Assembly: GCA_025056745.1 (NCBI GenBank)
Contig: JANWVQ010000004.1
Coordinates: 1 to 50,997, forward strand
Direction of reading: 5' to 3'
DNA: 50,997 nucleotides
From: Ignavibacterium sp.
Lineage (GTDB): Bacteria > Bacteroidota > Ignavibacteria > Ignavibacteriales > Ignavibacteriaceae
Position 1 is the first letter of the stretch, and the number at the start of each line of letters is the position of its first letter. The notes under the pieces are model-generated. The model was not told where the DNA came from. It ran no database searches and saw nothing but the letters and a program-made list of their open reading frames with translations. The position numbers and the translations under genes were made by a program. Below, piece by piece: positions 1 through 50,997 of this stretch.

Positions 1-1
1 A

Positions 2-91
2 GAACATCATAGAGTTAAAACATTTACTGAAGAAGTAGATGAATTTATGAAAAAATATGGATGGAATTTTATTCAGAGCGAGCAGAAGTGA
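2..91 (+). CDS. C-terminal tail of an IS200-like / RAYT-type transposase (5' end outside window)
   Basis: The open frame enters from the left edge and stops at TGA 89-91, giving 29 residues that begin EHHRVKTFTEEVDEF and end in KYGWNFIQSEQK. The histidine pair followed by a KTF-x-EE stretch and a short helix near the C-terminus is typical of REP-associated IS200-like Y1 transposases (the last helix after the catalytic tyrosine helix). This is recognition from family memory; the catalytic HUH and Tyr residues are outside the window. The palindromic repeats that start within 10 bases of the stop fit a transposase that acts on REP-like hairpins. I cannot tell whether the gene is intact. Confidence 0.6.
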   Translation, partial: EHHRVKTFTEEVDEFMKKYGWNFIQSEQK

Positions 92-95
92 GAGC

Positions 96-252
96 AATGT
101 GGCTAAAGCCATAAGATATTTTTTTGAGAATTCTTATCATTTTGCTAAAGCAAACTGCAATAAAAAAATAAATTTATTTTATAAGAACAATTGCAGTTCA
201 CTTTAGTGAACTGAGATAGAGAAAGTAATTAAAAATTGGCTTTAGCCACATT
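96..252. repeat. 16-bp inverted repeat flanking REP-like hairpins
   Basis: AATGTGGCTAAAGCCA at 96-111 is repeated as its exact reverse complement TGGCTTTAGCCACATT at 237-252. Each arm is itself a small palindrome (TGGCT-AA-AGCCA), so each can also fold locally as a hairpin. The pair encloses a third, larger hairpin unit at 143-213. The arrangement right after the transposase tail is like a REP/BIME-type element. No ORF of any size covers this stretch. Confidence 0.75.
143..213. repeat. REP-like hairpin unit A
   Basis: The unit starts with the palindrome TTTGCT-AA-AGCAAA (141-154) and ends with a 20-base perfect palindrome, CAGTTCACT-TT-AGTGAACTG, at 194-213 (9-bp arms, 2-base loop). AACTGCAAT at 153-161 is the reverse complement of ATTGCAGTT at 190-198, so the two small hairpins can also be replaced by one long stem. 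The core between them is only A and T. A decayed relative, unit B, follows at 265-324. Confidence 0.7.
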
Positions 253-264
253 CAAGAATGATGA

Positions 265-324
265 TGCTAAAGCTAACTGAAATAAAAAAATATTTAGAGT
301 ATAGCAGTACACTTCAATGTTCTG
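265..324. repeat. REP-like hairpin unit B, degenerate copy of unit A
   Basis: This copy keeps the order of unit A: TGCTAAAGC, then AACTG-AAATAAAAAAATA, then an AT core, then GCAGTACACTTCAATGTTCTG, which aligns with GCAGTTCACTTTAGTGAACTG of unit A. Its terminal palindrome has lost pairing at several places and the core is about 11 bases shorter. It looks like an older, mutated copy of the same element. Confidence 0.55.
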
Positions 325-350
325 AAATAAACTGTATAAACTACTAATTC

Positions 351-545
351 TTACTCATCCTGCGGTCTTGCTTCAATAGTAACATTCCCATCAAAATCTC
401 TAACCACGATTATTCTATTTGGGCGACAACAAATTCTACACTCTTCTATAAAATCTTGCTTGCCCTCTATTGTCAAGTCAACCCAAACAGAATTATTTAC
501 TCCACAGTATTGACAAGTCCAATCTAAAACATCGTCGGTTTGCAT
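351..545 (-). CDS. Small cysteine-rich CPXCG-type protein
   Basis: The product has 64 residues with C11-x-x-C14-G and C36-x-x-C39-C40-R-P, the two half-sites of a zinc-ribbon-like fold. The spacing and the ECRICCRP end match the family of small bacterial 'CPXCG motif-containing cysteine-rich' proteins; here the first motif reads CQYCG, lacking the proline. Function in that family is unknown; metal binding is inferred from the cysteines. It is divergent from the thioredoxin gene at 683, and the 137 AT-rich bases between them must hold both promoters. It has no evident link to the flagellar block. Confidence 0.75.
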   Translation of the reverse strand: MQTDDVLDWTCQYCGVNNSVWVDLTIEGKQDFIEECRICCRPNRIIVVRDFDGNVTIEARPQDE

Positions 546-682
546 AAATTTCTCATTTTTTTGTTTAAAAATAATTAAATATTATTGAACATCAGATGAA
601 AATCTTACTAAATGCTTTTTTTATTGAAACTTTTTTTATAAAAAATAATCTCATTGAATAAAAAATTAATTGAAAGGGAACT

Positions 683-1186
683 ATGTATAAAAAATTAATC
701 TTTCGGACCTTAATTCTTTTAATTACTGTATCATTTATTCAATATACTTTTGCTAATCCAACAGATAACAAAAAAGCACCAGAATTTTCTCTAAAAACTC
801 TTGAAGGAAAAACTGTTAAGCTATCAGATTACAAAGGTAAGATTGTTATAATTGATTTTTGGGCTACCTGGTGTCCACCTTGTAGAAAAGGAATTCCAGA
901 TTTAGTCGATCTGCAAAAAACTTATTCTAAAGAGTTGGTCGTTATAGGAATTTCCTTGGATCAAGAAAGAACTATAAAAGATTTAAAACCATTTATTCAA
1001 AATTACGGTATCAATTATCCTGTTGTGCTTGGTGATGAAAAAGTTGTCAGAGATTATGGCGGTGTTAACGCAATTCCTACTTCTTTTATAGTAGATCAAA
1101 AAGGTTTTATTGTAGATTCACACGTTGGACTTGTTCCAAAATCTGTCTATGAAAATAAAATTAAAACTTTGCTTGGAAAGAAATAG
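683..1186 (+). CDS. TlpA/ResA-like exported thioredoxin-family protein
   Basis: The 167-residue protein has an N-terminal hydrophobic signal (about residues 5-24, likely cut near FA-NP), then a thioredoxin fold of the AhpC/TSA-Redoxin type starting at KAPEFSLKTLEGK. The active site is W-C64-P-P-C67, and the cis-proline region is seen in NAIPTSFIVD. Such proteins reduce disulfides in the periplasm, for example during cytochrome c maturation, or act as general thiol reductases; the sequence does not say which. The start is supported by GAAAGGGA six bases upstream. A strong terminator follows, so it is transcribed apart from the flagellar genes. Confidence 0.85.
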   Translation: MYKKLIFRTLILLITVSFIQYTFANPTDNKKAPEFSLKTLEGKTVKLSDYKGKIVIIDFWATWCPPCRKGIPDLVDLQKTYSKELVVIGISLDQERTIKDLKPFIQNYGINYPVVLGDEKVVRDYGGVNAIPTSFIVDQKGFIVDSHVGLVPKSVYENKIKTLLGKK

Positions 1187-1209
1187 AAATTATCTTTAAA
1201 TGAATAACT

Positions 1210-1241
1210 AATCCTCACCAATAAAACGGTGAGGATTTTTT
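1210..1241 (+). terminator. Rho-independent terminator after the TlpA-like gene
   Basis: A perfect 10-bp stem, AATCCTCACC (1210-1219) with GGTGAGGATT (1228-1237), has an 8-base loop AATAAAAC and runs into a T-tract at 1236-1241. It separates the thioredoxin gene from the flagellar operon. Confidence 0.9.
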
Positions 1242-1323
1242 GTATAATATCTTACATCTGTCCATATTTAGCCACTTCTTTTTGTCCCGACCTCAAAATT
1301 CTTCAAATTTTTAGCATTTCAAA

Positions 1324-1339
1324 TTGGTATTTGATTTGG
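1324..1339 (+). promoter_or_regulatory. Candidate -24/-12-like promoter of flagellar operon I
   Basis: TTGG-TATTTGAT-TTGG lies 27 bases before the flgB start. The TGG-N8-TTG spacing equals that of sigma-54 promoters, but the usual GC at -12 is GG here. The same spacing occurs before fliL (14831) and before the fliA unit (24036). It is the only promoter-like element I can propose between the terminator and flgB. Confidence 0.3.
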
Positions 1340-1366
1340 CTAAGGTTATTAAAAAGAAAAAAAGTT

Positions 1367-1756
1367 ATGAGTATATCAACTATTAAACTGCTTGAAAAAT
1401 TTATTGATTTCTGTGCTGAAAGAAATAAAGTAATAAGCAATAACATAGCCAACATTGGGACAGAGAACTATCGCAGACAAGAAATATCATTCGATAAAGT
1501 CTTGGGTGAAGAACTTAACTCAAAAATAAAAACAACTCGAGAGAGACATATCAAATTCAATATGATTGAAGATGATCCATACAGTGTTCAAAGTGAAAAA
1601 ATTAAAGAATATACCTCTGGTGTAAATAATGTTGATATCGAAAAAGAAATGGCTGACCTCGCAGAAAATACTTTACTATTCAAATTCACATCCAAAAAAA
1701 TCGGTGACTACTATCGAGGAATTCAAAACGTAATCAAAGGAGGTGGAAGAGTATGA
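1367..1756 (+). CDS. flgB: Flagellar basal-body rod protein FlgB
   Basis: FlgB forms the proximal rod of the basal body. The start at 1367 gives 129 residues, the usual FlgB length; an in-frame GTG at 1229 would add 46 residues without similarity and would begin inside the terminator. The N-terminal rod signature reads SNNIANIGTENYRRQEISF, and the C-terminal helix carries NNVDIEKEMADLAENTL, both typical. It is the first gene of the operon and overlaps flgC by 4 bases (ATGA). Confidence 0.93.
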   Translation: MSISTIKLLEKFIDFCAERNKVISNNIANIGTENYRRQEISFDKVLGEELNSKIKTTRERHIKFNMIEDDPYSVQSEKIKEYTSGVNNVDIEKEMADLAENTLLFKFTSKKIGDYYRGIQNVIKGGGRV

Positions 1757-2250
1757 AAATAGGTAATAATTTCTTTGGCTTTGATATAAGTGCAAAAGGC
1801 TTGAGTATTCAAAGAAAAAAAATGAATTTAATAGCAGAAAATTTGGCAAACGGAAATTCTGTTAGAACAGAAGATGGTCAACCTATAAGAAGAAAAATAT
1901 TAAATGTAACTCAAAAGAATGTCGGATTTGCGGATCAAATGAGAGATATCTCAAACACAATTCAAATTAATACAACAAATCCAAATCATATTAAAAAGCC
2001 AATCGAGCCGATAAATAATTCAAATAATAACTCTGGACTTGAGATAAAAGTCGCAGAAGATAAATCGCCTGGTGATGTTGTTTATATGCCAGAACATCCA
2101 AATGCTGATGAAAATGGTTATGTTGAATTATCAAATATCAATACAATAACTGAAATGATTGATATGATTGCAGCTACACGTAGTTATGAAGCCAATTTGA
2201 CAGCATTAAATTCATCAAAACAAATGATTAAAGATTCATTGGAGATATAA
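1753..2250 (+). CDS. flgC: Flagellar basal-body rod protein FlgC
   Basis: This is a 165-residue proximal rod protein. It has the N-terminal rod helix (GLSIQRKKMNLIAENLAN) and the FlgC hallmark DVVYMPEHPNADENGYV before the C-terminal helix EMIDMIAATRSYEANLTAL. It overlaps flgB by 4 bases with GGAGGTGGAAGAG just upstream, so translation is coupled. The length is slightly above the common 135-150 because of an Asn-rich stretch (NNSNNN) in the middle. Confidence 0.95.
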   Translation: MKIGNNFFGFDISAKGLSIQRKKMNLIAENLANGNSVRTEDGQPIRRKILNVTQKNVGFADQMRDISNTIQINTTNPNHIKKPIEPINNSNNNSGLEIKVAEDKSPGDVVYMPEHPNADENGYVELSNINTITEMIDMIAATRSYEANLTALNSSKQMIKDSLEI

Positions 2251-2252
2251 AA

Positions 2253-2495
2253 ATGAGAATAGATAATAACTTAAATTCTTCATATATCAATTTAATTAAA
2301 ACTAATAATCGAGTTCAAAATTCTCAAAATCCCAAATCATTAAATTCCAATGATGTCATAAGTAAAGAGGAAAAACAACTTTTTGCAGAATTATTCCCTG
2401 AGAAGAAAAACGAAGTTATGAGCTACAATTTTTATAATCGCTCGGGAAAAATTACAACCGCTCAAATTGGCTCACTAATAGACAGGAGGTTTTAA
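2253..2495 (+). CDS. Unknown 80-residue protein between flgC and fliE
   Basis: I do not recognise this protein. It has 80 residues, no membrane segment and no cysteine. It has an Asn/Ser-rich first half, an acidic-basic stretch (EEKQLFAELFPEKKNE) and a C-terminal segment GKITTAQIGSLIDRRF. It sits 2 bases after flgC and 1 base before fliE, with flgC and fliE in their normal order, so it is co-translated with rod parts and is likely an export-apparatus or rod accessory. The pattern ELFP...YN-Y...G..T.A.IG..ID.. could be a small partner-binding helix pair. Function is unknown. Confidence 0.75.
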   Translation: MRIDNNLNSSYINLIKTNNRVQNSQNPKSLNSNDVISKEEKQLFAELFPEKKNEVMSYNFYNRSGKITTAQIGSLIDRRF

Positions 2496-2496
2496 T

Positions 2497-2787
2497 ATGA
2501 TAATTGAAAGGATATCAGGTTTATCAATTCCCTCGATTCAAGAGTCACCTAAATCAAAAAGCCCTGTTGAAGAGTTTAGTAGCGTATTTGGAGAATTCAT
2601 AGGCTCCGTTAATAAAGATCAATTAAACTCATCTGAAATGACAAAGAAATTTATCAGTGGCGAAGGTGTAGAAATTCACGAAGTGATGATTGCAGGTGAG
2701 AAAGCAAAAACAAGTCTTGAATTACTGATGGAGATCAGAAATAAAACCATCGATATGTATAGAGAATTAACAAGAATGTCGGTATAG
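2497..2787 (+). CDS. fliE: Flagellar hook-basal body protein FliE
   Basis: FliE joins the MS ring to the rod. The 96-residue product has the family's C-terminal core GEGVEIHEVMIAGEKAKTS followed by LELLMEIRNKTIDMYREL. The start is preceded by GACAGGAGGTTTTAAT, a strong ribosome binding site inside the end of the preceding small gene. It lies between the small unknown gene and fliF. Confidence 0.95.
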   Translation: MIIERISGLSIPSIQESPKSKSPVEEFSSVFGEFIGSVNKDQLNSSEMTKKFISGEGVEIHEVMIAGEKAKTSLELLMEIRNKTIDMYRELTRMSV

Positions 2788-2791
2788 TAAA

Positions 2792-4432
2792 ATGGCAAAG
2801 GCAAAAGCTTCAGCAGATTCAATTAGAAATTTTATCAACTCTTTGACAATTAAACAAAAGATTGTCATAGGTGTTTCTGTTGTTACAACATTTGTATTAA
2901 TTATCCTGCTAATTTCTATTTTTAATCAGCCAAGTTATGGTGTTCTTTTCGCTGATTTATCGCAACAAGATGCATCAAAAGTGATTGAATATCTATCCTC
3001 GCAAAAAATTCCTTATCAAATTGAAGATAATGGAAGTGTTATTAAAGTTCCGAGAGATAAGATTTATGAAACCAGAATAGAATTAGCAGGCAAAGGCTTA
3101 CCTTCATCCGGCACAATCGGTTATGAATTGTTTGACAAGACAACGATGGGAATGAGTGACTTTATGCAAAAGTTAAATTATAAACGTGCGCTTGAAGGTG
3201 AGCTTGCCAGAACAATTATGGGACAGGAAGGAATTGAGGGAGCAAGAGTGCATTTAGTTTTTCCAGAAAAATCAATTTTCAAAGATGAACAAATTCCTCC
3301 CACTGCCTCTGTAGTCATCAAATTAAGAGATAATTATAAACTACCAAAGGAAAAAGCAGCAGCAATTGTCAATTTCATTTCGAGCTCGGTTGAAGGTCTA
3401 ACGACAAACAATATTACCTTAATCGATACCAAAGGTAGATTATTGTGGAAAGAGGATGCTGAAAATAATTCTATGTCTTTTGCTTCAACAAAGCAATATG
3501 AAATAAAAAATTCCATCGAGACGTATTTAGCTCAGAAAGCACAAAATCTTTTGGACAATGTATTAGGATTTGGCAATGCTCTTGTTCAGGTAAATGTTGA
3601 CTTAAACTTTAATCAAGTAGAAAAGACAATGGAAATATATGATCCAGAGTCGCAAGTTGTTATTAGTGAACAAGTTTCGACTGGTTCTAATTCGGGTATT
3701 TCAGTTGGTGACACAACTCAGCAAAGTAATGAAAATACTATTACGAATTATGAGGTAAGCAAAACTATTCAGAAAGTAATTGAAGAGACTGGTAATATCA
3801 AAAGACTATCCGTTGCGGCTGTGATTAATGATATTCCTAAGACTGTTGAAAAAGATGGTAAACAAGTTGTTGAATACACTCCAAGGCCACCAGAACAAAT
3901 CAGAAAAATCGAAGAATTATTAAAAGGTGCTTTGGGAATTAGTCAAGAACGTAATGATGTAATTTCAATAGTTAATATTCCATTTGAAACAAAGCCACTT
4001 GATGATGAATTAAACAATCAACCAAGCTCTTGGCTTGATGATAAAAATGAAATAATAAACTTAATATTAGTAATACTCGCAATAGCAGGCTCAATTCTTC
4101 TCTTGAAAAATCTTACCGGAAAAATTAAATCAGAAAAAGTTCATATCGGAACCGTTGATAGTGAAAGATTATCTGGTAGAACATCTGAATCTCAATTAGG
4201 TAAACTAGATACAAAAGAGAAACCTCAGACAGAATTATCTGCTGCTGGCAAAAGCACTTTATTAGAAATAAAGAAGAAGAGAGAACAGCTGCCAATTGGA
4301 GATTTAGAAGAGGAAATTTCTATTGAAGCAATTAATAGAGAAAACCAAATTGAAAAGATTAAAAACTACATAATGAAAAATCCAGCAGATGCATCAAAAC
4401 TAATAAATACTTGGTTGTACGAAAATGAATGA
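2792..4432 (+). CDS. fliF: Flagellar MS-ring protein FliF
   Basis: FliF builds the MS ring in the inner membrane. The product has 546 residues, with membrane segments at about 24-44 and 418-438. The large periplasmic part between them contains the conserved start VLFADLSQQDASKVIEYL and the ring-building region EGELARTIMGQEGIEGARVHL. The short C-terminal tail ends NPADASKLINTWLYENE, the FliG-binding segment. It overlaps fliG by 8 bases. Confidence 0.97.
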   Translation: MAKAKASADSIRNFINSLTIKQKIVIGVSVVTTFVLIILLISIFNQPSYGVLFADLSQQDASKVIEYLSSQKIPYQIEDNGSVIKVPRDKIYETRIELAGKGLPSSGTIGYELFDKTTMGMSDFMQKLNYKRALEGELARTIMGQEGIEGARVHLVFPEKSIFKDEQIPPTASVVIKLRDNYKLPKEKAAAIVNFISSSVEGLTTNNITLIDTKGRLLWKEDAENNSMSFASTKQYEIKNSIETYLAQKAQNLLDNVLGFGNALVQVNVDLNFNQVEKTMEIYDPESQVVISEQVSTGSNSGISVGDTTQQSNENTITNYEVSKTIQKVIEETGNIKRLSVAAVINDIPKTVEKDGKQVVEYTPRPPEQIRKIEELLKGALGISQERNDVISIVNIPFETKPLDDELNNQPSSWLDDKNEIINLILVILAIAGSILLLKNLTGKIKSEKVHIGTVDSERLSGRTSESQLGKLDTKEKPQTELSAAGKSTLLEIKKKREQLPIGDLEEEISIEAINRENQIEKIKNYIMKNPADASKLINTWLYENE

Positions 4433-5468
4433 TAAACTAAATAAAATGATGACAAAGGAAGAGGTAACTGAGTCGGTCAGTGGACTCAGAAAAGCAGCTC
4501 TTCTGTTTTTAGCTATTGATGTTGAAACTGCTTCCTCAATTATTAAATACTTGGACACAGAGCAAGTTGAAAGAATATCAACAGAAATAGCTAAAATAAA
4601 AAGTGTTCCTTCTAAAGTTGTAGATGAAGTGATTAAAGAATTTCACAATATGGTTATTGCTCGAGAGTATGTTCTCGAAGGTGGAATTGAATACGCACAA
4701 ATGCTTTTAGAAAAATCTTTAGGTGTCGCGAAAGCACAAGAGATTATTGAAAAAGTTAAGTCCTTAACTACGATGAAAGGATTTGACTTTTTGAAAAAAG
4801 CTGATTCAGCTCAATTGGTTAGCTTTTTAAGTAAAGAACATCCTCAAACAATTGCGCTTATACTTTCTCACTTAAGTCCAGATAAAACAGCTGAGGCATT
4901 AAGAGAACTTCCCTCTGATTTGAGAGCAGATGTTGCTTTTAGAATTGCTACTTTAGGAAAAGTTGCTCCTCATACCTTAAAGCAGATTGAAAAAGTGGTT
5001 GATGAACTCGCCGGTACATCATTAAATCAAACAATCACAAAAATTGGTGGAACAAAAAGTATTGCTAATATCTTGAATAAAATGAATCAGAAGTTGACAA
5101 AAGAAATTCTTGAACAATTTGAAATGTGGGATCCTGATGTTACTCAAGACATAAAACGACAAATGTTCCTATTTGACGACATTGTCAATATCGCTGATAG
5201 AGATATTCAGAAAATTCTTAAAGAAGTCGATAGAAAAGATCTTGCTCTTTCACTTAAGATTGCTGATGAAAAACTTAAAGAGAAAATATTTAAGAATATG
5301 TCCGAGCGTGCAGCTGATTTGTTAAAAGAAGAATTACAATATATGGGTATGGTAAGGTTAAAAGAAGTTGAATCCGCTCAAGCTAGAATTATTGAAATTG
5401 TTAAGAACTTAGAAGAATCTGGTGAAATAGTAATAAGCAGTGGAAATAAAGAGGATATGTATGTCTGA
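4425..5468 (+). CDS. fliG: Flagellar motor switch protein FliG
   Basis: FliG is the rotor component that stators push on. The product has 347 residues, standard length. The middle domain carries the EHPQ motif (138-141) and the C-terminal domain has MFLFDD (247-252), followed by the torque helix with alternating charges (ADRDIQKILKEVDRKDLALS). The first ~20 residues bind FliF. The start overlaps the end of fliF by 8 bases, which suggests coupled synthesis of the two ring partners. Confidence 0.97.
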   Translation: MNDKLNKMMTKEEVTESVSGLRKAALLFLAIDVETASSIIKYLDTEQVERISTEIAKIKSVPSKVVDEVIKEFHNMVIAREYVLEGGIEYAQMLLEKSLGVAKAQEIIEKVKSLTTMKGFDFLKKADSAQLVSFLSKEHPQTIALILSHLSPDKTAEALRELPSDLRADVAFRIATLGKVAPHTLKQIEKVVDELAGTSLNQTITKIGGTKSIANILNKMNQKLTKEILEQFEMWDPDVTQDIKRQMFLFDDIVNIADRDIQKILKEVDRKDLALSLKIADEKLKEKIFKNMSERAADLLKEELQYMGMVRLKEVESAQARIIEIVKNLEESGEIVISSGNKEDMYV

Positions 5469-6099
5469 GAAAATTATCTTAAATACACCATCTAATAAAA
5501 TAAAAGCTGTTAAGTTGACTGAAGTTATAGAAACTTTTAATCAGGAAGATGAAAATCAGAGACGTCAAAAGGAAATTGAAATTGAATTTCATAACCAATT
5601 TATCAAAGGCTTCAAAGAAGGTCAAAAGGAAGCTATAAATCGTCTTCAAAAAGACTATAATGAAAAACTCAAAGAAGTTTTTTCAATTCTCGATTCAATT
5701 CAATCAAAAATAGATAATCAAATTAAAGAGCAATATCATAGACTTGAAGAATTTGTAATCAACTTGTCGTTTCAGATTGCTGAAAAAATAATTCGTCGTG
5801 AGATTCAAAAAGAATCACCAGTTGTTAAAGTAATAGAAGAATCTCTAAAAAAACTAACATCTGCAAATGAAATTACCGTTAAACTTAATCCATTAGATAT
5901 GAACTTGATAGAAACAAATTCAGCATCTATAGCAAGAAATATTAATAGTTCTAAAATAAGATTCGAAGCAGATGAAAGTGTTGAGCGTGGAGGTTGTTTT
6001 ATAGAAACTGAAATTGGAAATGCTGATGGTAGAATAAAATCTCAAATTGAAAATCTCCTTAAACAACTTGAAACTTGTTTTGAAGAAAACAATGACTGA
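5461..6099 (+). CDS. fliH: Flagellar export ATPase regulator FliH
   Basis: FliH is the stator-like negative regulator of FliI in the export apparatus. From ATG 5461 the product has 212 residues: a variable N-terminus, a glutamine/charge-rich coiled coil (about 40-105, with the start FIKGFKEGQKEA), and a C-terminal FliH/YscL-like domain with KIIRREI and a final ERGGCFIETEIGNADGRI, a good family signature. I prefer ATG 5461 over GTG 5440, because AAAGAGGAT stands 6-8 bases before it and it overlaps the fliG stop by 8 bases. Confidence 0.88.
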   Translation: MSEKIILNTPSNKIKAVKLTEVIETFNQEDENQRRQKEIEIEFHNQFIKGFKEGQKEAINRLQKDYNEKLKEVFSILDSIQSKIDNQIKEQYHRLEEFVINLSFQIAEKIIRREIQKESPVVKVIEESLKKLTSANEITVKLNPLDMNLIETNSASIARNINSSKIRFEADESVERGGCFIETEIGNADGRIKSQIENLLKQLETCFEENND

Positions 6100-7408
6100 A
6101 GATTTTTACTCAAAATGCGTATCCGTCATTCAAAGCACTGACACAATAAAATTAAGTGGTAAGATTACAGATGTAATTGGACTCATAATTGTCTCAATTG
6201 GTCCGAATGTCTCATTAGGTGAAACTTGCAGAATAATTGATAAAGATGGAAATCTAATTTGCAGAGCTGAAGTAGTTGGCTTTAAAGACGGAAAAGTTTT
6301 ATCTGTAGCTCTCGATGAAGTTCATAACATTGCTCCTAAATCTGAAATCATTGCAGAAGGAAAACCTTTTTCAATTGGTGTTGGAAAGGATTTATTAGGA
6401 AGAGTTATTGACGGTTTAGGAAATCCGATTGATGGAAAAGGTGATATAAAATTCAGTTCTTTTCGTTCAATTCACAGACAGCCACCTTCACCACTAAGCA
6501 GAACAAGAATTGAACAACCTATTCAAACAGGAGTAAGAGCAATTGATGGCCTTTTAACAATTGGCAAAGGTCAAAGAGTTGGAATATTTGCTGGAAGTGG
6601 TGTTGGTAAAAGTGTTTTGCTGGGTATGATTGCCCGAAATACAAGTGCAGACGTTAATGTTATTGCATTAATTGGGGAACGTGGTAGAGAGGTTAGAGAA
6701 TTTATAGAAAGAGATCTTGGTGAAGAAGGGCTGAAAAGATCCGTTGTAATTGTTGCTACAAGCGATAAGTCAGCTCTGTTGAGAATAAAAGGCGCTTTTA
6801 TTGCAACTACAATTGCAGAGTATTTCAGAGATCTTGGAATGGATGTTATGTTGATGATGGACTCAGTCACTCGGTTTGCAATGGCTCAAAGAGAGGTTGG
6901 ACTTGCGATTGGAGAACCTCCTACTACTAAAGGTTATACTCCAAGCGTTTTTGCTTTACTTCCAAAACTTTTAGAAAGAGCGGGAACATCAAAACAAGGT
7001 TCTATTACTGGTCTTTATACTGTGCTCGTTGATGGTGATGATATGACTGAACCTATAGCAGATGCTGTTAGATCAATTTTGGATGGACACATCGTTCTCT
7101 CTAGACAATTAGCAAATAGCGGTATTTATCCCGCAATTGATCCTTTGCAAAGCATAAGCAGAGTGATGCCAGATATTGTATCTGATGAGCATAGAAGTAG
7201 AGTTAGAATTTTCAATGAAATTTTAGCTACATACAAAGAAGCTGAAGATTTAATTAACATTGGTGCTTATGTAAAGGGAAGTAATCCTCAGATTGATCAC
7301 GCATTGTCAAAGATTGGTCAACTTAAGTCATTTATAAAACAAGATATGTTTGAAAAAACTGAATTTAGAGCCACAATAGAAAGACTTAATAACATAATTC
7401 AATTATGA
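6092..7408 (+). CDS. fliI: Flagellar type III export ATPase FliI
   Basis: FliI hydrolyses ATP to power and order flagellar protein export. From ATG 6092 (overlapping the fliH stop by 8 bases) the product has 438 residues, normal for the family; an upstream TTG at 6047 would add 15 residues without support. Walker A is GSGVGKS (168-174) and Walker B is DVMLMMDSVTRFA. The type III-specific stretch GEPPTTKGYTPSVF follows. The sequence is close to F1 ATPase beta-like folds but has the FliI signature. Confidence 0.97.
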   Translation: MTEDFYSKCVSVIQSTDTIKLSGKITDVIGLIIVSIGPNVSLGETCRIIDKDGNLICRAEVVGFKDGKVLSVALDEVHNIAPKSEIIAEGKPFSIGVGKDLLGRVIDGLGNPIDGKGDIKFSSFRSIHRQPPSPLSRTRIEQPIQTGVRAIDGLLTIGKGQRVGIFAGSGVGKSVLLGMIARNTSADVNVIALIGERGREVREFIERDLGEEGLKRSVVIVATSDKSALLRIKGAFIATTIAEYFRDLGMDVMLMMDSVTRFAMAQREVGLAIGEPPTTKGYTPSVFALLPKLLERAGTSKQGSITGLYTVLVDGDDMTEPIADAVRSILDGHIVLSRQLANSGIYPAIDPLQSISRVMPDIVSDEHRSRVRIFNEILATYKEAEDLINIGAYVKGSNPQIDHALSKIGQLKSFIKQDMFEKTEFRATIERLNNIIQL

Positions 7409-7415
7409 GAAAATT

Positions 7416-7850
7416 ATGTTAAAATTCAAATTCAAACTTGAGCCAGTCAAAAAGGCAAAAGAAAATCTATCGAAGACCATAAAAAAAGATATTGCTAAAA
7501 TCGATTCAATGATAAATGAGAAAAATGATGAAAGAGATAGATTGATTAATGAATTGGATTCATTACGAAATTACAGGTTAAATAGAGTAAGCTCCTCTGA
7601 AATGCAATTTATTGAAGGTTACAAAATAGCACTATCATCAAAGATAAAAGATATTGAAAAAGAAATTCTTGAGCTTGAAAAACATAAAGAAAATAAGATA
7701 AAACAACTTCAAGTTTATAATAAAGAATTAAAAATAATTGAAAGATTTGAAGAAATTAAAAGAAATGAATTTGAAAAGGAACAAAATAAAATTGAGAATA
7801 AAACATTTGATGAAATAGCTATTCAAAATTATGCGAGAGAGAAACTATGA
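7416..7850 (+). CDS. fliJ: Flagellar export chaperone/stalk protein FliJ
   Basis: The 144-residue, almost fully helical, Lys/Glu-rich protein has heptad-like spacing throughout. It begins FKFKLEPVKKAKENL, the usual FliJ start (F-x-L-x-x-[VL]-L/K-x-x-[KR]). FliJ is the central stalk of the FliI hexamer. The position directly after fliI and the overlap with the MotE-like gene support the call; sequence conservation in this family is weak. Confidence 0.82.
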   Translation: MLKFKFKLEPVKKAKENLSKTIKKDIAKIDSMINEKNDERDRLINELDSLRNYRLNRVSSSEMQFIEGYKIALSSKIKDIEKEILELEKHKENKIKQLQVYNKELKIIERFEEIKRNEFEKEQNKIENKTFDEIAIQNYAREKL

Positions 7851-8401
7851 AAAACATATTAGTTGTTATTCCGTTTATATTTGCTTTTATTCTAGTTACT
7901 GGTGCTTTAGTTTATCTTAATGAAATTTATACAAACATATTTCAGTTTGATTTTACTCCAAGAGCAAGCCAGCAGAGCGCAAAATTAGATTCTTTGGCAA
8001 TTAAAGATTCATTGAAATTAGCAAATCAATCTCAACCTTTAGATACTTTGAAAGCATCAAAGGATACTATGAAAATTGATTTAACAAATGTGATGGCTCC
8101 TAAATCTGATACATTAAATACTTTAGCAAGTAATACTAATGAGCAAAATAATAGTATTCAAAGAGTTTCAAACAATGTTTCAAATAGTAAAGAATTGAAA
8201 GATTCTGCTTATACAGTATGGTTAAAGAAAACTGTTAAGTTAGTTGAAAATTTACCGCCTGCTCAGGCTTCTAAACTATTAAAGAATTTTTCCGATAATC
8301 AGGCGAGAGACATAATATTTAATATGAAACAAAAACAAGCAGCAAAAATCATCTCTTATCTAGAACCAGAATATGTTTATAAAATAACAAGGTTTCAATA
8401 A
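7847..8401 (+). CDS. MotE-like flagellar protein with MgtE-N domain
   Basis: The 184-residue protein has one N-terminal membrane segment (about 5-27), a Ser/Asp/Lys-rich linker and a C-terminal domain of about 55 residues (LVENLPPAQASKLLKNF...NMKQKQAAKIISYLEP). That domain repeats the pattern of the MgtE N-terminal helical domain, in which short 'A..L..M....A..IL..L' units recur. Proteins of this layout stand between fliJ and fliK in many bacteria and were named MotE where they support the stator or the export gate. The exact role here is inferred from position. It overlaps fliJ by 4 bases and fliK by 1. Confidence 0.78.
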   Translation: MKNILVVIPFIFAFILVTGALVYLNEIYTNIFQFDFTPRASQQSAKLDSLAIKDSLKLANQSQPLDTLKASKDTMKIDLTNVMAPKSDTLNTLASNTNEQNNSIQRVSNNVSNSKELKDSAYTVWLKKTVKLVENLPPAQASKLLKNFSDNQARDIIFNMKQKQAAKIISYLEPEYVYKITRFQ

Positions 8402-11400
8402 TGCTAATAAATACACTTTTTATAAATAGCCAACTTGCCAATAAAAGTATCTCAAATAAATCTGAGAATTCAGATAAGTTATTCGGCTTTTTATTTTCAG
8501 AGATAATGGCAATTGATAATAATGCAGAGAAAATAAATTTAGTTAAAGATCATCTTGGTGGAAATTTAATTGATTATAAAAGTGTTTTTATAAATTATAA
8601 GTTTGATACAAATGTAAACTTATCCGATATAAATAATGAAAACTCAATTGATCCAATTATCTCATTATCAAGCCTGTTCTTTGCAGAAAATCAAACTGAT
8701 TTGAAATTAGATCAAGTTGAAAAAATTATTTATACTCCTGAGCAATTTGTATCAAGTTTTTCTTCGTTAGTCAAATCTCTTCTTGAAAACAAAGACTCAG
8801 AACCAAATGTTGAGATAAAACTGTTCTCTAAAAATTTCATATTATCACATACTGTTGAAAAGTCCGAATTAAAAAATTTTGAAAAATTTCTATTTGAGAC
8901 GATTGAAAAAGAATCAACATTCTCAATAAGTCTAAGTGCCTTTGATAAGCAAATTTTATTTGAGATATTTTCTCAGGTAGCATCATCAGTTCTAACAAAA
9001 GAATTTTCAAACGATAACAAAGGAATTGTTGAACATAATTTACCGAATGAAACTCAACAGATATTTAATAACCAGAACTTAACTTCTAATGTTAATCTTC
9101 AAACTTCAAACAAATTAAATTTGACAGAAAAATCAAATAGTTTGAATATTAATCTTAAAGATAACTTAGGAAATTTGAAGACAGAATTTAATGTTCTTGA
9201 TAATGAAATAAACTTAAAGCAAGAGAAAGAAACATCTTCAGACAATACAAATAACTTAAATCTAAAATCATTACAAAATAACTCAGATGAAAAAGTTGAT
9301 GTAGTTCAAAAGCAAAGCACCATAACCTCTGAAAGTCCTAATAATAACGGTGGTGATAATAATTTAGTAAAGAACTTTAATTCAGATGTAATTAACAATG
9401 TAAGTGCTAATAGGACTATAATCGAATCAAAAAATAACAATCAGAATTATAATCGTGTTGATTTTAATCCTGAATTAGAAAGAGCGTTTGACAACAAAAT
9501 TAAAATTTCTGAAAAAGATAATTTGAATCAGGATTCAATTGAAAAACCTTCTTTGAAAGTATTCATTCAACAAGGTGATAGTAAAAATTCATACACAAAT
9601 AAAATCAATATTGAAAATTCTATTAATGAAATTAATCATATAATAAAAAACTCATCTGAACAAAGTATTGTTTCTTTGAAGGTAGAAGTAAAGTCAACTA
9701 ATAATAATGAAATTAAAATCAATAATTCAGAAGTAGAAAATAATTTTGAAAATCACATTGTCAGAGAAAGACAACTTCAAAACATTTTCCGAAAAATTGT
9801 TGCTCAAAACAATGAAAGCCAAAATAACACTACCTACATAAGATTGTCATCAAATTCAGTTGTTAAAGAAAATCAACCACTGACTGTAAATGCTTCTGAA
9901 GTAAATACAAATCTTCAAGAGATAAACAACTCACAATTTGAAAAATTGAATTCAGGAGAATTAGTTAATTCAAATAATCAAAAAATATCAGATGAAAGTT
10001 TCGCCAAAACAGTCAATAAAAATGAATTAGTTAAATCTTTTACTCAAGGATTAACATTTGATCCGAATAATATTCAACTATCAGAAAATAGCTCAGCAAA
10101 TAAATTTACATTACAATATAAACAACCTAACGAATCGACTGATTACTCTAGAAATGAAAAAAATATTGTAAAGAATGACTTTTCAAATGAAGAAAAATTC
10201 AATACAAACATTAGTTCTGATTTATCTCAAAAAATATCGCTGAAAAAAGAATCATTAGAAAATTTACAACTAATAGGAACTGAAACATCAGATAATATAA
10301 ACATTAATCTTAGTAATAAAAGCCAAGATGAAGTAAAACAAATTATATCATCGGATAATCAGTCAATAAAAAGTTTAGAGAATTTCAAAAATGAACCAAA
10401 CTTTAATTCTCTAAACTTAAAGGATACAAAAACAGAAATAATACAGAATGAAATGAAAAATAATATTCCAAATGAAATCGCAGAGACTAATTCTGAAATG
10501 GGTAGTGAATTAAATTTTAATAATAAACAATCATCTCATTCAATCAATGATAATAAAAATGAATTTGATTCAAATGATTTAAGGAATGAAAAACCCAATC
10601 GAACATTTACCACTATTGATAACGATGGCAATAACAATTTCGAAGACAATAATATTGAAACTATAAAAGCAACTTTTGAAAATAAAAATATTTCATCAAG
10701 AATATCAGTTGATTCTTTAGATGAAATATCAGAGAATTCGTCCAATAATAAAGTTGATGAAAATAAAAATCAGATAAATTTATCTCTCAAAAAAGATGAT
10801 CTTTCAATAAAACAAAAAGCTAATGATGAAGAAGTAATAGTTTCACAAAATACAGTCAGGATATTTAATGAAAAACCTGCCAAAAAAGTTATCAACTTAA
10901 ATAATAAGAACGAAGTATCTGTTGATGATAAAATCGTCGATCCCGATAATGATAAAAGTTATTCACCTCTCGATGAAAAGAGAAATCATATTGAGAAAAA
11001 ATTTGAAAACTCTGAAATAAAGAATATCAATCAAGAACCAAACGTTAAAACAGAGAAAACAAACAACACTGAACAGATTAAAAAAGTTATCAACGCACCC
11101 AATAGAATAGAAATTTCTACAGATGATAAAAACGTAAATCCAGATAATGATAAAAGTCATTTACCTCTTGATGAAAAGAGAAATAGTCTTGAGAAGAAAT
11201 TCGAAAACTCTGTAATAAAGAATATCAATCAAGAACATAACGTTAAAACAGAAACAAGGAACAACACTGAACAGATTAAAAACAGTATAAGTCAAGAGAA
11301 TGTTGAATTCAAAAACTATTCACAAAGTGAGAATCAGAATTTGTCAAATAATATCACTGGTTCATCAGAAATAAATAAAAAGGTTTTATCTAATATCTCC

Positions 11401-11886
11401 AGAAACAATTTTCACAACTCATTTGAAAACGATAATGATTTGATAAGATTTCTTGAATCCAAAACTGTTGAGAATCTCGTAAAAATCTTAAATGATAATA
11501 ATCTTAATATTAAAGCAGAGTTAAACAAGATTTCCACAAATAATCAAACTGTTGAGTTAAAGTTATTTCCTGAAGATTTAGGAAAAGTAAGAATTATCTT
11601 AGAAAATAATGAAAACGTGATGTCAGCTAAGATTGAAGTAAATTCAGAGCAAGCAAAAAATTTGGTAATGACAAATCTTCCTCGTCTTAAAGAGTCGCTT
11701 TCTCAAGAAGGTGTAAATCTTCAAAACTTAAATGTTCTCTTAAATAGTAATGAACAGAAAAATAACAATAATGCTAATCAAAAGAAGAAGAACAATAACT
11801 CTAAATTTCTTTTCGATGGAGAAGATAAAACAGATGAAATGAGAATTAAAGATTTAGGATATAATACAATTGAATATTTAGCATAG
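8401..11886 (+). CDS. fliK: Giant Asn/Ser-rich flagellar hook-length control protein FliK
   Basis: FliK is secreted, measures hook length and switches export specificity. The domain that marks the family is at residues about 1048-1116 (VELKLFPEDLGKVRIIL...NLPRLKESLSQEGVNLQNLNV), followed by a Lys/Asn-rich tail. The product has 1161 residues, against about 400-600 for most FliK proteins. The long middle is Asn-, Ser-, Lys- and Glu-rich low-complexity sequence and includes two 66-residue tandem units (828-893 and 894-959). Extra length in the ruler part would be expected to give a longer hook, but that is inference. The start overlaps the preceding stop (TAATG). Confidence 0.88.
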   Translation: MLINTLFINSQLANKSISNKSENSDKLFGFLFSEIMAIDNNAEKINLVKDHLGGNLIDYKSVFINYKFDTNVNLSDINNENSIDPIISLSSLFFAENQTDLKLDQVEKIIYTPEQFVSSFSSLVKSLLENKDSEPNVEIKLFSKNFILSHTVEKSELKNFEKFLFETIEKESTFSISLSAFDKQILFEIFSQVASSVLTKEFSNDNKGIVEHNLPNETQQIFNNQNLTSNVNLQTSNKLNLTEKSNSLNINLKDNLGNLKTEFNVLDNEINLKQEKETSSDNTNNLNLKSLQNNSDEKVDVVQKQSTITSESPNNNGGDNNLVKNFNSDVINNVSANRTIIESKNNNQNYNRVDFNPELERAFDNKIKISEKDNLNQDSIEKPSLKVFIQQGDSKNSYTNKINIENSINEINHIIKNSSEQSIVSLKVEVKSTNNNEIKINNSEVENNFENHIVRERQLQNIFRKIVAQNNESQNNTTYIRLSSNSVVKENQPLTVNASEVNTNLQEINNSQFEKLNSGELVNSNNQKISDESFAKTVNKNELVKSFTQGLTFDPNNIQLSENSSANKFTLQYKQPNESTDYSRNEKNIVKNDFSNEEKFNTNISSDLSQKISLKKESLENLQLIGTETSDNININLSNKSQDEVKQIISSDNQSIKSLENFKNEPNFNSLNLKDTKTEIIQNEMKNNIPNEIAETNSEMGSELNFNNKQSSHSINDNKNEFDSNDLRNEKPNRTFTTIDNDGNNNFEDNNIETIKATFENKNISSRISVDSLDEISENSSNNKVDENKNQINLSLKKDDLSIKQKANDEEVIVSQNTVRIFNEKPAKKVINLNNKNEVSVDDKIVDPDNDKSYSPLDEKRNHIEKKFENSEIKNINQEPNVKTEKTNNTEQIKKVINAPNRIEISTDDKNVNPDNDKSHLPLDEKRNSLEKKFENSVIKNINQEHNVKTETRNNTEQIKNSISQENVEFKNYSQSENQNLSNNITGSSEINKKVLSNISRNNFHNSFENDNDLIRFLESKTVENLVKILNDNNLNIKAELNKISTNNQTVELKLFPEDLGKVRIILENNENVMSAKIEVNSEQAKNLVMTNLPRLKESLSQEGVNLQNLNVLLNSNEQKNNNNANQKKKNNNSKFLFDGEDKTDEMRIKDLGYNTIEYLA
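10882..11277 (+). repeat. Two tandem 198-bp repeats inside fliK
   Basis: Copy 1 is 10882-11079 and copy 2 is 11080-11277, with equal length, no gap, and in frame (66 residues each). Both begin AAAAAAGTTATCAAC and end AACAACACTGAACAGATT; blocks such as GATAATGATAAAAGT and AAGAATATCAATCAAGAAC are kept almost unchanged. The high DNA identity at the ends shows a fairly recent duplication. Confidence 0.9.
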
Positions 11887-11894
11887 GAGTTAAA

Positions 11895-12566
11895 ATGGTA
11901 ACAGGAAATATAAGCTCAGTAAATAATACAACTACCAACACTCGCAATAGCAAAAATGTAATGGGCAAAGATGATTTCCTAAAATTGATGCTTGCACAAA
12001 TGAGAAATCAAGACCCATTGAACCCAATGGAATCTGCTGAATTCGCAGCACAACTAGCGCAATTTACATCTGTTGAGCAACTTATGAACTTAAATGATTC
12101 AATGAAGACAAGTTTGGATGCAAACTATTTGTTGTCACAATCGATTAATAATACTTTAGCTGCAACATTGATTGGAAATGATGCTAAACTTGATACATCT
12201 GAATTTAGATACTCAGGACAAGATGAACAGATTCTTGGATACAATCTTAGCACAAATGCAAAAGATGTAACTATAAAAATTTATAATGAGAACGGTGCAC
12301 TCGTTAGAACAATTCAAAATGCATCTGGTAATGCTGGAGACAATAAACTTTCTTGGGATTTTACCGATAATAATGGTGAAAAAGTTTCTTTTGGTAAATA
12401 CAGATTTGAGGTTACTGCAACTGATTATAATGGTAATGCAATTAATGTTGAAACATTCTTATTCGGAAAAATTGATGGTGTGAGATTTACCGAGTTTGGA
12501 ACAAAGTTAATAATAAATGGAATTGAGTTTAACTTATCAGATATTAAAGAAATATTAAAACCATAG
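11895..12566 (+). CDS. flgD: Flagellar hook assembly (capping) protein FlgD
   Basis: FlgD caps the growing hook. The product has 223 residues. The N-terminal signature is MGKDDFLKLMLAQMRNQDPLN then PMESAEFAAQLAQFTSVEQL, an excellent match to the family. The rest is the FlgD Ig-like (FlgD_ig) and tudor-like part, with WDFTDNNGEKVSFGKYRFEV. AGGAG stands 7 bases before the start. It follows fliK and precedes the small flagellar operon gene. Confidence 0.96.
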   Translation: MVTGNISSVNNTTTNTRNSKNVMGKDDFLKLMLAQMRNQDPLNPMESAEFAAQLAQFTSVEQLMNLNDSMKTSLDANYLLSQSINNTLAATLIGNDAKLDTSEFRYSGQDEQILGYNLSTNAKDVTIKIYNENGALVRTIQNASGNAGDNKLSWDFTDNNGEKVSFGKYRFEVTATDYNGNAINVETFLFGKIDGVRFTEFGTKLIINGIEFNLSDIKEILKP

Positions 12567-12581
12567 AAAGGAGGTTAATTG

Positions 12582-12953
12582 ATGTATGAAATAAACGGAA
12601 TTCAAGTCCCTTTCCTTCCGATAAATAACTTCGAAGGAAACAGGGTTCAGAACCGTGGCTCTTCAGAGAGTTTCGAATCGATTTTTCAACAGGAACTCGA
12701 GAAGATCAAATTTTCTCATCACGCAGTTAAAAGATTGGAAGAAAGACAAATCAAACTGAGTGATGAAGACATTGCAAAGATCAATTCAGCTGTTGAAAAA
12801 GCCGAACAAAAAGGTTCGAGAGATTCTTTGGTAATGATGAATTCAACTGCTTTTATAGTAAATATTCCCAATAGAACAATCATCACTGCAATGCCGATTG
12901 ACAGAAGCGGTGAGAATGTTTTTACAAACATAGATTCTGTAGTTTTTGCATAA
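12582..12953 (+). CDS. Flagellar operon protein between flgD and flgE (TIGR02530-like)
   Basis: The 123-residue protein contains FSHHAVKRLEERQIKLSDE and, further on, DSLVMMNSTAFIVNIPNRTII, which match the conserved core of the 'flagellar operon protein' family found between flgD and flgE in many bacteria. Function is not established; it may assist hook protein export. The ATG at 12582 is chosen over the TTG at 12579, because AAAGGAGG sits 7 bases before it. It is followed by an unusual GC-rich hairpin leader in front of flgE. Confidence 0.85.
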   Translation: MYEINGIQVPFLPINNFEGNRVQNRGSSESFESIFQQELEKIKFSHHAVKRLEERQIKLSDEDIAKINSAVEKAEQKGSRDSLVMMNSTAFIVNIPNRTIITAMPIDRSGENVFTNIDSVVFA

Positions 12954-12978
12954 AATAAATTAACTAATTAATAAATAA

Positions 12979-13030
12979 TGGGCGGGACCTTCCGAGGACG
13001 CCCAGTCCGACCGACTGACTGACGTCGGAC
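12979..13030 (+). promoter_or_regulatory. GC-rich double hairpin in the flgE leader
   Basis: Hairpin 1 pairs TGGGCG (12979-12984) with CGCCCA (12999-13004); within it, CCT-TCCG-AGG (12988-12997) makes a second short stem with a 4-base loop. Hairpin 2 pairs GTCCGAC (13005-13011) with GTCGGAC (13024-13030) around a 12-base loop. GGA triplets occur at 12985, 12997 (AGGA) and 13027, and again in the flgE ribosome binding site AAGGAGG (13055-13061). It has no T-tract, so it is not a terminator. It stands out strongly against the AT-rich surroundings and lies 37-88 bases before the flgE start. The role is unknown; RNA-level control of hook synthesis is plausible. Confidence 0.65.
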
Positions 13031-13066
13031 ATTTCAAATGAAAACTTAAAAATTAAGGAGGTAATT

Positions 13067-14701
13067 ATGCCATTACTAAATTCACTCTTTTCGGGTGTCT
13101 CAGGTCTAAGAAACCATCAATCAATGATGGATGTTATCAGCAATAATATTGCTAACGTAAATACAATTGGTTACAAAGGTTCTCGTGTAACCTTCAGTGA
13201 CACATTCAATAGAATCATTAGATATGGTTCAAATCCCACAGAAACTACTGGCGGTGTTAATACATTTCAAGTTGGACTTGGAATGAGAATCAATACTGTT
13301 GATAGAACCTGGAATCAAGGAACTTTTGAAGGAACTGGAGTCACAACTGATTTAGCTCTTCAAGGTCCTGGTTTGTTCATTCTTCAGAGTAACGGTGAGA
13401 GATTCTATACAAGAGCAGGAGCATTTATCTTTGATGCTGATGGTCGTTTGGTAAGTACTCAAAATGGTGCAATTGTCCAAGGTAAGGTAGCAAATAAAGA
13501 AGGATTGATACCTCCAGGAAATTATCTTGAGGACATAGTAGTTGATCCAAATATGCGTCTGCCCGCCGTTGCAACTTCTAGAGTTTCTTGGGGTGGAAAT
13601 TTGAAGAGCGCATCTCCTCTAACTAGAAGTGAAAATTATCTGCAAACTGGAAATATTAATTCCTCTATTGCAATAGGTGATTCTGTTACTGATAGTAATA
13701 CAGTTTATGATGAAAATGGTAATAAATACACATTCACAGTTACTTACACAAAGACAGCAGATAATACATACACAATGGAATATAGATTGAGAGATTCAAA
13801 TAATAACGTTGTTGTAGGTCCTACTTCTCAAACTGTCGTATTTGATGGAACAACTGGTCAATTACTTACTGTTAATGGTCAACCACCTGCAGTAATACAA
13901 ATTCAAAATGCTCAGCTCGGTATTAATTTTAATTTTAATATGACTGGAATTACTCAAAATAACTCAACAACTACAATAGCATCAACAGTTGACTCTAATA
14001 GACAGCCAACAATTATAACTGGCTCTGTGACAATATTCGATTCCCTTGGAAACTCTCATATATTGACTATAAAATATACTAAAGTTGCAGACAATAGCTG
14101 GAGATGGTCTGCAAGTGTTCCAGAAAGTTCAGGAACTTTAAGTGGTAATGCAGGAAGTATATCATTCAATCCAGATGGTTCGATAAATGCAATAATTCCA
14201 AATCCACCCGTCTTAACTTTTACGCCTACTGGAGGTGCAAGTGCTCAAAATATTATTTTGAATTTTGGTGAAGGATTTAATGGAATTACACAAACATCTG
14301 CAAATTCCGTTGTATCTGCATTGAGCCAAGATGGATCTGCAGCTGCTTCTTTATCAAATCTTAGCATAGATAAATATGGTTACATAGTTGGTGTATTTAC
14401 AAATGGTCAATCCCGTCAATTAGCACAAATTATGATTGCAACATTTCCAAATTTGAATGGTTTGATAAGTGTTGGAGAAAATTTATATACTGTTAGCGCA
14501 AATACAGGAGATCCATTGATTGGCGAGCCAGGTGAATCAACCGGAACTACAATTCAATCTGGAGCACTAGAGCAATCAAACGTTGATTTATCTGAGGAAT
14601 TTACAAGAATGATAGTTTCGCAAAGAGGTTTTCAAGCAAGTGCAAGAGTAGTAACTGTTTCTGATACTCTGTTGCAGGAAATTACAAATCTTGTAAGATA
14701 A
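13067..14701 (+). CDS. flgE: Flagellar hook protein FlgE with two tandem D2-like modules
   Basis: FlgE polymerises to the hook. The product has 544 residues. The N-terminus is SGLRNHQSMMDVISNNIA then NVNTIGYKGSRVTFSDTF, and the C-terminal helix holds SGALEQSNVDLSEEFTRM, both typical. In the middle, residues about 205-300 (VYDENGNKYTFTVTYTK) and about 315-411 (IFDSLGNSHILTIKYTK) are two related copies of the hook D2 (FlaE-type) domain. A copy of the same module lies in FlgL. AAGGAGG stands 5 bases before ATG 13067, so the start is clear. A strong terminator ends the operon after it. Confidence 0.95.
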   Translation: MPLLNSLFSGVSGLRNHQSMMDVISNNIANVNTIGYKGSRVTFSDTFNRIIRYGSNPTETTGGVNTFQVGLGMRINTVDRTWNQGTFEGTGVTTDLALQGPGLFILQSNGERFYTRAGAFIFDADGRLVSTQNGAIVQGKVANKEGLIPPGNYLEDIVVDPNMRLPAVATSRVSWGGNLKSASPLTRSENYLQTGNINSSIAIGDSVTDSNTVYDENGNKYTFTVTYTKTADNTYTMEYRLRDSNNNVVVGPTSQTVVFDGTTGQLLTVNGQPPAVIQIQNAQLGINFNFNMTGITQNNSTTTIASTVDSNRQPTIITGSVTIFDSLGNSHILTIKYTKVADNSWRWSASVPESSGTLSGNAGSISFNPDGSINAIIPNPPVLTFTPTGGASAQNIILNFGEGFNGITQTSANSVVSALSQDGSAAASLSNLSIDKYGYIVGVFTNGQSRQLAQIMIATFPNLNGLISVGENLYTVSANTGDPLIGEPGESTGTTIQSGALEQSNVDLSEEFTRMIVSQRGFQASARVVTVSDTLLQEITNLVR

Positions 14702-14723
14702 TCCCTTCCTTAGCCCTAAATTA

Positions 14724-14752
14724 GGGGGTCTCTTTAAGAGGCTCCCTTTTTT
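14724..14752 (+). terminator. Rho-independent terminator after flgE
   Basis: A 10-bp stem, GGGGGTCTCT (14724-14733) with AGAGGCTCCC (14737-14746), has two G-T pairs and a TTA loop and is followed by six T bases at 14747-14752. It ends flagellar operon I. Confidence 0.88.
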
Positions 14753-14830
14753 ATTTTTAACCAACTGTCCAATAATAACCACTATTTATTACAGAATTGT
14801 TCATTTCACTTCAAAAATCATTTTTTCTGA

Positions 14831-14845
14831 TGGCATATTGATTGA
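14831..14845 (+). promoter_or_regulatory. Candidate -24/-12-like promoter of flagellar operon II
   Basis: TGGCAT-ATTGA-TTGA lies 42 bases before the fliL start. TGGCAT is close to the -24 box TGGCAC, and TTGA stands where TTGC is usual, with the correct TGG-N8-TTG spacing. The missing C of the -12 GC pair weakens the call. Confidence 0.3.
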
Positions 14846-14887
14846 AATAATAAAGAGAGTTAAATAATTATATCAATGGGATAAGAG

Positions 14888-15415
14888 ATGAAATCTAAAA
14901 TATTATTAATAGGTTTACCTCTTTTTATTGTTCAATTGGTTTTAGTTTATTTCATTACTGCAAACATTTTGATTTCAAGGGATCATTCACAAAATAATGA
15001 AAGTAACCAAAAAGAAACTAAAACCGAGGAAGTAAAATCAGAAGAAAAAGAGCAAAAATCCGATGAGTCAAAAGCTGAAGAATCAAATAAAAACTCAAAT
15101 AGTAAAACAGTTGGTCAACACCTATACACTTTAGATGATATTATATGCAATCCAGCTGAAACCAATGGAAAAATTCTTGTCCTTACAAGCATAGGTTTCG
15201 ATATGAATTCAGCAGAATCAAAAAAAGTGATGGAAGAAAAAACTGTAATTCTTAAAGATGTCGTATTGAATACAATTTCAAGAAAAACTGTAAGTGAATT
15301 AAGTAATGTTTCTAAAAGAGATTCGCTTAAACTTGAAATAATTAAAAACGTCGAGCAAAAATTACCTAATGTTAAAATTAATGACCTTTACTTTAGTAAG
15401 TTTATAATTCAGTAA
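14888..15415 (+). CDS. fliL: Flagellar basal-body-associated protein FliL
   Basis: FliL is a single-pass inner membrane protein around the stator. The 175-residue product has a membrane segment at about 7-28, a charged linker of Lys/Glu/Ser (about 36-75) and a periplasmic domain that begins YTLDDIICNPAETNGKILVL and ends NDLYFSKFIIQ. The 'NP...L' start and the 'YF..F.IQ' end are the FliL marks. The linker is longer than in enteric FliL. It is first in operon II, directly before fliM as in most bacteria. Confidence 0.85.
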   Translation: MKSKILLIGLPLFIVQLVLVYFITANILISRDHSQNNESNQKETKTEEVKSEEKEQKSDESKAEESNKNSNSKTVGQHLYTLDDIICNPAETNGKILVLTSIGFDMNSAESKKVMEEKTVILKDVVLNTISRKTVSELSNVSKRDSLKLEIIKNVEQKLPNVKINDLYFSKFIIQ

Positions 15416-15431
15416 AAAATTTGAGATTAAT

Positions 15432-16406
15432 ATGGCAGAAGTTTTATCTCAACAAGATATAGATGATATTCTGAAGGGTGGAGGGTCTTTTACAGAGGCA
15501 AAATCAAATCAAAAAGAAGTCTTGCCTTATGATTTTAGATTACCTAACAGAATATCGAAAACCCAACTTAGGACAATTAGAAATATAAGCGAAAACTTTG
15601 CAGAAAGTTTCGGCTCTTATCTTATGACAACTCTTCAAACGGTTGTCAATATAAGGGTTAACACAGTTGACCAAATTTATTATTCTGAATATGTCCTTTC
15701 CGTTCCTGATCCAGCAGTTTTATATACTTTTACAATCAAAGGTACTGACATAAGATTAGTATTAGAATTAAACATAGATTTCGCTTTAGTTATTGTGGAT
15801 AGGCTTCTAGGTGGCAGTGGAAACAGTATGAAACCACAGAAAGTTATAACTCAAATTGAACAGAAAGTTTTATCAAATGTAATTGATAAGATAATGTTTG
15901 ATTTAAAGAAAGCTTGGATGGTTGTTGATAATCTCGAGTTTAAATTGGACAGCTTTGAAACTGATATAGATTTCGTTCAGCTTTCTTCAGCAAATGAATC
16001 TGTTTTACTAATTTCTTTCGAGATATCGATTGGTGACCAATCATTCTTGATGAATTTATGTTTTACAACTTTTGCTTTTGATCCAATACTTTCAAAATTG
16101 TCTTCAAAAAAGGTTAGCACTGTTAAACACTCTAAATATTACGGGATGACAGCATCTGAGTTGATTAAACTTCAACTCTCAGAGGTTCTCTTACCAGTAG
16201 TTGTTGAATTAGGCGAAACTCAAATCACCTTTCAAGATTTAATTGATCTAAAAGTAGGTGATATAATTGTTCTTGATAATAAAGTTCATAATGAGTTAAA
16301 GGTGAATGTAAATGATAAACTTGCATATTATGCTTATCCTGGTGTTGTAAATAATCATAAAGCAGTAAAGATTACTAAGAATTTATTAACTAACATTCAA
16401 TTATGA
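15432..16406 (+). CDS. fliM: Flagellar motor switch protein FliM
   Basis: FliM is a C-ring protein that binds phosphorylated CheY. The 324-residue product carries the CheY-binding N-terminal motif LSQQDIDDIL (5-14), the middle CheC-like domain with DFRLPNRISKTQLRTI and VDRLLGGSG, and a C-terminal SpoA domain ending near LKVNVNDKLAYYAYPG. The intact CheY-binding motif shows that the motor is meant to be switched by a CheY-type receiver. Confidence 0.96.
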   Translation: MAEVLSQQDIDDILKGGGSFTEAKSNQKEVLPYDFRLPNRISKTQLRTIRNISENFAESFGSYLMTTLQTVVNIRVNTVDQIYYSEYVLSVPDPAVLYTFTIKGTDIRLVLELNIDFALVIVDRLLGGSGNSMKPQKVITQIEQKVLSNVIDKIMFDLKKAWMVVDNLEFKLDSFETDIDFVQLSSANESVLLISFEISIGDQSFLMNLCFTTFAFDPILSKLSSKKVSTVKHSKYYGMTASELIKLQLSEVLLPVVVELGETQITFQDLIDLKVGDIIVLDNKVHNELKVNVNDKLAYYAYPGVVNNHKAVKITKNLLTNIQL

Positions 16407-16415
16407 GGGAATCCT

Positions 16416-16802
16416 ATGGAAAATCAATTTGATAATCAAAGTTTTAATGAAATGAATAATCCGAATCAAATTAAAAAAGAAGCAAGTGCAGCTGAGTTCC
16501 CATCATTTGATGAAAGCCAATTCAGTGGTAGCTCTGAGATAGATGAGAAAATTAATTTTCTTAAAGATCTCAAGCTAAATGTTTATATAGAACTCGGTAG
16601 AACTTATATGCAAATAAAAGATATTCTTGAATTGGAAAGAGGATATGTAATAGAACTAGATAAATTAGCCAGTGAACCTGTGGATATTTATGTTAATAAC
16701 AAAAAAATTGCTGAGGGAGAAGTAGTAGTAATTGATAAACATTTTGGTGTTAAAATAGTTTCTTTAGCAGAGCCAAAGAATAGCTTAAAAGGATTGTTCT
16801 AA
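16416..16802 (+). CDS. fliN: Flagellar motor switch protein FliN
   Basis: The 128-residue product has a 45-residue acidic and Asn-rich N-terminus (no clear domain) followed by one SpoA domain: NVYIELGRTYMQIKDILEL, then LDKLASEPVDIYVNNKKIA, then VVVIDKHFGVKIV. FliN forms the base of the C-ring with FliM. It is a short FliN, not the long CheC-fused FliY. It touches fliO by one base. Confidence 0.92.
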   Translation: MENQFDNQSFNEMNNPNQIKKEASAAEFPSFDESQFSGSSEIDEKINFLKDLKLNVYIELGRTYMQIKDILELERGYVIELDKLASEPVDIYVNNKKIAEGEVVVIDKHFGVKIVSLAEPKNSLKGLF

Positions 16803-17131
16803 TGGGATTCTTTGACATATTAAAATTAATTCTACCTTTACTTCTATTAATTGGACTTTTGTATGGATTATTACTTTTAGTTAAGCGAATTCAATTCAAA
16901 GGAAGCAACATATCTAATTCAAACATAAAAGTAATTCATACTTTGGTTCTGATGCCGAAAAAGTACTTGAGCTTTGTTAAAATAAATAATAAGGTTTTTG
17001 TTTTGGGTTTAAGTGAACAAAGTATTTCTCTAATAAAGGAATTAGATTCCAGTGATTTTACATTAAGTAATGAATCTGAACAGAGTTCTGCAACTTTTAG
17101 TGATTATTTCAAAAACTTGATTAAAAGATGA
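16802..17131 (+). CDS. fliO: Flagellar export component FliO
   Basis: The 109-residue protein has one membrane segment (about 7-26), then a short basic stretch and a cytoplasmic beta-rich part (VIHTLVLMPKKYLSFVKIN, VFVLGLSEQSISLI), which is the FliO pattern 'L.....L.....G....LGV....I..L'. FliO assists assembly of the FliP ring. The place between fliN and fliP, with one-base and 4-base overlaps on either side, supports the call more than the weakly conserved sequence. Confidence 0.85.
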   Translation: MGFFDILKLILPLLLLIGLLYGLLLLVKRIQFKGSNISNSNIKVIHTLVLMPKKYLSFVKINNKVFVLGLSEQSISLIKELDSSDFTLSNESEQSSATFSDYFKNLIKR

Positions 17132-17895
17132 AACAATTTTTTTTTATTGGACTGGTTATATCTATCTTATGTTTAACTTCTTCAGTATTCGCTCAGAATA
17201 ATCAAAGTTTAACATTTCCAATTCCAAAATTAAATGTAGAAGTTGGAACATCTCAGAGTGGTCAAGATGTAGCAGTAACATTGCAAATATTACTATTGAT
17301 GACAATTCTTGCTCTTGCTCCTTCAATAGTAATAATGACTACTTCTTATCTCAGAATTATTATCGTTTTTCATTTCTTAAAGAACGCACTTGGAACCCAA
17401 CAAATGCCTCCTGGCCAGTTGCTCTCTGGTATTGCCTTGTTTATAACATTTTTTGTTATGGCTCCAACTTGGAATGAAGTAAATCAAAAAGCAATTAAAC
17501 CTCTGATGGATAAGGAAATTTCAGTTGAAGAAGCATACAACAGAGGAATTGAGCCTATAAGAAATTTTATGTTCAAACACGTTCGAGATGAAGATCTAGA
17601 GCTATTTATTTCAATGGCTAATATGGAAAGACCGAATTCACGTAATGATCTTCCCACTTATATTATAGTCCCGGCTTTTGCCTTAAGTGAATTAAGAACT
17701 GGTTTTATAATTGGATTCTTTTTGTTCATTCCATTTTTAATGGTTGACTTAATTATCTCGAGTATTTTAATGTCGATGGGAATGATGATGTTGCCACCAA
17801 TGTTGGTTTCTCTACCATTCAAAATACTTTTGTTCATATTAGTTGATGGTTGGAATTTAATTGTTGGTTCATTAGTAAGGAGTATAGTTCAATGA
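17128..17895 (+). CDS. fliP: Flagellar export gate protein FliP
   Basis: FliP is the core of the type III export gate. The 255-residue product has an N-terminal signal peptide (to about FA-QN, residue 22), four membrane segments and the signature SYLRIIIVFHFLKNALGTQQ with MPPGQLLSGIALFITFFVM. The end, SIVLMSMGMMMLPP-type (here SSILMSMGMMMLPPMLVS), is also typical. It overlaps fliO by 4 bases and fliQ by 4. Confidence 0.96.
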   Translation: MKQFFFIGLVISILCLTSSVFAQNNQSLTFPIPKLNVEVGTSQSGQDVAVTLQILLLMTILALAPSIVIMTTSYLRIIIVFHFLKNALGTQQMPPGQLLSGIALFITFFVMAPTWNEVNQKAIKPLMDKEISVEEAYNRGIEPIRNFMFKHVRDEDLELFISMANMERPNSRNDLPTYIIVPAFALSELRTGFIIGFFLFIPFLMVDLIISSILMSMGMMMLPPMLVSLPFKILLFILVDGWNLIVGSLVRSIVQ

Positions 17896-18161
17896 CAGAG
17901 CAAGTAGTTATAGACGTATTATCTGAAGCATTTTACAGTTCATTTTACATATTGCTTCCAATCCTTGGCGTTGCTTTAGTTGTTGGAATTTTGGTATCAA
18001 TCTTTCAAGCAGCTACATCAATTCAAGAGATGACTCTTACTTTTATTCCCAAAATATTGGTTACTGCAATTACAGTTATTTTAATTCTTCCTTTTGCTTT
18101 GGATATAATGATACCATTAACAAAAAAATATTTTACAATTTTTATAACGCTAATTAAATGA
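17892..18161 (+). CDS. fliQ: Flagellar export gate protein FliQ
   Basis: The 89-residue product has two membrane segments and the family line LVVGILVSIFQAATSIQEMT then LTFIPKIL. The start at ATG 17892 overlaps the fliP stop (ATGA) and gives the canonical length; a longer frame from 17850 would add 14 residues inside fliP without support. Confidence 0.95.
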   Translation: MTEQVVIDVLSEAFYSSFYILLPILGVALVVGILVSIFQAATSIQEMTLTFIPKILVTAITVILILPFALDIMIPLTKKYFTIFITLIK

Positions 18162-18931
18162 TGATTAATGTCGCTGATTTCATTTTGCTATTTTTAATAT
18201 TCTTGAGAATTTCCTCAACAGTAGTTGTTGCTCCGTTTTTCGGTAACAGGGGAATACCTGTAACAGTTAAACTTTTTATCTCATTAGTAATTAGCTATAT
18301 AATTTATCTCACAATTGATCGAAATCTAATACCACCAATTGAAGCAAATTGGACTTTATTCGTCTTCGCAATTAAAGAGGTAATAGTTGGATTAACAATT
18401 GGTTTTATGGTACAACTCGTATTTTACGCTGTTAATTATGCTGGTACATTAATTGGATTTGATATGATGTTGAGTATGGCGGAGGTTTTTAATCCTTATG
18501 AAGATATTCAATCAAATATAATAGGTGAGATGCTCTATTATGGAGCAATCATAATATTCATTTTAATAAATGGACATCACTATTTAATTCAATCTCTGAA
18601 TTACTCTTTCAAAGCGATTTCAATTGGAAGTTTTGCAATCTCAGAATCATTACATTTATTTCTGATCAAGATGACTGCAAGTGTTTTCGTTTTAGCAGTT
18701 AAAATAGCTTCACCAATATTAATTTCATTTTTTTTAGTAAACATCGCTGAAGGAATTATTTCAAGAATGATTCCTCAAATGCAAGTTTTCTTTGTTACTC
18801 AGCCATTAAAACTCGGGCTTGGAATTTTTATTCTAACTTTAACTATTCCATTATACATATTCTTGATTAAGAACTTACTTAAAGAATATGAAAAAAATCT
18901 TTACATATTAATTAACACGATGGGATCATAA
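18158..18931 (+). CDS. fliR: Flagellar export gate protein FliR
   Basis: The 257-residue protein has about six membrane segments. It shows PFFGNRGIPVTVKLFISL near the N-terminus and the central KEVIVGLTIGFMVQLVF, AGTLIGFDMMLSMAEVFNP, typical of FliR. It forms the gate with FliP and FliQ. It overlaps fliQ by 4 bases. Confidence 0.95.
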   Translation: MMINVADFILLFLIFLRISSTVVVAPFFGNRGIPVTVKLFISLVISYIIYLTIDRNLIPPIEANWTLFVFAIKEVIVGLTIGFMVQLVFYAVNYAGTLIGFDMMLSMAEVFNPYEDIQSNIIGEMLYYGAIIIFILINGHHYLIQSLNYSFKAISIGSFAISESLHLFLIKMTASVFVLAVKIASPILISFFLVNIAEGIISRMIPQMQVFFVTQPLKLGLGIFILTLTIPLYIFLIKNLLKEYEKNLYILINTMGS

Positions 18932-18932
18932 A

Positions 18933-20009
18933 ATGGCAGAGCACCAAGGACAAGAAAAGACTGAACAACCGACTTCGAAAAAGCTTGAAGACTCAAGACA
19001 AAAAGGTTTAGTTGCAAAAAGCATCGAAATTAATTCCTTACTAATTGTTTTTGCTGGAATGGTAACTATATTTCTTTTTCAAAATACAATTGCTAAAAAC
19101 TTTGCAGACTTTTCAATAAGTATATTTAGCTCTCTTGACATTTTACCATCTCGCTTAGGAATGATTCAAAATTATTTTATGGATTGGTATTGGTTTTTCA
19201 TCATTGTAACATTCCCGGTCATCATAGCAATTACATTAATAGCATTAGCAGCAAACATCTCCCAAGTCGGATTCAAAATTACTCCAAAGGCATTGGAGCC
19301 AAAATTTGATAAAATAAACCCTCTTAATGGATTGAAGAGAATGTTCTCAGGTCGAGCTCTTGTTGAGGTCTTAAAGACATTATTTAAATTTATTCTTATT
19401 TCAATATTCACTTATTTTGTTTTAAAAGATTTTATAACCTCATCTACCATTCTTGAAAACAGTGATATAAATGATATAATGTCTTTTATGATTGATTCTG
19501 CCTTCTCACTAATATGGAAGTTTGGACTTTTATACACATTATTAGCTGGTGCTGATTTCGCTTATCAACGATATAAATTCAGAAAAGATATGATGATGAC
19601 AAAAGAAGAAGTTAAAGAGGAATTAAAACAGACAGAAGGTGATCCAGTTATTAAATCAAGAATAAAAAGAATGCAATTGCAAGCTGCACGAAATAGAATG
19701 ATGAAAGAATTGCCGACTGCTGATGTTGTTATAACGAATCCAACTCACTATGCAGTTGCTTTAAGATATGATATGATGAAAAACAACGCGCCTGAAGTAA
19801 TTGCTAAAGGTGTTGATGAATTAGCACAACGTATTAAAAAAGTTGCAGCAGAGCATAATATTCCAATATATGAAGATAAAGAATTAGCTCGCGCATTATA
19901 TAAAATGTGCGACATAGGTGACACAATACCTCAACAATTATTCAGAGCTGTTGCACAAATTCTTGCTTACATTTATAGCTTGAAAAGGAATAAAAAGAAG
20001 AGTTATTAA
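18933..20009 (+). CDS. flhB: Flagellar export switch protein FlhB
   Basis: FlhB controls substrate class during export. The 358-residue product begins with EKTEQPTSKKLEDSRQKG, has four membrane segments and a cytoplasmic tail with the autocleavage site N269-P-T-H272 in VVITNPTHYAVALRYD. Cleavage after Asn269 is the switch read together with FliK. All key residues are present, so the switch should work with the large FliK. Confidence 0.97.
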   Translation: MAEHQGQEKTEQPTSKKLEDSRQKGLVAKSIEINSLLIVFAGMVTIFLFQNTIAKNFADFSISIFSSLDILPSRLGMIQNYFMDWYWFFIIVTFPVIIAITLIALAANISQVGFKITPKALEPKFDKINPLNGLKRMFSGRALVEVLKTLFKFILISIFTYFVLKDFITSSTILENSDINDIMSFMIDSAFSLIWKFGLLYTLLAGADFAYQRYKFRKDMMMTKEEVKEELKQTEGDPVIKSRIKRMQLQAARNRMMKELPTADVVITNPTHYAVALRYDMMKNNAPEVIAKGVDELAQRIKKVAAEHNIPIYEDKELARALYKMCDIGDTIPQQLFRAVAQILAYIYSLKRNKKKSY

Positions 20010-20011
20010 TT

Positions 20012-22060
20012 ATGCAAATATTTAATAAAAACACGGACTTATTACTTGCATTCGGTCTTATTCTGATTCTCGGACTGATGATAATCCCTTTGCCAGCAGC
20101 TTTGTTGGATTTCTTCCTTGCAATTAGTATTACTCTATCAGTTTTAATTCTTGTTGTATCACTTTTCATAAAGTCTCCTTTAGATTTATCAATATTCCCC
20201 GGCCTTTTGTTAATATCTACTCTTTTCAGATTATCATTAAATATCAGTTCAACAAGATTAATATTAATTGATGGATATGCTGGCAAAGTGATAGAGACAT
20301 TTGGTTCTTTCGTAGTTAGAGGTGATTATGTGGTTGGATTTATAATTTTCATCATTCTCGTGATTATACAATTTATCGTAATTGTTAAAGGATCAGGAAG
20401 AATATCTGAAGTTGCAGCAAGATTCACATTAGATGCGATGCCCGGAAAGCAAATGGCAATTGATGCTGATTTGAATACAGGTTTAATAAATGAAGAAGAA
20501 GCAAAGAGACGAAGAGAAAATATAGCAAGAGAAGCAGAGTTTTATGGTGCAATGGATGGTGCTAGTAAGTTCGTCAAAGGTGATGCTATTGCAGGTTTGA
20601 TAATAACCGCTATTAATATTATTGGTGGATTTATAATTGGAGTAGGGCAAAAAAATCTACCAGTAGTTGAAGCTTTACAACAATACACAATTTTAACAAT
20701 TGGTGATGGACTTGTTTCTCAAATTCCAGCTTTGTTGATTTCAACTTCTGCAGGTTTTGTCGTTACAAGAGATACATCAGGCGTTTCACTTGATTCAAAG
20801 TTCAAATTACAACTTTTGTCAAATCATAGAGTTTTGGGAATTGTGGCAATAACAATAACTATATTTGGACTTTTGCCGGGTATGCCTACAATTCCATTTA
20901 TATTATTGGGAATAATTTTAGGAATTAGTTCTTTTATTAAGAAAAAAGAATTACAAGAAGCTGCTGAAATGATAACTGAAGAAAAAACATCTCAGCCAGT
21001 TCAGGAAGAAACTGTTGAACAATACCTTCAAGTTGATCCAATTGAAATTGAAATAGGTTATGGCTTGATTTCACTTGTTGATGAAAATCAAGGTGGAAAT
21101 CTTTTTCAAAAGATAGCTGCTACAAGAAAATTCATAGCTTTGGAATACGGAGTGATTATTCCACCAGTTCGTGTCAGAGATAATCTTCAATTGAATCCTA
21201 ACCAATATCTGATTAAGATTAAAGGTAATGTTGTTTCAAGTGATGAAATATTCCCTGATCGATATTTAGCAATGAATCCTGGCGGAATTTCAGAAACACT
21301 ACAAGGAATTTTAACTAAAGACCCAGCATTCGGATTAGAAAGTTATTGGATAACTGATGAAGAAAAAGACAGAGCTGAAATGCTTGGATATACAGTTGTT
21401 GATGCTATCTCTGTGCTTTCCACAAATCTTCAGGAAACATTAAAGAAAAACTTTGATAAAATTTTAACTAGACAAGCAGTAAAACAGCTCTTAGATAACC
21501 TTAAAAAAGATTATCCAGCAGTTGTTGAAGAAATACAACCCGATAATTTGCCTTTAGGTACAATACAAAAAATTCTTCAGAATCTATTAAAAGAACTTAT
21601 TCCTATTAAAGACTTAGTTCAAATAATTGAATCACTTATAGATTATTCAAAAGTTACAAAGAACATTGATGTACTAACAGAATACGTGAGACACTCTTTA
21701 GGAAATACAATTGCAAATATGTATAAAGATTCAAATGGAATAATTCACGCTGCCTCAATTGGACAGGGACTTGAACAATACATAACTAAAGCTTTGCAAA
21801 GTCAAAAAGAGTCTGTTCAAACTTTAGGATTGACTCCTCAAATGTTAGCTGATATAAAAGCATCTTTAGAGAGAATTTTTGATAAATTCAATTCGTTAGG
21901 TTATCAACCGATAATAATTACCTCAGCCACTATTAGACCTTATTTTTACAGGTTGATAAATACTTCTTTCCCTGATTTCGCAGTTTTATCCTACACTGAA
22001 TTACCTTCAAATGTTGAGATAGAATTTATAGATAACTTGGAGTTAACAAATGCAAATTAA
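20012..22060 (+). CDS. flhA: Flagellar export gate protein FlhA
   Basis: FlhA is the large export-gate ring protein that docks chaperone-substrate complexes. The 682-residue product has eight predicted membrane segments in the first ~310 residues, the FHIPEP-family loop (TLDAMPGKQMAIDADLNTG, then REAEFYGAMDGASKFVKGDA) and a soluble C-terminal part. It overlaps flhF by 11 bases. Confidence 0.97.
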   Translation: MQIFNKNTDLLLAFGLILILGLMIIPLPAALLDFFLAISITLSVLILVVSLFIKSPLDLSIFPGLLLISTLFRLSLNISSTRLILIDGYAGKVIETFGSFVVRGDYVVGFIIFIILVIIQFIVIVKGSGRISEVAARFTLDAMPGKQMAIDADLNTGLINEEEAKRRRENIAREAEFYGAMDGASKFVKGDAIAGLIITAINIIGGFIIGVGQKNLPVVEALQQYTILTIGDGLVSQIPALLISTSAGFVVTRDTSGVSLDSKFKLQLLSNHRVLGIVAITITIFGLLPGMPTIPFILLGIILGISSFIKKKELQEAAEMITEEKTSQPVQEETVEQYLQVDPIEIEIGYGLISLVDENQGGNLFQKIAATRKFIALEYGVIIPPVRVRDNLQLNPNQYLIKIKGNVVSSDEIFPDRYLAMNPGGISETLQGILTKDPAFGLESYWITDEEKDRAEMLGYTVVDAISVLSTNLQETLKKNFDKILTRQAVKQLLDNLKKDYPAVVEEIQPDNLPLGTIQKILQNLLKELIPIKDLVQIIESLIDYSKVTKNIDVLTEYVRHSLGNTIANMYKDSNGIIHAASIGQGLEQYITKALQSQKESVQTLGLTPQMLADIKASLERIFDKFNSLGYQPIIITSATIRPYFYRLINTSFPDFAVLSYTELPSNVEIEFIDNLELTNAN

Positions 22061-23153
22061 AAAGTTTGTCGCACCAACTCTTAAAGAAGTTACAGATATG
22101 ATGAAAAATGAATTCGGTGCAGATGCTGTAATCCTCAGTACAAAAGTTATTGAAAAAGATCATAAAAAATTTTATGAATTAACTGCTGGTATTGACAAAA
22201 TTGTTGAGAAAAAAGAAAATCTTGATCAGAGCAAATTGAACTTTCTTCAAGAGCTTGAAAGAGTGTCAAAACAGTTGTCATTAAATAAACAAGAAAAAGT
22301 AAACTCAGGTAAAATAAAAGAAAAATATGGACAGAAGGGAAAAACTGAACTAAAAAATAAATCTGAAAAATCAATTGATCAGGCATTAAAAAAAGTTGTA
22401 GAAAATTTAAAGGACAAAGAAATCCAAAAGAATGTCATCGTTGCAATCATTGAGCAAATGAAAAAGTATAAGAATTTTCTCCAGGCTGATAATGTTGAAA
22501 ATTACGCTAAGACTTGCCTCAGTAGTATGTTACTAACAAAAAATTTTGACATAAAATCATCTCAAAAAAAAGTTGTAGCATTAGTTGGCTCAACAGGAGT
22601 TGGTAAGACAACAACAATTGCAAAACTTGCTTTGATTGCTAAAATGATAAACAAGTTGGATGTAGGACTTATTTCGATTGATACTTTCAGACTTGGTGCA
22701 ATTGATCAATTACAAAGTTTCGCAGATGTAAGTCAAATAGATTTAATGGTTGCTTATACACCAGAAGATATGAATTCAATAATGAAACGTTTTTCTAAAA
22801 AAGATATTGTTTTCATAGATACTGTTGGAAGATCTCAAAATCGTTTAGAGCAACTGAATCAAAATTTAGAATTTTTGAAAAAGATTAATGTTGATGATGT
22901 CTTTTTAGTTCTAAGTGCCACTTCATCATACAGAACAATTTTAGACACAGTAAATAAATTTAGAATCTTTAACTATAATAGTTTTATTTTCACAAAAATA
23001 GATGAAGCTCCTGTCCTTGGAAATCTAATCAATATAGTAACCAAAACAGGCATTCCAATTTCTTTTGTAACCAATGGACAAGTTATTCCAGATGATATAA
23101 TTGCTGCTGAGCAAGAGAATTTGGCCAATTTAATATATCACGGTAACTTATGA
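22050..23153 (+). CDS. flhF: Flagellar SRP-type GTPase FlhF
   Basis: FlhF is a GTPase of the SRP family that sets flagellar position and number. The 367-residue product has a basic N-terminus, a Lys-rich linker and the NG domain, with G1 GSTGVGKT (180-187), DTFRLGAIDQLQ and FIDTVGRSQ, and TKIDEAPVLGNL near the end. It begins MQIKKFVAPTLKEV, the usual start of FlhF (K-x-F-x-A-x-x-x-x-E). It is followed by its partner flhG with a 4-base overlap. Confidence 0.94.
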   Translation: MQIKKFVAPTLKEVTDMMKNEFGADAVILSTKVIEKDHKKFYELTAGIDKIVEKKENLDQSKLNFLQELERVSKQLSLNKQEKVNSGKIKEKYGQKGKTELKNKSEKSIDQALKKVVENLKDKEIQKNVIVAIIEQMKKYKNFLQADNVENYAKTCLSSMLLTKNFDIKSSQKKVVALVGSTGVGKTTTIAKLALIAKMINKLDVGLISIDTFRLGAIDQLQSFADVSQIDLMVAYTPEDMNSIMKRFSKKDIVFIDTVGRSQNRLEQLNQNLEFLKKINVDDVFLVLSATSSYRTILDTVNKFRIFNYNSFIFTKIDEAPVLGNLINIVTKTGIPISFVTNGQVIPDDIIAAEQENLANLIYHGNL

Positions 23154-23983
23154 TTGCTGGTCAATTAAAACGTGTAGTCGAATTATCTCAAAGTTATAAT
23201 GTTAGCAATCCCGAGATTAACTTTAATATTATTTCATTTATCTCTGGAAAAGGCGGCACAGGTAAGACAGTATTGTCATTGCTGACAGCATTAAACTTTT
23301 CAAGACAAGGGAAAAAAGTTCTTCTGGTTGATCTGGATTTAGGTTTTCCAAATATTCATCTGTTATTAAACCAACGCGCTGTTAAATCATTAGATAATTT
23401 TTGTTCTAAATTAAGTCAGCTTAGTGATGAAATAACTATTCTTGAAGAAAATCTTCACATTATTTACGGTTTATCAGAAAATCCATTAACATTTAATTCA
23501 TCCAAGTATATAATTAAAAACATACTATCTGAAATATCAAAGCTAAGTAAAAACTACGATTTTGTAATTTTAGATTTAGGTGCTGGGATTGATGAATTTA
23601 AGATTTGGTCCTTGGAAAAATCATTCACAAAAATTATTGTTTCGAATAATGAACCAAGTTCAATAATGGATGCTTATGCAGTCATAAAAATTTATGAAAA
23701 CATTAAAGGACCATCAGAATTTTTTATTACAATAAACAAATGCTCAAATTCTGAGGATGGAAAAGAAAGTTTCTTAAAGTTAAATAAAGCCGTTTTGAGT
23801 TTTTTGAAAAGCAAAATTGAATTATTAAGCATAATCTCTGAGAATGAACTTATAAAAAGTGCAGTATCAAATCAGAACTTAATTGAAGTTTTTGATAAAT
23901 ACATTATTAAAAATCAAGAAATTCAGCTCACTTGTCAGAAATTAGATAAATTTGTTCAACTGCACAATATTAACCAGTCCTGA
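23150..23983 (+). CDS. flhG: MinD-like ATPase FlhG (FleN/YlxH)
   Basis: FlhG counteracts FlhF and limits flagellar number. The 277-residue product has the deviant Walker A GKGGTGKT (33-40), DLDLGFPNIHLLL and YDFVILDLGAGID, as in MinD/ParA-type ATPases. The N-terminal helix AGQLKRVVELSQ resembles the FlhF-activating DQAxxLR motif. It ends operon II; no terminator is visible in the 101 bases that follow. Confidence 0.92.
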   Translation: MIAGQLKRVVELSQSYNVSNPEINFNIISFISGKGGTGKTVLSLLTALNFSRQGKKVLLVDLDLGFPNIHLLLNQRAVKSLDNFCSKLSQLSDEITILEENLHIIYGLSENPLTFNSSKYIIKNILSEISKLSKNYDFVILDLGAGIDEFKIWSLEKSFTKIIVSNNEPSSIMDAYAVIKIYENIKGPSEFFITINKCSNSEDGKESFLKLNKAVLSFLKSKIELLSIISENELIKSAVSNQNLIEVFDKYIIKNQEIQLTCQKLDKFVQLHNINQS

Positions 23984-24035
23984 ATTATCAATCTTAATTT
24001 AACCTCAAAAATCAATTCAAAATAAAGGTCAAAAT

Positions 24036-24050
24036 TGGTTTCTCTTTTGG
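24036..24050 (+). promoter_or_regulatory. Candidate -24/-12-like promoter of flagellar operon III
   Basis: TGG-TTTCTCTT-TTGG stands 34 bases before the start at 24085, again with TGG-N8-TTG spacing. The -12 position is GG in place of GC, as before flgB. Confidence 0.3.
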
Positions 24051-24084
24051 TATATCATTTGTGAAAATAATACAGGAGGAAAAA

Positions 24085-24321
24085 ATGAATAAAATCGTAT
24101 TAAACATAGGTCTATTGATATTCTGTCTCTCGATCATTTTTTTTAGTCAAAGACAGATGCCGATTGTAGAGGTTCTATACAAATCCTTGATAATATTTAT
24201 TATATCTACAATAATACTTTCTGTTGGCGCATATATTCTAATGAAAACATTTGAAAGCAACGAAGAAAAAAATAACAATGAGAAAACAAAAATTTTAGGA
24301 AATCAAAATGAGCAACTCTGA
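24085..24321 (+). CDS. Small two-TM protein upstream of fliA
   Basis: I do not recognise this 78-residue protein. It has two membrane segments (about 5-22 and 33-54) and a short charged tail rich in Glu, Asn and Lys. ATG 24085 is chosen because AGGAGG is 5 bases upstream; GTG 24061 would put the ribosome site inside the gene. It overlaps fliA by 14 bases and heads operon III. The role is unknown; co-transcription with sigma-28 suggests a role in flagellar regulation or assembly. Confidence 0.8.
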   Translation: MNKIVLNIGLLIFCLSIIFFSQRQMPIVEVLYKSLIIFIISTIILSVGAYILMKTFESNEEKNNNEKTKILGNQNEQL

Positions 24322-24943
24322 ATTATGGAGAGAATATAAAAATTCTCCGACTCCGGCATTAAAAAAACAAATAATTTTAAGATACCTTAATCTAGTTCAT
24401 TATGTTATCAGAAAATCAAATTTATCGACCAACTCAGTTCTAGATGAAAGAGATTTCTTTCAATTTGGAATTGAAGGGTTAAGTGAAGCAATTGATAGAT
24501 TTGATCCCGATTACGGTACCAAATTCGAAACTTATGCCATTCAGAGAATTAAAGGAAAGATAATTGATGAATTAAGAAAAGTTCAATCTAAAATTAAAAC
24601 TAATGACGATTTAAATAATTCCAATTCACAATATCCTCAAAACATTTCGATGAACAATCAAATTGAAGATGAAGATGGTGGCTATCAACTTTCCGAAGTT
24701 CTCCCTTTAGAACAAACAACTCAGGCACAAGAGGTTGAAGAAAAAGAAATGAAAGAGTTGCTCGTAAAAGCAATTAAAGATCTGAATGAAAGAGAAAGAT
24801 TGATCATTTCATTGTATTACTATGAAAATTTAAACTATCAAGAAATAGCTGAATTAATGAATATCACTGTTTCAAGAGTATCACAAATCCATTCAAGAAT
24901 ACTCAATAATCTTAAATCAAAATTGTTGGTTTACAATGAGTGA
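24308..24943 (+). CDS. fliA: RNA polymerase sigma factor FliA (sigma-28)
   Basis: FliA drives late flagellar genes. The 211-residue product has sigma region 2 (DFFQFGIEGLSEAIDRFDP, then YGTKFETYAIQRIKGKII) and region 4 (LNERERLIISLYYYENLNY, then QEIAELMNITVSRVSQIH). The length and the FxTYAxxRIxGxIxDxLR pattern are those of FliA/WhiG-type sigma factors. No anti-sigma FlgM is seen in the window. It overlaps the first HDOD gene by 8 bases. Confidence 0.95.
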   Translation: MSNSELWREYKNSPTPALKKQIILRYLNLVHYVIRKSNLSTNSVLDERDFFQFGIEGLSEAIDRFDPDYGTKFETYAIQRIKGKIIDELRKVQSKIKTNDDLNNSNSQYPQNISMNNQIEDEDGGYQLSEVLPLEQTTQAQEVEEKEMKELLVKAIKDLNERERLIISLYYYENLNYQEIAELMNITVSRVSQIHSRILNNLKSKLLVYNE

Positions 24944-25814
24944 AATAATTACAGATATTGCTGCAAAGAGAGAACTGGGAAATAAACTACTTTCTGGAAT
25001 AAGAAATTTACCACCAGTTCCATTTTTGATGCTTGAAGTTTCTAAAATGCTTGAAAATCCACGTGTTGGGGCATCGGATCTAAGCAGGGTAATTAGCAAA
25101 GATCAAGCAATGGTTGCAAAAATACTGACAGTTGCTAATTCACCTCTTTATGGTCTTCCAAGAAGAGTTTCAACACTTGAGTTTGCAATAGTGATTCTCG
25201 GTTTTGATCAAATTAAAAACATAATTGTTGCTTTCTCGATGATGGATGCATTCAGAACTTATGATGAAAGAAATTGGAATAAAAGAGCTTACTGGTTTCA
25301 TTCAATTATGACTGCAGTTGCATCAAAAAGAATTGCAGATGATCTAGGTTATAGGAAATCAGGTGAAGCATTCACAGTTGGATTATTACACGATTTAGGA
25401 ATAACAGTAATTCACAAATATTTCAATAACAAATTTCACGAAATTGTGGGCTTAGTTGAAAATCAAAAGATGAGTTATCTCGCTGCTGAAGAAAAAGTAA
25501 TGAAATTAACTCATCAAGAAATAGGAAAATTCTTAACTGAAAAGTGGAACCTTCCAGAAAGCATTGGTGATGGAATTTTATATCATCATTCACCATCATT
25601 AGCAATTGAAAATAAAGAACTCGCAGCTATTGTTCATTTGGCTGATTGTATGACTCAAAGATTTTTAATCGGTGATTTTGATTGGGATGAAAATATTATG
25701 CTTGATGTCGGAGTGATTGATATTCTTAATCTTGGTGATATTCAATACTTAGAAAATTTCATTGATAGTTACAAAGAACTTTTCAAAGCACAATTTGATT
25801 CAATTATTTTTTAG
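24936..25814 (+). CDS. HDOD-domain signalling protein, first of a tandem pair
   Basis: The 292-residue product is an HDOD domain (an HD-GYP-related fold without phosphodiesterase activity): LPPVPFLMLEVSKMLENP, DQAMVAKILTVANSPLYG, VILGFDQIKNIIVAFSMM, GLLHDLGITVIHKYF and TEKWNLPESIGDGILYHH. HDOD proteins act as regulators in signalling, often beside two-component genes. It is 8 bases before a paralogue. Its position right after fliA suggests a link to motility control. Confidence 0.85.
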   Translation: MSEIITDIAAKRELGNKLLSGIRNLPPVPFLMLEVSKMLENPRVGASDLSRVISKDQAMVAKILTVANSPLYGLPRRVSTLEFAIVILGFDQIKNIIVAFSMMDAFRTYDERNWNKRAYWFHSIMTAVASKRIADDLGYRKSGEAFTVGLLHDLGITVIHKYFNNKFHEIVGLVENQKMSYLAAEEKVMKLTHQEIGKFLTEKWNLPESIGDGILYHHSPSLAIENKELAAIVHLADCMTQRFLIGDFDWDENIMLDVGVIDILNLGDIQYLENFIDSYKELFKAQFDSIIF

Positions 25815-25822
25815 GAATAACT

Positions 25823-26707
25823 ATGCTAAATACAGAATTAACATTACAGCAAAAACGTGAAAGAACTCTAAAAATTGTCAACAATGTTTTCAACCTAAAT
25901 GTAATTCCAAAGGTTGTTTTTGAACTCATCAAAGCTTTGGATAATCCTCGAACTAATGCAATGGAATTAAATAAATTAGTTAGCCACGATCAAGCTTTAA
26001 TAACTAAAATCTTAACTGTGGCTAATTCACCAATGTATGGACTTCAGAGAAAAGTGACAACAATAGATTTTGCAATATTAGTTATAGGATTTAAGGAGTT
26101 AAAAAACATTGTTGCGGCAATTTCTATTTCAGATGCTCTTAGAAATAAAACAGATCGTTATCTCTCACAAAAAGACTTCTTGTTACATTCTTATTTAGTC
26201 GGTTCAGCTGCAAAAAAAATATCTAAAGATATTGGAATGCAAAACAGTGGTGAAGCTTTTATATGTGGGTTTTTACACGATATAGGTTTATCAATAATTC
26301 ATAGATATATGCATTCAAACTTTGTTAAAATTGTTGAACTTATGCAAAATGAAAAACTAAGTTTGAGAGAAGCTGAGTTAGAAGTCAATGGAATAACACA
26401 CGAGGAAATTGGTGCAACATTACTAGAAAAGTGGAACTTCCCAAACGAGATAGTGGAACCTGTTAGATATCATCATACTCCTTCACAATCTCAGTCAAGT
26501 CCAACAATGTCTGCAATTATAAATCTTGCAGATTTTATGACTGAAGCTTTAAAAATTGGAGAGCTATATCTTGACAAAGGATTAAGTTTAGACGAATTAA
26601 CATTAAGCAAATTCAAATTCGAAAAAGAACTGGATGCAGAAAAATTCTCAAATAATTACAAAGATTTATTCTGGGAACAAATGGAATTTGTGAGGTTCTT
26701 AAATTGA
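25823..26707 (+). CDS. HDOD-domain signalling protein, second of a tandem pair
   Basis: The 294-residue product aligns along its full length with the preceding gene (DQALITKILTVANSPMYG, VIGFKELKNIVAAISIS, GFLHDIGLSIIHRYMHSN, LEKWNFPNEIVEPVRYHH). The two are plainly duplicates that have diverged. It overlaps the next gene by 4 bases (TTGA). Confidence 0.85.
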   Translation: MLNTELTLQQKRERTLKIVNNVFNLNVIPKVVFELIKALDNPRTNAMELNKLVSHDQALITKILTVANSPMYGLQRKVTTIDFAILVIGFKELKNIVAAISISDALRNKTDRYLSQKDFLLHSYLVGSAAKKISKDIGMQNSGEAFICGFLHDIGLSIIHRYMHSNFVKIVELMQNEKLSLREAELEVNGITHEEIGATLLEKWNFPNEIVEPVRYHHTPSQSQSSPTMSAIINLADFMTEALKIGELYLDKGLSLDELTLSKFKFEKELDAEKFSNNYKDLFWEQMEFVRFLN

Positions 26708-27990
26708 GAGTTATAAAGCAACATAAACAAAATTATTATCCGTTCGCTCTCTCTTTGCCGATTATTGATCGCAAAGATTTAGAGAGTCAAAAGATTTTAA
26801 GTTTGCAAAGTAATAGCAAATCTTTCTCATCAGAAAATTTCGCTTCTAACTATTACTTTGAAAATCTTCTAAGTTTTTCAGAAAAAATTGCTTTCTGTAA
26901 AAACTCATCAGAAGTTTTGAAAGAATTCAATTCTTTTGTTAATTCGTTGAAATATTTCTTTACACCTGAGATATTTATTCTTAATGAAAAAACTTCAACT
27001 TTAATTCCCCTTAACTCAAATTGTGAGCCTTTAATTTCACTATTTATTAAAAAGAATTATACAAGTGGAGTAATTGATTGGATAGCTGAATCTAAACAAC
27101 CTCAAATAGTCTCAAATGAGATAGATCTAAATTTTGAAAATTGCATAATCATTCCTCTTTACAATAATTCAAAGTTTAAAGGACTTTTGTTCGCTTATAC
27201 AAGATTGAAACAAGATGAAATTAATAAAAATGAAGTTAGATATCTTTTAACTTTGATTAACCTTACTTTTCAAAGAATTCTAAACGATTTGAATAGATCA
27301 GAGTTATACAATGCATATTTACAACTTCAAACTCTTCAATCAAAATTAGAAAATGATTTTAGATTTGCAGTGCTAGGCGAACTTACTTACAGAAGTCTTG
27401 AAGAAATTGCTTCACCAATACAAGTTATTCTTACTTATTCTGATTTAATAAGACAGGAAATTCCAGATCTTCAAGATGAAAATTTAGACATTATAAAAAA
27501 CAAAGTATATGACATTAAAAAAATATTAGACAGACTTGTTAAGTTCATTAATATCAATAAATCAAATCCTAAGATAATTCCTTGTTCAATAAATGATAGC
27601 ATAAAAGAATTCAGCAAACTAATTGAGCCAGCATTACTAGCAGAAAATTGTGAACTGGTTTTAGATCTCGAAGAAAATATTCCGACAGTGCTTAGTTGCT
27701 CAAATTACCTAAATCAGATTTTAATTAACGCTTTCAGTCTTGTAAATCCCTTAACAGAAAAAGATGGTGGTATAATAATTCAAACTCGTTATTCAAAGCA
27801 AAACATAACAGTTAAAATGATATTCACTAAATCGATTGATTTAGAAAATATAAAAGAACATCAAATAGGAATTAACATCCTGAAATCTTTGATGGAAAAA
27901 CACGAAGGAGAATTTTTAATTGACTCAAAGAAATCTTCTGGTAGCACTTTAATATTTACATTTCCTTTAATAAGAAAGGTGAGAGCATGA
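26704..27990 (+). CDS. GAF-type sensor protein with degenerate histidine kinase core
   Basis: The 428-residue product has a GAF-like part at about 60-205 and a helix pair resembling the HisKA dimerisation domain (GELTYRSLEEIASPIQVIL). In true kinases this stretch reads [IV]-A-H-E-I-x-N-P; here the phospho-acceptor position is Glu233. The C-terminal HATPase-like part keeps an Asn in ILINAF but has lost clear G boxes. I read it as a pseudokinase sensor or scaffold. The start is a TTG overlapping the HDOD stop; no in-frame ATG lies near the N-terminus. It may act with the HDOD pair. Confidence 0.7.
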   Translation: MRVIKQHKQNYYPFALSLPIIDRKDLESQKILSLQSNSKSFSSENFASNYYFENLLSFSEKIAFCKNSSEVLKEFNSFVNSLKYFFTPEIFILNEKTSTLIPLNSNCEPLISLFIKKNYTSGVIDWIAESKQPQIVSNEIDLNFENCIIIPLYNNSKFKGLLFAYTRLKQDEINKNEVRYLLTLINLTFQRILNDLNRSELYNAYLQLQTLQSKLENDFRFAVLGELTYRSLEEIASPIQVILTYSDLIRQEIPDLQDENLDIIKNKVYDIKKILDRLVKFININKSNPKIIPCSINDSIKEFSKLIEPALLAENCELVLDLEENIPTVLSCSNYLNQILINAFSLVNPLTEKDGGIIIQTRYSKQNITVKMIFTKSIDLENIKEHQIGINILKSLMEKHEGEFLIDSKKSSGSTLIFTFPLIRKVRA

Positions 27991-28280
27991 TAGATTTAGT
28001 TTTAATCTTCTTAGCAGTTATTTCATTATTGACAGCTCTATTTGGAATAAAATACTATGACAGATTAAATAACTCGATGGATAAGAATAATCTATTAAGC
28101 TTATTACACTTTGAAAGAAATAAATCAAATAAAAGATCTAATCGTAGAAGAGAAATAATACTAAAAGAAACTAAAAAGATATCAACAAATGATATTAATA
28201 ATTTATATCAGATTGCGAAGAAAAACAGATTATCGGTTGGAGAAGTATTATTAGCAGTTAAAATAAATTCCTATAAGTGA
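27987..28280 (+). CDS. Small single-TM protein with basic helical tail
   Basis: The 97-residue product has one N-terminal membrane segment (about 3-20), then a strongly basic stretch (about 45-70: RNKSNKRSNRRRE) and a last helix pair, TNDINNLYQIAKKNRLSVGEVL. I do not recognise a family. The layout (one membrane segment, then a short helix-turn-helix-like end, encoded after sigma-28) recalls SwrB of Bacillus in position only. It overlaps the preceding gene by 4 bases. Confidence 0.7.
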   Translation: MIDLVLIFLAVISLLTALFGIKYYDRLNNSMDKNNLLSLLHFERNKSNKRSNRRREIILKETKKISTNDINNLYQIAKKNRLSVGEVLLAVKINSYK

Positions 28281-28287
28281 GGAAAAT

Positions 28288-28995
28288 ATGATCAAAGGTA
28301 TATATCACGCAGGAAGAAGCCTAACAAATAACACAAAAAATTTAGAAAGAATAGCAAACAATCTCGCCAACATAAACACTGTTGGATTTAAGAGAGAAGG
28401 GATGTTTATTGAAATACTTAAACAAGCTGGAAATTCTGAAATAAAAACTCCTATTGATCTTAAGCAAGGAAATTTGGCACAAACAGGAAATCCTTTAGAC
28501 TTAGCTATATCTGGAGATGGATATTTCGTTATAAGTAACGATGGAAAATATGAGTTAACAAGAAATGGAAGTTTTATGATTGATGATGATGGTTTCCTAG
28601 TAAATAAGGAAGGAAAAAGAGTCATTGGAAAAGCTGGAGAGATTAATCTTCTTAATTATAAACTGGATAATGAACAAATTTTATCTATCGATGAAGAAGG
28701 TGAAATAAAAGTTGGAGACATCGTTATAGATAAACTACTAATAATTAATCAACAAGAAAGGTTTGCTGACCTTGGAAATATCGGTCTTAAATATGATGAC
28801 TTAAATGATTTGTTAAATTCAAGCTCCGAGGCTGATTATAAAATTATGCAAGGTTATCTTGAAGAATCAAATGTCAATCCGATTGAAGAAATGGAACTAA
28901 TGATTAAAGTGTCGAAAGATTATGAGGCTTCTTATAGGATTGTCCAATCGTTGGATGATTCAATTCAAAAAGCAAATGAAATTGGAAAAGTATAG
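28288..28995 (+). CDS. flgF: Flagellar basal-body rod protein FlgF
   Basis: FlgF is a proximal/distal rod-junction protein. The 235-residue product has the rod motif NLERIANNLANINTVGFKRE, the 'PLDLAISGDGYFVI' line (NPLDLAISGDGYFVISNDG) and the C-terminal YLEESNVNPIEEMELMI. It directly precedes flgG. It is somewhat shorter than the 250-residue average. Confidence 0.92.
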   Translation: MIKGIYHAGRSLTNNTKNLERIANNLANINTVGFKREGMFIEILKQAGNSEIKTPIDLKQGNLAQTGNPLDLAISGDGYFVISNDGKYELTRNGSFMIDDDGFLVNKEGKRVIGKAGEINLLNYKLDNEQILSIDEEGEIKVGDIVIDKLLIINQQERFADLGNIGLKYDDLNDLLNSSSEADYKIMQGYLEESNVNPIEEMELMIKVSKDYEASYRIVQSLDDSIQKANEIGKV

Positions 28996-29004
28996 GAGTA
29001 AAAT

Positions 29005-29802
29005 ATGAGTACAAGAGCATTAAGAGCAGCTGCATCAGGTATGTATGCACAGCAACTTAACATAGAGGTTATTGCAAACAACATTGCAAATATGAACACG
29101 ACAGGTTTCAAAAGGAACAAACCTGAATTTCAAGATTTGATGTATCAAAGAGTTGCTGTTAATCCAATAAATGTATCAGCTCCGGGAATTCGCGAAGTTG
29201 GGACTGAAAATGTGAGTATTGGTAACGGTGTTAAACCAAGTGCCTCCCAAAAAATATTTGAACAAGGTGGATTAGTTCAAACAAACAATTTGTTTGATTT
29301 AGCTATTCAAGGCGATGGATTTTTCCAGATCAGAAGACCAGATGGTTCATTTGCATATACTCGTGATGGTTCTTTCAAATTAAATGCTGATGGCTTAGTT
29401 GTGAATAGTAATGGATTGCCGCTTTATCCGGAAATACAGTTAGTAGAAGGTGCAACCAGCTTTAATGTTTCACCAGACGGAACAGTCGAGATTCTTCAAC
29501 CAGATGGCTCAGTTGTTAATTCACTAAAAATCCAATTAGTAAAATTCTTAAATCCATCTGGTTTGTCACCAATTGGAAATAATTTATACATTGAGACAGC
29601 AGCAAGTGGTGCTCCAATCTTTGGAGAACCAGGTGTTGATGGATTCGGTGAAATACAACAAGGATATCTAGAAACATCTAACGTGGATATTGTCGAAGAA
29701 ATGATTTCAATGATAACTGCACAACGTGCTTATGAAATTAATAGTAAGACAGTAAAAACTGTCGAAGAAATGATGACAATGGCAAACAACTTAAAACGTT
29801 AA
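29005..29802 (+). CDS. flgG: Flagellar distal rod protein FlgG
   Basis: The 265-residue product has SGMYAQQLNIEVIANNIAN then MNTTGFKRNKPEFQDLMYQ, which marks FlgG, and ends with GYLETSNVDIVEEMISMI. FlgG forms the distal rod that passes the P and L rings. GGAGTAAAAT is just upstream of the start. Confidence 0.97.
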   Translation: MSTRALRAAASGMYAQQLNIEVIANNIANMNTTGFKRNKPEFQDLMYQRVAVNPINVSAPGIREVGTENVSIGNGVKPSASQKIFEQGGLVQTNNLFDLAIQGDGFFQIRRPDGSFAYTRDGSFKLNADGLVVNSNGLPLYPEIQLVEGATSFNVSPDGTVEILQPDGSVVNSLKIQLVKFLNPSGLSPIGNNLYIETAASGAPIFGEPGVDGFGEIQQGYLETSNVDIVEEMISMITAQRAYEINSKTVKTVEEMMTMANNLKR

Positions 29803-29807
29803 TAAGT

Positions 29808-30437
29808 ATGATTATTTCAATTTTAATTCTTTTGAGTTTTAATGTTTATTCACAGTCGATTGAAAATGAGATTATATCTTATTTAAATAGCTACTTTAAT
29901 GATTATGATAAAGTTGAAATTCAGTCTATGAACAATAATCTAAATGATCTTGAAATTGATTACTCAAAGCCTTTAGTTAAAAATTCTGATTTAGTGCTAT
30001 TACCAATGAAAAATAAAAATAATGGTAATGTTTCAATTAAAAGATTAAAAGTCAAATTTTATAAAAAGGTATTAACAGCAAATATGGATATTCAATTTGG
30101 AACACTATTAAAAAATCAAGATTTCTCGGTTGTATTGAAAGATGTAACGATGATTAAGAGAGAATTAGTCCCAGTACAGCAAGATTTAACGAATTATAAA
30201 GCAAAGTTTTCTATAAAAAAAGGTGATTTATTATTGTCGGATATGATTGAAGAAATTCCTTCTGTTATTTCTGGTGAAAAAGTGATAGCAGAGATTCAAA
30301 GAGGTTCGGTTTTAATATCAACTGATTGTATTGCAAGGCAGAATGGGAAAATTGGTGAAAGAATTGATGTATTGACACCTAATAATGAAGTTATAAAAGC
30401 AAAAGTAATAAGTAAAAATAAAGTAATAGTCGAGTGA
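29808..30437 (+). CDS. flgA: Flagellar P-ring chaperone FlgA
   Basis: The 209-residue protein has an N-terminal signal (about 1-16, VYS-QS) and a C-terminal SAF domain (KAKFSIKKGDLLLSDMIEE, then VLISTDCIARQNGKIGERI). FlgA helps P-ring (FlgI) assembly in the periplasm. The sequence is poorly conserved in general; the SAF part and the place before flgH/flgI make the call firm. Confidence 0.85.
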   Translation: MIISILILLSFNVYSQSIENEIISYLNSYFNDYDKVEIQSMNNNLNDLEIDYSKPLVKNSDLVLLPMKNKNNGNVSIKRLKVKFYKKVLTANMDIQFGTLLKNQDFSVVLKDVTMIKRELVPVQQDLTNYKAKFSIKKGDLLLSDMIEEIPSVISGEKVIAEIQRGSVLISTDCIARQNGKIGERIDVLTPNNEVIKAKVISKNKVIVE

Positions 30438-30440
30438 AAA

Positions 30441-31010
30441 ATGAAAAGCATAGTTTTATTTTTTATGATTTTAACAATCGTTGCATTACCTCAAGATATG
30501 AGGAAGAATGCAAGTTATTCTCTCTTTTCTGATCAAAAAGCATCGAGAGTAGGAGATGCAATAACAATAATAGTTGTCGAATCTTCAATTGCAAGTAATA
30601 ATGCAGAAACAAAGAGTGGAAGAGAGTCTGAGATATCACTCAATTTCTCCGGTAACTTCAAAGGCAATCCTTTACCAAGTGGGGATGCAAGTGCTGGTAG
30701 TGGTAATGAATTTAAGGGGTCAGGTTCAACTAAAACCTCTGGAGTAATTCAAACAAAAATTAGTGCAACAATTGACTCTGTTTTAGCTAATGGAAATTTA
30801 CTTATTAGTGGAAGTAAAAAAATTATTATAAATAACGAAGAGCAGCTGATTACCATTAGAGGAATTGTAAGAACATCTGATGTTAGGGCCGATAATTCAG
30901 TTTTATCATACAACATTTCAAATGCTGAAATTACTTTCGAAGGAAGTGGAATTGTAAGTGGAGTTCAATCTCCAGGAATATTAACACGTTTTCTAAGATT
31001 TTTATTCTAG
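30441..31010 (+). CDS. flgH: Flagellar L-ring protein FlgH without lipobox
   Basis: FlgH forms the outer-membrane L ring. The 189-residue product has the family core LFSDQKASRVGDAITIIVVE and the GNLLISGSKKIIINNEEQ then ITIRGIVRTSDV part. It has a hydrophobic N-terminus (about 3-17), but there is no cysteine anywhere in the protein, so it cannot be a lipoprotein like enteric FlgH. It follows flgA closely. Confidence 0.9.
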   Translation: MKSIVLFFMILTIVALPQDMRKNASYSLFSDQKASRVGDAITIIVVESSIASNNAETKSGRESEISLNFSGNFKGNPLPSGDASAGSGNEFKGSGSTKTSGVIQTKISATIDSVLANGNLLISGSKKIIINNEEQLITIRGIVRTSDVRADNSVLSYNISNAEITFEGSGIVSGVQSPGILTRFLRFLF

Positions 31011-31018
31011 GTGGAAAT

Positions 31019-32110
31019 ATGAGATACCTAATAACATTTTTAGTATTGATTTACATAAATAACATTACCTTTGCTCAAAGAATTAAAGATATTGCTTACT
31101 TAAATAGTGAGCACACAGAGCAGGTAATCGGTTACGGCATTGTTGTTGGACTGGCTGGAACAGGGGATAGTTACAGAACTCAATTTACGATGCAGTCAAT
31201 TACAAGTATGTTAAAGAGATTTGGTATAACAGTTCCTCAGACAGATGTAAGAACTCGAAATGTTGCGGCAGTAATGGTAACAGCTAACCTTCAACATAAT
31301 TTCAAACCGGGATTTAAATTCGATGTAATCGTCTCATCATTAGGCGATGCTACCAGTTTGTTAGGTGGAACTTTATTAATGACCCCACTTTCTGCAATGG
31401 ATGGAGAGGTTTATGCTTTTGCTCAAGGTCCTGTTTCAATCGGAGGCTATGATTTTAATACTTATACCGGAAATAGAATAGCAAGAAATCACGCTTTAAC
31501 AGGACGTGTTCCTTTAGGTGGAGTGCTTAAAAATGAAATCCCGCAAAATACAGTTACTAATAATCAGTTTAGTCTGTTTCTTAAAATGCCTGATATTACT
31601 ACGTCAAATAATGTAATGAGAACAATTAATACAAGATTTGGAGAAAACACAGCAACAGCAATTGACGCATCTGAAATAAGAGTAAGAGTGCCAGCAGATA
31701 GAACAAACGATGTTATTGGATTTTTATCTGAATTAGAATCATTGCCTGTTGAAACTGATTACGTCGCAAAAGTTATTCTTAATGAAAGAACAGGAACTGT
31801 AGTTTCAGGAAATAATGTACAAATTAAACCAGTCAGCATAACACACGGAAGCTTAAATATAACTATCAGAAATTATCCAATTATTTCTCAACCGGGAGCA
31901 TTTTCAAGTGGTACTACAGCGATTGTAAACAATGCTATCCCATTTGTTTCACAGGATTCAACTAGTACAATTGCTATTCAGGGTGCTACAAATGTTCAGG
32001 AGGTTGCTGCAGCTCTTAATTCTCTAAAAGTTTCTCCGAAAGATATTATTGCAATTTTCCAAGCTTTGAAAGAGGCTGGAGCTTTAGTAGCTGAATTGGT
32101 AATAATGTAA
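31019..32110 (+). CDS. flgI: Flagellar P-ring protein FlgI
   Basis: The 363-residue product has a signal peptide (to about FA-QR, residue 19), followed by the FlgI start RIKDIAYLNSEHTEQVIGYG then IVVGLAGTGDS. Further family marks are VRTRNVAAVMVTANL, FDVIVSSLGDATSLLGG and the C-terminal VAAALNSLKVSPKDIIAIFQ. It makes the P ring in the peptidoglycan layer, so the organism has an outer membrane. Confidence 0.97.
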   Translation: MRYLITFLVLIYINNITFAQRIKDIAYLNSEHTEQVIGYGIVVGLAGTGDSYRTQFTMQSITSMLKRFGITVPQTDVRTRNVAAVMVTANLQHNFKPGFKFDVIVSSLGDATSLLGGTLLMTPLSAMDGEVYAFAQGPVSIGGYDFNTYTGNRIARNHALTGRVPLGGVLKNEIPQNTVTNNQFSLFLKMPDITTSNNVMRTINTRFGENTATAIDASEIRVRVPADRTNDVIGFLSELESLPVETDYVAKVILNERTGTVVSGNNVQIKPVSITHGSLNITIRNYPIISQPGAFSSGTTAIVNNAIPFVSQDSTSTIAIQGATNVQEVAAALNSLKVSPKDIIAIFQALKEAGALVAELVIM

Positions 32111-32124
32111 CTTAATTAAAAACT

Positions 32125-32937
32125 ATGGAAGGAATAGAATTAAAAATATCGAATCCTCAAAAACACTTCAGTCAAATAAGTGTAAATAATATTAAGACTG
32201 AAGAGGAGAAAAAGAAATTAGCACAAGCTTCAAAGCAATTTGAAAGTCTGCTAACTTCTTTGATGTTGAAAAGTATGACTCAAACAACTGAAGGATTGTT
32301 TGGTGATAATAGTTATGGTGGAGACTCATTTGAATCTATTTTTCATCTTGAATTAGCAAATAAAATCTCTGAAGGAAATGGGTTAGGTTTAGCAAATATG
32401 ATTTACAAAAATCTAACTGGTGAGGATCTACCAACTGAGTTCAGATTTAGTGATTTAAGAATCAGACCTAGTAGGCAAATTAACTATAGTGATCAAACAA
32501 ATGATATCGGAGCAATAAGACCATCAAGTGAATCATTAAATCGCTTATCGAGATATGAAAACATTATTGAAGAAGCTGCTGAAAGATATGGCTTGAATAA
32601 AAACCTAATTAAATCTGTAATTTTAGCTGAATCAGCAGCAAGGGAAGATGCTATTTCATCAGCAAATGCAAAAGGGCTTATGCAAATTATTGACTCAACC
32701 GCTGAATACTTGGGAATTAGAAATGTCTGGAATCCAAAAGAAAATATTTTTGGTGGCTCAAAATATCTTGCAGAACTTTTAGAGAGATTTAATGGTGATC
32801 TTAGGCTTGCTCTGGCTGGTTACAACGCTGGTCCGGCTAATGTTGAAAAGTATAATGGAATTCCTCCTTTTGATGAAACAAAATCTTATGTGAAAAGAGT
32901 AATTGGTTATTTAAATCATTTTGAGAGTAACTTATGA
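32125..32937 (+). CDS. flgJ: FlgJ rod-cap protein fused to an SLT-type lytic transglycosylase
   Basis: The 270-residue product has the rod-binding domain at about 28-98 (SKQFESLLTSLMLKSM) and, at about 142-262, a Slt/MltE-type lytic transglycosylase domain with E169 as catalytic acid (VILAESAARED), AKGLMQIIDSTAEYLGI and AGYNAGPANVEKYNG. Enteric FlgJ instead carries a glucosaminidase (GH73) domain. The enzyme would open peptidoglycan for the rod. No clear ribosome site precedes ATG 32125, 14 bases after the flgI stop, so reinitiation is likely. It overlaps flgN by 4 bases. Confidence 0.9.
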   Translation: MEGIELKISNPQKHFSQISVNNIKTEEEKKKLAQASKQFESLLTSLMLKSMTQTTEGLFGDNSYGGDSFESIFHLELANKISEGNGLGLANMIYKNLTGEDLPTEFRFSDLRIRPSRQINYSDQTNDIGAIRPSSESLNRLSRYENIIEEAAERYGLNKNLIKSVILAESAAREDAISSANAKGLMQIIDSTAEYLGIRNVWNPKENIFGGSKYLAELLERFNGDLRLALAGYNAGPANVEKYNGIPPFDETKSYVKRVIGYLNHFESNL

Positions 32938-33383
32938 CATACGAGAAACTTATTGCGCTAATGCAAACTCAGAAAAACAAATTAACTGATCTTTTAGATA
33001 CATTGAAGTCAATGCAGAAAGCAATAATTGAGCAAGAATATCAGGACTTCAATAGAACAATTGAACTACATCAAAGAATTTTATCTGACATAAGGAATAT
33101 TGAGAAGGATAGAACTAAATTAATTATTTCCATAATTGGTAATCAGTCATACTCAAAAGAAAAACTTCCGCAAATGATTTTTAACGCTTTAAAAGTTAAA
33201 GATAACAACTTAAAGAAAAAGTATTTGGATTTGAGAGATGAAATAACCAATCTGATAAAGGAAGTAACCAGAATAAATTTTCAAAATATGTATTTGATTG
33301 ACAATTCAAGAAAATTAATTAAAGATTTAGTTGTTACCATTTATGGCTCAGCAAATCAAAAAATATTAGATAAGAAAGTATAA
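32934..33383 (+). CDS. flgN: FlgN-like chaperone for hook-filament junction proteins
   Basis: The 149-residue helical protein begins with LIALMQTQKNKLTDLLDTLK and has a long coiled middle, the FlgN pattern. FlgN carries FlgK and FlgL to the export gate. The place directly before flgK and flgL (one base overlap with flgK) is the strongest support, since FlgN is poorly conserved. Confidence 0.8.
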   Translation: MTYEKLIALMQTQKNKLTDLLDTLKSMQKAIIEQEYQDFNRTIELHQRILSDIRNIEKDRTKLIISIIGNQSYSKEKLPQMIFNALKVKDNNLKKKYLDLRDEITNLIKEVTRINFQNMYLIDNSRKLIKDLVVTIYGSANQKILDKKV

Positions 33384-34741
33384 TGGCAATTACAAAAGTT
33401 TTTGACATAGCAAACAGAAGTTTGGCTGTCTATCGTAAAGCGTTGGATATTACAAGTCATAATATCGCAAACGCAAATAATCCTAATTTCTCCAGACAAA
33501 AAGTACATTTTGCTACAGATTCATCAGATTTAAGTGCTGGATTAGTTTGGGGAAATGGCGTCAAAATTGCCGATGTTCGACGTTACAGAGATAGTTTTAT
33601 TGAATCGCAAACCCGTATTATGAATTCTAAGTATAATGATAACAAAAGACAAAGTGAATTAATAACAAACATTGAAAAATTATTTTCTGAGCCATCTGAA
33701 TTAGGTTTAGGAAATATGATAAGCAAGTTCTTTAATTCTTTTAGTGAACTTGCAGCTTCACCCACTTCAAATCCTCTGCGTACAAACGTGGTAAATGCAG
33801 CAACTAATCTCGCAGCTAAAGTAAATAACTTAAATAAATCTCTTAATGATATAAGAGAAAATATTAGAATGGAATTTGATGATAAAGTTAAACAATTAAA
33901 TAAGATTTTAGTTGAAATTCACCAAATCAATAAAGACATTAAATCAAATCAAGTAAACAAAATTTCTATTAATGATTTGCTTGACTCAAGAGATAAGTTA
34001 TTAAATGAGCTAAGTAAACTTGTAAACATCCACGTAACAACCTCTTCAGATAATACTGTTAATGTCTCCATTGGTGGTTCGTTTGCAGTGGATTCTTATC
34101 ACGTAAGAGAATTTGAGATGAATAATGATAATGGAGTATTGTCTTTAAGATTAAAGGGTGCGACTAATTCCGTAATACTGACTGATGGAGAAATGAATGC
34201 TCTGGCTACAGTTCATAATCAAAAAGTTACTTCTTATCGTCAAAAAATAGATAAAATTGTTAGCACGATCGTAAATGAGGTAAACAAGATTCACTCTACT
34301 GGTTATTCTAAAACAACACCGGCACAGACTGGTTTGAATTTCTTTGAGGATTATCGAGATGGTATATTAAGAATTAATCAAGTGATTGTTAATAATCCAA
34401 ATATGATTGCAATCTCAGCAGATGGAACTCAAGGGAATGGTGATCTCGCTTTAAGAATTAGTGAGCTAATGGATATGAAACTTATTGATAACTCAACTAT
34501 TATGGAATACTACACCACTTTAGTAAACGAAATTGGAAATGATGGATTGCTAAACAAAAATTTAACTGAATCAAGCCAATTGGTACTCGATCAACTTGAA
34601 AATCAAAAACAATTAAATTCAGGAGTATCGCTTGATGAAGAGATGACTAACGTAATTCAATTTCAGAGATCCTATGAGGCATCAGCTAAATTAATAAAAG
34701 TATCTGATGAATTATTAAAGACTATCTTGGAGTTAGTATGA
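33383..34741 (+). CDS. flgK: Flagellar hook-associated protein FlgK (HAP1)
   Basis: FlgK is the first hook-filament junction protein. The 452-residue product has DIANRSLAVYRKALDITSHN then IANANNPNFSRQKV at the start and, at the end, SGVSLDEEMTNVIQFQRSYE, both typical. The NKI...LLDSRDKLLNELSKLV line in the middle is also typical. It overlaps flgL by 4 bases (ATGA). Confidence 0.95.
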   Translation: MAITKVFDIANRSLAVYRKALDITSHNIANANNPNFSRQKVHFATDSSDLSAGLVWGNGVKIADVRRYRDSFIESQTRIMNSKYNDNKRQSELITNIEKLFSEPSELGLGNMISKFFNSFSELAASPTSNPLRTNVVNAATNLAAKVNNLNKSLNDIRENIRMEFDDKVKQLNKILVEIHQINKDIKSNQVNKISINDLLDSRDKLLNELSKLVNIHVTTSSDNTVNVSIGGSFAVDSYHVREFEMNNDNGVLSLRLKGATNSVILTDGEMNALATVHNQKVTSYRQKIDKIVSTIVNEVNKIHSTGYSKTTPAQTGLNFFEDYRDGILRINQVIVNNPNMIAISADGTQGNGDLALRISELMDMKLIDNSTIMEYYTTLVNEIGNDGLLNKNLTESSQLVLDQLENQKQLNSGVSLDEEMTNVIQFQRSYEASAKLIKVSDELLKTILELV

Positions 34742-35988
34742 ATCGAGTAACAGATGCATACGTTTCAAATCATTACATCAACAGTATCAATAGATTAAAA
34801 GGATCAATAAGTCTCTTGCAAAGACAAATTGCAAGTGGAAACTTAATTGAAAAACCATCTGACTCTCCAAGTAAGTCAGCCATTTTGATTAGAAATAATG
34901 ATGTATTAAATCAAATAAATACAAACTTAAATAATATTAAAACTGGACTTTCATTTCTTAATCAAACGGTTTTCTCATTAGAAGTTATTCAATCTGAATT
35001 GTTGAATGTTATAGGAAAGTTGACAGATATTGAGGATCCATTAAAACAAAAAAATCTAAATAACTATGCTGACCAATTCGAACAATCTTTAAAAACTATT
35101 TTAGATGTAGCAAACTCAAAAGCTGATGGTAAATATGTTTTTGGTGGAACAGATCTATCTGAAAAACCATTTCGAGTCTCTTCTGATAATCAAACAATTA
35201 TTCAAAATCCGAATTCAACTGGAAAAGTAAATGCAAAAATTTCAAGCGGAATCACTGAGAAAATAAATCTTACTGGTGTTGAAGTTTTTGGAACCATACT
35301 AAAAGGTAATGGAGCTTTTGATAAGAATACCTCGATTGGATCAATAAAAACTGTTAATCAAAATGTTTATGATAGTGCTGGTAATCAATACAATCTACAG
35401 TTAAACTTCGAGAAAGTTGCTCAGAATAAATATAATCTTACTTACACTATAACAGATTCAAATAACAATAACATTTTTACTTCTCCAACTCCACAAGTCC
35501 TTGATTTTGATCAAAATACAGGTTATTTGTCTAAAATTAATGGAAAGGCTCCATCAGAGATTAACATTTCAGTTCCGAACAACAATATTAATTTCTTTTT
35601 AGATTTAACAAATCTTACTGAAGGAAATTCTGATTCATTTTATTTTGAATTGAATCAGCAAATGGACATCTTCAATTTGATGAAAAATATTATCAGAAAC
35701 TTGAGGAATGGAATTTTGCCAACTGAAGAACAAAAAGAACAAGTACACAGATTTCACGTTAGAGTTTTAGAAAAATTATCTGAGATTGGGAATATTATAA
35801 ATCAATTCAATTCTTTTGAGAATATGCTTAATCAACAATCTTTACAGATTCAGGATTTGAATCAAGAAGTTGGTGGTGTTGACGTTGTTAAATCAATAAT
35901 CGAATTGCAAAACAAAGATTATCTTCTTCAAATAACTCAAAAAATCGCAGCATCTATCTTACCTAAATCATTGTTGGACTACCTATGA
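34738..35988 (+). CDS. flgL: Flagellar hook-associated protein FlgL (HAP3) with an inserted hook-protein D2-like domain
   Basis: FlgL is the second hook-filament junction protein. The start MNRVTDAYVSNHYINSIN, the LQRQIASGNLIEKPSDSPSK line and GKYVFGGTDLSEKPF are typical, as is the C-terminal flagellin-like helix. The product has 416 residues, longer than the usual ~300. The extra part, residues about 205-298, contains VYDSAGNQYNLQLNFEKVA, ITDSNNNNIF and VLDFDQNTGYLSKINGKAP, which align with the D2 modules of FlgE in this same locus. I judge this a domain insertion of hook type. Confidence 0.88.
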   Translation: MNRVTDAYVSNHYINSINRLKGSISLLQRQIASGNLIEKPSDSPSKSAILIRNNDVLNQINTNLNNIKTGLSFLNQTVFSLEVIQSELLNVIGKLTDIEDPLKQKNLNNYADQFEQSLKTILDVANSKADGKYVFGGTDLSEKPFRVSSDNQTIIQNPNSTGKVNAKISSGITEKINLTGVEVFGTILKGNGAFDKNTSIGSIKTVNQNVYDSAGNQYNLQLNFEKVAQNKYNLTYTITDSNNNNIFTSPTPQVLDFDQNTGYLSKINGKAPSEINISVPNNNINFFLDLTNLTEGNSDSFYFELNQQMDIFNLMKNIIRNLRNGILPTEEQKEQVHRFHVRVLEKLSEIGNIINQFNSFENMLNQQSLQIQDLNQEVGGVDVVKSIIELQNKDYLLQITQKIAASILPKSLLDYL

Positions 35989-36761
35989 TTAAAAAGCTTG
36001 GAAGTATAAACGGATTAATTTTAGGAATACTTTCGGTATTCGGTGCATTTATATGGGAAGGAGGATCACTAAACGCCTTATTTCTAATTCCGCCAATAAT
36101 AATTGTCTTTGGAGGAACTTTTGCTGCTGTTATCATTGGATTTGGGCTAGAAAATTTTCTAAAAATATTCCAGCTGATCAAAATTGCTTATTTCCCGAGA
36201 CAATACAATCATCAACACATTATCGATGCTTTAGTTAAACTTTCTTTCAAAGCGAGAAAAGAGGGACTGCTTTCAATTGAAAGTGAAATAAACAATATTG
36301 ATTTTTACTTTTGTAGAAAACTATTAAGAAATGCCATAGATGGGACAGATCCTCAAATGTTAATGGAACTTGCTGAAGTTGAGATGAAAGCAATTCAAGA
36401 AAGACACCATTCGAATATTTTTATATTTACCAAGATGGGAGGTTACGCTCCTACGATGGGAATTTTAGGAACAGTTATGGGTTTGATTATGGCACTTTCA
36501 CAAGCAGGTAGTGAACCAACTGTTCTTATTAAAAGTATAGCAACAGCATTTATTGCAACTTTATGGGGAGTTTTTTCAGCAAATTTAATTTGGTTACCAA
36601 TAGCAGATAGATTGAAAAAATGTCATCAAGACGAGAAACAATTAATGTTAATGTCTCTTCAGGGAGTGATAGCAATTCAAAGTGGAGATATACCGATTCT
36701 GGTGAAATCCCGTTTGATAAGTATGCTACCTCAAAAAGAGCAAGAATTAGTCTACAGTTAG
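35985..36761 (+). CDS. motA: Motor stator protein MotA, first copy
   Basis: The 258-residue protein has four membrane segments; the third, YAPTMGILGTVMGLIMAL, and fourth, IATAFIATLWGVFSANLIW, are the MotA marks. The N-terminus (GSINGLILGILSVFGAFIW) is of the Bacillus MotA/MotP style rather than the enteric style. It works as a stator channel with MotB. It overlaps flgL by 4 bases and the next gene, motB, by 142 bases. Confidence 0.93.
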   Translation: MIKKLGSINGLILGILSVFGAFIWEGGSLNALFLIPPIIIVFGGTFAAVIIGFGLENFLKIFQLIKIAYFPRQYNHQHIIDALVKLSFKARKEGLLSIESEINNIDFYFCRKLLRNAIDGTDPQMLMELAEVEMKAIQERHHSNIFIFTKMGGYAPTMGILGTVMGLIMALSQAGSEPTVLIKSIATAFIATLWGVFSANLIWLPIADRLKKCHQDEKQLMLMSLQGVIAIQSGDIPILVKSRLISMLPQKEQELVYS

Positions 36762-37426
36762 ACGAGCCTGAAGAGTTATTTCAAGAGTCTGCGGAAAAGG
36801 ATAGATACTTAATCACCTACGCAGATTTAATAACACTTTTATTAGGTTTATTTATTCTTTTATATACTGCTTCCAATCTTGACATTCAAAAGTATGAAAA
36901 GATGTTGGGTGCTTTTAGCGATGTTTTTGGAACTTCAGCAAAGATTAACATAAGCAACCCTCAGGAGCCTTTAATTTTAACTCCGATTGACAGATTGAAG
37001 ATTGAAATGAATCAATTAATTTCGGAGAGTGAATTTTCAAATTCTATTAGAATGGAGGAGAACGAGAGGGGTATTGTGATTCACATATTAGAAAATATTG
37101 TGTTCACACCTGGTTCAGCTGAATTAAAAAATACATCCAAAATTGTTTTGCATAGGATTGCAAATATTATTAAAAAATTGCCTAATGATATCAGAGTTGA
37201 AGGACATACAGATAATATTCCTATTAATACCCCAACGTTTCCTTCTAACTGGCATCTATCAGTCGCAAGGGCTTTGAACACAGCTTATTATTTAATAAAT
37301 AATGAAGGTGTTCCTCCAGATAGAGTTTCAATTGTTGGAAATGCTGAATATAAACCTATTGAGTCAAACGAAACTGCTTATGGTCGAGCTTTAAATAGAA
37401 GAGTAGATATTGTAATAATAAAATAA
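36620..37426 (+). CDS. motB: Motor stator protein MotB, first copy, with 142-bp overlap into motA
   Basis: The product has 268 residues with one membrane segment (about 64-85) starting YLITYADLITLLLGLFILL; D69 is the proton/sodium carrier (D32 in E. coli). An OmpA-like peptidoglycan domain follows (VEGHTDNIPINTPTFPSN, ALNRRVDIVIIK). The only in-frame ATG, GTG or TTG upstream of the membrane segment is ATG 36620, so the N-terminal ~47 residues are coded inside motA in another frame. The membrane segment resembles MotB/MotS of Bacillus. Confidence 0.85.
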   Translation: MSSRRETINVNVSSGSDSNSKWRYTDSGEIPFDKYATSKRARISLQLDEPEELFQESAEKDRYLITYADLITLLLGLFILLYTASNLDIQKYEKMLGAFSDVFGTSAKINISNPQEPLILTPIDRLKIEMNQLISESEFSNSIRMEENERGIVIHILENIVFTPGSAELKNTSKIVLHRIANIIKKLPNDIRVEGHTDNIPINTPTFPSNWHLSVARALNTAYYLINNEGVPPDRVSIVGNAEYKPIESNETAYGRALNRRVDIVIIK

Positions 37427-37439
37427 AAAGATAAAAGCT

Positions 37440-37823
37440 ATGAAAGTAAATTTTGATCATATTGGTGAAGTTGAATTTGATGATAGTCTTATTTTAACCT
37501 TTGAAAATGGTCTAATCGGTTTTGAGTATCTAAAAAAATTTGTTCTGATCAAAACTGATGATGACCTTTTCTATTGGTTAAATTCAATCGAACGGCCTGA
37601 ATTCTGTTTCCCTTTAATTGGGATCAGAGTGATTGATGAAAACTATCCTTTTATGGAAAATTTTGAAGCTTTTGCTGTTGTTGTTTTCAATAAGGATCCT
37701 CTTAAGATTACAATTAATCTCAAAGCACCAATTTACATAAATCAGGATAGCAAGATAGGCCTCCAAAAAATCATCGATGATGATAAATACCCCGTTGATT
37801 ATAAATTATTTGTGGAGTGCTGA
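37440..37823 (+). CDS. fliW: Flagellar assembly factor FliW
   Basis: FliW binds flagellin and CsrA and thereby couples flagellin level to translation. The 127-residue product has VNFDHIGEVEFDDSLILTFE and NGLIGFEYLKKFVLI, the family start, and the FCFPLIGIRV line. It is next to csrA, the known partner arrangement. Confidence 0.95.
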   Translation: MKVNFDHIGEVEFDDSLILTFENGLIGFEYLKKFVLIKTDDDLFYWLNSIERPEFCFPLIGIRVIDENYPFMENFEAFAVVVFNKDPLKITINLKAPIYINQDSKIGLQKIIDDDKYPVDYKLFVEC

Positions 37824-37825
37824 CT

Positions 37826-38059
37826 ATGCTTATCCTTACAAGAAAATTAAATGAAGAAATTGTTATTGATGGTGATATAACCATTAAAATAATATCAATA
37901 TCTGAAAATCAAGTCAAGTTAGGATTTGTTGCTCCCAAAAATATTCAGATAAATAGAAAAGAAGTTTTTGAGAAAGTAAAAGAATCGCTGCTTAAAGCAA
38001 CCGAAATGAAAACAGAAAAACCAAACTTAACAAGTGGTCTAAAACCTAATAAACTTTAA
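37826..38059 (+). CDS. csrA: Carbon storage regulator CsrA
   Basis: CsrA is an RNA-binding translational regulator that recognises GGA in hairpins or ribosome sites. From ATG 37826 the 77-residue product starts MLILTRKLNEEIVIDGDI, the canonical N-terminus, and continues with VKLGFVAPKNIQINRKEVF. GTG 37817 is less likely; GGAG lies 8 bases before the ATG, within the end of fliW. Its targets likely include flagellar leaders. Confidence 0.96.
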   Translation: MLILTRKLNEEIVIDGDITIKIISISENQVKLGFVAPKNIQINRKEVFEKVKESLLKATEMKTEKPNLTSGLKPNKL

Positions 38060-38061
38060 GT

Positions 38062-38751
38062 ATGTCAAAAGATTCTATAAAAATATTAGTAGTTGATGAT
38101 TCAGATTTAACAAGAACTTCATTGATTGATTTGTTCTCAAAATATATCTGCAGTGTTCACACTAGCATTGATGGTCTTGATGGCATTCAAAAAGCACTCA
38201 ACATCAAGCCAGATGTAATTCTATTAGATATTCTGATGCCAAATCTTGATGGAATAAAAAGTTTACAAGTTATGAGAATAATAAATGAACTGAAAAATAT
38301 TCCAATTATAGTAATTAGTGGTAACAGTAATCGAAGTAATTTATTTGCTTGTCTTGAGGCGGGTGCAAATAAAGTTTTAACAAAACCACTTGATGAAAAA
38401 ATTTTAATATCATCAATAGAAGAATTGACAAATAAAAAATTTGAATCTATAAACTCAAATGAAGAAGTAGCTGAAACTGATTATATGGAGTTGAAGAAAA
38501 TTTATATCAAAGCATTTCCCAAAAAAGAAGAACAAATAATGAAAGCAATTCTTTCAAAAGACAGAGAAACATTAGCAGCAATTTTTCACGAGTTGAAAGG
38601 TGTTTCAGCCTCGATGGGTTTTCCTGAGATTACAGAAATAAGCAAGGAAATTGAAACTGCAGTTAAATCACCAGATGTTGATTGGAATTTTGTACGATAT
38701 CAAACAGATGAGATCTTATCAATTATTGAGAGAAATTCTTTTTCCCTATAG
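38062..38751 (+). CDS. Response regulator with C-terminal HPt domain
   Basis: The 229-residue product has a receiver domain (VVDDSDLTRTSL, phospho-acceptor D56 in ILLDILMP, and Lys in LTKPLDE), a short linker, and an HPt domain with H176 in IFHELKGVSASMGF. A receiver joined to a phosphotransfer domain can pass phosphate both ways in a relay. It is between csrA and the second stator pair. I do not know a gene name for it. Confidence 0.87.
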   Translation: MSKDSIKILVVDDSDLTRTSLIDLFSKYICSVHTSIDGLDGIQKALNIKPDVILLDILMPNLDGIKSLQVMRIINELKNIPIIVISGNSNRSNLFACLEAGANKVLTKPLDEKILISSIEELTNKKFESINSNEEVAETDYMELKKIYIKAFPKKEEQIMKAILSKDRETLAAIFHELKGVSASMGFPEITEISKEIETAVKSPDVDWNFVRYQTDEILSIIERNSFSL

Positions 38752-38763
38752 ATGGAGTAAAAA

Positions 38764-39630
38764 ATGTTTGTAATTATTGGAATAGTAGTAGTTCTCGGGG
38801 CAGTAATTGGAGGCTTCATTTTCGCAGGTGGAAATGTTGTTTTGCTTATTCAACCTGCTGAGTTTATAATCATAGTAGGTGCAGCTGTTGGAAGCGTTCT
38901 GATTTCTTCCCCGTTGAGTTTATTAAAAAAGATTTTTGGGTCAATACCTTTATTATTTAAGGGCTTTCAAATCTCTAAACAAGATTATCTTGAGCTTCTT
39001 AAAGCACTTAATGATCTGTTTTTATTGGCTCAAAGAGATGGCTTATTAGCTATTGAAAAACACATTGAAAATCCTAAAGAAAGTGAAATTTTATCTCAAG
39101 CGAAAAATTTTGTCAACAATCATCACGTCGTTACATTTTTCTCTGATACAATGAAAGTTATGCTTTCTGGTGGTGTCCCGCCTCACGAACTCGAAACACT
39201 TATTGATGCTGAAATAGAAACTTTCGAATTAGAGGGTAAACCAATAACAAATACAATTTCGAAAGTCGGAGATGCTTTCCCTGGATTGGGAATTGTTGCA
39301 GCAGTGTTGGGAATCATTGTTACTATGAGCTCGATTAATAAAGGTGCTGAATATGTTGGAATGCACGTAGCTGCTGCTTTAGTAGGAACGTTTTTAGGAG
39401 TGTTATTGTCTTACGGTATTGTAGGTCCGATTGCTTCTAATTTAGAATTAATTCACGAAAGTGAAAAAAGATATTATGAGACAATAAAAGCTTGTATTGT
39501 TGCTTATGCAAAAGGTAATCCTCCAATAGTTGCAGTTGAATTTGCAAGAAGAACAATTTTCAGTGACTATCGTCCATCATTCTCTGAATTAGAAAACTTC
39601 ATTAGAGGAAAAGGAGCTGAGGGTAAATGA
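38764..39630 (+). CDS. motA: Motor stator protein MotA, second copy (enteric type)
   Basis: The 288-residue protein has the MotA layout, with VIIGIVVVLGAVIGGFIFAGG at the start, GDAFPGLGIVAAVLGIIVTM and a tail with AVEFARRTIFSDYRPSFSEL, as in the enteric proton-type MotA. It differs clearly from the first MotA in this operon. It overlaps the second motB by 4 bases. Confidence 0.94.
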   Translation: MFVIIGIVVVLGAVIGGFIFAGGNVVLLIQPAEFIIIVGAAVGSVLISSPLSLLKKIFGSIPLLFKGFQISKQDYLELLKALNDLFLLAQRDGLLAIEKHIENPKESEILSQAKNFVNNHHVVTFFSDTMKVMLSGGVPPHELETLIDAEIETFELEGKPITNTISKVGDAFPGLGIVAAVLGIIVTMSSINKGAEYVGMHVAAALVGTFLGVLLSYGIVGPIASNLELIHESEKRYYETIKACIVAYAKGNPPIVAVEFARRTIFSDYRPSFSELENFIRGKGAEGK

Positions 39631-40409
39631 AATCCAGTGAGCAACAAGCCCCGATAATAATTAAAAAAGGCAAGCACGGACACGGTCATCACGGTGGCGC
39701 TTGGAAGGTTGCTTATGCAGATTTTGTAACAGCTATGATGGCTCTTTTTATAGTTCTTTGGGTTTTAGGGCAAGATAAAAAAGTTATTGAAAGTGTTGCA
39801 AGCTATTTTAGAGACCCAATTGGATTCACTGAAAAATTAAGAGTTATAACACCTGGAAATTCTGAAATGCCCTTTGAAGCAGATACACTTAATATAAATA
39901 TTAAAGAACAGCTTAGAGAATTAGAAATTCAAAGATTACAGAGCCTTGGTGAATCACTAAAACAAGAACTAAAACAAAATCCTGAATTTCAGGAACTTGC
40001 AGATCAGATAAACATTGAAATAGTAAATGAGGGACTTAGAATTGAGCTTACTGAGTCAACAGAAAATGTATTTTTTGAGGTTGGAACTGCCAATTTAAAA
40101 CCAGAAGCTGCAAAGATTATTCAGAGAATGGCAGCAAGTTTTCAAAAATTACCTAATAAAATCATCATCGAGGGTCATACAGACTCAAGACCTTATATTC
40201 AAGGAGAAAAAGGTTATTCTAATTTTGAATTAAGCGCCGAAAGAGCAAATGCAACTAGAAGAACTTTAGTAACTGCTGGTCTTGATCCAAAAAAAATTGA
40301 TGAAGTTCGTGGCTATGCTGATACAAGACTGAGAGATCCAAATGATCCTTTTGCTGCAGTTAATCGCAGAACAAGTTTGATTATTAAATTTGAAACCGAG
40401 TCTCCATAA
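39627..40409 (+). CDS. motB: Motor stator protein MotB, second copy (enteric type)
   Basis: The 260-residue product begins with KKGKHGHGHHGGAWKVAYAD then FVTAMMALFIVLWVLG, as in enteric MotB; D32 has the same number as the ion-binding Asp of E. coli MotB. The OmpA-like domain has IIEGHTDSRPYI and AAVNRRTSLIIKF. It is a full stator partner for the second MotA. A His-rich N-terminal tail (HGHGHH) precedes the membrane segment. Confidence 0.94.
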   Translation: MKSSEQQAPIIIKKGKHGHGHHGGAWKVAYADFVTAMMALFIVLWVLGQDKKVIESVASYFRDPIGFTEKLRVITPGNSEMPFEADTLNINIKEQLRELEIQRLQSLGESLKQELKQNPEFQELADQINIEIVNEGLRIELTESTENVFFEVGTANLKPEAAKIIQRMAASFQKLPNKIIIEGHTDSRPYIQGEKGYSNFELSAERANATRRTLVTAGLDPKKIDEVRGYADTRLRDPNDPFAAVNRRTSLIIKFETESP

Positions 40410-40804
40410 TGAAAAAGTTAGTTTGCGTTGTTGAAGATGATGAATTAGCCTCCCAGCTTTATCAGTTTTATTTCAACAGATATGGTATAAAATCTTTTAT
40501 CTCCGATAATGCTGAGGAAATTATTAGATTTATTAAAGAAGAGAATGTCGGTCTTATCATAATGGACATAAATTTAACAAATACATTCATTAATGGAAAA
40601 AAAGTTGATGGATTGCAATTTACCAAATACTTAAAAAACAATAATGAAACTAAACATATTCCTATAATGTATGTAACAGGTACAAATATCGAATATGGAA
40701 AAGAAACTGAGGACATTTATGTCGATGCAGTTGATGTTATAAATAAGCCAATATCGAACTTTAACTTATTTATACAAAAAATAAATAGATACTTAGATTT
40801 ATGA
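40409..40804 (+). CDS. Single-domain response regulator
   Basis: The 131-residue product is a receiver domain with EDD (residues 9-11), phospho-acceptor D53 in IIMDINL and the KP pair in INKPIS. It has no output domain, so it could act as a CheY-like switch protein or a relay intermediate. It differs from typical CheY by an insert after the Asp (TNTFINGKKVDG). It follows motB directly with a 1-base overlap. Confidence 0.88.
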   Translation: MKKLVCVVEDDELASQLYQFYFNRYGIKSFISDNAEEIIRFIKEENVGLIIMDINLTNTFINGKKVDGLQFTKYLKNNNETKHIPIMYVTGTNIEYGKETEDIYVDAVDVINKPISNFNLFIQKINRYLDL

Positions 40805-41460
40805 AGTCACCTGATAATGTTTTATTAGTTGAAGACGAAAAAGATACGAGATTTATTCTTGAAAAGTTATTGAGTAAAAATAATTTCGTAGTTGAGACTG
40901 CCACTAATGGTGTAGAGGCTTTGGAGAAACTTAAAACTTTTTCTCCCAAAGTTATTCTTGCTGATTGGACAATGCCAGTGATGGATGGTATGAAACTTTG
41001 TTCAATAATTAAAAATGATCCAAACTATAAAATGATTTATTTTATTATTTTAACAGCAAGGACTTCCTTAAATGATAAAGTTGCTGGTTTAGATATTGGT
41101 GCAGATGATTTTCTTGTAAAGCCAATTGAAAATCAGGAATTGATTGCGAGGATACGTTCGGGTGTTAGAATTTATGATTTACAAAATGAAGTTAAAGTTG
41201 CTGAACATTCAAAAGCATTAATCGAAATGGCTTGCACTATTGGACATAACTTAAATAATCCTTTAAGTTCTTTAGAAATGGCCTTTGAAAATCTTAAATC
41301 AGAATTATCGGAAGAATCTAAACAAAAATTTGACGATGATTTTAATCTTATTAAATTGTCAATTGATAGAATTAAAACTTTGGCCTCTCAATTAGTCAAT
41401 ATTCAAGATCCTAAATTGATTGAATATACAGGAGGCACAAAAATGATCAGATTAGATTAA
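40801..41460 (+). CDS. Receiver domain joined to a HisKA helix pair, without ATPase domain
   Basis: The 219-residue product has a receiver (EDEKDTRFIL, D55 in ILADWTMPVMDG, K in LVKPIE) and then a HisKA-type helix pair with H149 in IGHNLNNPLSSLEMAF. The protein ends about 70 residues after the His, and no HATPase domain follows in any frame before the next gene, 50 bases away. It can thus accept phosphate from another kinase but not make it. It looks like a built-in relay unit rather than a recent truncation. Confidence 0.85.
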   Translation: MKSPDNVLLVEDEKDTRFILEKLLSKNNFVVETATNGVEALEKLKTFSPKVILADWTMPVMDGMKLCSIIKNDPNYKMIYFIILTARTSLNDKVAGLDIGADDFLVKPIENQELIARIRSGVRIYDLQNEVKVAEHSKALIEMACTIGHNLNNPLSSLEMAFENLKSELSEESKQKFDDDFNLIKLSIDRIKTLASQLVNIQDPKLIEYTGGTKMIRLD

Positions 41461-41474
41461 ACTATTAAACTTAA

Positions 41475-41503
41475 CCTCATTTTTATCGATAATTCAAATG
41501 AGG
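41475..41503 (+). promoter_or_regulatory. Hairpin covering the ribosome binding site of the unknown gene at 41510
   Basis: CCTCATTT (41475-41482) pairs with AAATGAGG (41496-41503) across a 13-base loop. The right arm holds GAGG, the only ribosome binding site for ATG 41510 (6 bases on). There is no T-tract after it, so a terminator is less likely than a translation control element. The stem is 8 bp. Confidence 0.45.
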
Positions 41504-41509
41504 TATAAT

Positions 41510-42151
41510 ATGCTTGGTAAAATTGAAAATATCAATCTCAAACCAGAAATGCGCAATGAAATAAAATCATCAAAAGGCGATTCTGGTTCATTCAAAGTCC
41601 ATAAAAAGCAAGGATTTGCAGATACCTTGACTTATTCATCTGCGTTAATTTTTTTATCCTCTCTTAATTGGAAATTAAAAAAATTCTTTGTCAACTCTGA
41701 AAATCAAATTGAAATAGAAATTCAGTTTGATAACTATATTTTTTGTTTCTTGATCAATCAAAAAGCACCATCAACTAAAAATATTTTCATAAAAATCATA
41801 GAGAACGTTTTTGCAGGAACATCAAAAATAAATAAATATATTTGTGAGATTAATTTTGATTTAATAAAAGTTGATTCAAAAGAAATTGAATATGATTCAT
41901 TGAATACATTATTTTCAAGAGTAAAAACTTTTTTGATACCAGGTGACAAAGAGGTGAATAGAATGTATTTTTATAATATAATAAACGGCTTAAATGAAAG
42001 ATTAGTTTACCTATTTTCTCAGATATATTTGAATGTAATCGAGTTTATCGAAAAATTGAACAGTAAAAAATTATTATCCATTTCAGAAGATTCTCAAACA
42101 AGTAATACCAACAATATATCAATATCTGGAGTTTATGTTGAATATCAATAA
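41510..42151 (+). CDS. Unknown 213-residue protein
   Basis: I do not recognise this protein. From ATG 41510 it has 213 residues, with a hydrophobic stretch near 43-52 (SALIFLSSLN), a beta-rich middle (QIEIEIQFDNYIFCFLINQK) and a helical end. There is no signal peptide, and it reads as a cytoplasmic protein. GAGG, 6 bases before ATG 41510, supports this start over ATG 41498, which lies inside the hairpin arm. It is between the receiver genes and two kinases and overlaps the first kinase by 17 bases, so it belongs to the same unit. It may be a kinase-associated or motility protein. Confidence 0.72.
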   Translation: MLGKIENINLKPEMRNEIKSSKGDSGSFKVHKKQGFADTLTYSSALIFLSSLNWKLKKFFVNSENQIEIEIQFDNYIFCFLINQKAPSTKNIFIKIIENVFAGTSKINKYICEINFDLIKVDSKEIEYDSLNTLFSRVKTFLIPGDKEVNRMYFYNIINGLNERLVYLFSQIYLNVIEFIEKLNSKKLLSISEDSQTSNTNNISISGVYVEYQ

Positions 42152-43994
42152 TTTTGAAACTTCCCATAATCAAATAAATCCTACAATATTGAACTCTGCT
42201 TTGGATTTTTTTTTAACTGATGAACCAATACTGATTCTAAATCAAAATTTTGATATTGTCTTTATAAATGATGCATTTAAGTTTTCAGAATTACATAATT
42301 TCTATCTTGATGAAAATTCTGAAAATTTTAATCAATTAAAAGATAATATCAAGCTTTTTTCTGCATCGTCTTTCAATTATTCGCGATTAAATGTTTCAAT
42401 TTTTTCAAAAGATGAAAATAGAAAAAGTGAATACTTAATAAACATAAGCAGAATAAACTTTCAGCAGAGTGAGATTTTTTTGTTAAAATTCATTGATGCA
42501 ATAAAACTTTTAGAGAGAGAAAACAGAATTGCATCAATTCAAACCGCTTTGGAAATGATGAAAATCCCTTTGATAATAACTTCTTCAAAGGGAAATATTA
42601 TTTATTTATCTGAGGAGTTCGAAAAAATATTTGATCAAAGTTTAGAAAATTTACACAATAAATTCTTTTGTCTCGCTCTGGAAAAATATTTAAGTAAAGA
42701 AGACTTACTTTCATTAGAAAGTTCTTTTCTTAGTAATAAAATTTGGAACAAAACTTTTCAAATAAGTTCGAAGAGTGGTAAAACTCATCACTATGAAATT
42801 AAATTCCTTCCAACAAATCGATTCATAAATGGTGACAAATTAAATGTTCTCATAATTTTAGATATTACAAATCATATTGAAAAGAAAATAGAAGCAGAAG
42901 CTTTAGCTGATAGAATAAGCTCAATTTTGGATAGTATAATCGATCCTGTTTTTATTGTAAAAGATTGTGATAATTATTTATCCTTGGAACGTGCTAATAA
43001 AAGTTTTTTTGATTTATTTAATATTAGTTCCAGCAAACTAGGAACAAATATTGAGAAATTTTTAGACAGAAATTTATTTGATTTTATTGTTGCAAATATT
43101 AATTCATTAAAGAATTCAGATAAAAGCTTCATAGAATTCGATTACTCGCTTTCAAACAAATACTACAAAATTAAACTTTCATCATTAACAACATCACAGA
43201 ATGAGTTGATATTTATAATCACAATGAATAACATTACACAAGAGATTGAGTATCATAATAAAATTAACGAAGCATATAAAAAGGAAACTCATTTAAATAA
43301 ATTAAAAACAGCTTTCATTGAAAATATATCTCACGAAATAAGAACACCTTTTCACGCAATCTCAGGCTATTCTGATTTAATCGATGATGCTATTAAAAAT
43401 GAGGACTATGGAACAATTCAGGAAATTACCGTTTTAATGAAAGACGTTTTAGGGCGAGTTACAAAGCTTTTCGATAATTTAATAGAACTTTCACATATTG
43501 AATCAAAATCATTGATATTTGAATACAATAACATCAATCCAAACAAGGTTGTTAAAATTGTTTATGAAAGTCTAATTAAAAAAGCTATTGAGAAAGGCAT
43601 TCAGCTATTATTAGATTTAGGTGACTTTAAAAGTCTTATTCGAATAGATCCTAAAAAGTTAGAGAAAATTATTTTCTCATTAGTTGATAATTCAATTAAA
43701 TATACTCATTATGGTAATGTCATTGTCAGAACATATCTTCAAAATGGAAAAGTTTATATTTCAATTACTGATACTGGTGAAGGAATGAATCAAAATGAAA
43801 TTAATGAATTTTTGCAACCATTCAGCCAAGAAGAAGATACCTTCACAAGGAAATATCAGGGAATGGGACTTGGTTTAACAGTTGCATACAGATTAACTAA
43901 AATGCTTGGCGGTGAAATTGAAATTGTAAGTCAAAAGAGTGTTGGAACAAAAGTTATTTTATCTTTTGATGCAATTGATGGATTGTCAAAATGA
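42135..43994 (+). CDS. PAS-domain sensor histidine kinase, long
   Basis: The 619-residue protein has at least two PAS-like parts (about 30-130 and 140-245, with a further one at about 260-370), then HisKA with H400 in ENISHEIRTPFHAISGY and a HATPase domain with N box SLVDNSIKYT, G1 DTGEGM and G2 GMGLGLTVAYRL. All key residues are present. No membrane segment is seen, so it senses inside the cell. It overlaps the next kinase by 4 bases. Confidence 0.92.
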   Translation: MLNINNFETSHNQINPTILNSALDFFLTDEPILILNQNFDIVFINDAFKFSELHNFYLDENSENFNQLKDNIKLFSASSFNYSRLNVSIFSKDENRKSEYLINISRINFQQSEIFLLKFIDAIKLLERENRIASIQTALEMMKIPLIITSSKGNIIYLSEEFEKIFDQSLENLHNKFFCLALEKYLSKEDLLSLESSFLSNKIWNKTFQISSKSGKTHHYEIKFLPTNRFINGDKLNVLIILDITNHIEKKIEAEALADRISSILDSIIDPVFIVKDCDNYLSLERANKSFFDLFNISSSKLGTNIEKFLDRNLFDFIVANINSLKNSDKSFIEFDYSLSNKYYKIKLSSLTTSQNELIFIITMNNITQEIEYHNKINEAYKKETHLNKLKTAFIENISHEIRTPFHAISGYSDLIDDAIKNEDYGTIQEITVLMKDVLGRVTKLFDNLIELSHIESKSLIFEYNNINPNKVVKIVYESLIKKAIEKGIQLLLDLGDFKSLIRIDPKKLEKIIFSLVDNSIKYTHYGNVIVRTYLQNGKVYISITDTGEGMNQNEINEFLQPFSQEEDTFTRKYQGMGLGLTVAYRLTKMLGGEIEIVSQKSVGTKVILSFDAIDGLSK

Positions 43995-45481
43995 GAGTAT
44001 CGACTTTGAAAGATGAAATAATTACATCAATACAAAGATCAATATTAAATCAAGATAATCTTGGTATTATTAGAATAGATAAAGAAGGAAATCCCATTTA
44101 CGTTAACAATCATTTACTTAAACTTTTATCTTTTCAAAATTCAGAGGAATTTTTTAATCATTATTCAAGAAATAAAGAATTTCAAAAAAATACCGAACCT
44201 TCGAAATATCTTTCATACTTGAAGAATGAAATTCGTCCAAACTTTCTTGAATCCAGATGGATCAATAAAAATGGAAAAGTAGTTTTCTTTAAAGAATTTG
44301 TCAGTCCTGTTATAAATAAAAATGGTGAAATTACTTATTTTGATTGTATAATCGAGGATATAACTAATGACAAATTAGTTGAAGAGCTCATAAAAGATAA
44401 TCAACTAAGGGATCTTTCAATCTTAAAAGTTTTACCAGATTTATTGTTTATAATTTCTTACGAAGGAATCTTTTTAGATTATAAATATAGCGCACGAAAT
44501 CAGGTAAAATTTATATCAAAACCTGGAGATGTAATTGGTAAAAGAGTTGAACAAGTTTTTCCAAGTGAAGTCGCAGATTTAATACTTAATGCAGTTAGAA
44601 AAACTATAACAAACGGTGAATTACAAACAGTTGAATTCTCAATCGAGAGATCAGGTAAATTTTCTTACTTCGAAGCTAGAATAATTCATAACAATACTTA
44701 TAATCAAGCACTGATTTTATTAAGAGATATTACGGCTCAAAAACAAGCGCAGGAAGAGCTTAAAAAAGTAACAAAAGATTTAGAAGAGGCTAATCGAGAA
44801 AAAGATAAATTTTTCTCATTGATAGCACACGACCTTAGAACTCCTTTAATTGGACTTGCTGGTTATGCTGAAATCCTAGCCAATGATATTGATGAATTAT
44901 CAAAAGAGGAAATTAGAAATTATTCGAATAACATTGTTGAAATATCGAAACAAGCAATCAAATTTCTTTCGAATCTTTTGGAATGGTCAAGGTTACAGAC
45001 TGGAAGAATTCAATATAATCCAAGTGATGTAAGTATTTATCTGCTCGTTCAAAGTATTTTCCAACTTCTCAAATCAAATGCTGAAAGGAAAAATATTACA
45101 CTAAATAATTTTGTAAATCCTGAACACATTGTTTATGCTGATGAGAATATGATTTACTCTGTTTTGAATAATCTAATTTCTAACGCAATAAAATTCACAA
45201 ATTCTGGTGGAGAAATAACAGTAGCAAGTCAATTAGTTGAAGATAAAATTGTTACGTCTGTTAAAGATAATGGTATTGGTATGACTGAAGAACAAATTAC
45301 AAATCTATTCACTCTCAACAAATCATTTACAAGTTTAGGAACAGCGAAGGAAAAAGGCACTGGGCTTGGAATTATTTTATGCAAAGATTTCATAAGTAAG
45401 AACTTTGGTAAGCTTTGGGTAGAGAGTAAAGAGGGTGAAGGTACAACTTTTTATTTTTCTCTACCAAAGTACAACAATTAA
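43991..45481 (+). CDS. PAS-domain sensor histidine kinase, short
   Basis: The 496-residue protein has two PAS domains (about 20-130, with NKNGEITYFDCIIEDI, and about 135-250), then HisKA with H280 in SLIAHDLRTPLIGLAGYAEI and a HATPase with NNLISNAIKFTNSGG, VKDNGIGM and GTGLGIILCKDF. It is soluble. It ends head-on against mmdB, with the two stop codons overlapping by 3 bases within 45478-45481. No terminator is visible between the two. Confidence 0.92.
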   Translation: MRVSTLKDEIITSIQRSILNQDNLGIIRIDKEGNPIYVNNHLLKLLSFQNSEEFFNHYSRNKEFQKNTEPSKYLSYLKNEIRPNFLESRWINKNGKVVFFKEFVSPVINKNGEITYFDCIIEDITNDKLVEELIKDNQLRDLSILKVLPDLLFIISYEGIFLDYKYSARNQVKFISKPGDVIGKRVEQVFPSEVADLILNAVRKTITNGELQTVEFSIERSGKFSYFEARIIHNNTYNQALILLRDITAQKQAQEELKKVTKDLEEANREKDKFFSLIAHDLRTPLIGLAGYAEILANDIDELSKEEIRNYSNNIVEISKQAIKFLSNLLEWSRLQTGRIQYNPSDVSIYLLVQSIFQLLKSNAERKNITLNNFVNPEHIVYADENMIYSVLNNLISNAIKFTNSGGEITVASQLVEDKIVTSVKDNGIGMTEEQITNLFTLNKSFTSLGTAKEKGTGLGIILCKDFISKNFGKLWVESKEGEGTTFYFSLPKYNN

Positions 45482-46641
45482 CCTAAAAAGAAACTTAACA
45501 TAATTCCAGCTGCGACAGCGCTTCCAATAACTCCAGCGACATTTGGACCCATTGCGTGCATTAAAAGATGATTGGTTGGATCGTACTTTAAGCCCATCAT
45601 TTGTGATACTCTTGCACTGTCAGGAACTGCTGATACCCCAGCATTACCAATTAATGGATTTATCTTTTTGTCTTCTGGTAAAAATAAATTCATAACTTTA
45701 ACGAATAAAACTCCGCCAGCCGTTGCAATCACAAATGAGGCAGCGCCGAGGGCAAAAATTCCAACGGAGGTTGGTGTTAAAAATGTTGTAGCTTGAGTAG
45801 AGGCTCCAACAGTTAAACCAATCAGAATTGTCACAATATCAATCATTGCACCTTTTGCAGTATCAGCTAATCTCTTTGTAACTCCACTTTCTTTCAGAAG
45901 ATTCCCAAAGAAAAGCATACCTAACAAAGGAAGTGCACTCGGAGTTATAAAAGTTGTTAGAATCAAACCAACGATAGGAAACATTATCTTCTCTGTTTTT
46001 GATACTGATCTTGGTGGTTTCATTCTGATTCTTCTTTCTTTTTCAGTCGTAAGCAATTTCATAATCGGAGGCTGAATTACAGGTACTAAAGCCATATATG
46101 AATAAGCTGAAATTGCAATAGCTCCAATTAATTCAGGTGCTAATTTTGAAGCCAAAAAAATCGCTGTAGGTCCATCTGCTCCGCCAATAATAGCAATTGC
46201 AGCAGCTCTTTCAGGTATAAATCCAATTAATAATGCAAGAATATAAGCTCCAAAAATTCCTAACTGAGCAGCAGCACCTAATAACATAAGTTTTGGATTT
46301 GATAAAAGAGCAGAGAAATCAGTCATTGCACCAATTCCAAGAAATATCAGAGGTGGATAAATGCCTTTGATTACTCCGTAATGTAAATAATTCATTACAC
46401 TTCCTTGTTCATAGATTCCAATTTGCAGATTAGCACCCTCAAGAAATGGTATGTTACCAATTAGAATTCCAAAACCTATTGGAACTAAAAGCAATGGTTC
46501 ATATTCTTTTGAGATTGCTAAGTAAATAAATAGCAATCCAACTATTATCATTATTATATGACCGACAGTAATATTCGGAAAAGCTGTATAAAGAATAAAT
46601 TGTTCTATACCGTGAGAGATGAATTCAAAAAATTTTTCCAT
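45478..46641 (-). CDS. mmdB: Sodium-pumping decarboxylase subunit beta (MmdB/OadB-like)
   Basis: The 387-residue membrane protein couples decarboxylation of carboxybiotin to sodium export. It carries GGADGPTAIFLASKLAPEL and DPTNHLLMHAMGPNVAG, the marks of OadB/MmdB, with about nine membrane segments. It is the last gene of the mce-mmd operon on the - strand. The operon neighbours argue for methylmalonyl-CoA decarboxylase. Confidence 0.93.
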   Translation of the reverse strand: MEKFFEFISHGIEQFILYTAFPNITVGHIIMIIVGLLFIYLAISKEYEPLLLVPIGFGILIGNIPFLEGANLQIGIYEQGSVMNYLHYGVIKGIYPPLIFLGIGAMTDFSALLSNPKLMLLGAAAQLGIFGAYILALLIGFIPERAAAIAIIGGADGPTAIFLASKLAPELIGAIAISAYSYMALVPVIQPPIMKLLTTEKERRIRMKPPRSVSKTEKIMFPIVGLILTTFITPSALPLLGMLFFGNLLKESGVTKRLADTAKGAMIDIVTILIGLTVGASTQATTFLTPTSVGIFALGAASFVIATAGGVLFVKVMNLFLPEDKKINPLIGNAGVSAVPDSARVSQMMGLKYDPTNHLLMHAMGPNVAGVIGSAVAAGIMLSFFLG

Positions 46642-46645
46642 AGTT

Positions 46646-47086
46646 TTACCCGATTTCTATTAATGTATCACCCTCTAAGACATTATCACCTTTCTGGACT
46701 TTTATTGATTTAACGATTCCTTCTTTATCTGCATTAATGTTATTTTCCATTTTCATAGCCTCAAGAGTGATCAGTTTCTGTCCAATTGAAACTTTATCAC
46801 CTTCTTTTACGTGGATTTCCAAAATAACGCCTGGAAGAGGTGATTTTATAAAACCAGTTCCTTTTGGTGCAGTAGGGGATGATGTTTTGAGTTGAGATGG
46901 TGTTGATTCAGTTGAAGGCACTGCAAAAGATCTAACTAACTTTGGTGTTTTGGGAGCTGACATTTTCTTTTCTAATTCAACTTTATAAACCGTACCGTTT
47001 ACTTCAATCTCTGCTGTGTTATCTTCTATATTCAAAATATTGACATCGTATTTGTTGCCTTGAATTGTGAACTTAAAACTTTTCAT
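46646..47086 (-). CDS. mmdC: Biotin carboxyl carrier subunit (MmdC-like)
   Basis: The 146-residue product has a beta-rich N-terminal part, a Pro/Ser/Thr-rich linker (about 42-76) and a biotinyl domain with EAMKMENN (K112 takes the biotin). It carries the carboxyl group from the alpha subunit to the membrane pump. It lies 4 bases from mmdB. Confidence 0.93.
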   Translation of the reverse strand: MKSFKFTIQGNKYDVNILNIEDNTAEIEVNGTVYKVELEKKMSAPKTPKLVRSFAVPSTESTPSQLKTSSPTAPKGTGFIKSPLPGVILEIHVKEGDKVSIGQKLITLEAMKMENNINADKEGIVKSIKVQKGDNVLEGDTLIEIG

Positions 47087-47096
47087 AAGTTTACCT

Positions 47097-47504
47097 TTAT
47101 CTTGGATATTTTCTTAAACTATAAATTTTTGAACTCCACGGAGAATATGCCTTTGAAATTCTACTAATTGTAATCACAGGATTTTCTTTATCGTGAAGTT
47201 CATTGAAGTATAAATAAATTGCATAAGCTATTGCAGCATTTACTTCTCCACTTATCTCTTCGACTTTATTTGCTTCTTCTGATTTTCCTTCTTTTCTTAA
47301 TATTCTTTTTATGTTTAGAGCTAATACTTTGGAGAGATTATAAAAAATTACATATAATAACAATAAAGCGATGAAAACTACACTGTAACCAATAACAGTC
47401 ATTCCAATTCCATAAGGATCAATTTTCATAAATAAATCTGAATTTCTATGAACTAATATCGAAGTGGAGTCTGAAGTCATTATTGATACTTGAGCTAAGA
47501 ACAT
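47097..47504 (-). CDS. mmdD: Small membrane subunit of the sodium-pumping decarboxylase (MmdD/OadG-like)
   Basis: The 135-residue product has one membrane segment (about 34-54, GMTVIGYSVVFIALLLLYVI), then a basic-acidic tail with SGEVNAAIAYAIYLYFNELH, as in OadG/MmdD-type gamma/delta subunits, which anchor the complex. The end (PWSSKIYSLRKYPR) resembles the extended versions found in Bacteroidota. It is between mmdA and mmdC. Confidence 0.8.
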   Translation of the reverse strand: MFLAQVSIMTSDSTSILVHRNSDLFMKIDPYGIGMTVIGYSVVFIALLLLYVIFYNLSKVLALNIKRILRKEGKSEEANKVEEISGEVNAAIAYAIYLYFNELHDKENPVITISRISKAYSPWSSKIYSLRKYPR

Positions 47505-47516
47505 ATATCAACCTTG

Positions 47517-49076
47517 TTATAATGGTAAATTTGAATGTTTCTTGGGTGGATTAACATCTTTTTTAGTTCTTAGAGATTCTAATGCTCTGATAATTCTGAA
47601 TCTAGTATTTCTTGGTTCAATAACGTCATCAATAAAACCATATTTAGCAGCTTCATAAGGAGTAGTGAATTTTCTTCTGTATTCTTCTTCTTTTTGTTGT
47701 AAGAATTTTATTCTCTCTTCGAAATCAGTAATTGCCTTATATTCTTTACTGTATAGAATTTCAATTGCGCCTTTAGGACCCATTACAGCGATTTCAGCAC
47801 CAGGCCACGCATAATTTATATCGCCTCTCAGATGTTTTGAACTCATAACATCATAAGCCCCGCCATAAGCTTTTCGTAATATAACTGTAATTTTCGGTAC
47901 TGTTGCTTCTCCGTAAGCAAATAGAAGTTTTGCCCCGTGAATTATTATTCCACCATATTCCTGAGCAGTCCCCGGCAAGAACCCTGGTACATCAACAAAC
48001 GTTACAATTGGAATATTGAATGCATCACAAAATCTTACGAATCTTGCTGCTTTTCTTGACGAGTTGATGTCTAAAACACCAGCTAAATAATTTGGTTGAT
48101 TAGCAACAATACCCACAGGAATGCCATTAAATCGAGCAAAACCAATTACAATATTCGGTGCATAATGTCTTTGAACTTCTAAAAATTCATTGTAATCTAC
48201 TACAGCGTGAATTACATCTTTCACATCATAAGGTTTACTTGGATTATCAGGAATTATATCATTTAGAAAATCATCTAACCTATCAATTGGATCATCACAA
48301 GGTAGAATTGGCGGGTCTTCTAAATTATTTTGAGGCATATAACTCAATAGTTTTCTAATCAAGGCTATTCCTTCTTCCTCGGTATCAGCCACGAAATGAG
48401 TAACGCCTGATTTTGCTCCGTGAATCATCGCACCGCCGAGCTCTTCCTCAGTCACAGTTTCGCCTGTAACTGTTTTTACAACTTTTGGTCCAGTTACGAA
48501 CATATAACTAGTATCTTTTGACATTATGATAAAATCTGTAAGAGCAGGGGAGTAAACTGCACCACCAGCACAAGGACCGAATACAGCTGATATTTGAGGT
48601 ACTAGACCAGATGCTAAGATATTTCTTTGAAAAATTTCAGCGTAGCCGCCAAGACTTTTGACCCCCTCTTGTATTCTTGCACCTCCACTGTCATTAATTC
48701 CAATAATAGGTGCACCAACTTTCATCGCTTTATCCATTATTTTACAAATCTTTTGAGCATACATTTCAGAAAGTGACCCACCGAAAACTGTGAAGTCTTG
48801 AGAAAATACGTAAACAAGTCTTCCATCGATAGTTCCGTAGCCGGTAACGACACCATCGGAAAGATAGGTCTCTTCAGCTAAACCGAAGTCAATACATCTG
48901 TGAGAAACGAACATATCAAATTCTTCGAAACTTCCTTCATCTAAAAGTAAATCAATTCTTTCACGAGCGGTTAGTTTACCTTTTTTATGTTGTGCTTCAA
49001 TTCTTTTTTCCCCGCCACCTTTACGAGCTTTTTCTCTAAGTTCAAGAAGTTCTTTTATTTTGTCTTGTTGTCCCAT
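47517..49076 (-). CDS. mmdA: Methylmalonyl-CoA decarboxylase alpha subunit / acyl-CoA carboxyltransferase
   Basis: The 519-residue protein has the carboxyltransferase family marks [36 protein letters not shown] and [20 protein letters not shown] then [19 protein letters not shown]. It transfers the carboxyl group between an acyl-CoA and biotin. By sequence alone it could be a propionyl-CoA carboxylase beta subunit; its place with mce and the sodium pump subunits supports the decarboxylase. It starts 2 bases after mce ends. Confidence 0.9.
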
Positions 49077-49078
49077 TT

Positions 49079-49498
49079 TTAATTTTCCGTATTTGATGGT
49101 TTTTCACAAAATTCTGTTAATACTCCATAAGTTGATTTAGGATGAAGAAAAGCAATATTCAAACCTTCAGCTCCCAATCTTGGTTTTGAATCAATTAACT
49201 GAACACCTTTTGAGCTAACAAATTCAAGTGATTTTTCCAATCCTTCGACAGCAAAAGCTAAATGATGAATACCTTCACCTTTCTTTTCGATGAATTTGCC
49301 GATAGGGCCATCAGGGGATGTTGATTCGAGTAGCTCAATTTTAGTCTGTCCAACCTGAAAAAAGGCTGTTTTTACTTTTTGATCTTCAACTTCTTCAATT
49401 TTATAGCATTTTAGGTTCAATACTTTTTCGTAGAATTCAATACTTTCTTGCAAATTTTTAACTGCTATTCCAATATGTTCTATATGAGTTATTTTCAT
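49079..49498 (-). CDS. mce: Methylmalonyl-CoA epimerase
   Basis: The 139-residue glyoxalase-fold (VOC) protein starts with [20 protein letters not shown], has [14 protein letters not shown] in the middle and YGVLTEF at the end. The His, Gln and Glu residues that bind the metal are at the usual places. It interconverts (R)- and (S)-methylmalonyl-CoA, the step before the decarboxylase. It is the first gene of the operon. Confidence 0.93.
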
Positions 49499-49727
49499 AT
49501 ATAAATCCCTTTAATTTTTTTTGAAGTTTACAAAGTAAATGCCATTAAAATATGTTAATTTATTTACAATAAAGTGCAAGTTGATGAAAATAAACTTAAA
49601 AATAATTTGATAATTCTAATCAATGAGAAACCGATTTTGAGAATTAAGAGTTGGAAATCAGTGAAGAATATTTAAGAATTATGAATTTTTTAATTAGATA
49701 TTTTAATGTTCTATTTACATCTAATAC
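49499..49727 (-). promoter_or_regulatory. Intergenic stretch with the mce operon promoter; no gene
   Basis: This AT-rich 229-base stretch lies between mce and the methyltransferase gene and must hold the promoter of the mce-mmd operon, read leftwards. On the - strand, TGG-CATTTACT-TTG (49544 down to 49531) has the same TGG-N8-TTG spacing seen before three flagellar units. No ORF, tRNA or clear terminator is visible. Confidence 0.4.
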
Positions 49728-50840
49728 TTATCTTTTTCCCCTCTTTCTGCTTTTCTGAAACAAAAATACATATTCGTGTTTGAATATGTAAAAACCACCA
49801 ACCAAAGCTCTATATCTCCATAATTCCTTCTGTTGCATTTTGGCTCGAGTCTCTTCGAAATTTTTGACTATTATTGATTTTAGTTTATATCCTCTTTTCA
49901 AAACTTCATTCATCGAATAGAATGCCAAAGGAATCCATTCACCTTTTGAGTATTTATCCCCAATTACCAAAGCAAAATATCTTCCATTGTCTAAGACTTT
50001 ATAGGTTTTATCAACTACTTTACCTAAAAAATTTAGAAATTCTTCAGATGTCTTAGCATTTGATAAGTCTTTTTCACTATTACTAAATTTTATTATGTCC
50101 CAATATGGTGGATGCATTATCAAAAATTGAATTGACTTTATTCCTCTTTTATTCAGTTCTAATTCATAATCTAATTCTGTACTGTCAGCATTAATCACCT
50201 CGATTTTTACTTTATGATGATTTGCTTCATTTGAGATGTTTTCATTAGCTAATTTCACAACATCTTTCGATAATTCAACTCCGATTCCATTTCTACCAAG
50301 TCTTTTACATTCAATTAATGTAGTGCCGCTTCCTAAAAATGGATCTAAAACCCAGTCCCCAAGTTTAGTAAATCTTCTTAGTAATTGATTTGGGATTTGT
50401 GGAATGAAATTTCCCCAATATTCTGCATTGTGAGCACCTGCTCTATCTCTTTTGTCAAATATCCATAAACTGTCTGTTAAAATATCATCGTACTCTTTCC
50501 AAAGATTTAGGTTAATATCGTTTATTTTATTGGTTTTAATTTCATTAAAAGTCTTTATTAAGCGTTTTATGTAGTAGAATTTACGCTCTATTGTTCTTGA
50601 ATTTAGGATTTGTTCTAATTCATTCTTTAAGAATTCATTTTTGATTTGAAAATTTTGATCATTATTTCTAATAGGAATAACTATATCATTTTTGGAAGAT
50701 TTTGAAATACTTTCAATTAAATTCTTTATCTCTTTATCTATACTTTTTGTATCATTTAAGTTGATAAGGCTTGAAAGAAATTTAATAAGTGTTTCTTTAT
50801 CGAGGCTTTTTGTAACTGTATTTTTATTATTTGATGACAT
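49728..50840 (-). CDS. Site-specific DNA methyltransferase (N4/N6 type)
   Basis: The 370-residue product has the AdoMet-binding motif LDPFLGSGTTLIECKRLG (DPFLGSGTT at 166-174) and the catalytic motif HPPYW (243-246), with His where Asp, Asn or Ser is most common; HPPY is known in some N4/N6 methylases. Motif I comes before motif IV. An N-terminal part of about 130 residues, rich in Lys and Asn, has no known domain. WIFDKRDRAGAHNAEYWGNF lies upstream of motif I and may be motif X. No restriction enzyme gene is seen in the window, so it may be an orphan or pair with a gene to the left of the start, outside the window. Confidence 0.87.
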   Translation of the reverse strand: MSSNNKNTVTKSLDKETLIKFLSSLINLNDTKSIDKEIKNLIESISKSSKNDIVIPIRNNDQNFQIKNEFLKNELEQILNSRTIERKFYYIKRLIKTFNEIKTNKINDINLNLWKEYDDILTDSLWIFDKRDRAGAHNAEYWGNFIPQIPNQLLRRFTKLGDWVLDPFLGSGTTLIECKRLGRNGIGVELSKDVVKLANENISNEANHHKVKIEVINADSTELDYELELNKRGIKSIQFLIMHPPYWDIIKFSNSEKDLSNAKTSEEFLNFLGKVVDKTYKVLDNGRYFALVIGDKYSKGEWIPLAFYSMNEVLKRGYKLKSIIVKNFEETRAKMQQKELWRYRALVGGFYIFKHEYVFLFQKSRKRGKR

Positions 50841-50997
50841 AGAAAAGATTATTTAAAAATTTTGATTATGATATAAAATAAAATTTATTTCTTCCACAAT
50901 GAAAATATTCTTTTGTTTAGAATTTTTTTCAAAGTAATAAACATTAGGAATAATTATTAAAAAATTATGGCCTTTTATTACCTAATTTAGTTAAATT

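Follow-up and report, generated by a model that had tools for sequence, protein, structure and literature searches.

An FlgE-type D2 domain in the accessory slot of the flagellar junction protein FlgL of Ignavibacterium and its relatives

The hook-filament junction protein FlgL (HAP3) encoded in the window, the whole analysed stretch of 50,997 nucleotides of contig JANWVQ010000004.1 from Ignavibacterium sp., carries an outer domain that is homologous to the D2 domain of the hook protein FlgE. Taken as a whole, this protein is probably an ordinary FlgL, with a D0/D1 core common to other FlgL proteins and a copy of the FlgE outer D2 domain lodged in an accessory slot, where it would act as an additional outer collar at the junction. 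The hook class with a beta D1 domain and the junction/filament class with a helical D1 domain are structurally distinct groups (PMC6155364), and no description of an FlgE_D2 domain in FlgL, or of a domain move between these two classes, was found in the open-access papers searched.

The flgL gene (34738..35988, + strand, 416 aa) lies 3' of flgK, the open frame of which (33383..34741, +) directly precedes it within an extensive cluster of flagellar genes. The same cluster also contains two stator gene pairs of the MotA/MotB type (35985-37426 and 38764-40409, +). The NCBIfam FlgL model TIGR02550 covers residues 3-416 with an E value of 2.4e-36 and 125.9 bits, just below the curated cut-off of 127.2, and a model of the whole protein matches solved FlgL structures in the PDB with Z scores of ~20-22 (best 3pwx, 5yti and 9go6, Z ~22). 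These structural matches to FlgL chains revealed the helical D1 fold in four segments. The N-terminal D0/D1 part (residues 1-187; 34738..35298, +) aligns across all short and long FlgL proteins and is modelled as helices 4-32, 44-97 and 104-125, followed by the strands of a beta hairpin (145-175) and a helix at 180-184, while the C-terminal D1/D0 part (residues 309-416; 35662..35985, +) is modelled as helices 311-323, 330-378 and 383-415. Between the two lies the FlgE-D2-type domain (residues ~188-308; 35299..35661, +), the edges of which were set by comparison with short FlgL proteins; the initial annotation had located it correctly but slightly too narrowly, at 35350-35631.

That this domain is of the FlgE D2 type, as initially proposed, is borne out by profile matching, identity to FlgE, structure prediction and a domain tree. 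FlgL residues 194-300 match the Pfam family FlgE_D2 (PF07559) with 34.5 bits against a curated cut-off of 22.7 (E 3.5e-8), and in BLASTP residues 192-298 share 37% identity with residues 195-300 of the FlgE of the same window (E 5e-17). This 544-aa hook protein (flgE, 13067..14701, +) does possess the two tandem D2 modules ascribed to it, with two PF07559 matches totalling 101.9 bits. A likeness to both modules had been suggested; it stands for the first (D2a, residues ~186-305; 13622..13981, +), which BLASTP and the domain tree identify as the closest relative of the FlgL domain in the window, whereas the match to the second (D2b, residues ~306-430; 13982..14356, +) is weak, covering 41 residues with an E value of 4e-4. 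The D2b module, delimited in the FlgE alignment and forming a clade with support of 100/96 in the domain tree, is the counterpart of the sole D2 in outgroup FlgE proteins of ~425 aa. Many outgroup Ignavibacteria have such a single-D2 FlgE of ~425 aa, compared with two D2 modules in the window FlgE, and two separate groups of D2a were found among FlgE proteins.

The hook-length ruler FliK is also encoded in the window (8401-11886, +) as a very long, Asn-rich protein of 1161 aa with a Flg_hook domain at residues 1042-1119. Its gene contains an in-frame tandem repeat of 198 nt (10882-11277) in two copies that are 83% identical, and such repeats could alter hook length.

Structure prediction gave the same identification of the FlgL domain. 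An AlphaFold model of residues 188-308, computed from 21 aligned FlgL inserts with FlgE absent and no templates, reached a pLDDT of 94.6 for the isolated domain. Its strong PDB matches were all FlgE or hook entries (17 in number, Z 10.2-12.8), the next being a designed protein at Z 5.4; no FlgL or FlgK chain was listed among these structural matches, which is compatible with a distant relation. A profile of the insert searched against PDB sequences likewise retrieved FlgE sequences only. The fold is that of FlgE D2, and the two domains are homologous. Pfam alone undercounts such domains: a genome-wide PF07559 search skipped the FlgL domain of genome G096, to which a direct scan of the protein assigned 25.3 bits, and Pfam is blind to the insert of protein L119.

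In alignments with relatives, the domain corresponds to a clean in-frame gap, the long FlgL proteins having ~120 residues where the short ones have 2-15. The flanks of the insert align to Legionella FlgL at the point where the latter bears its own extra domain, and the D2 domain of Xanthomonas FlgL was described as inserted between two helices (alpha3a/alpha3b), with Bacillus FlgL lacking a D2 (PMC6155364). The main insertion site coincides with the D2 slot already known to vary among FlgL proteins, the equivalence with Xanthomonas resting on that published alpha3a/alpha3b description (PMC6155364). What had been regarded as a non-standard FlgL architecture is new in its filler, an FlgE D2, but not in its site. 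Nor is a length of 416 aa abnormal in itself, against an expectation of about 300, because FlgL length varies widely in general, with 317 residues in Salmonella, 410 in Burkholderia and 750-950 in Campylobacter and its relatives (PMC5691160). A plasmid search returned seven FlgL proteins, of which one, from Aquicella, has an insert in the same slot. Among Bacillota, some long FlgL proteins (L218-L220 and L226) hold other insertions in or near the slot that gave no FlgE D2 profile match.

The domain is not confined to the genome of the window. The phyla surveyed were Bacteroidota and Bacillota. By length, 90 distinct FlgL proteins fell into two sets of 411-422 and 291-323 aa. Within Ignavibacteriales, proteins with the domain measure 411-418 aa and those without it ~291-319 aa; outside this order, the insert-bearing L119 and L213 have 422 and 425 aa, respectively, and a Clostridium FlgL (L135) is long for another reason. 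In an insert-free FlgL tree, one clade (100/99) of 72 sequences contains 45 long and 27 short proteins, although the long fraction is no estimate for the order and is probably biased upwards, since FlgL proteins were sampled by similarity to the long FlgL of the window. A single gain at the base of this clade implies eight losses, or five when weak forks are collapsed. The domain has been lost at least five times in Ignavibacteriales, once inside a genus that includes both a long (G041) and a short (G054) form.

The most likely role of the domain, on our analysis, is that of a putative accessory outer collar at the hook-filament junction. In the Salmonella junction, eleven FlgL subunits make up a layer that is sandwiched between FlgK and the filament and points its D2 domains outward, and a mechanical buffering role has been suggested for the junction (PMC12221982). 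If the domains face out as in Salmonella, the junction would here be ringed by a collar of eleven hook-type D2 domains. Such a collar could bring adjacent FlgL subunits into additional contact with each other and/or with the FlgK layer and might thereby stiffen or bulk the joint. This FlgK layer would here be D2-less: the 452-aa FlgK of the window was recognised by FlgK_D1 (PF22638, 170 bits), and when it was aligned pairwise with the 547-aa E. coli FlgK, most of the sequence opposite the E. coli D2 region proved to be missing. FlgK open frames are mostly ~452-469 aa in both long- and short-FlgL genomes, which indicates that the FlgL domain is no simple substitute for FlgK D2. The domain is considered accessory rather than essential because related lineages with flagellar genes have lost it cleanly. 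As short-FlgL genomes retain flgE, flgK and flgL, the domain may matter little.

Neutral retention is a serious rival to an accessory collar, even if we hold it to be possible rather than likely. Under this explanation, the slot tolerates any compact beta domain, and an FlgE D2 was copied into it by chance recombination between genes of one cluster, thereafter drifting and being lost repeatedly. The clean losses, including the one between congeners, fit such a history, as do the other fillers found elsewhere in the same slot (PMC6155364) and the ~2-3 times faster evolution of the insert relative to the FlgL body, a rate expected for a weakly constrained surface. Against drift, the domain is under purifying selection: its dN/dS among congeners is 0.08-0.15 (four pairs with estimable dS), compared with 0.05-0.08 for the FlgL body (pairs with estimable values), both being rough because dS is near saturation, and its fold residues are conserved. 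It has also been kept in 45 of the 72 FlgL proteins of the clade, with the sampling bias noted above, and gained more than once.

The evidence for repeated gain came from a tree of 147 D2 domains from FlgL and FlgE. The FlgL inserts of Ignavibacteriales (type I) form one clade (97/91), and these inserts form a joint clade (100/99) with the FlgE D2a domains of the same order (FlgE_aI); the FlgL domain and FlgE D2 share common ancestry. The type II inserts of L119 and L213 group instead with the D2a of other Ignavibacteria families (FlgE_aII; 99/88). A single clade for all FlgL inserts was rejected in a 50-row subset with a p-AU of 0.0014, the groups for this test having been predefined from the BLAST results and the domain tree, so that it was not planned blind; support for one origin of type I comes from the 147-domain tree, since the 50-row subset split these inserts in two groups. 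In two further Ignavibacteria families the FlgL inserts belong to another D2 group, and one of these families has the insert at a different site: the type II inserts of G096 and G746 (the latter classed by eye, outside the tree) lie in the same main slot as type I, while that of L119, the protein of G677, is located one helix further downstream. There has been at least one further acquisition outside Ignavibacteriales, and probably there were two. This difference in site favours three capture events overall, whereas the clustering of both type II proteins of the domain tree (98/91) would also fit two captures with a shift of site. A bolder reading makes the hook outer domains an exchangeable module in Ignavibacteria, from which FlgL captured an FlgE D2 at least three times because eleven hook-type D2 domains carry the outer contact shell of the hook across the junction and grade the stiffness between hook and filament; we regard this full version as unlikely.

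The initial annotation had also suggested that a hook-like outer domain perhaps smooths the step from hook to filament or lets the junction share surface properties. As a rival explanation, FlgL would keep the domain in order to mirror, or bind directly, the D2a domains of the FlgE of the same genome, and the clear homology of the FlgL domain to FlgE D2a would be expected on that basis. A contact of FlgK D2 with FlgE, and perhaps with FlgL, has been proposed (PMC5691160); with FlgK D2 absent here, the FlgL D2 might reach down toward the hook. Despite this, no sequence matching with the own hook was detected. The insert is inherited vertically with the FlgL body, whose distances it tracks (Mantel r 0.78), and once shared history was removed it showed no co-variation with the D2a of its own genome (partial Mantel r -0.06, P 0.70). 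The own FlgE was the best match of the FlgL insert in one of 21 genomes, and a search for gene conversion between the insert and the own FlgE gave no sign of it. In G096, an FlgL with a type II insert coexists with an FlgE that has one D2, and in solved junctions the FlgK layer separates FlgL from FlgE (PMC12221982). A matched hook surface ranks below the accessory collar and, on this evidence, is doubtful.

Parsimony points to a probable transfer in the direction from FlgE to FlgL. Donation of an FlgL D2 to FlgE, which would have created FlgE D2a, appears improbable: it draws some support from the compatibility of FlgE_aI as a single clade with the data (p-AU 0.23), but a D2 is present in every FlgE examined, including those of outgroups and E. 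coli, and D2a is also found in short-FlgL genomes. In the 147-domain tree the type I inserts lie inside FlgE_aI, with weak backbone forks (84/79 and 85/87). It is highly improbable that the insert is the usual D2 beta domain of Xanthomonas-type FlgL proteins and has become FlgE-like by convergence. Although the slot is the same and the flanks are similar in the FlgL proteins of Legionella and Aquicella, the significant sequence homology to FlgE D2 largely refutes this idea. The Aquicella insert gave no comparable match to FlgE D2 profiles, no relation of the domain to E. coli FlgL or FlgK was found by profile comparison or hhalign, and in a survey of 129 Bacillota genomes, 105 of which had an FlgL above cut-off, three full-length FlgL proteins of ~415 aa and six other long frames gave no D2-profile match, the E. 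coli FlgE control being positive. An assembly or gene-prediction artefact, conceivable for a draft genome of 185 contigs whose nearest named relatives are Ignavibacterium metagenome assemblies, can be dismissed as the same FlgL architecture recurs in each of the five congeners that were searched, in ~45 distinct FlgL proteins and in two genomes of one contig each (G005 and G030).

These repeated gains and losses make natural pairs with and without the domain available, down to a single genus, so that the role of an FlgL outer domain becomes testable by comparison; the domain boundary that evolution has already used also allows a test by clean deletion.

Compared with known systems, the FlgL proteins of Xanthomonas (5ZJ0/5ZIZ) and Legionella (5YTI/7C7Z) share the same D1 core (Z ~20-22) and bear an extra domain at the same place. 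The Xanthomonas D2 has, however, been reported as similar to FlgK D2 (PMC6155364), whereas that of the window FlgL is an FlgE D2 by both sequence and fold. Bacillus cereus FlgL (5ZIY) and the short Ignavibacteriales FlgL proteins are orthologous and alike in their core, but their slot is empty. Campylobacter FlgL (9GSX, 750 aa) also carries large additional outer domains, in which nothing matched the FlgE-D2-type insert significantly. The domain itself finds its closest counterpart in FlgE D2 (PF07559; 1WLG, 6K9Q, 6NDT and 8Z5Y), which belongs to the same sequence family and superimposes with Z scores of 12-13 and an rmsd of 2.1-2.5 Å over 113-120 residues; there, the host protein is a hook with a beta D1, while the FlgL copy sits beside an alpha-helical, filament-type D1.
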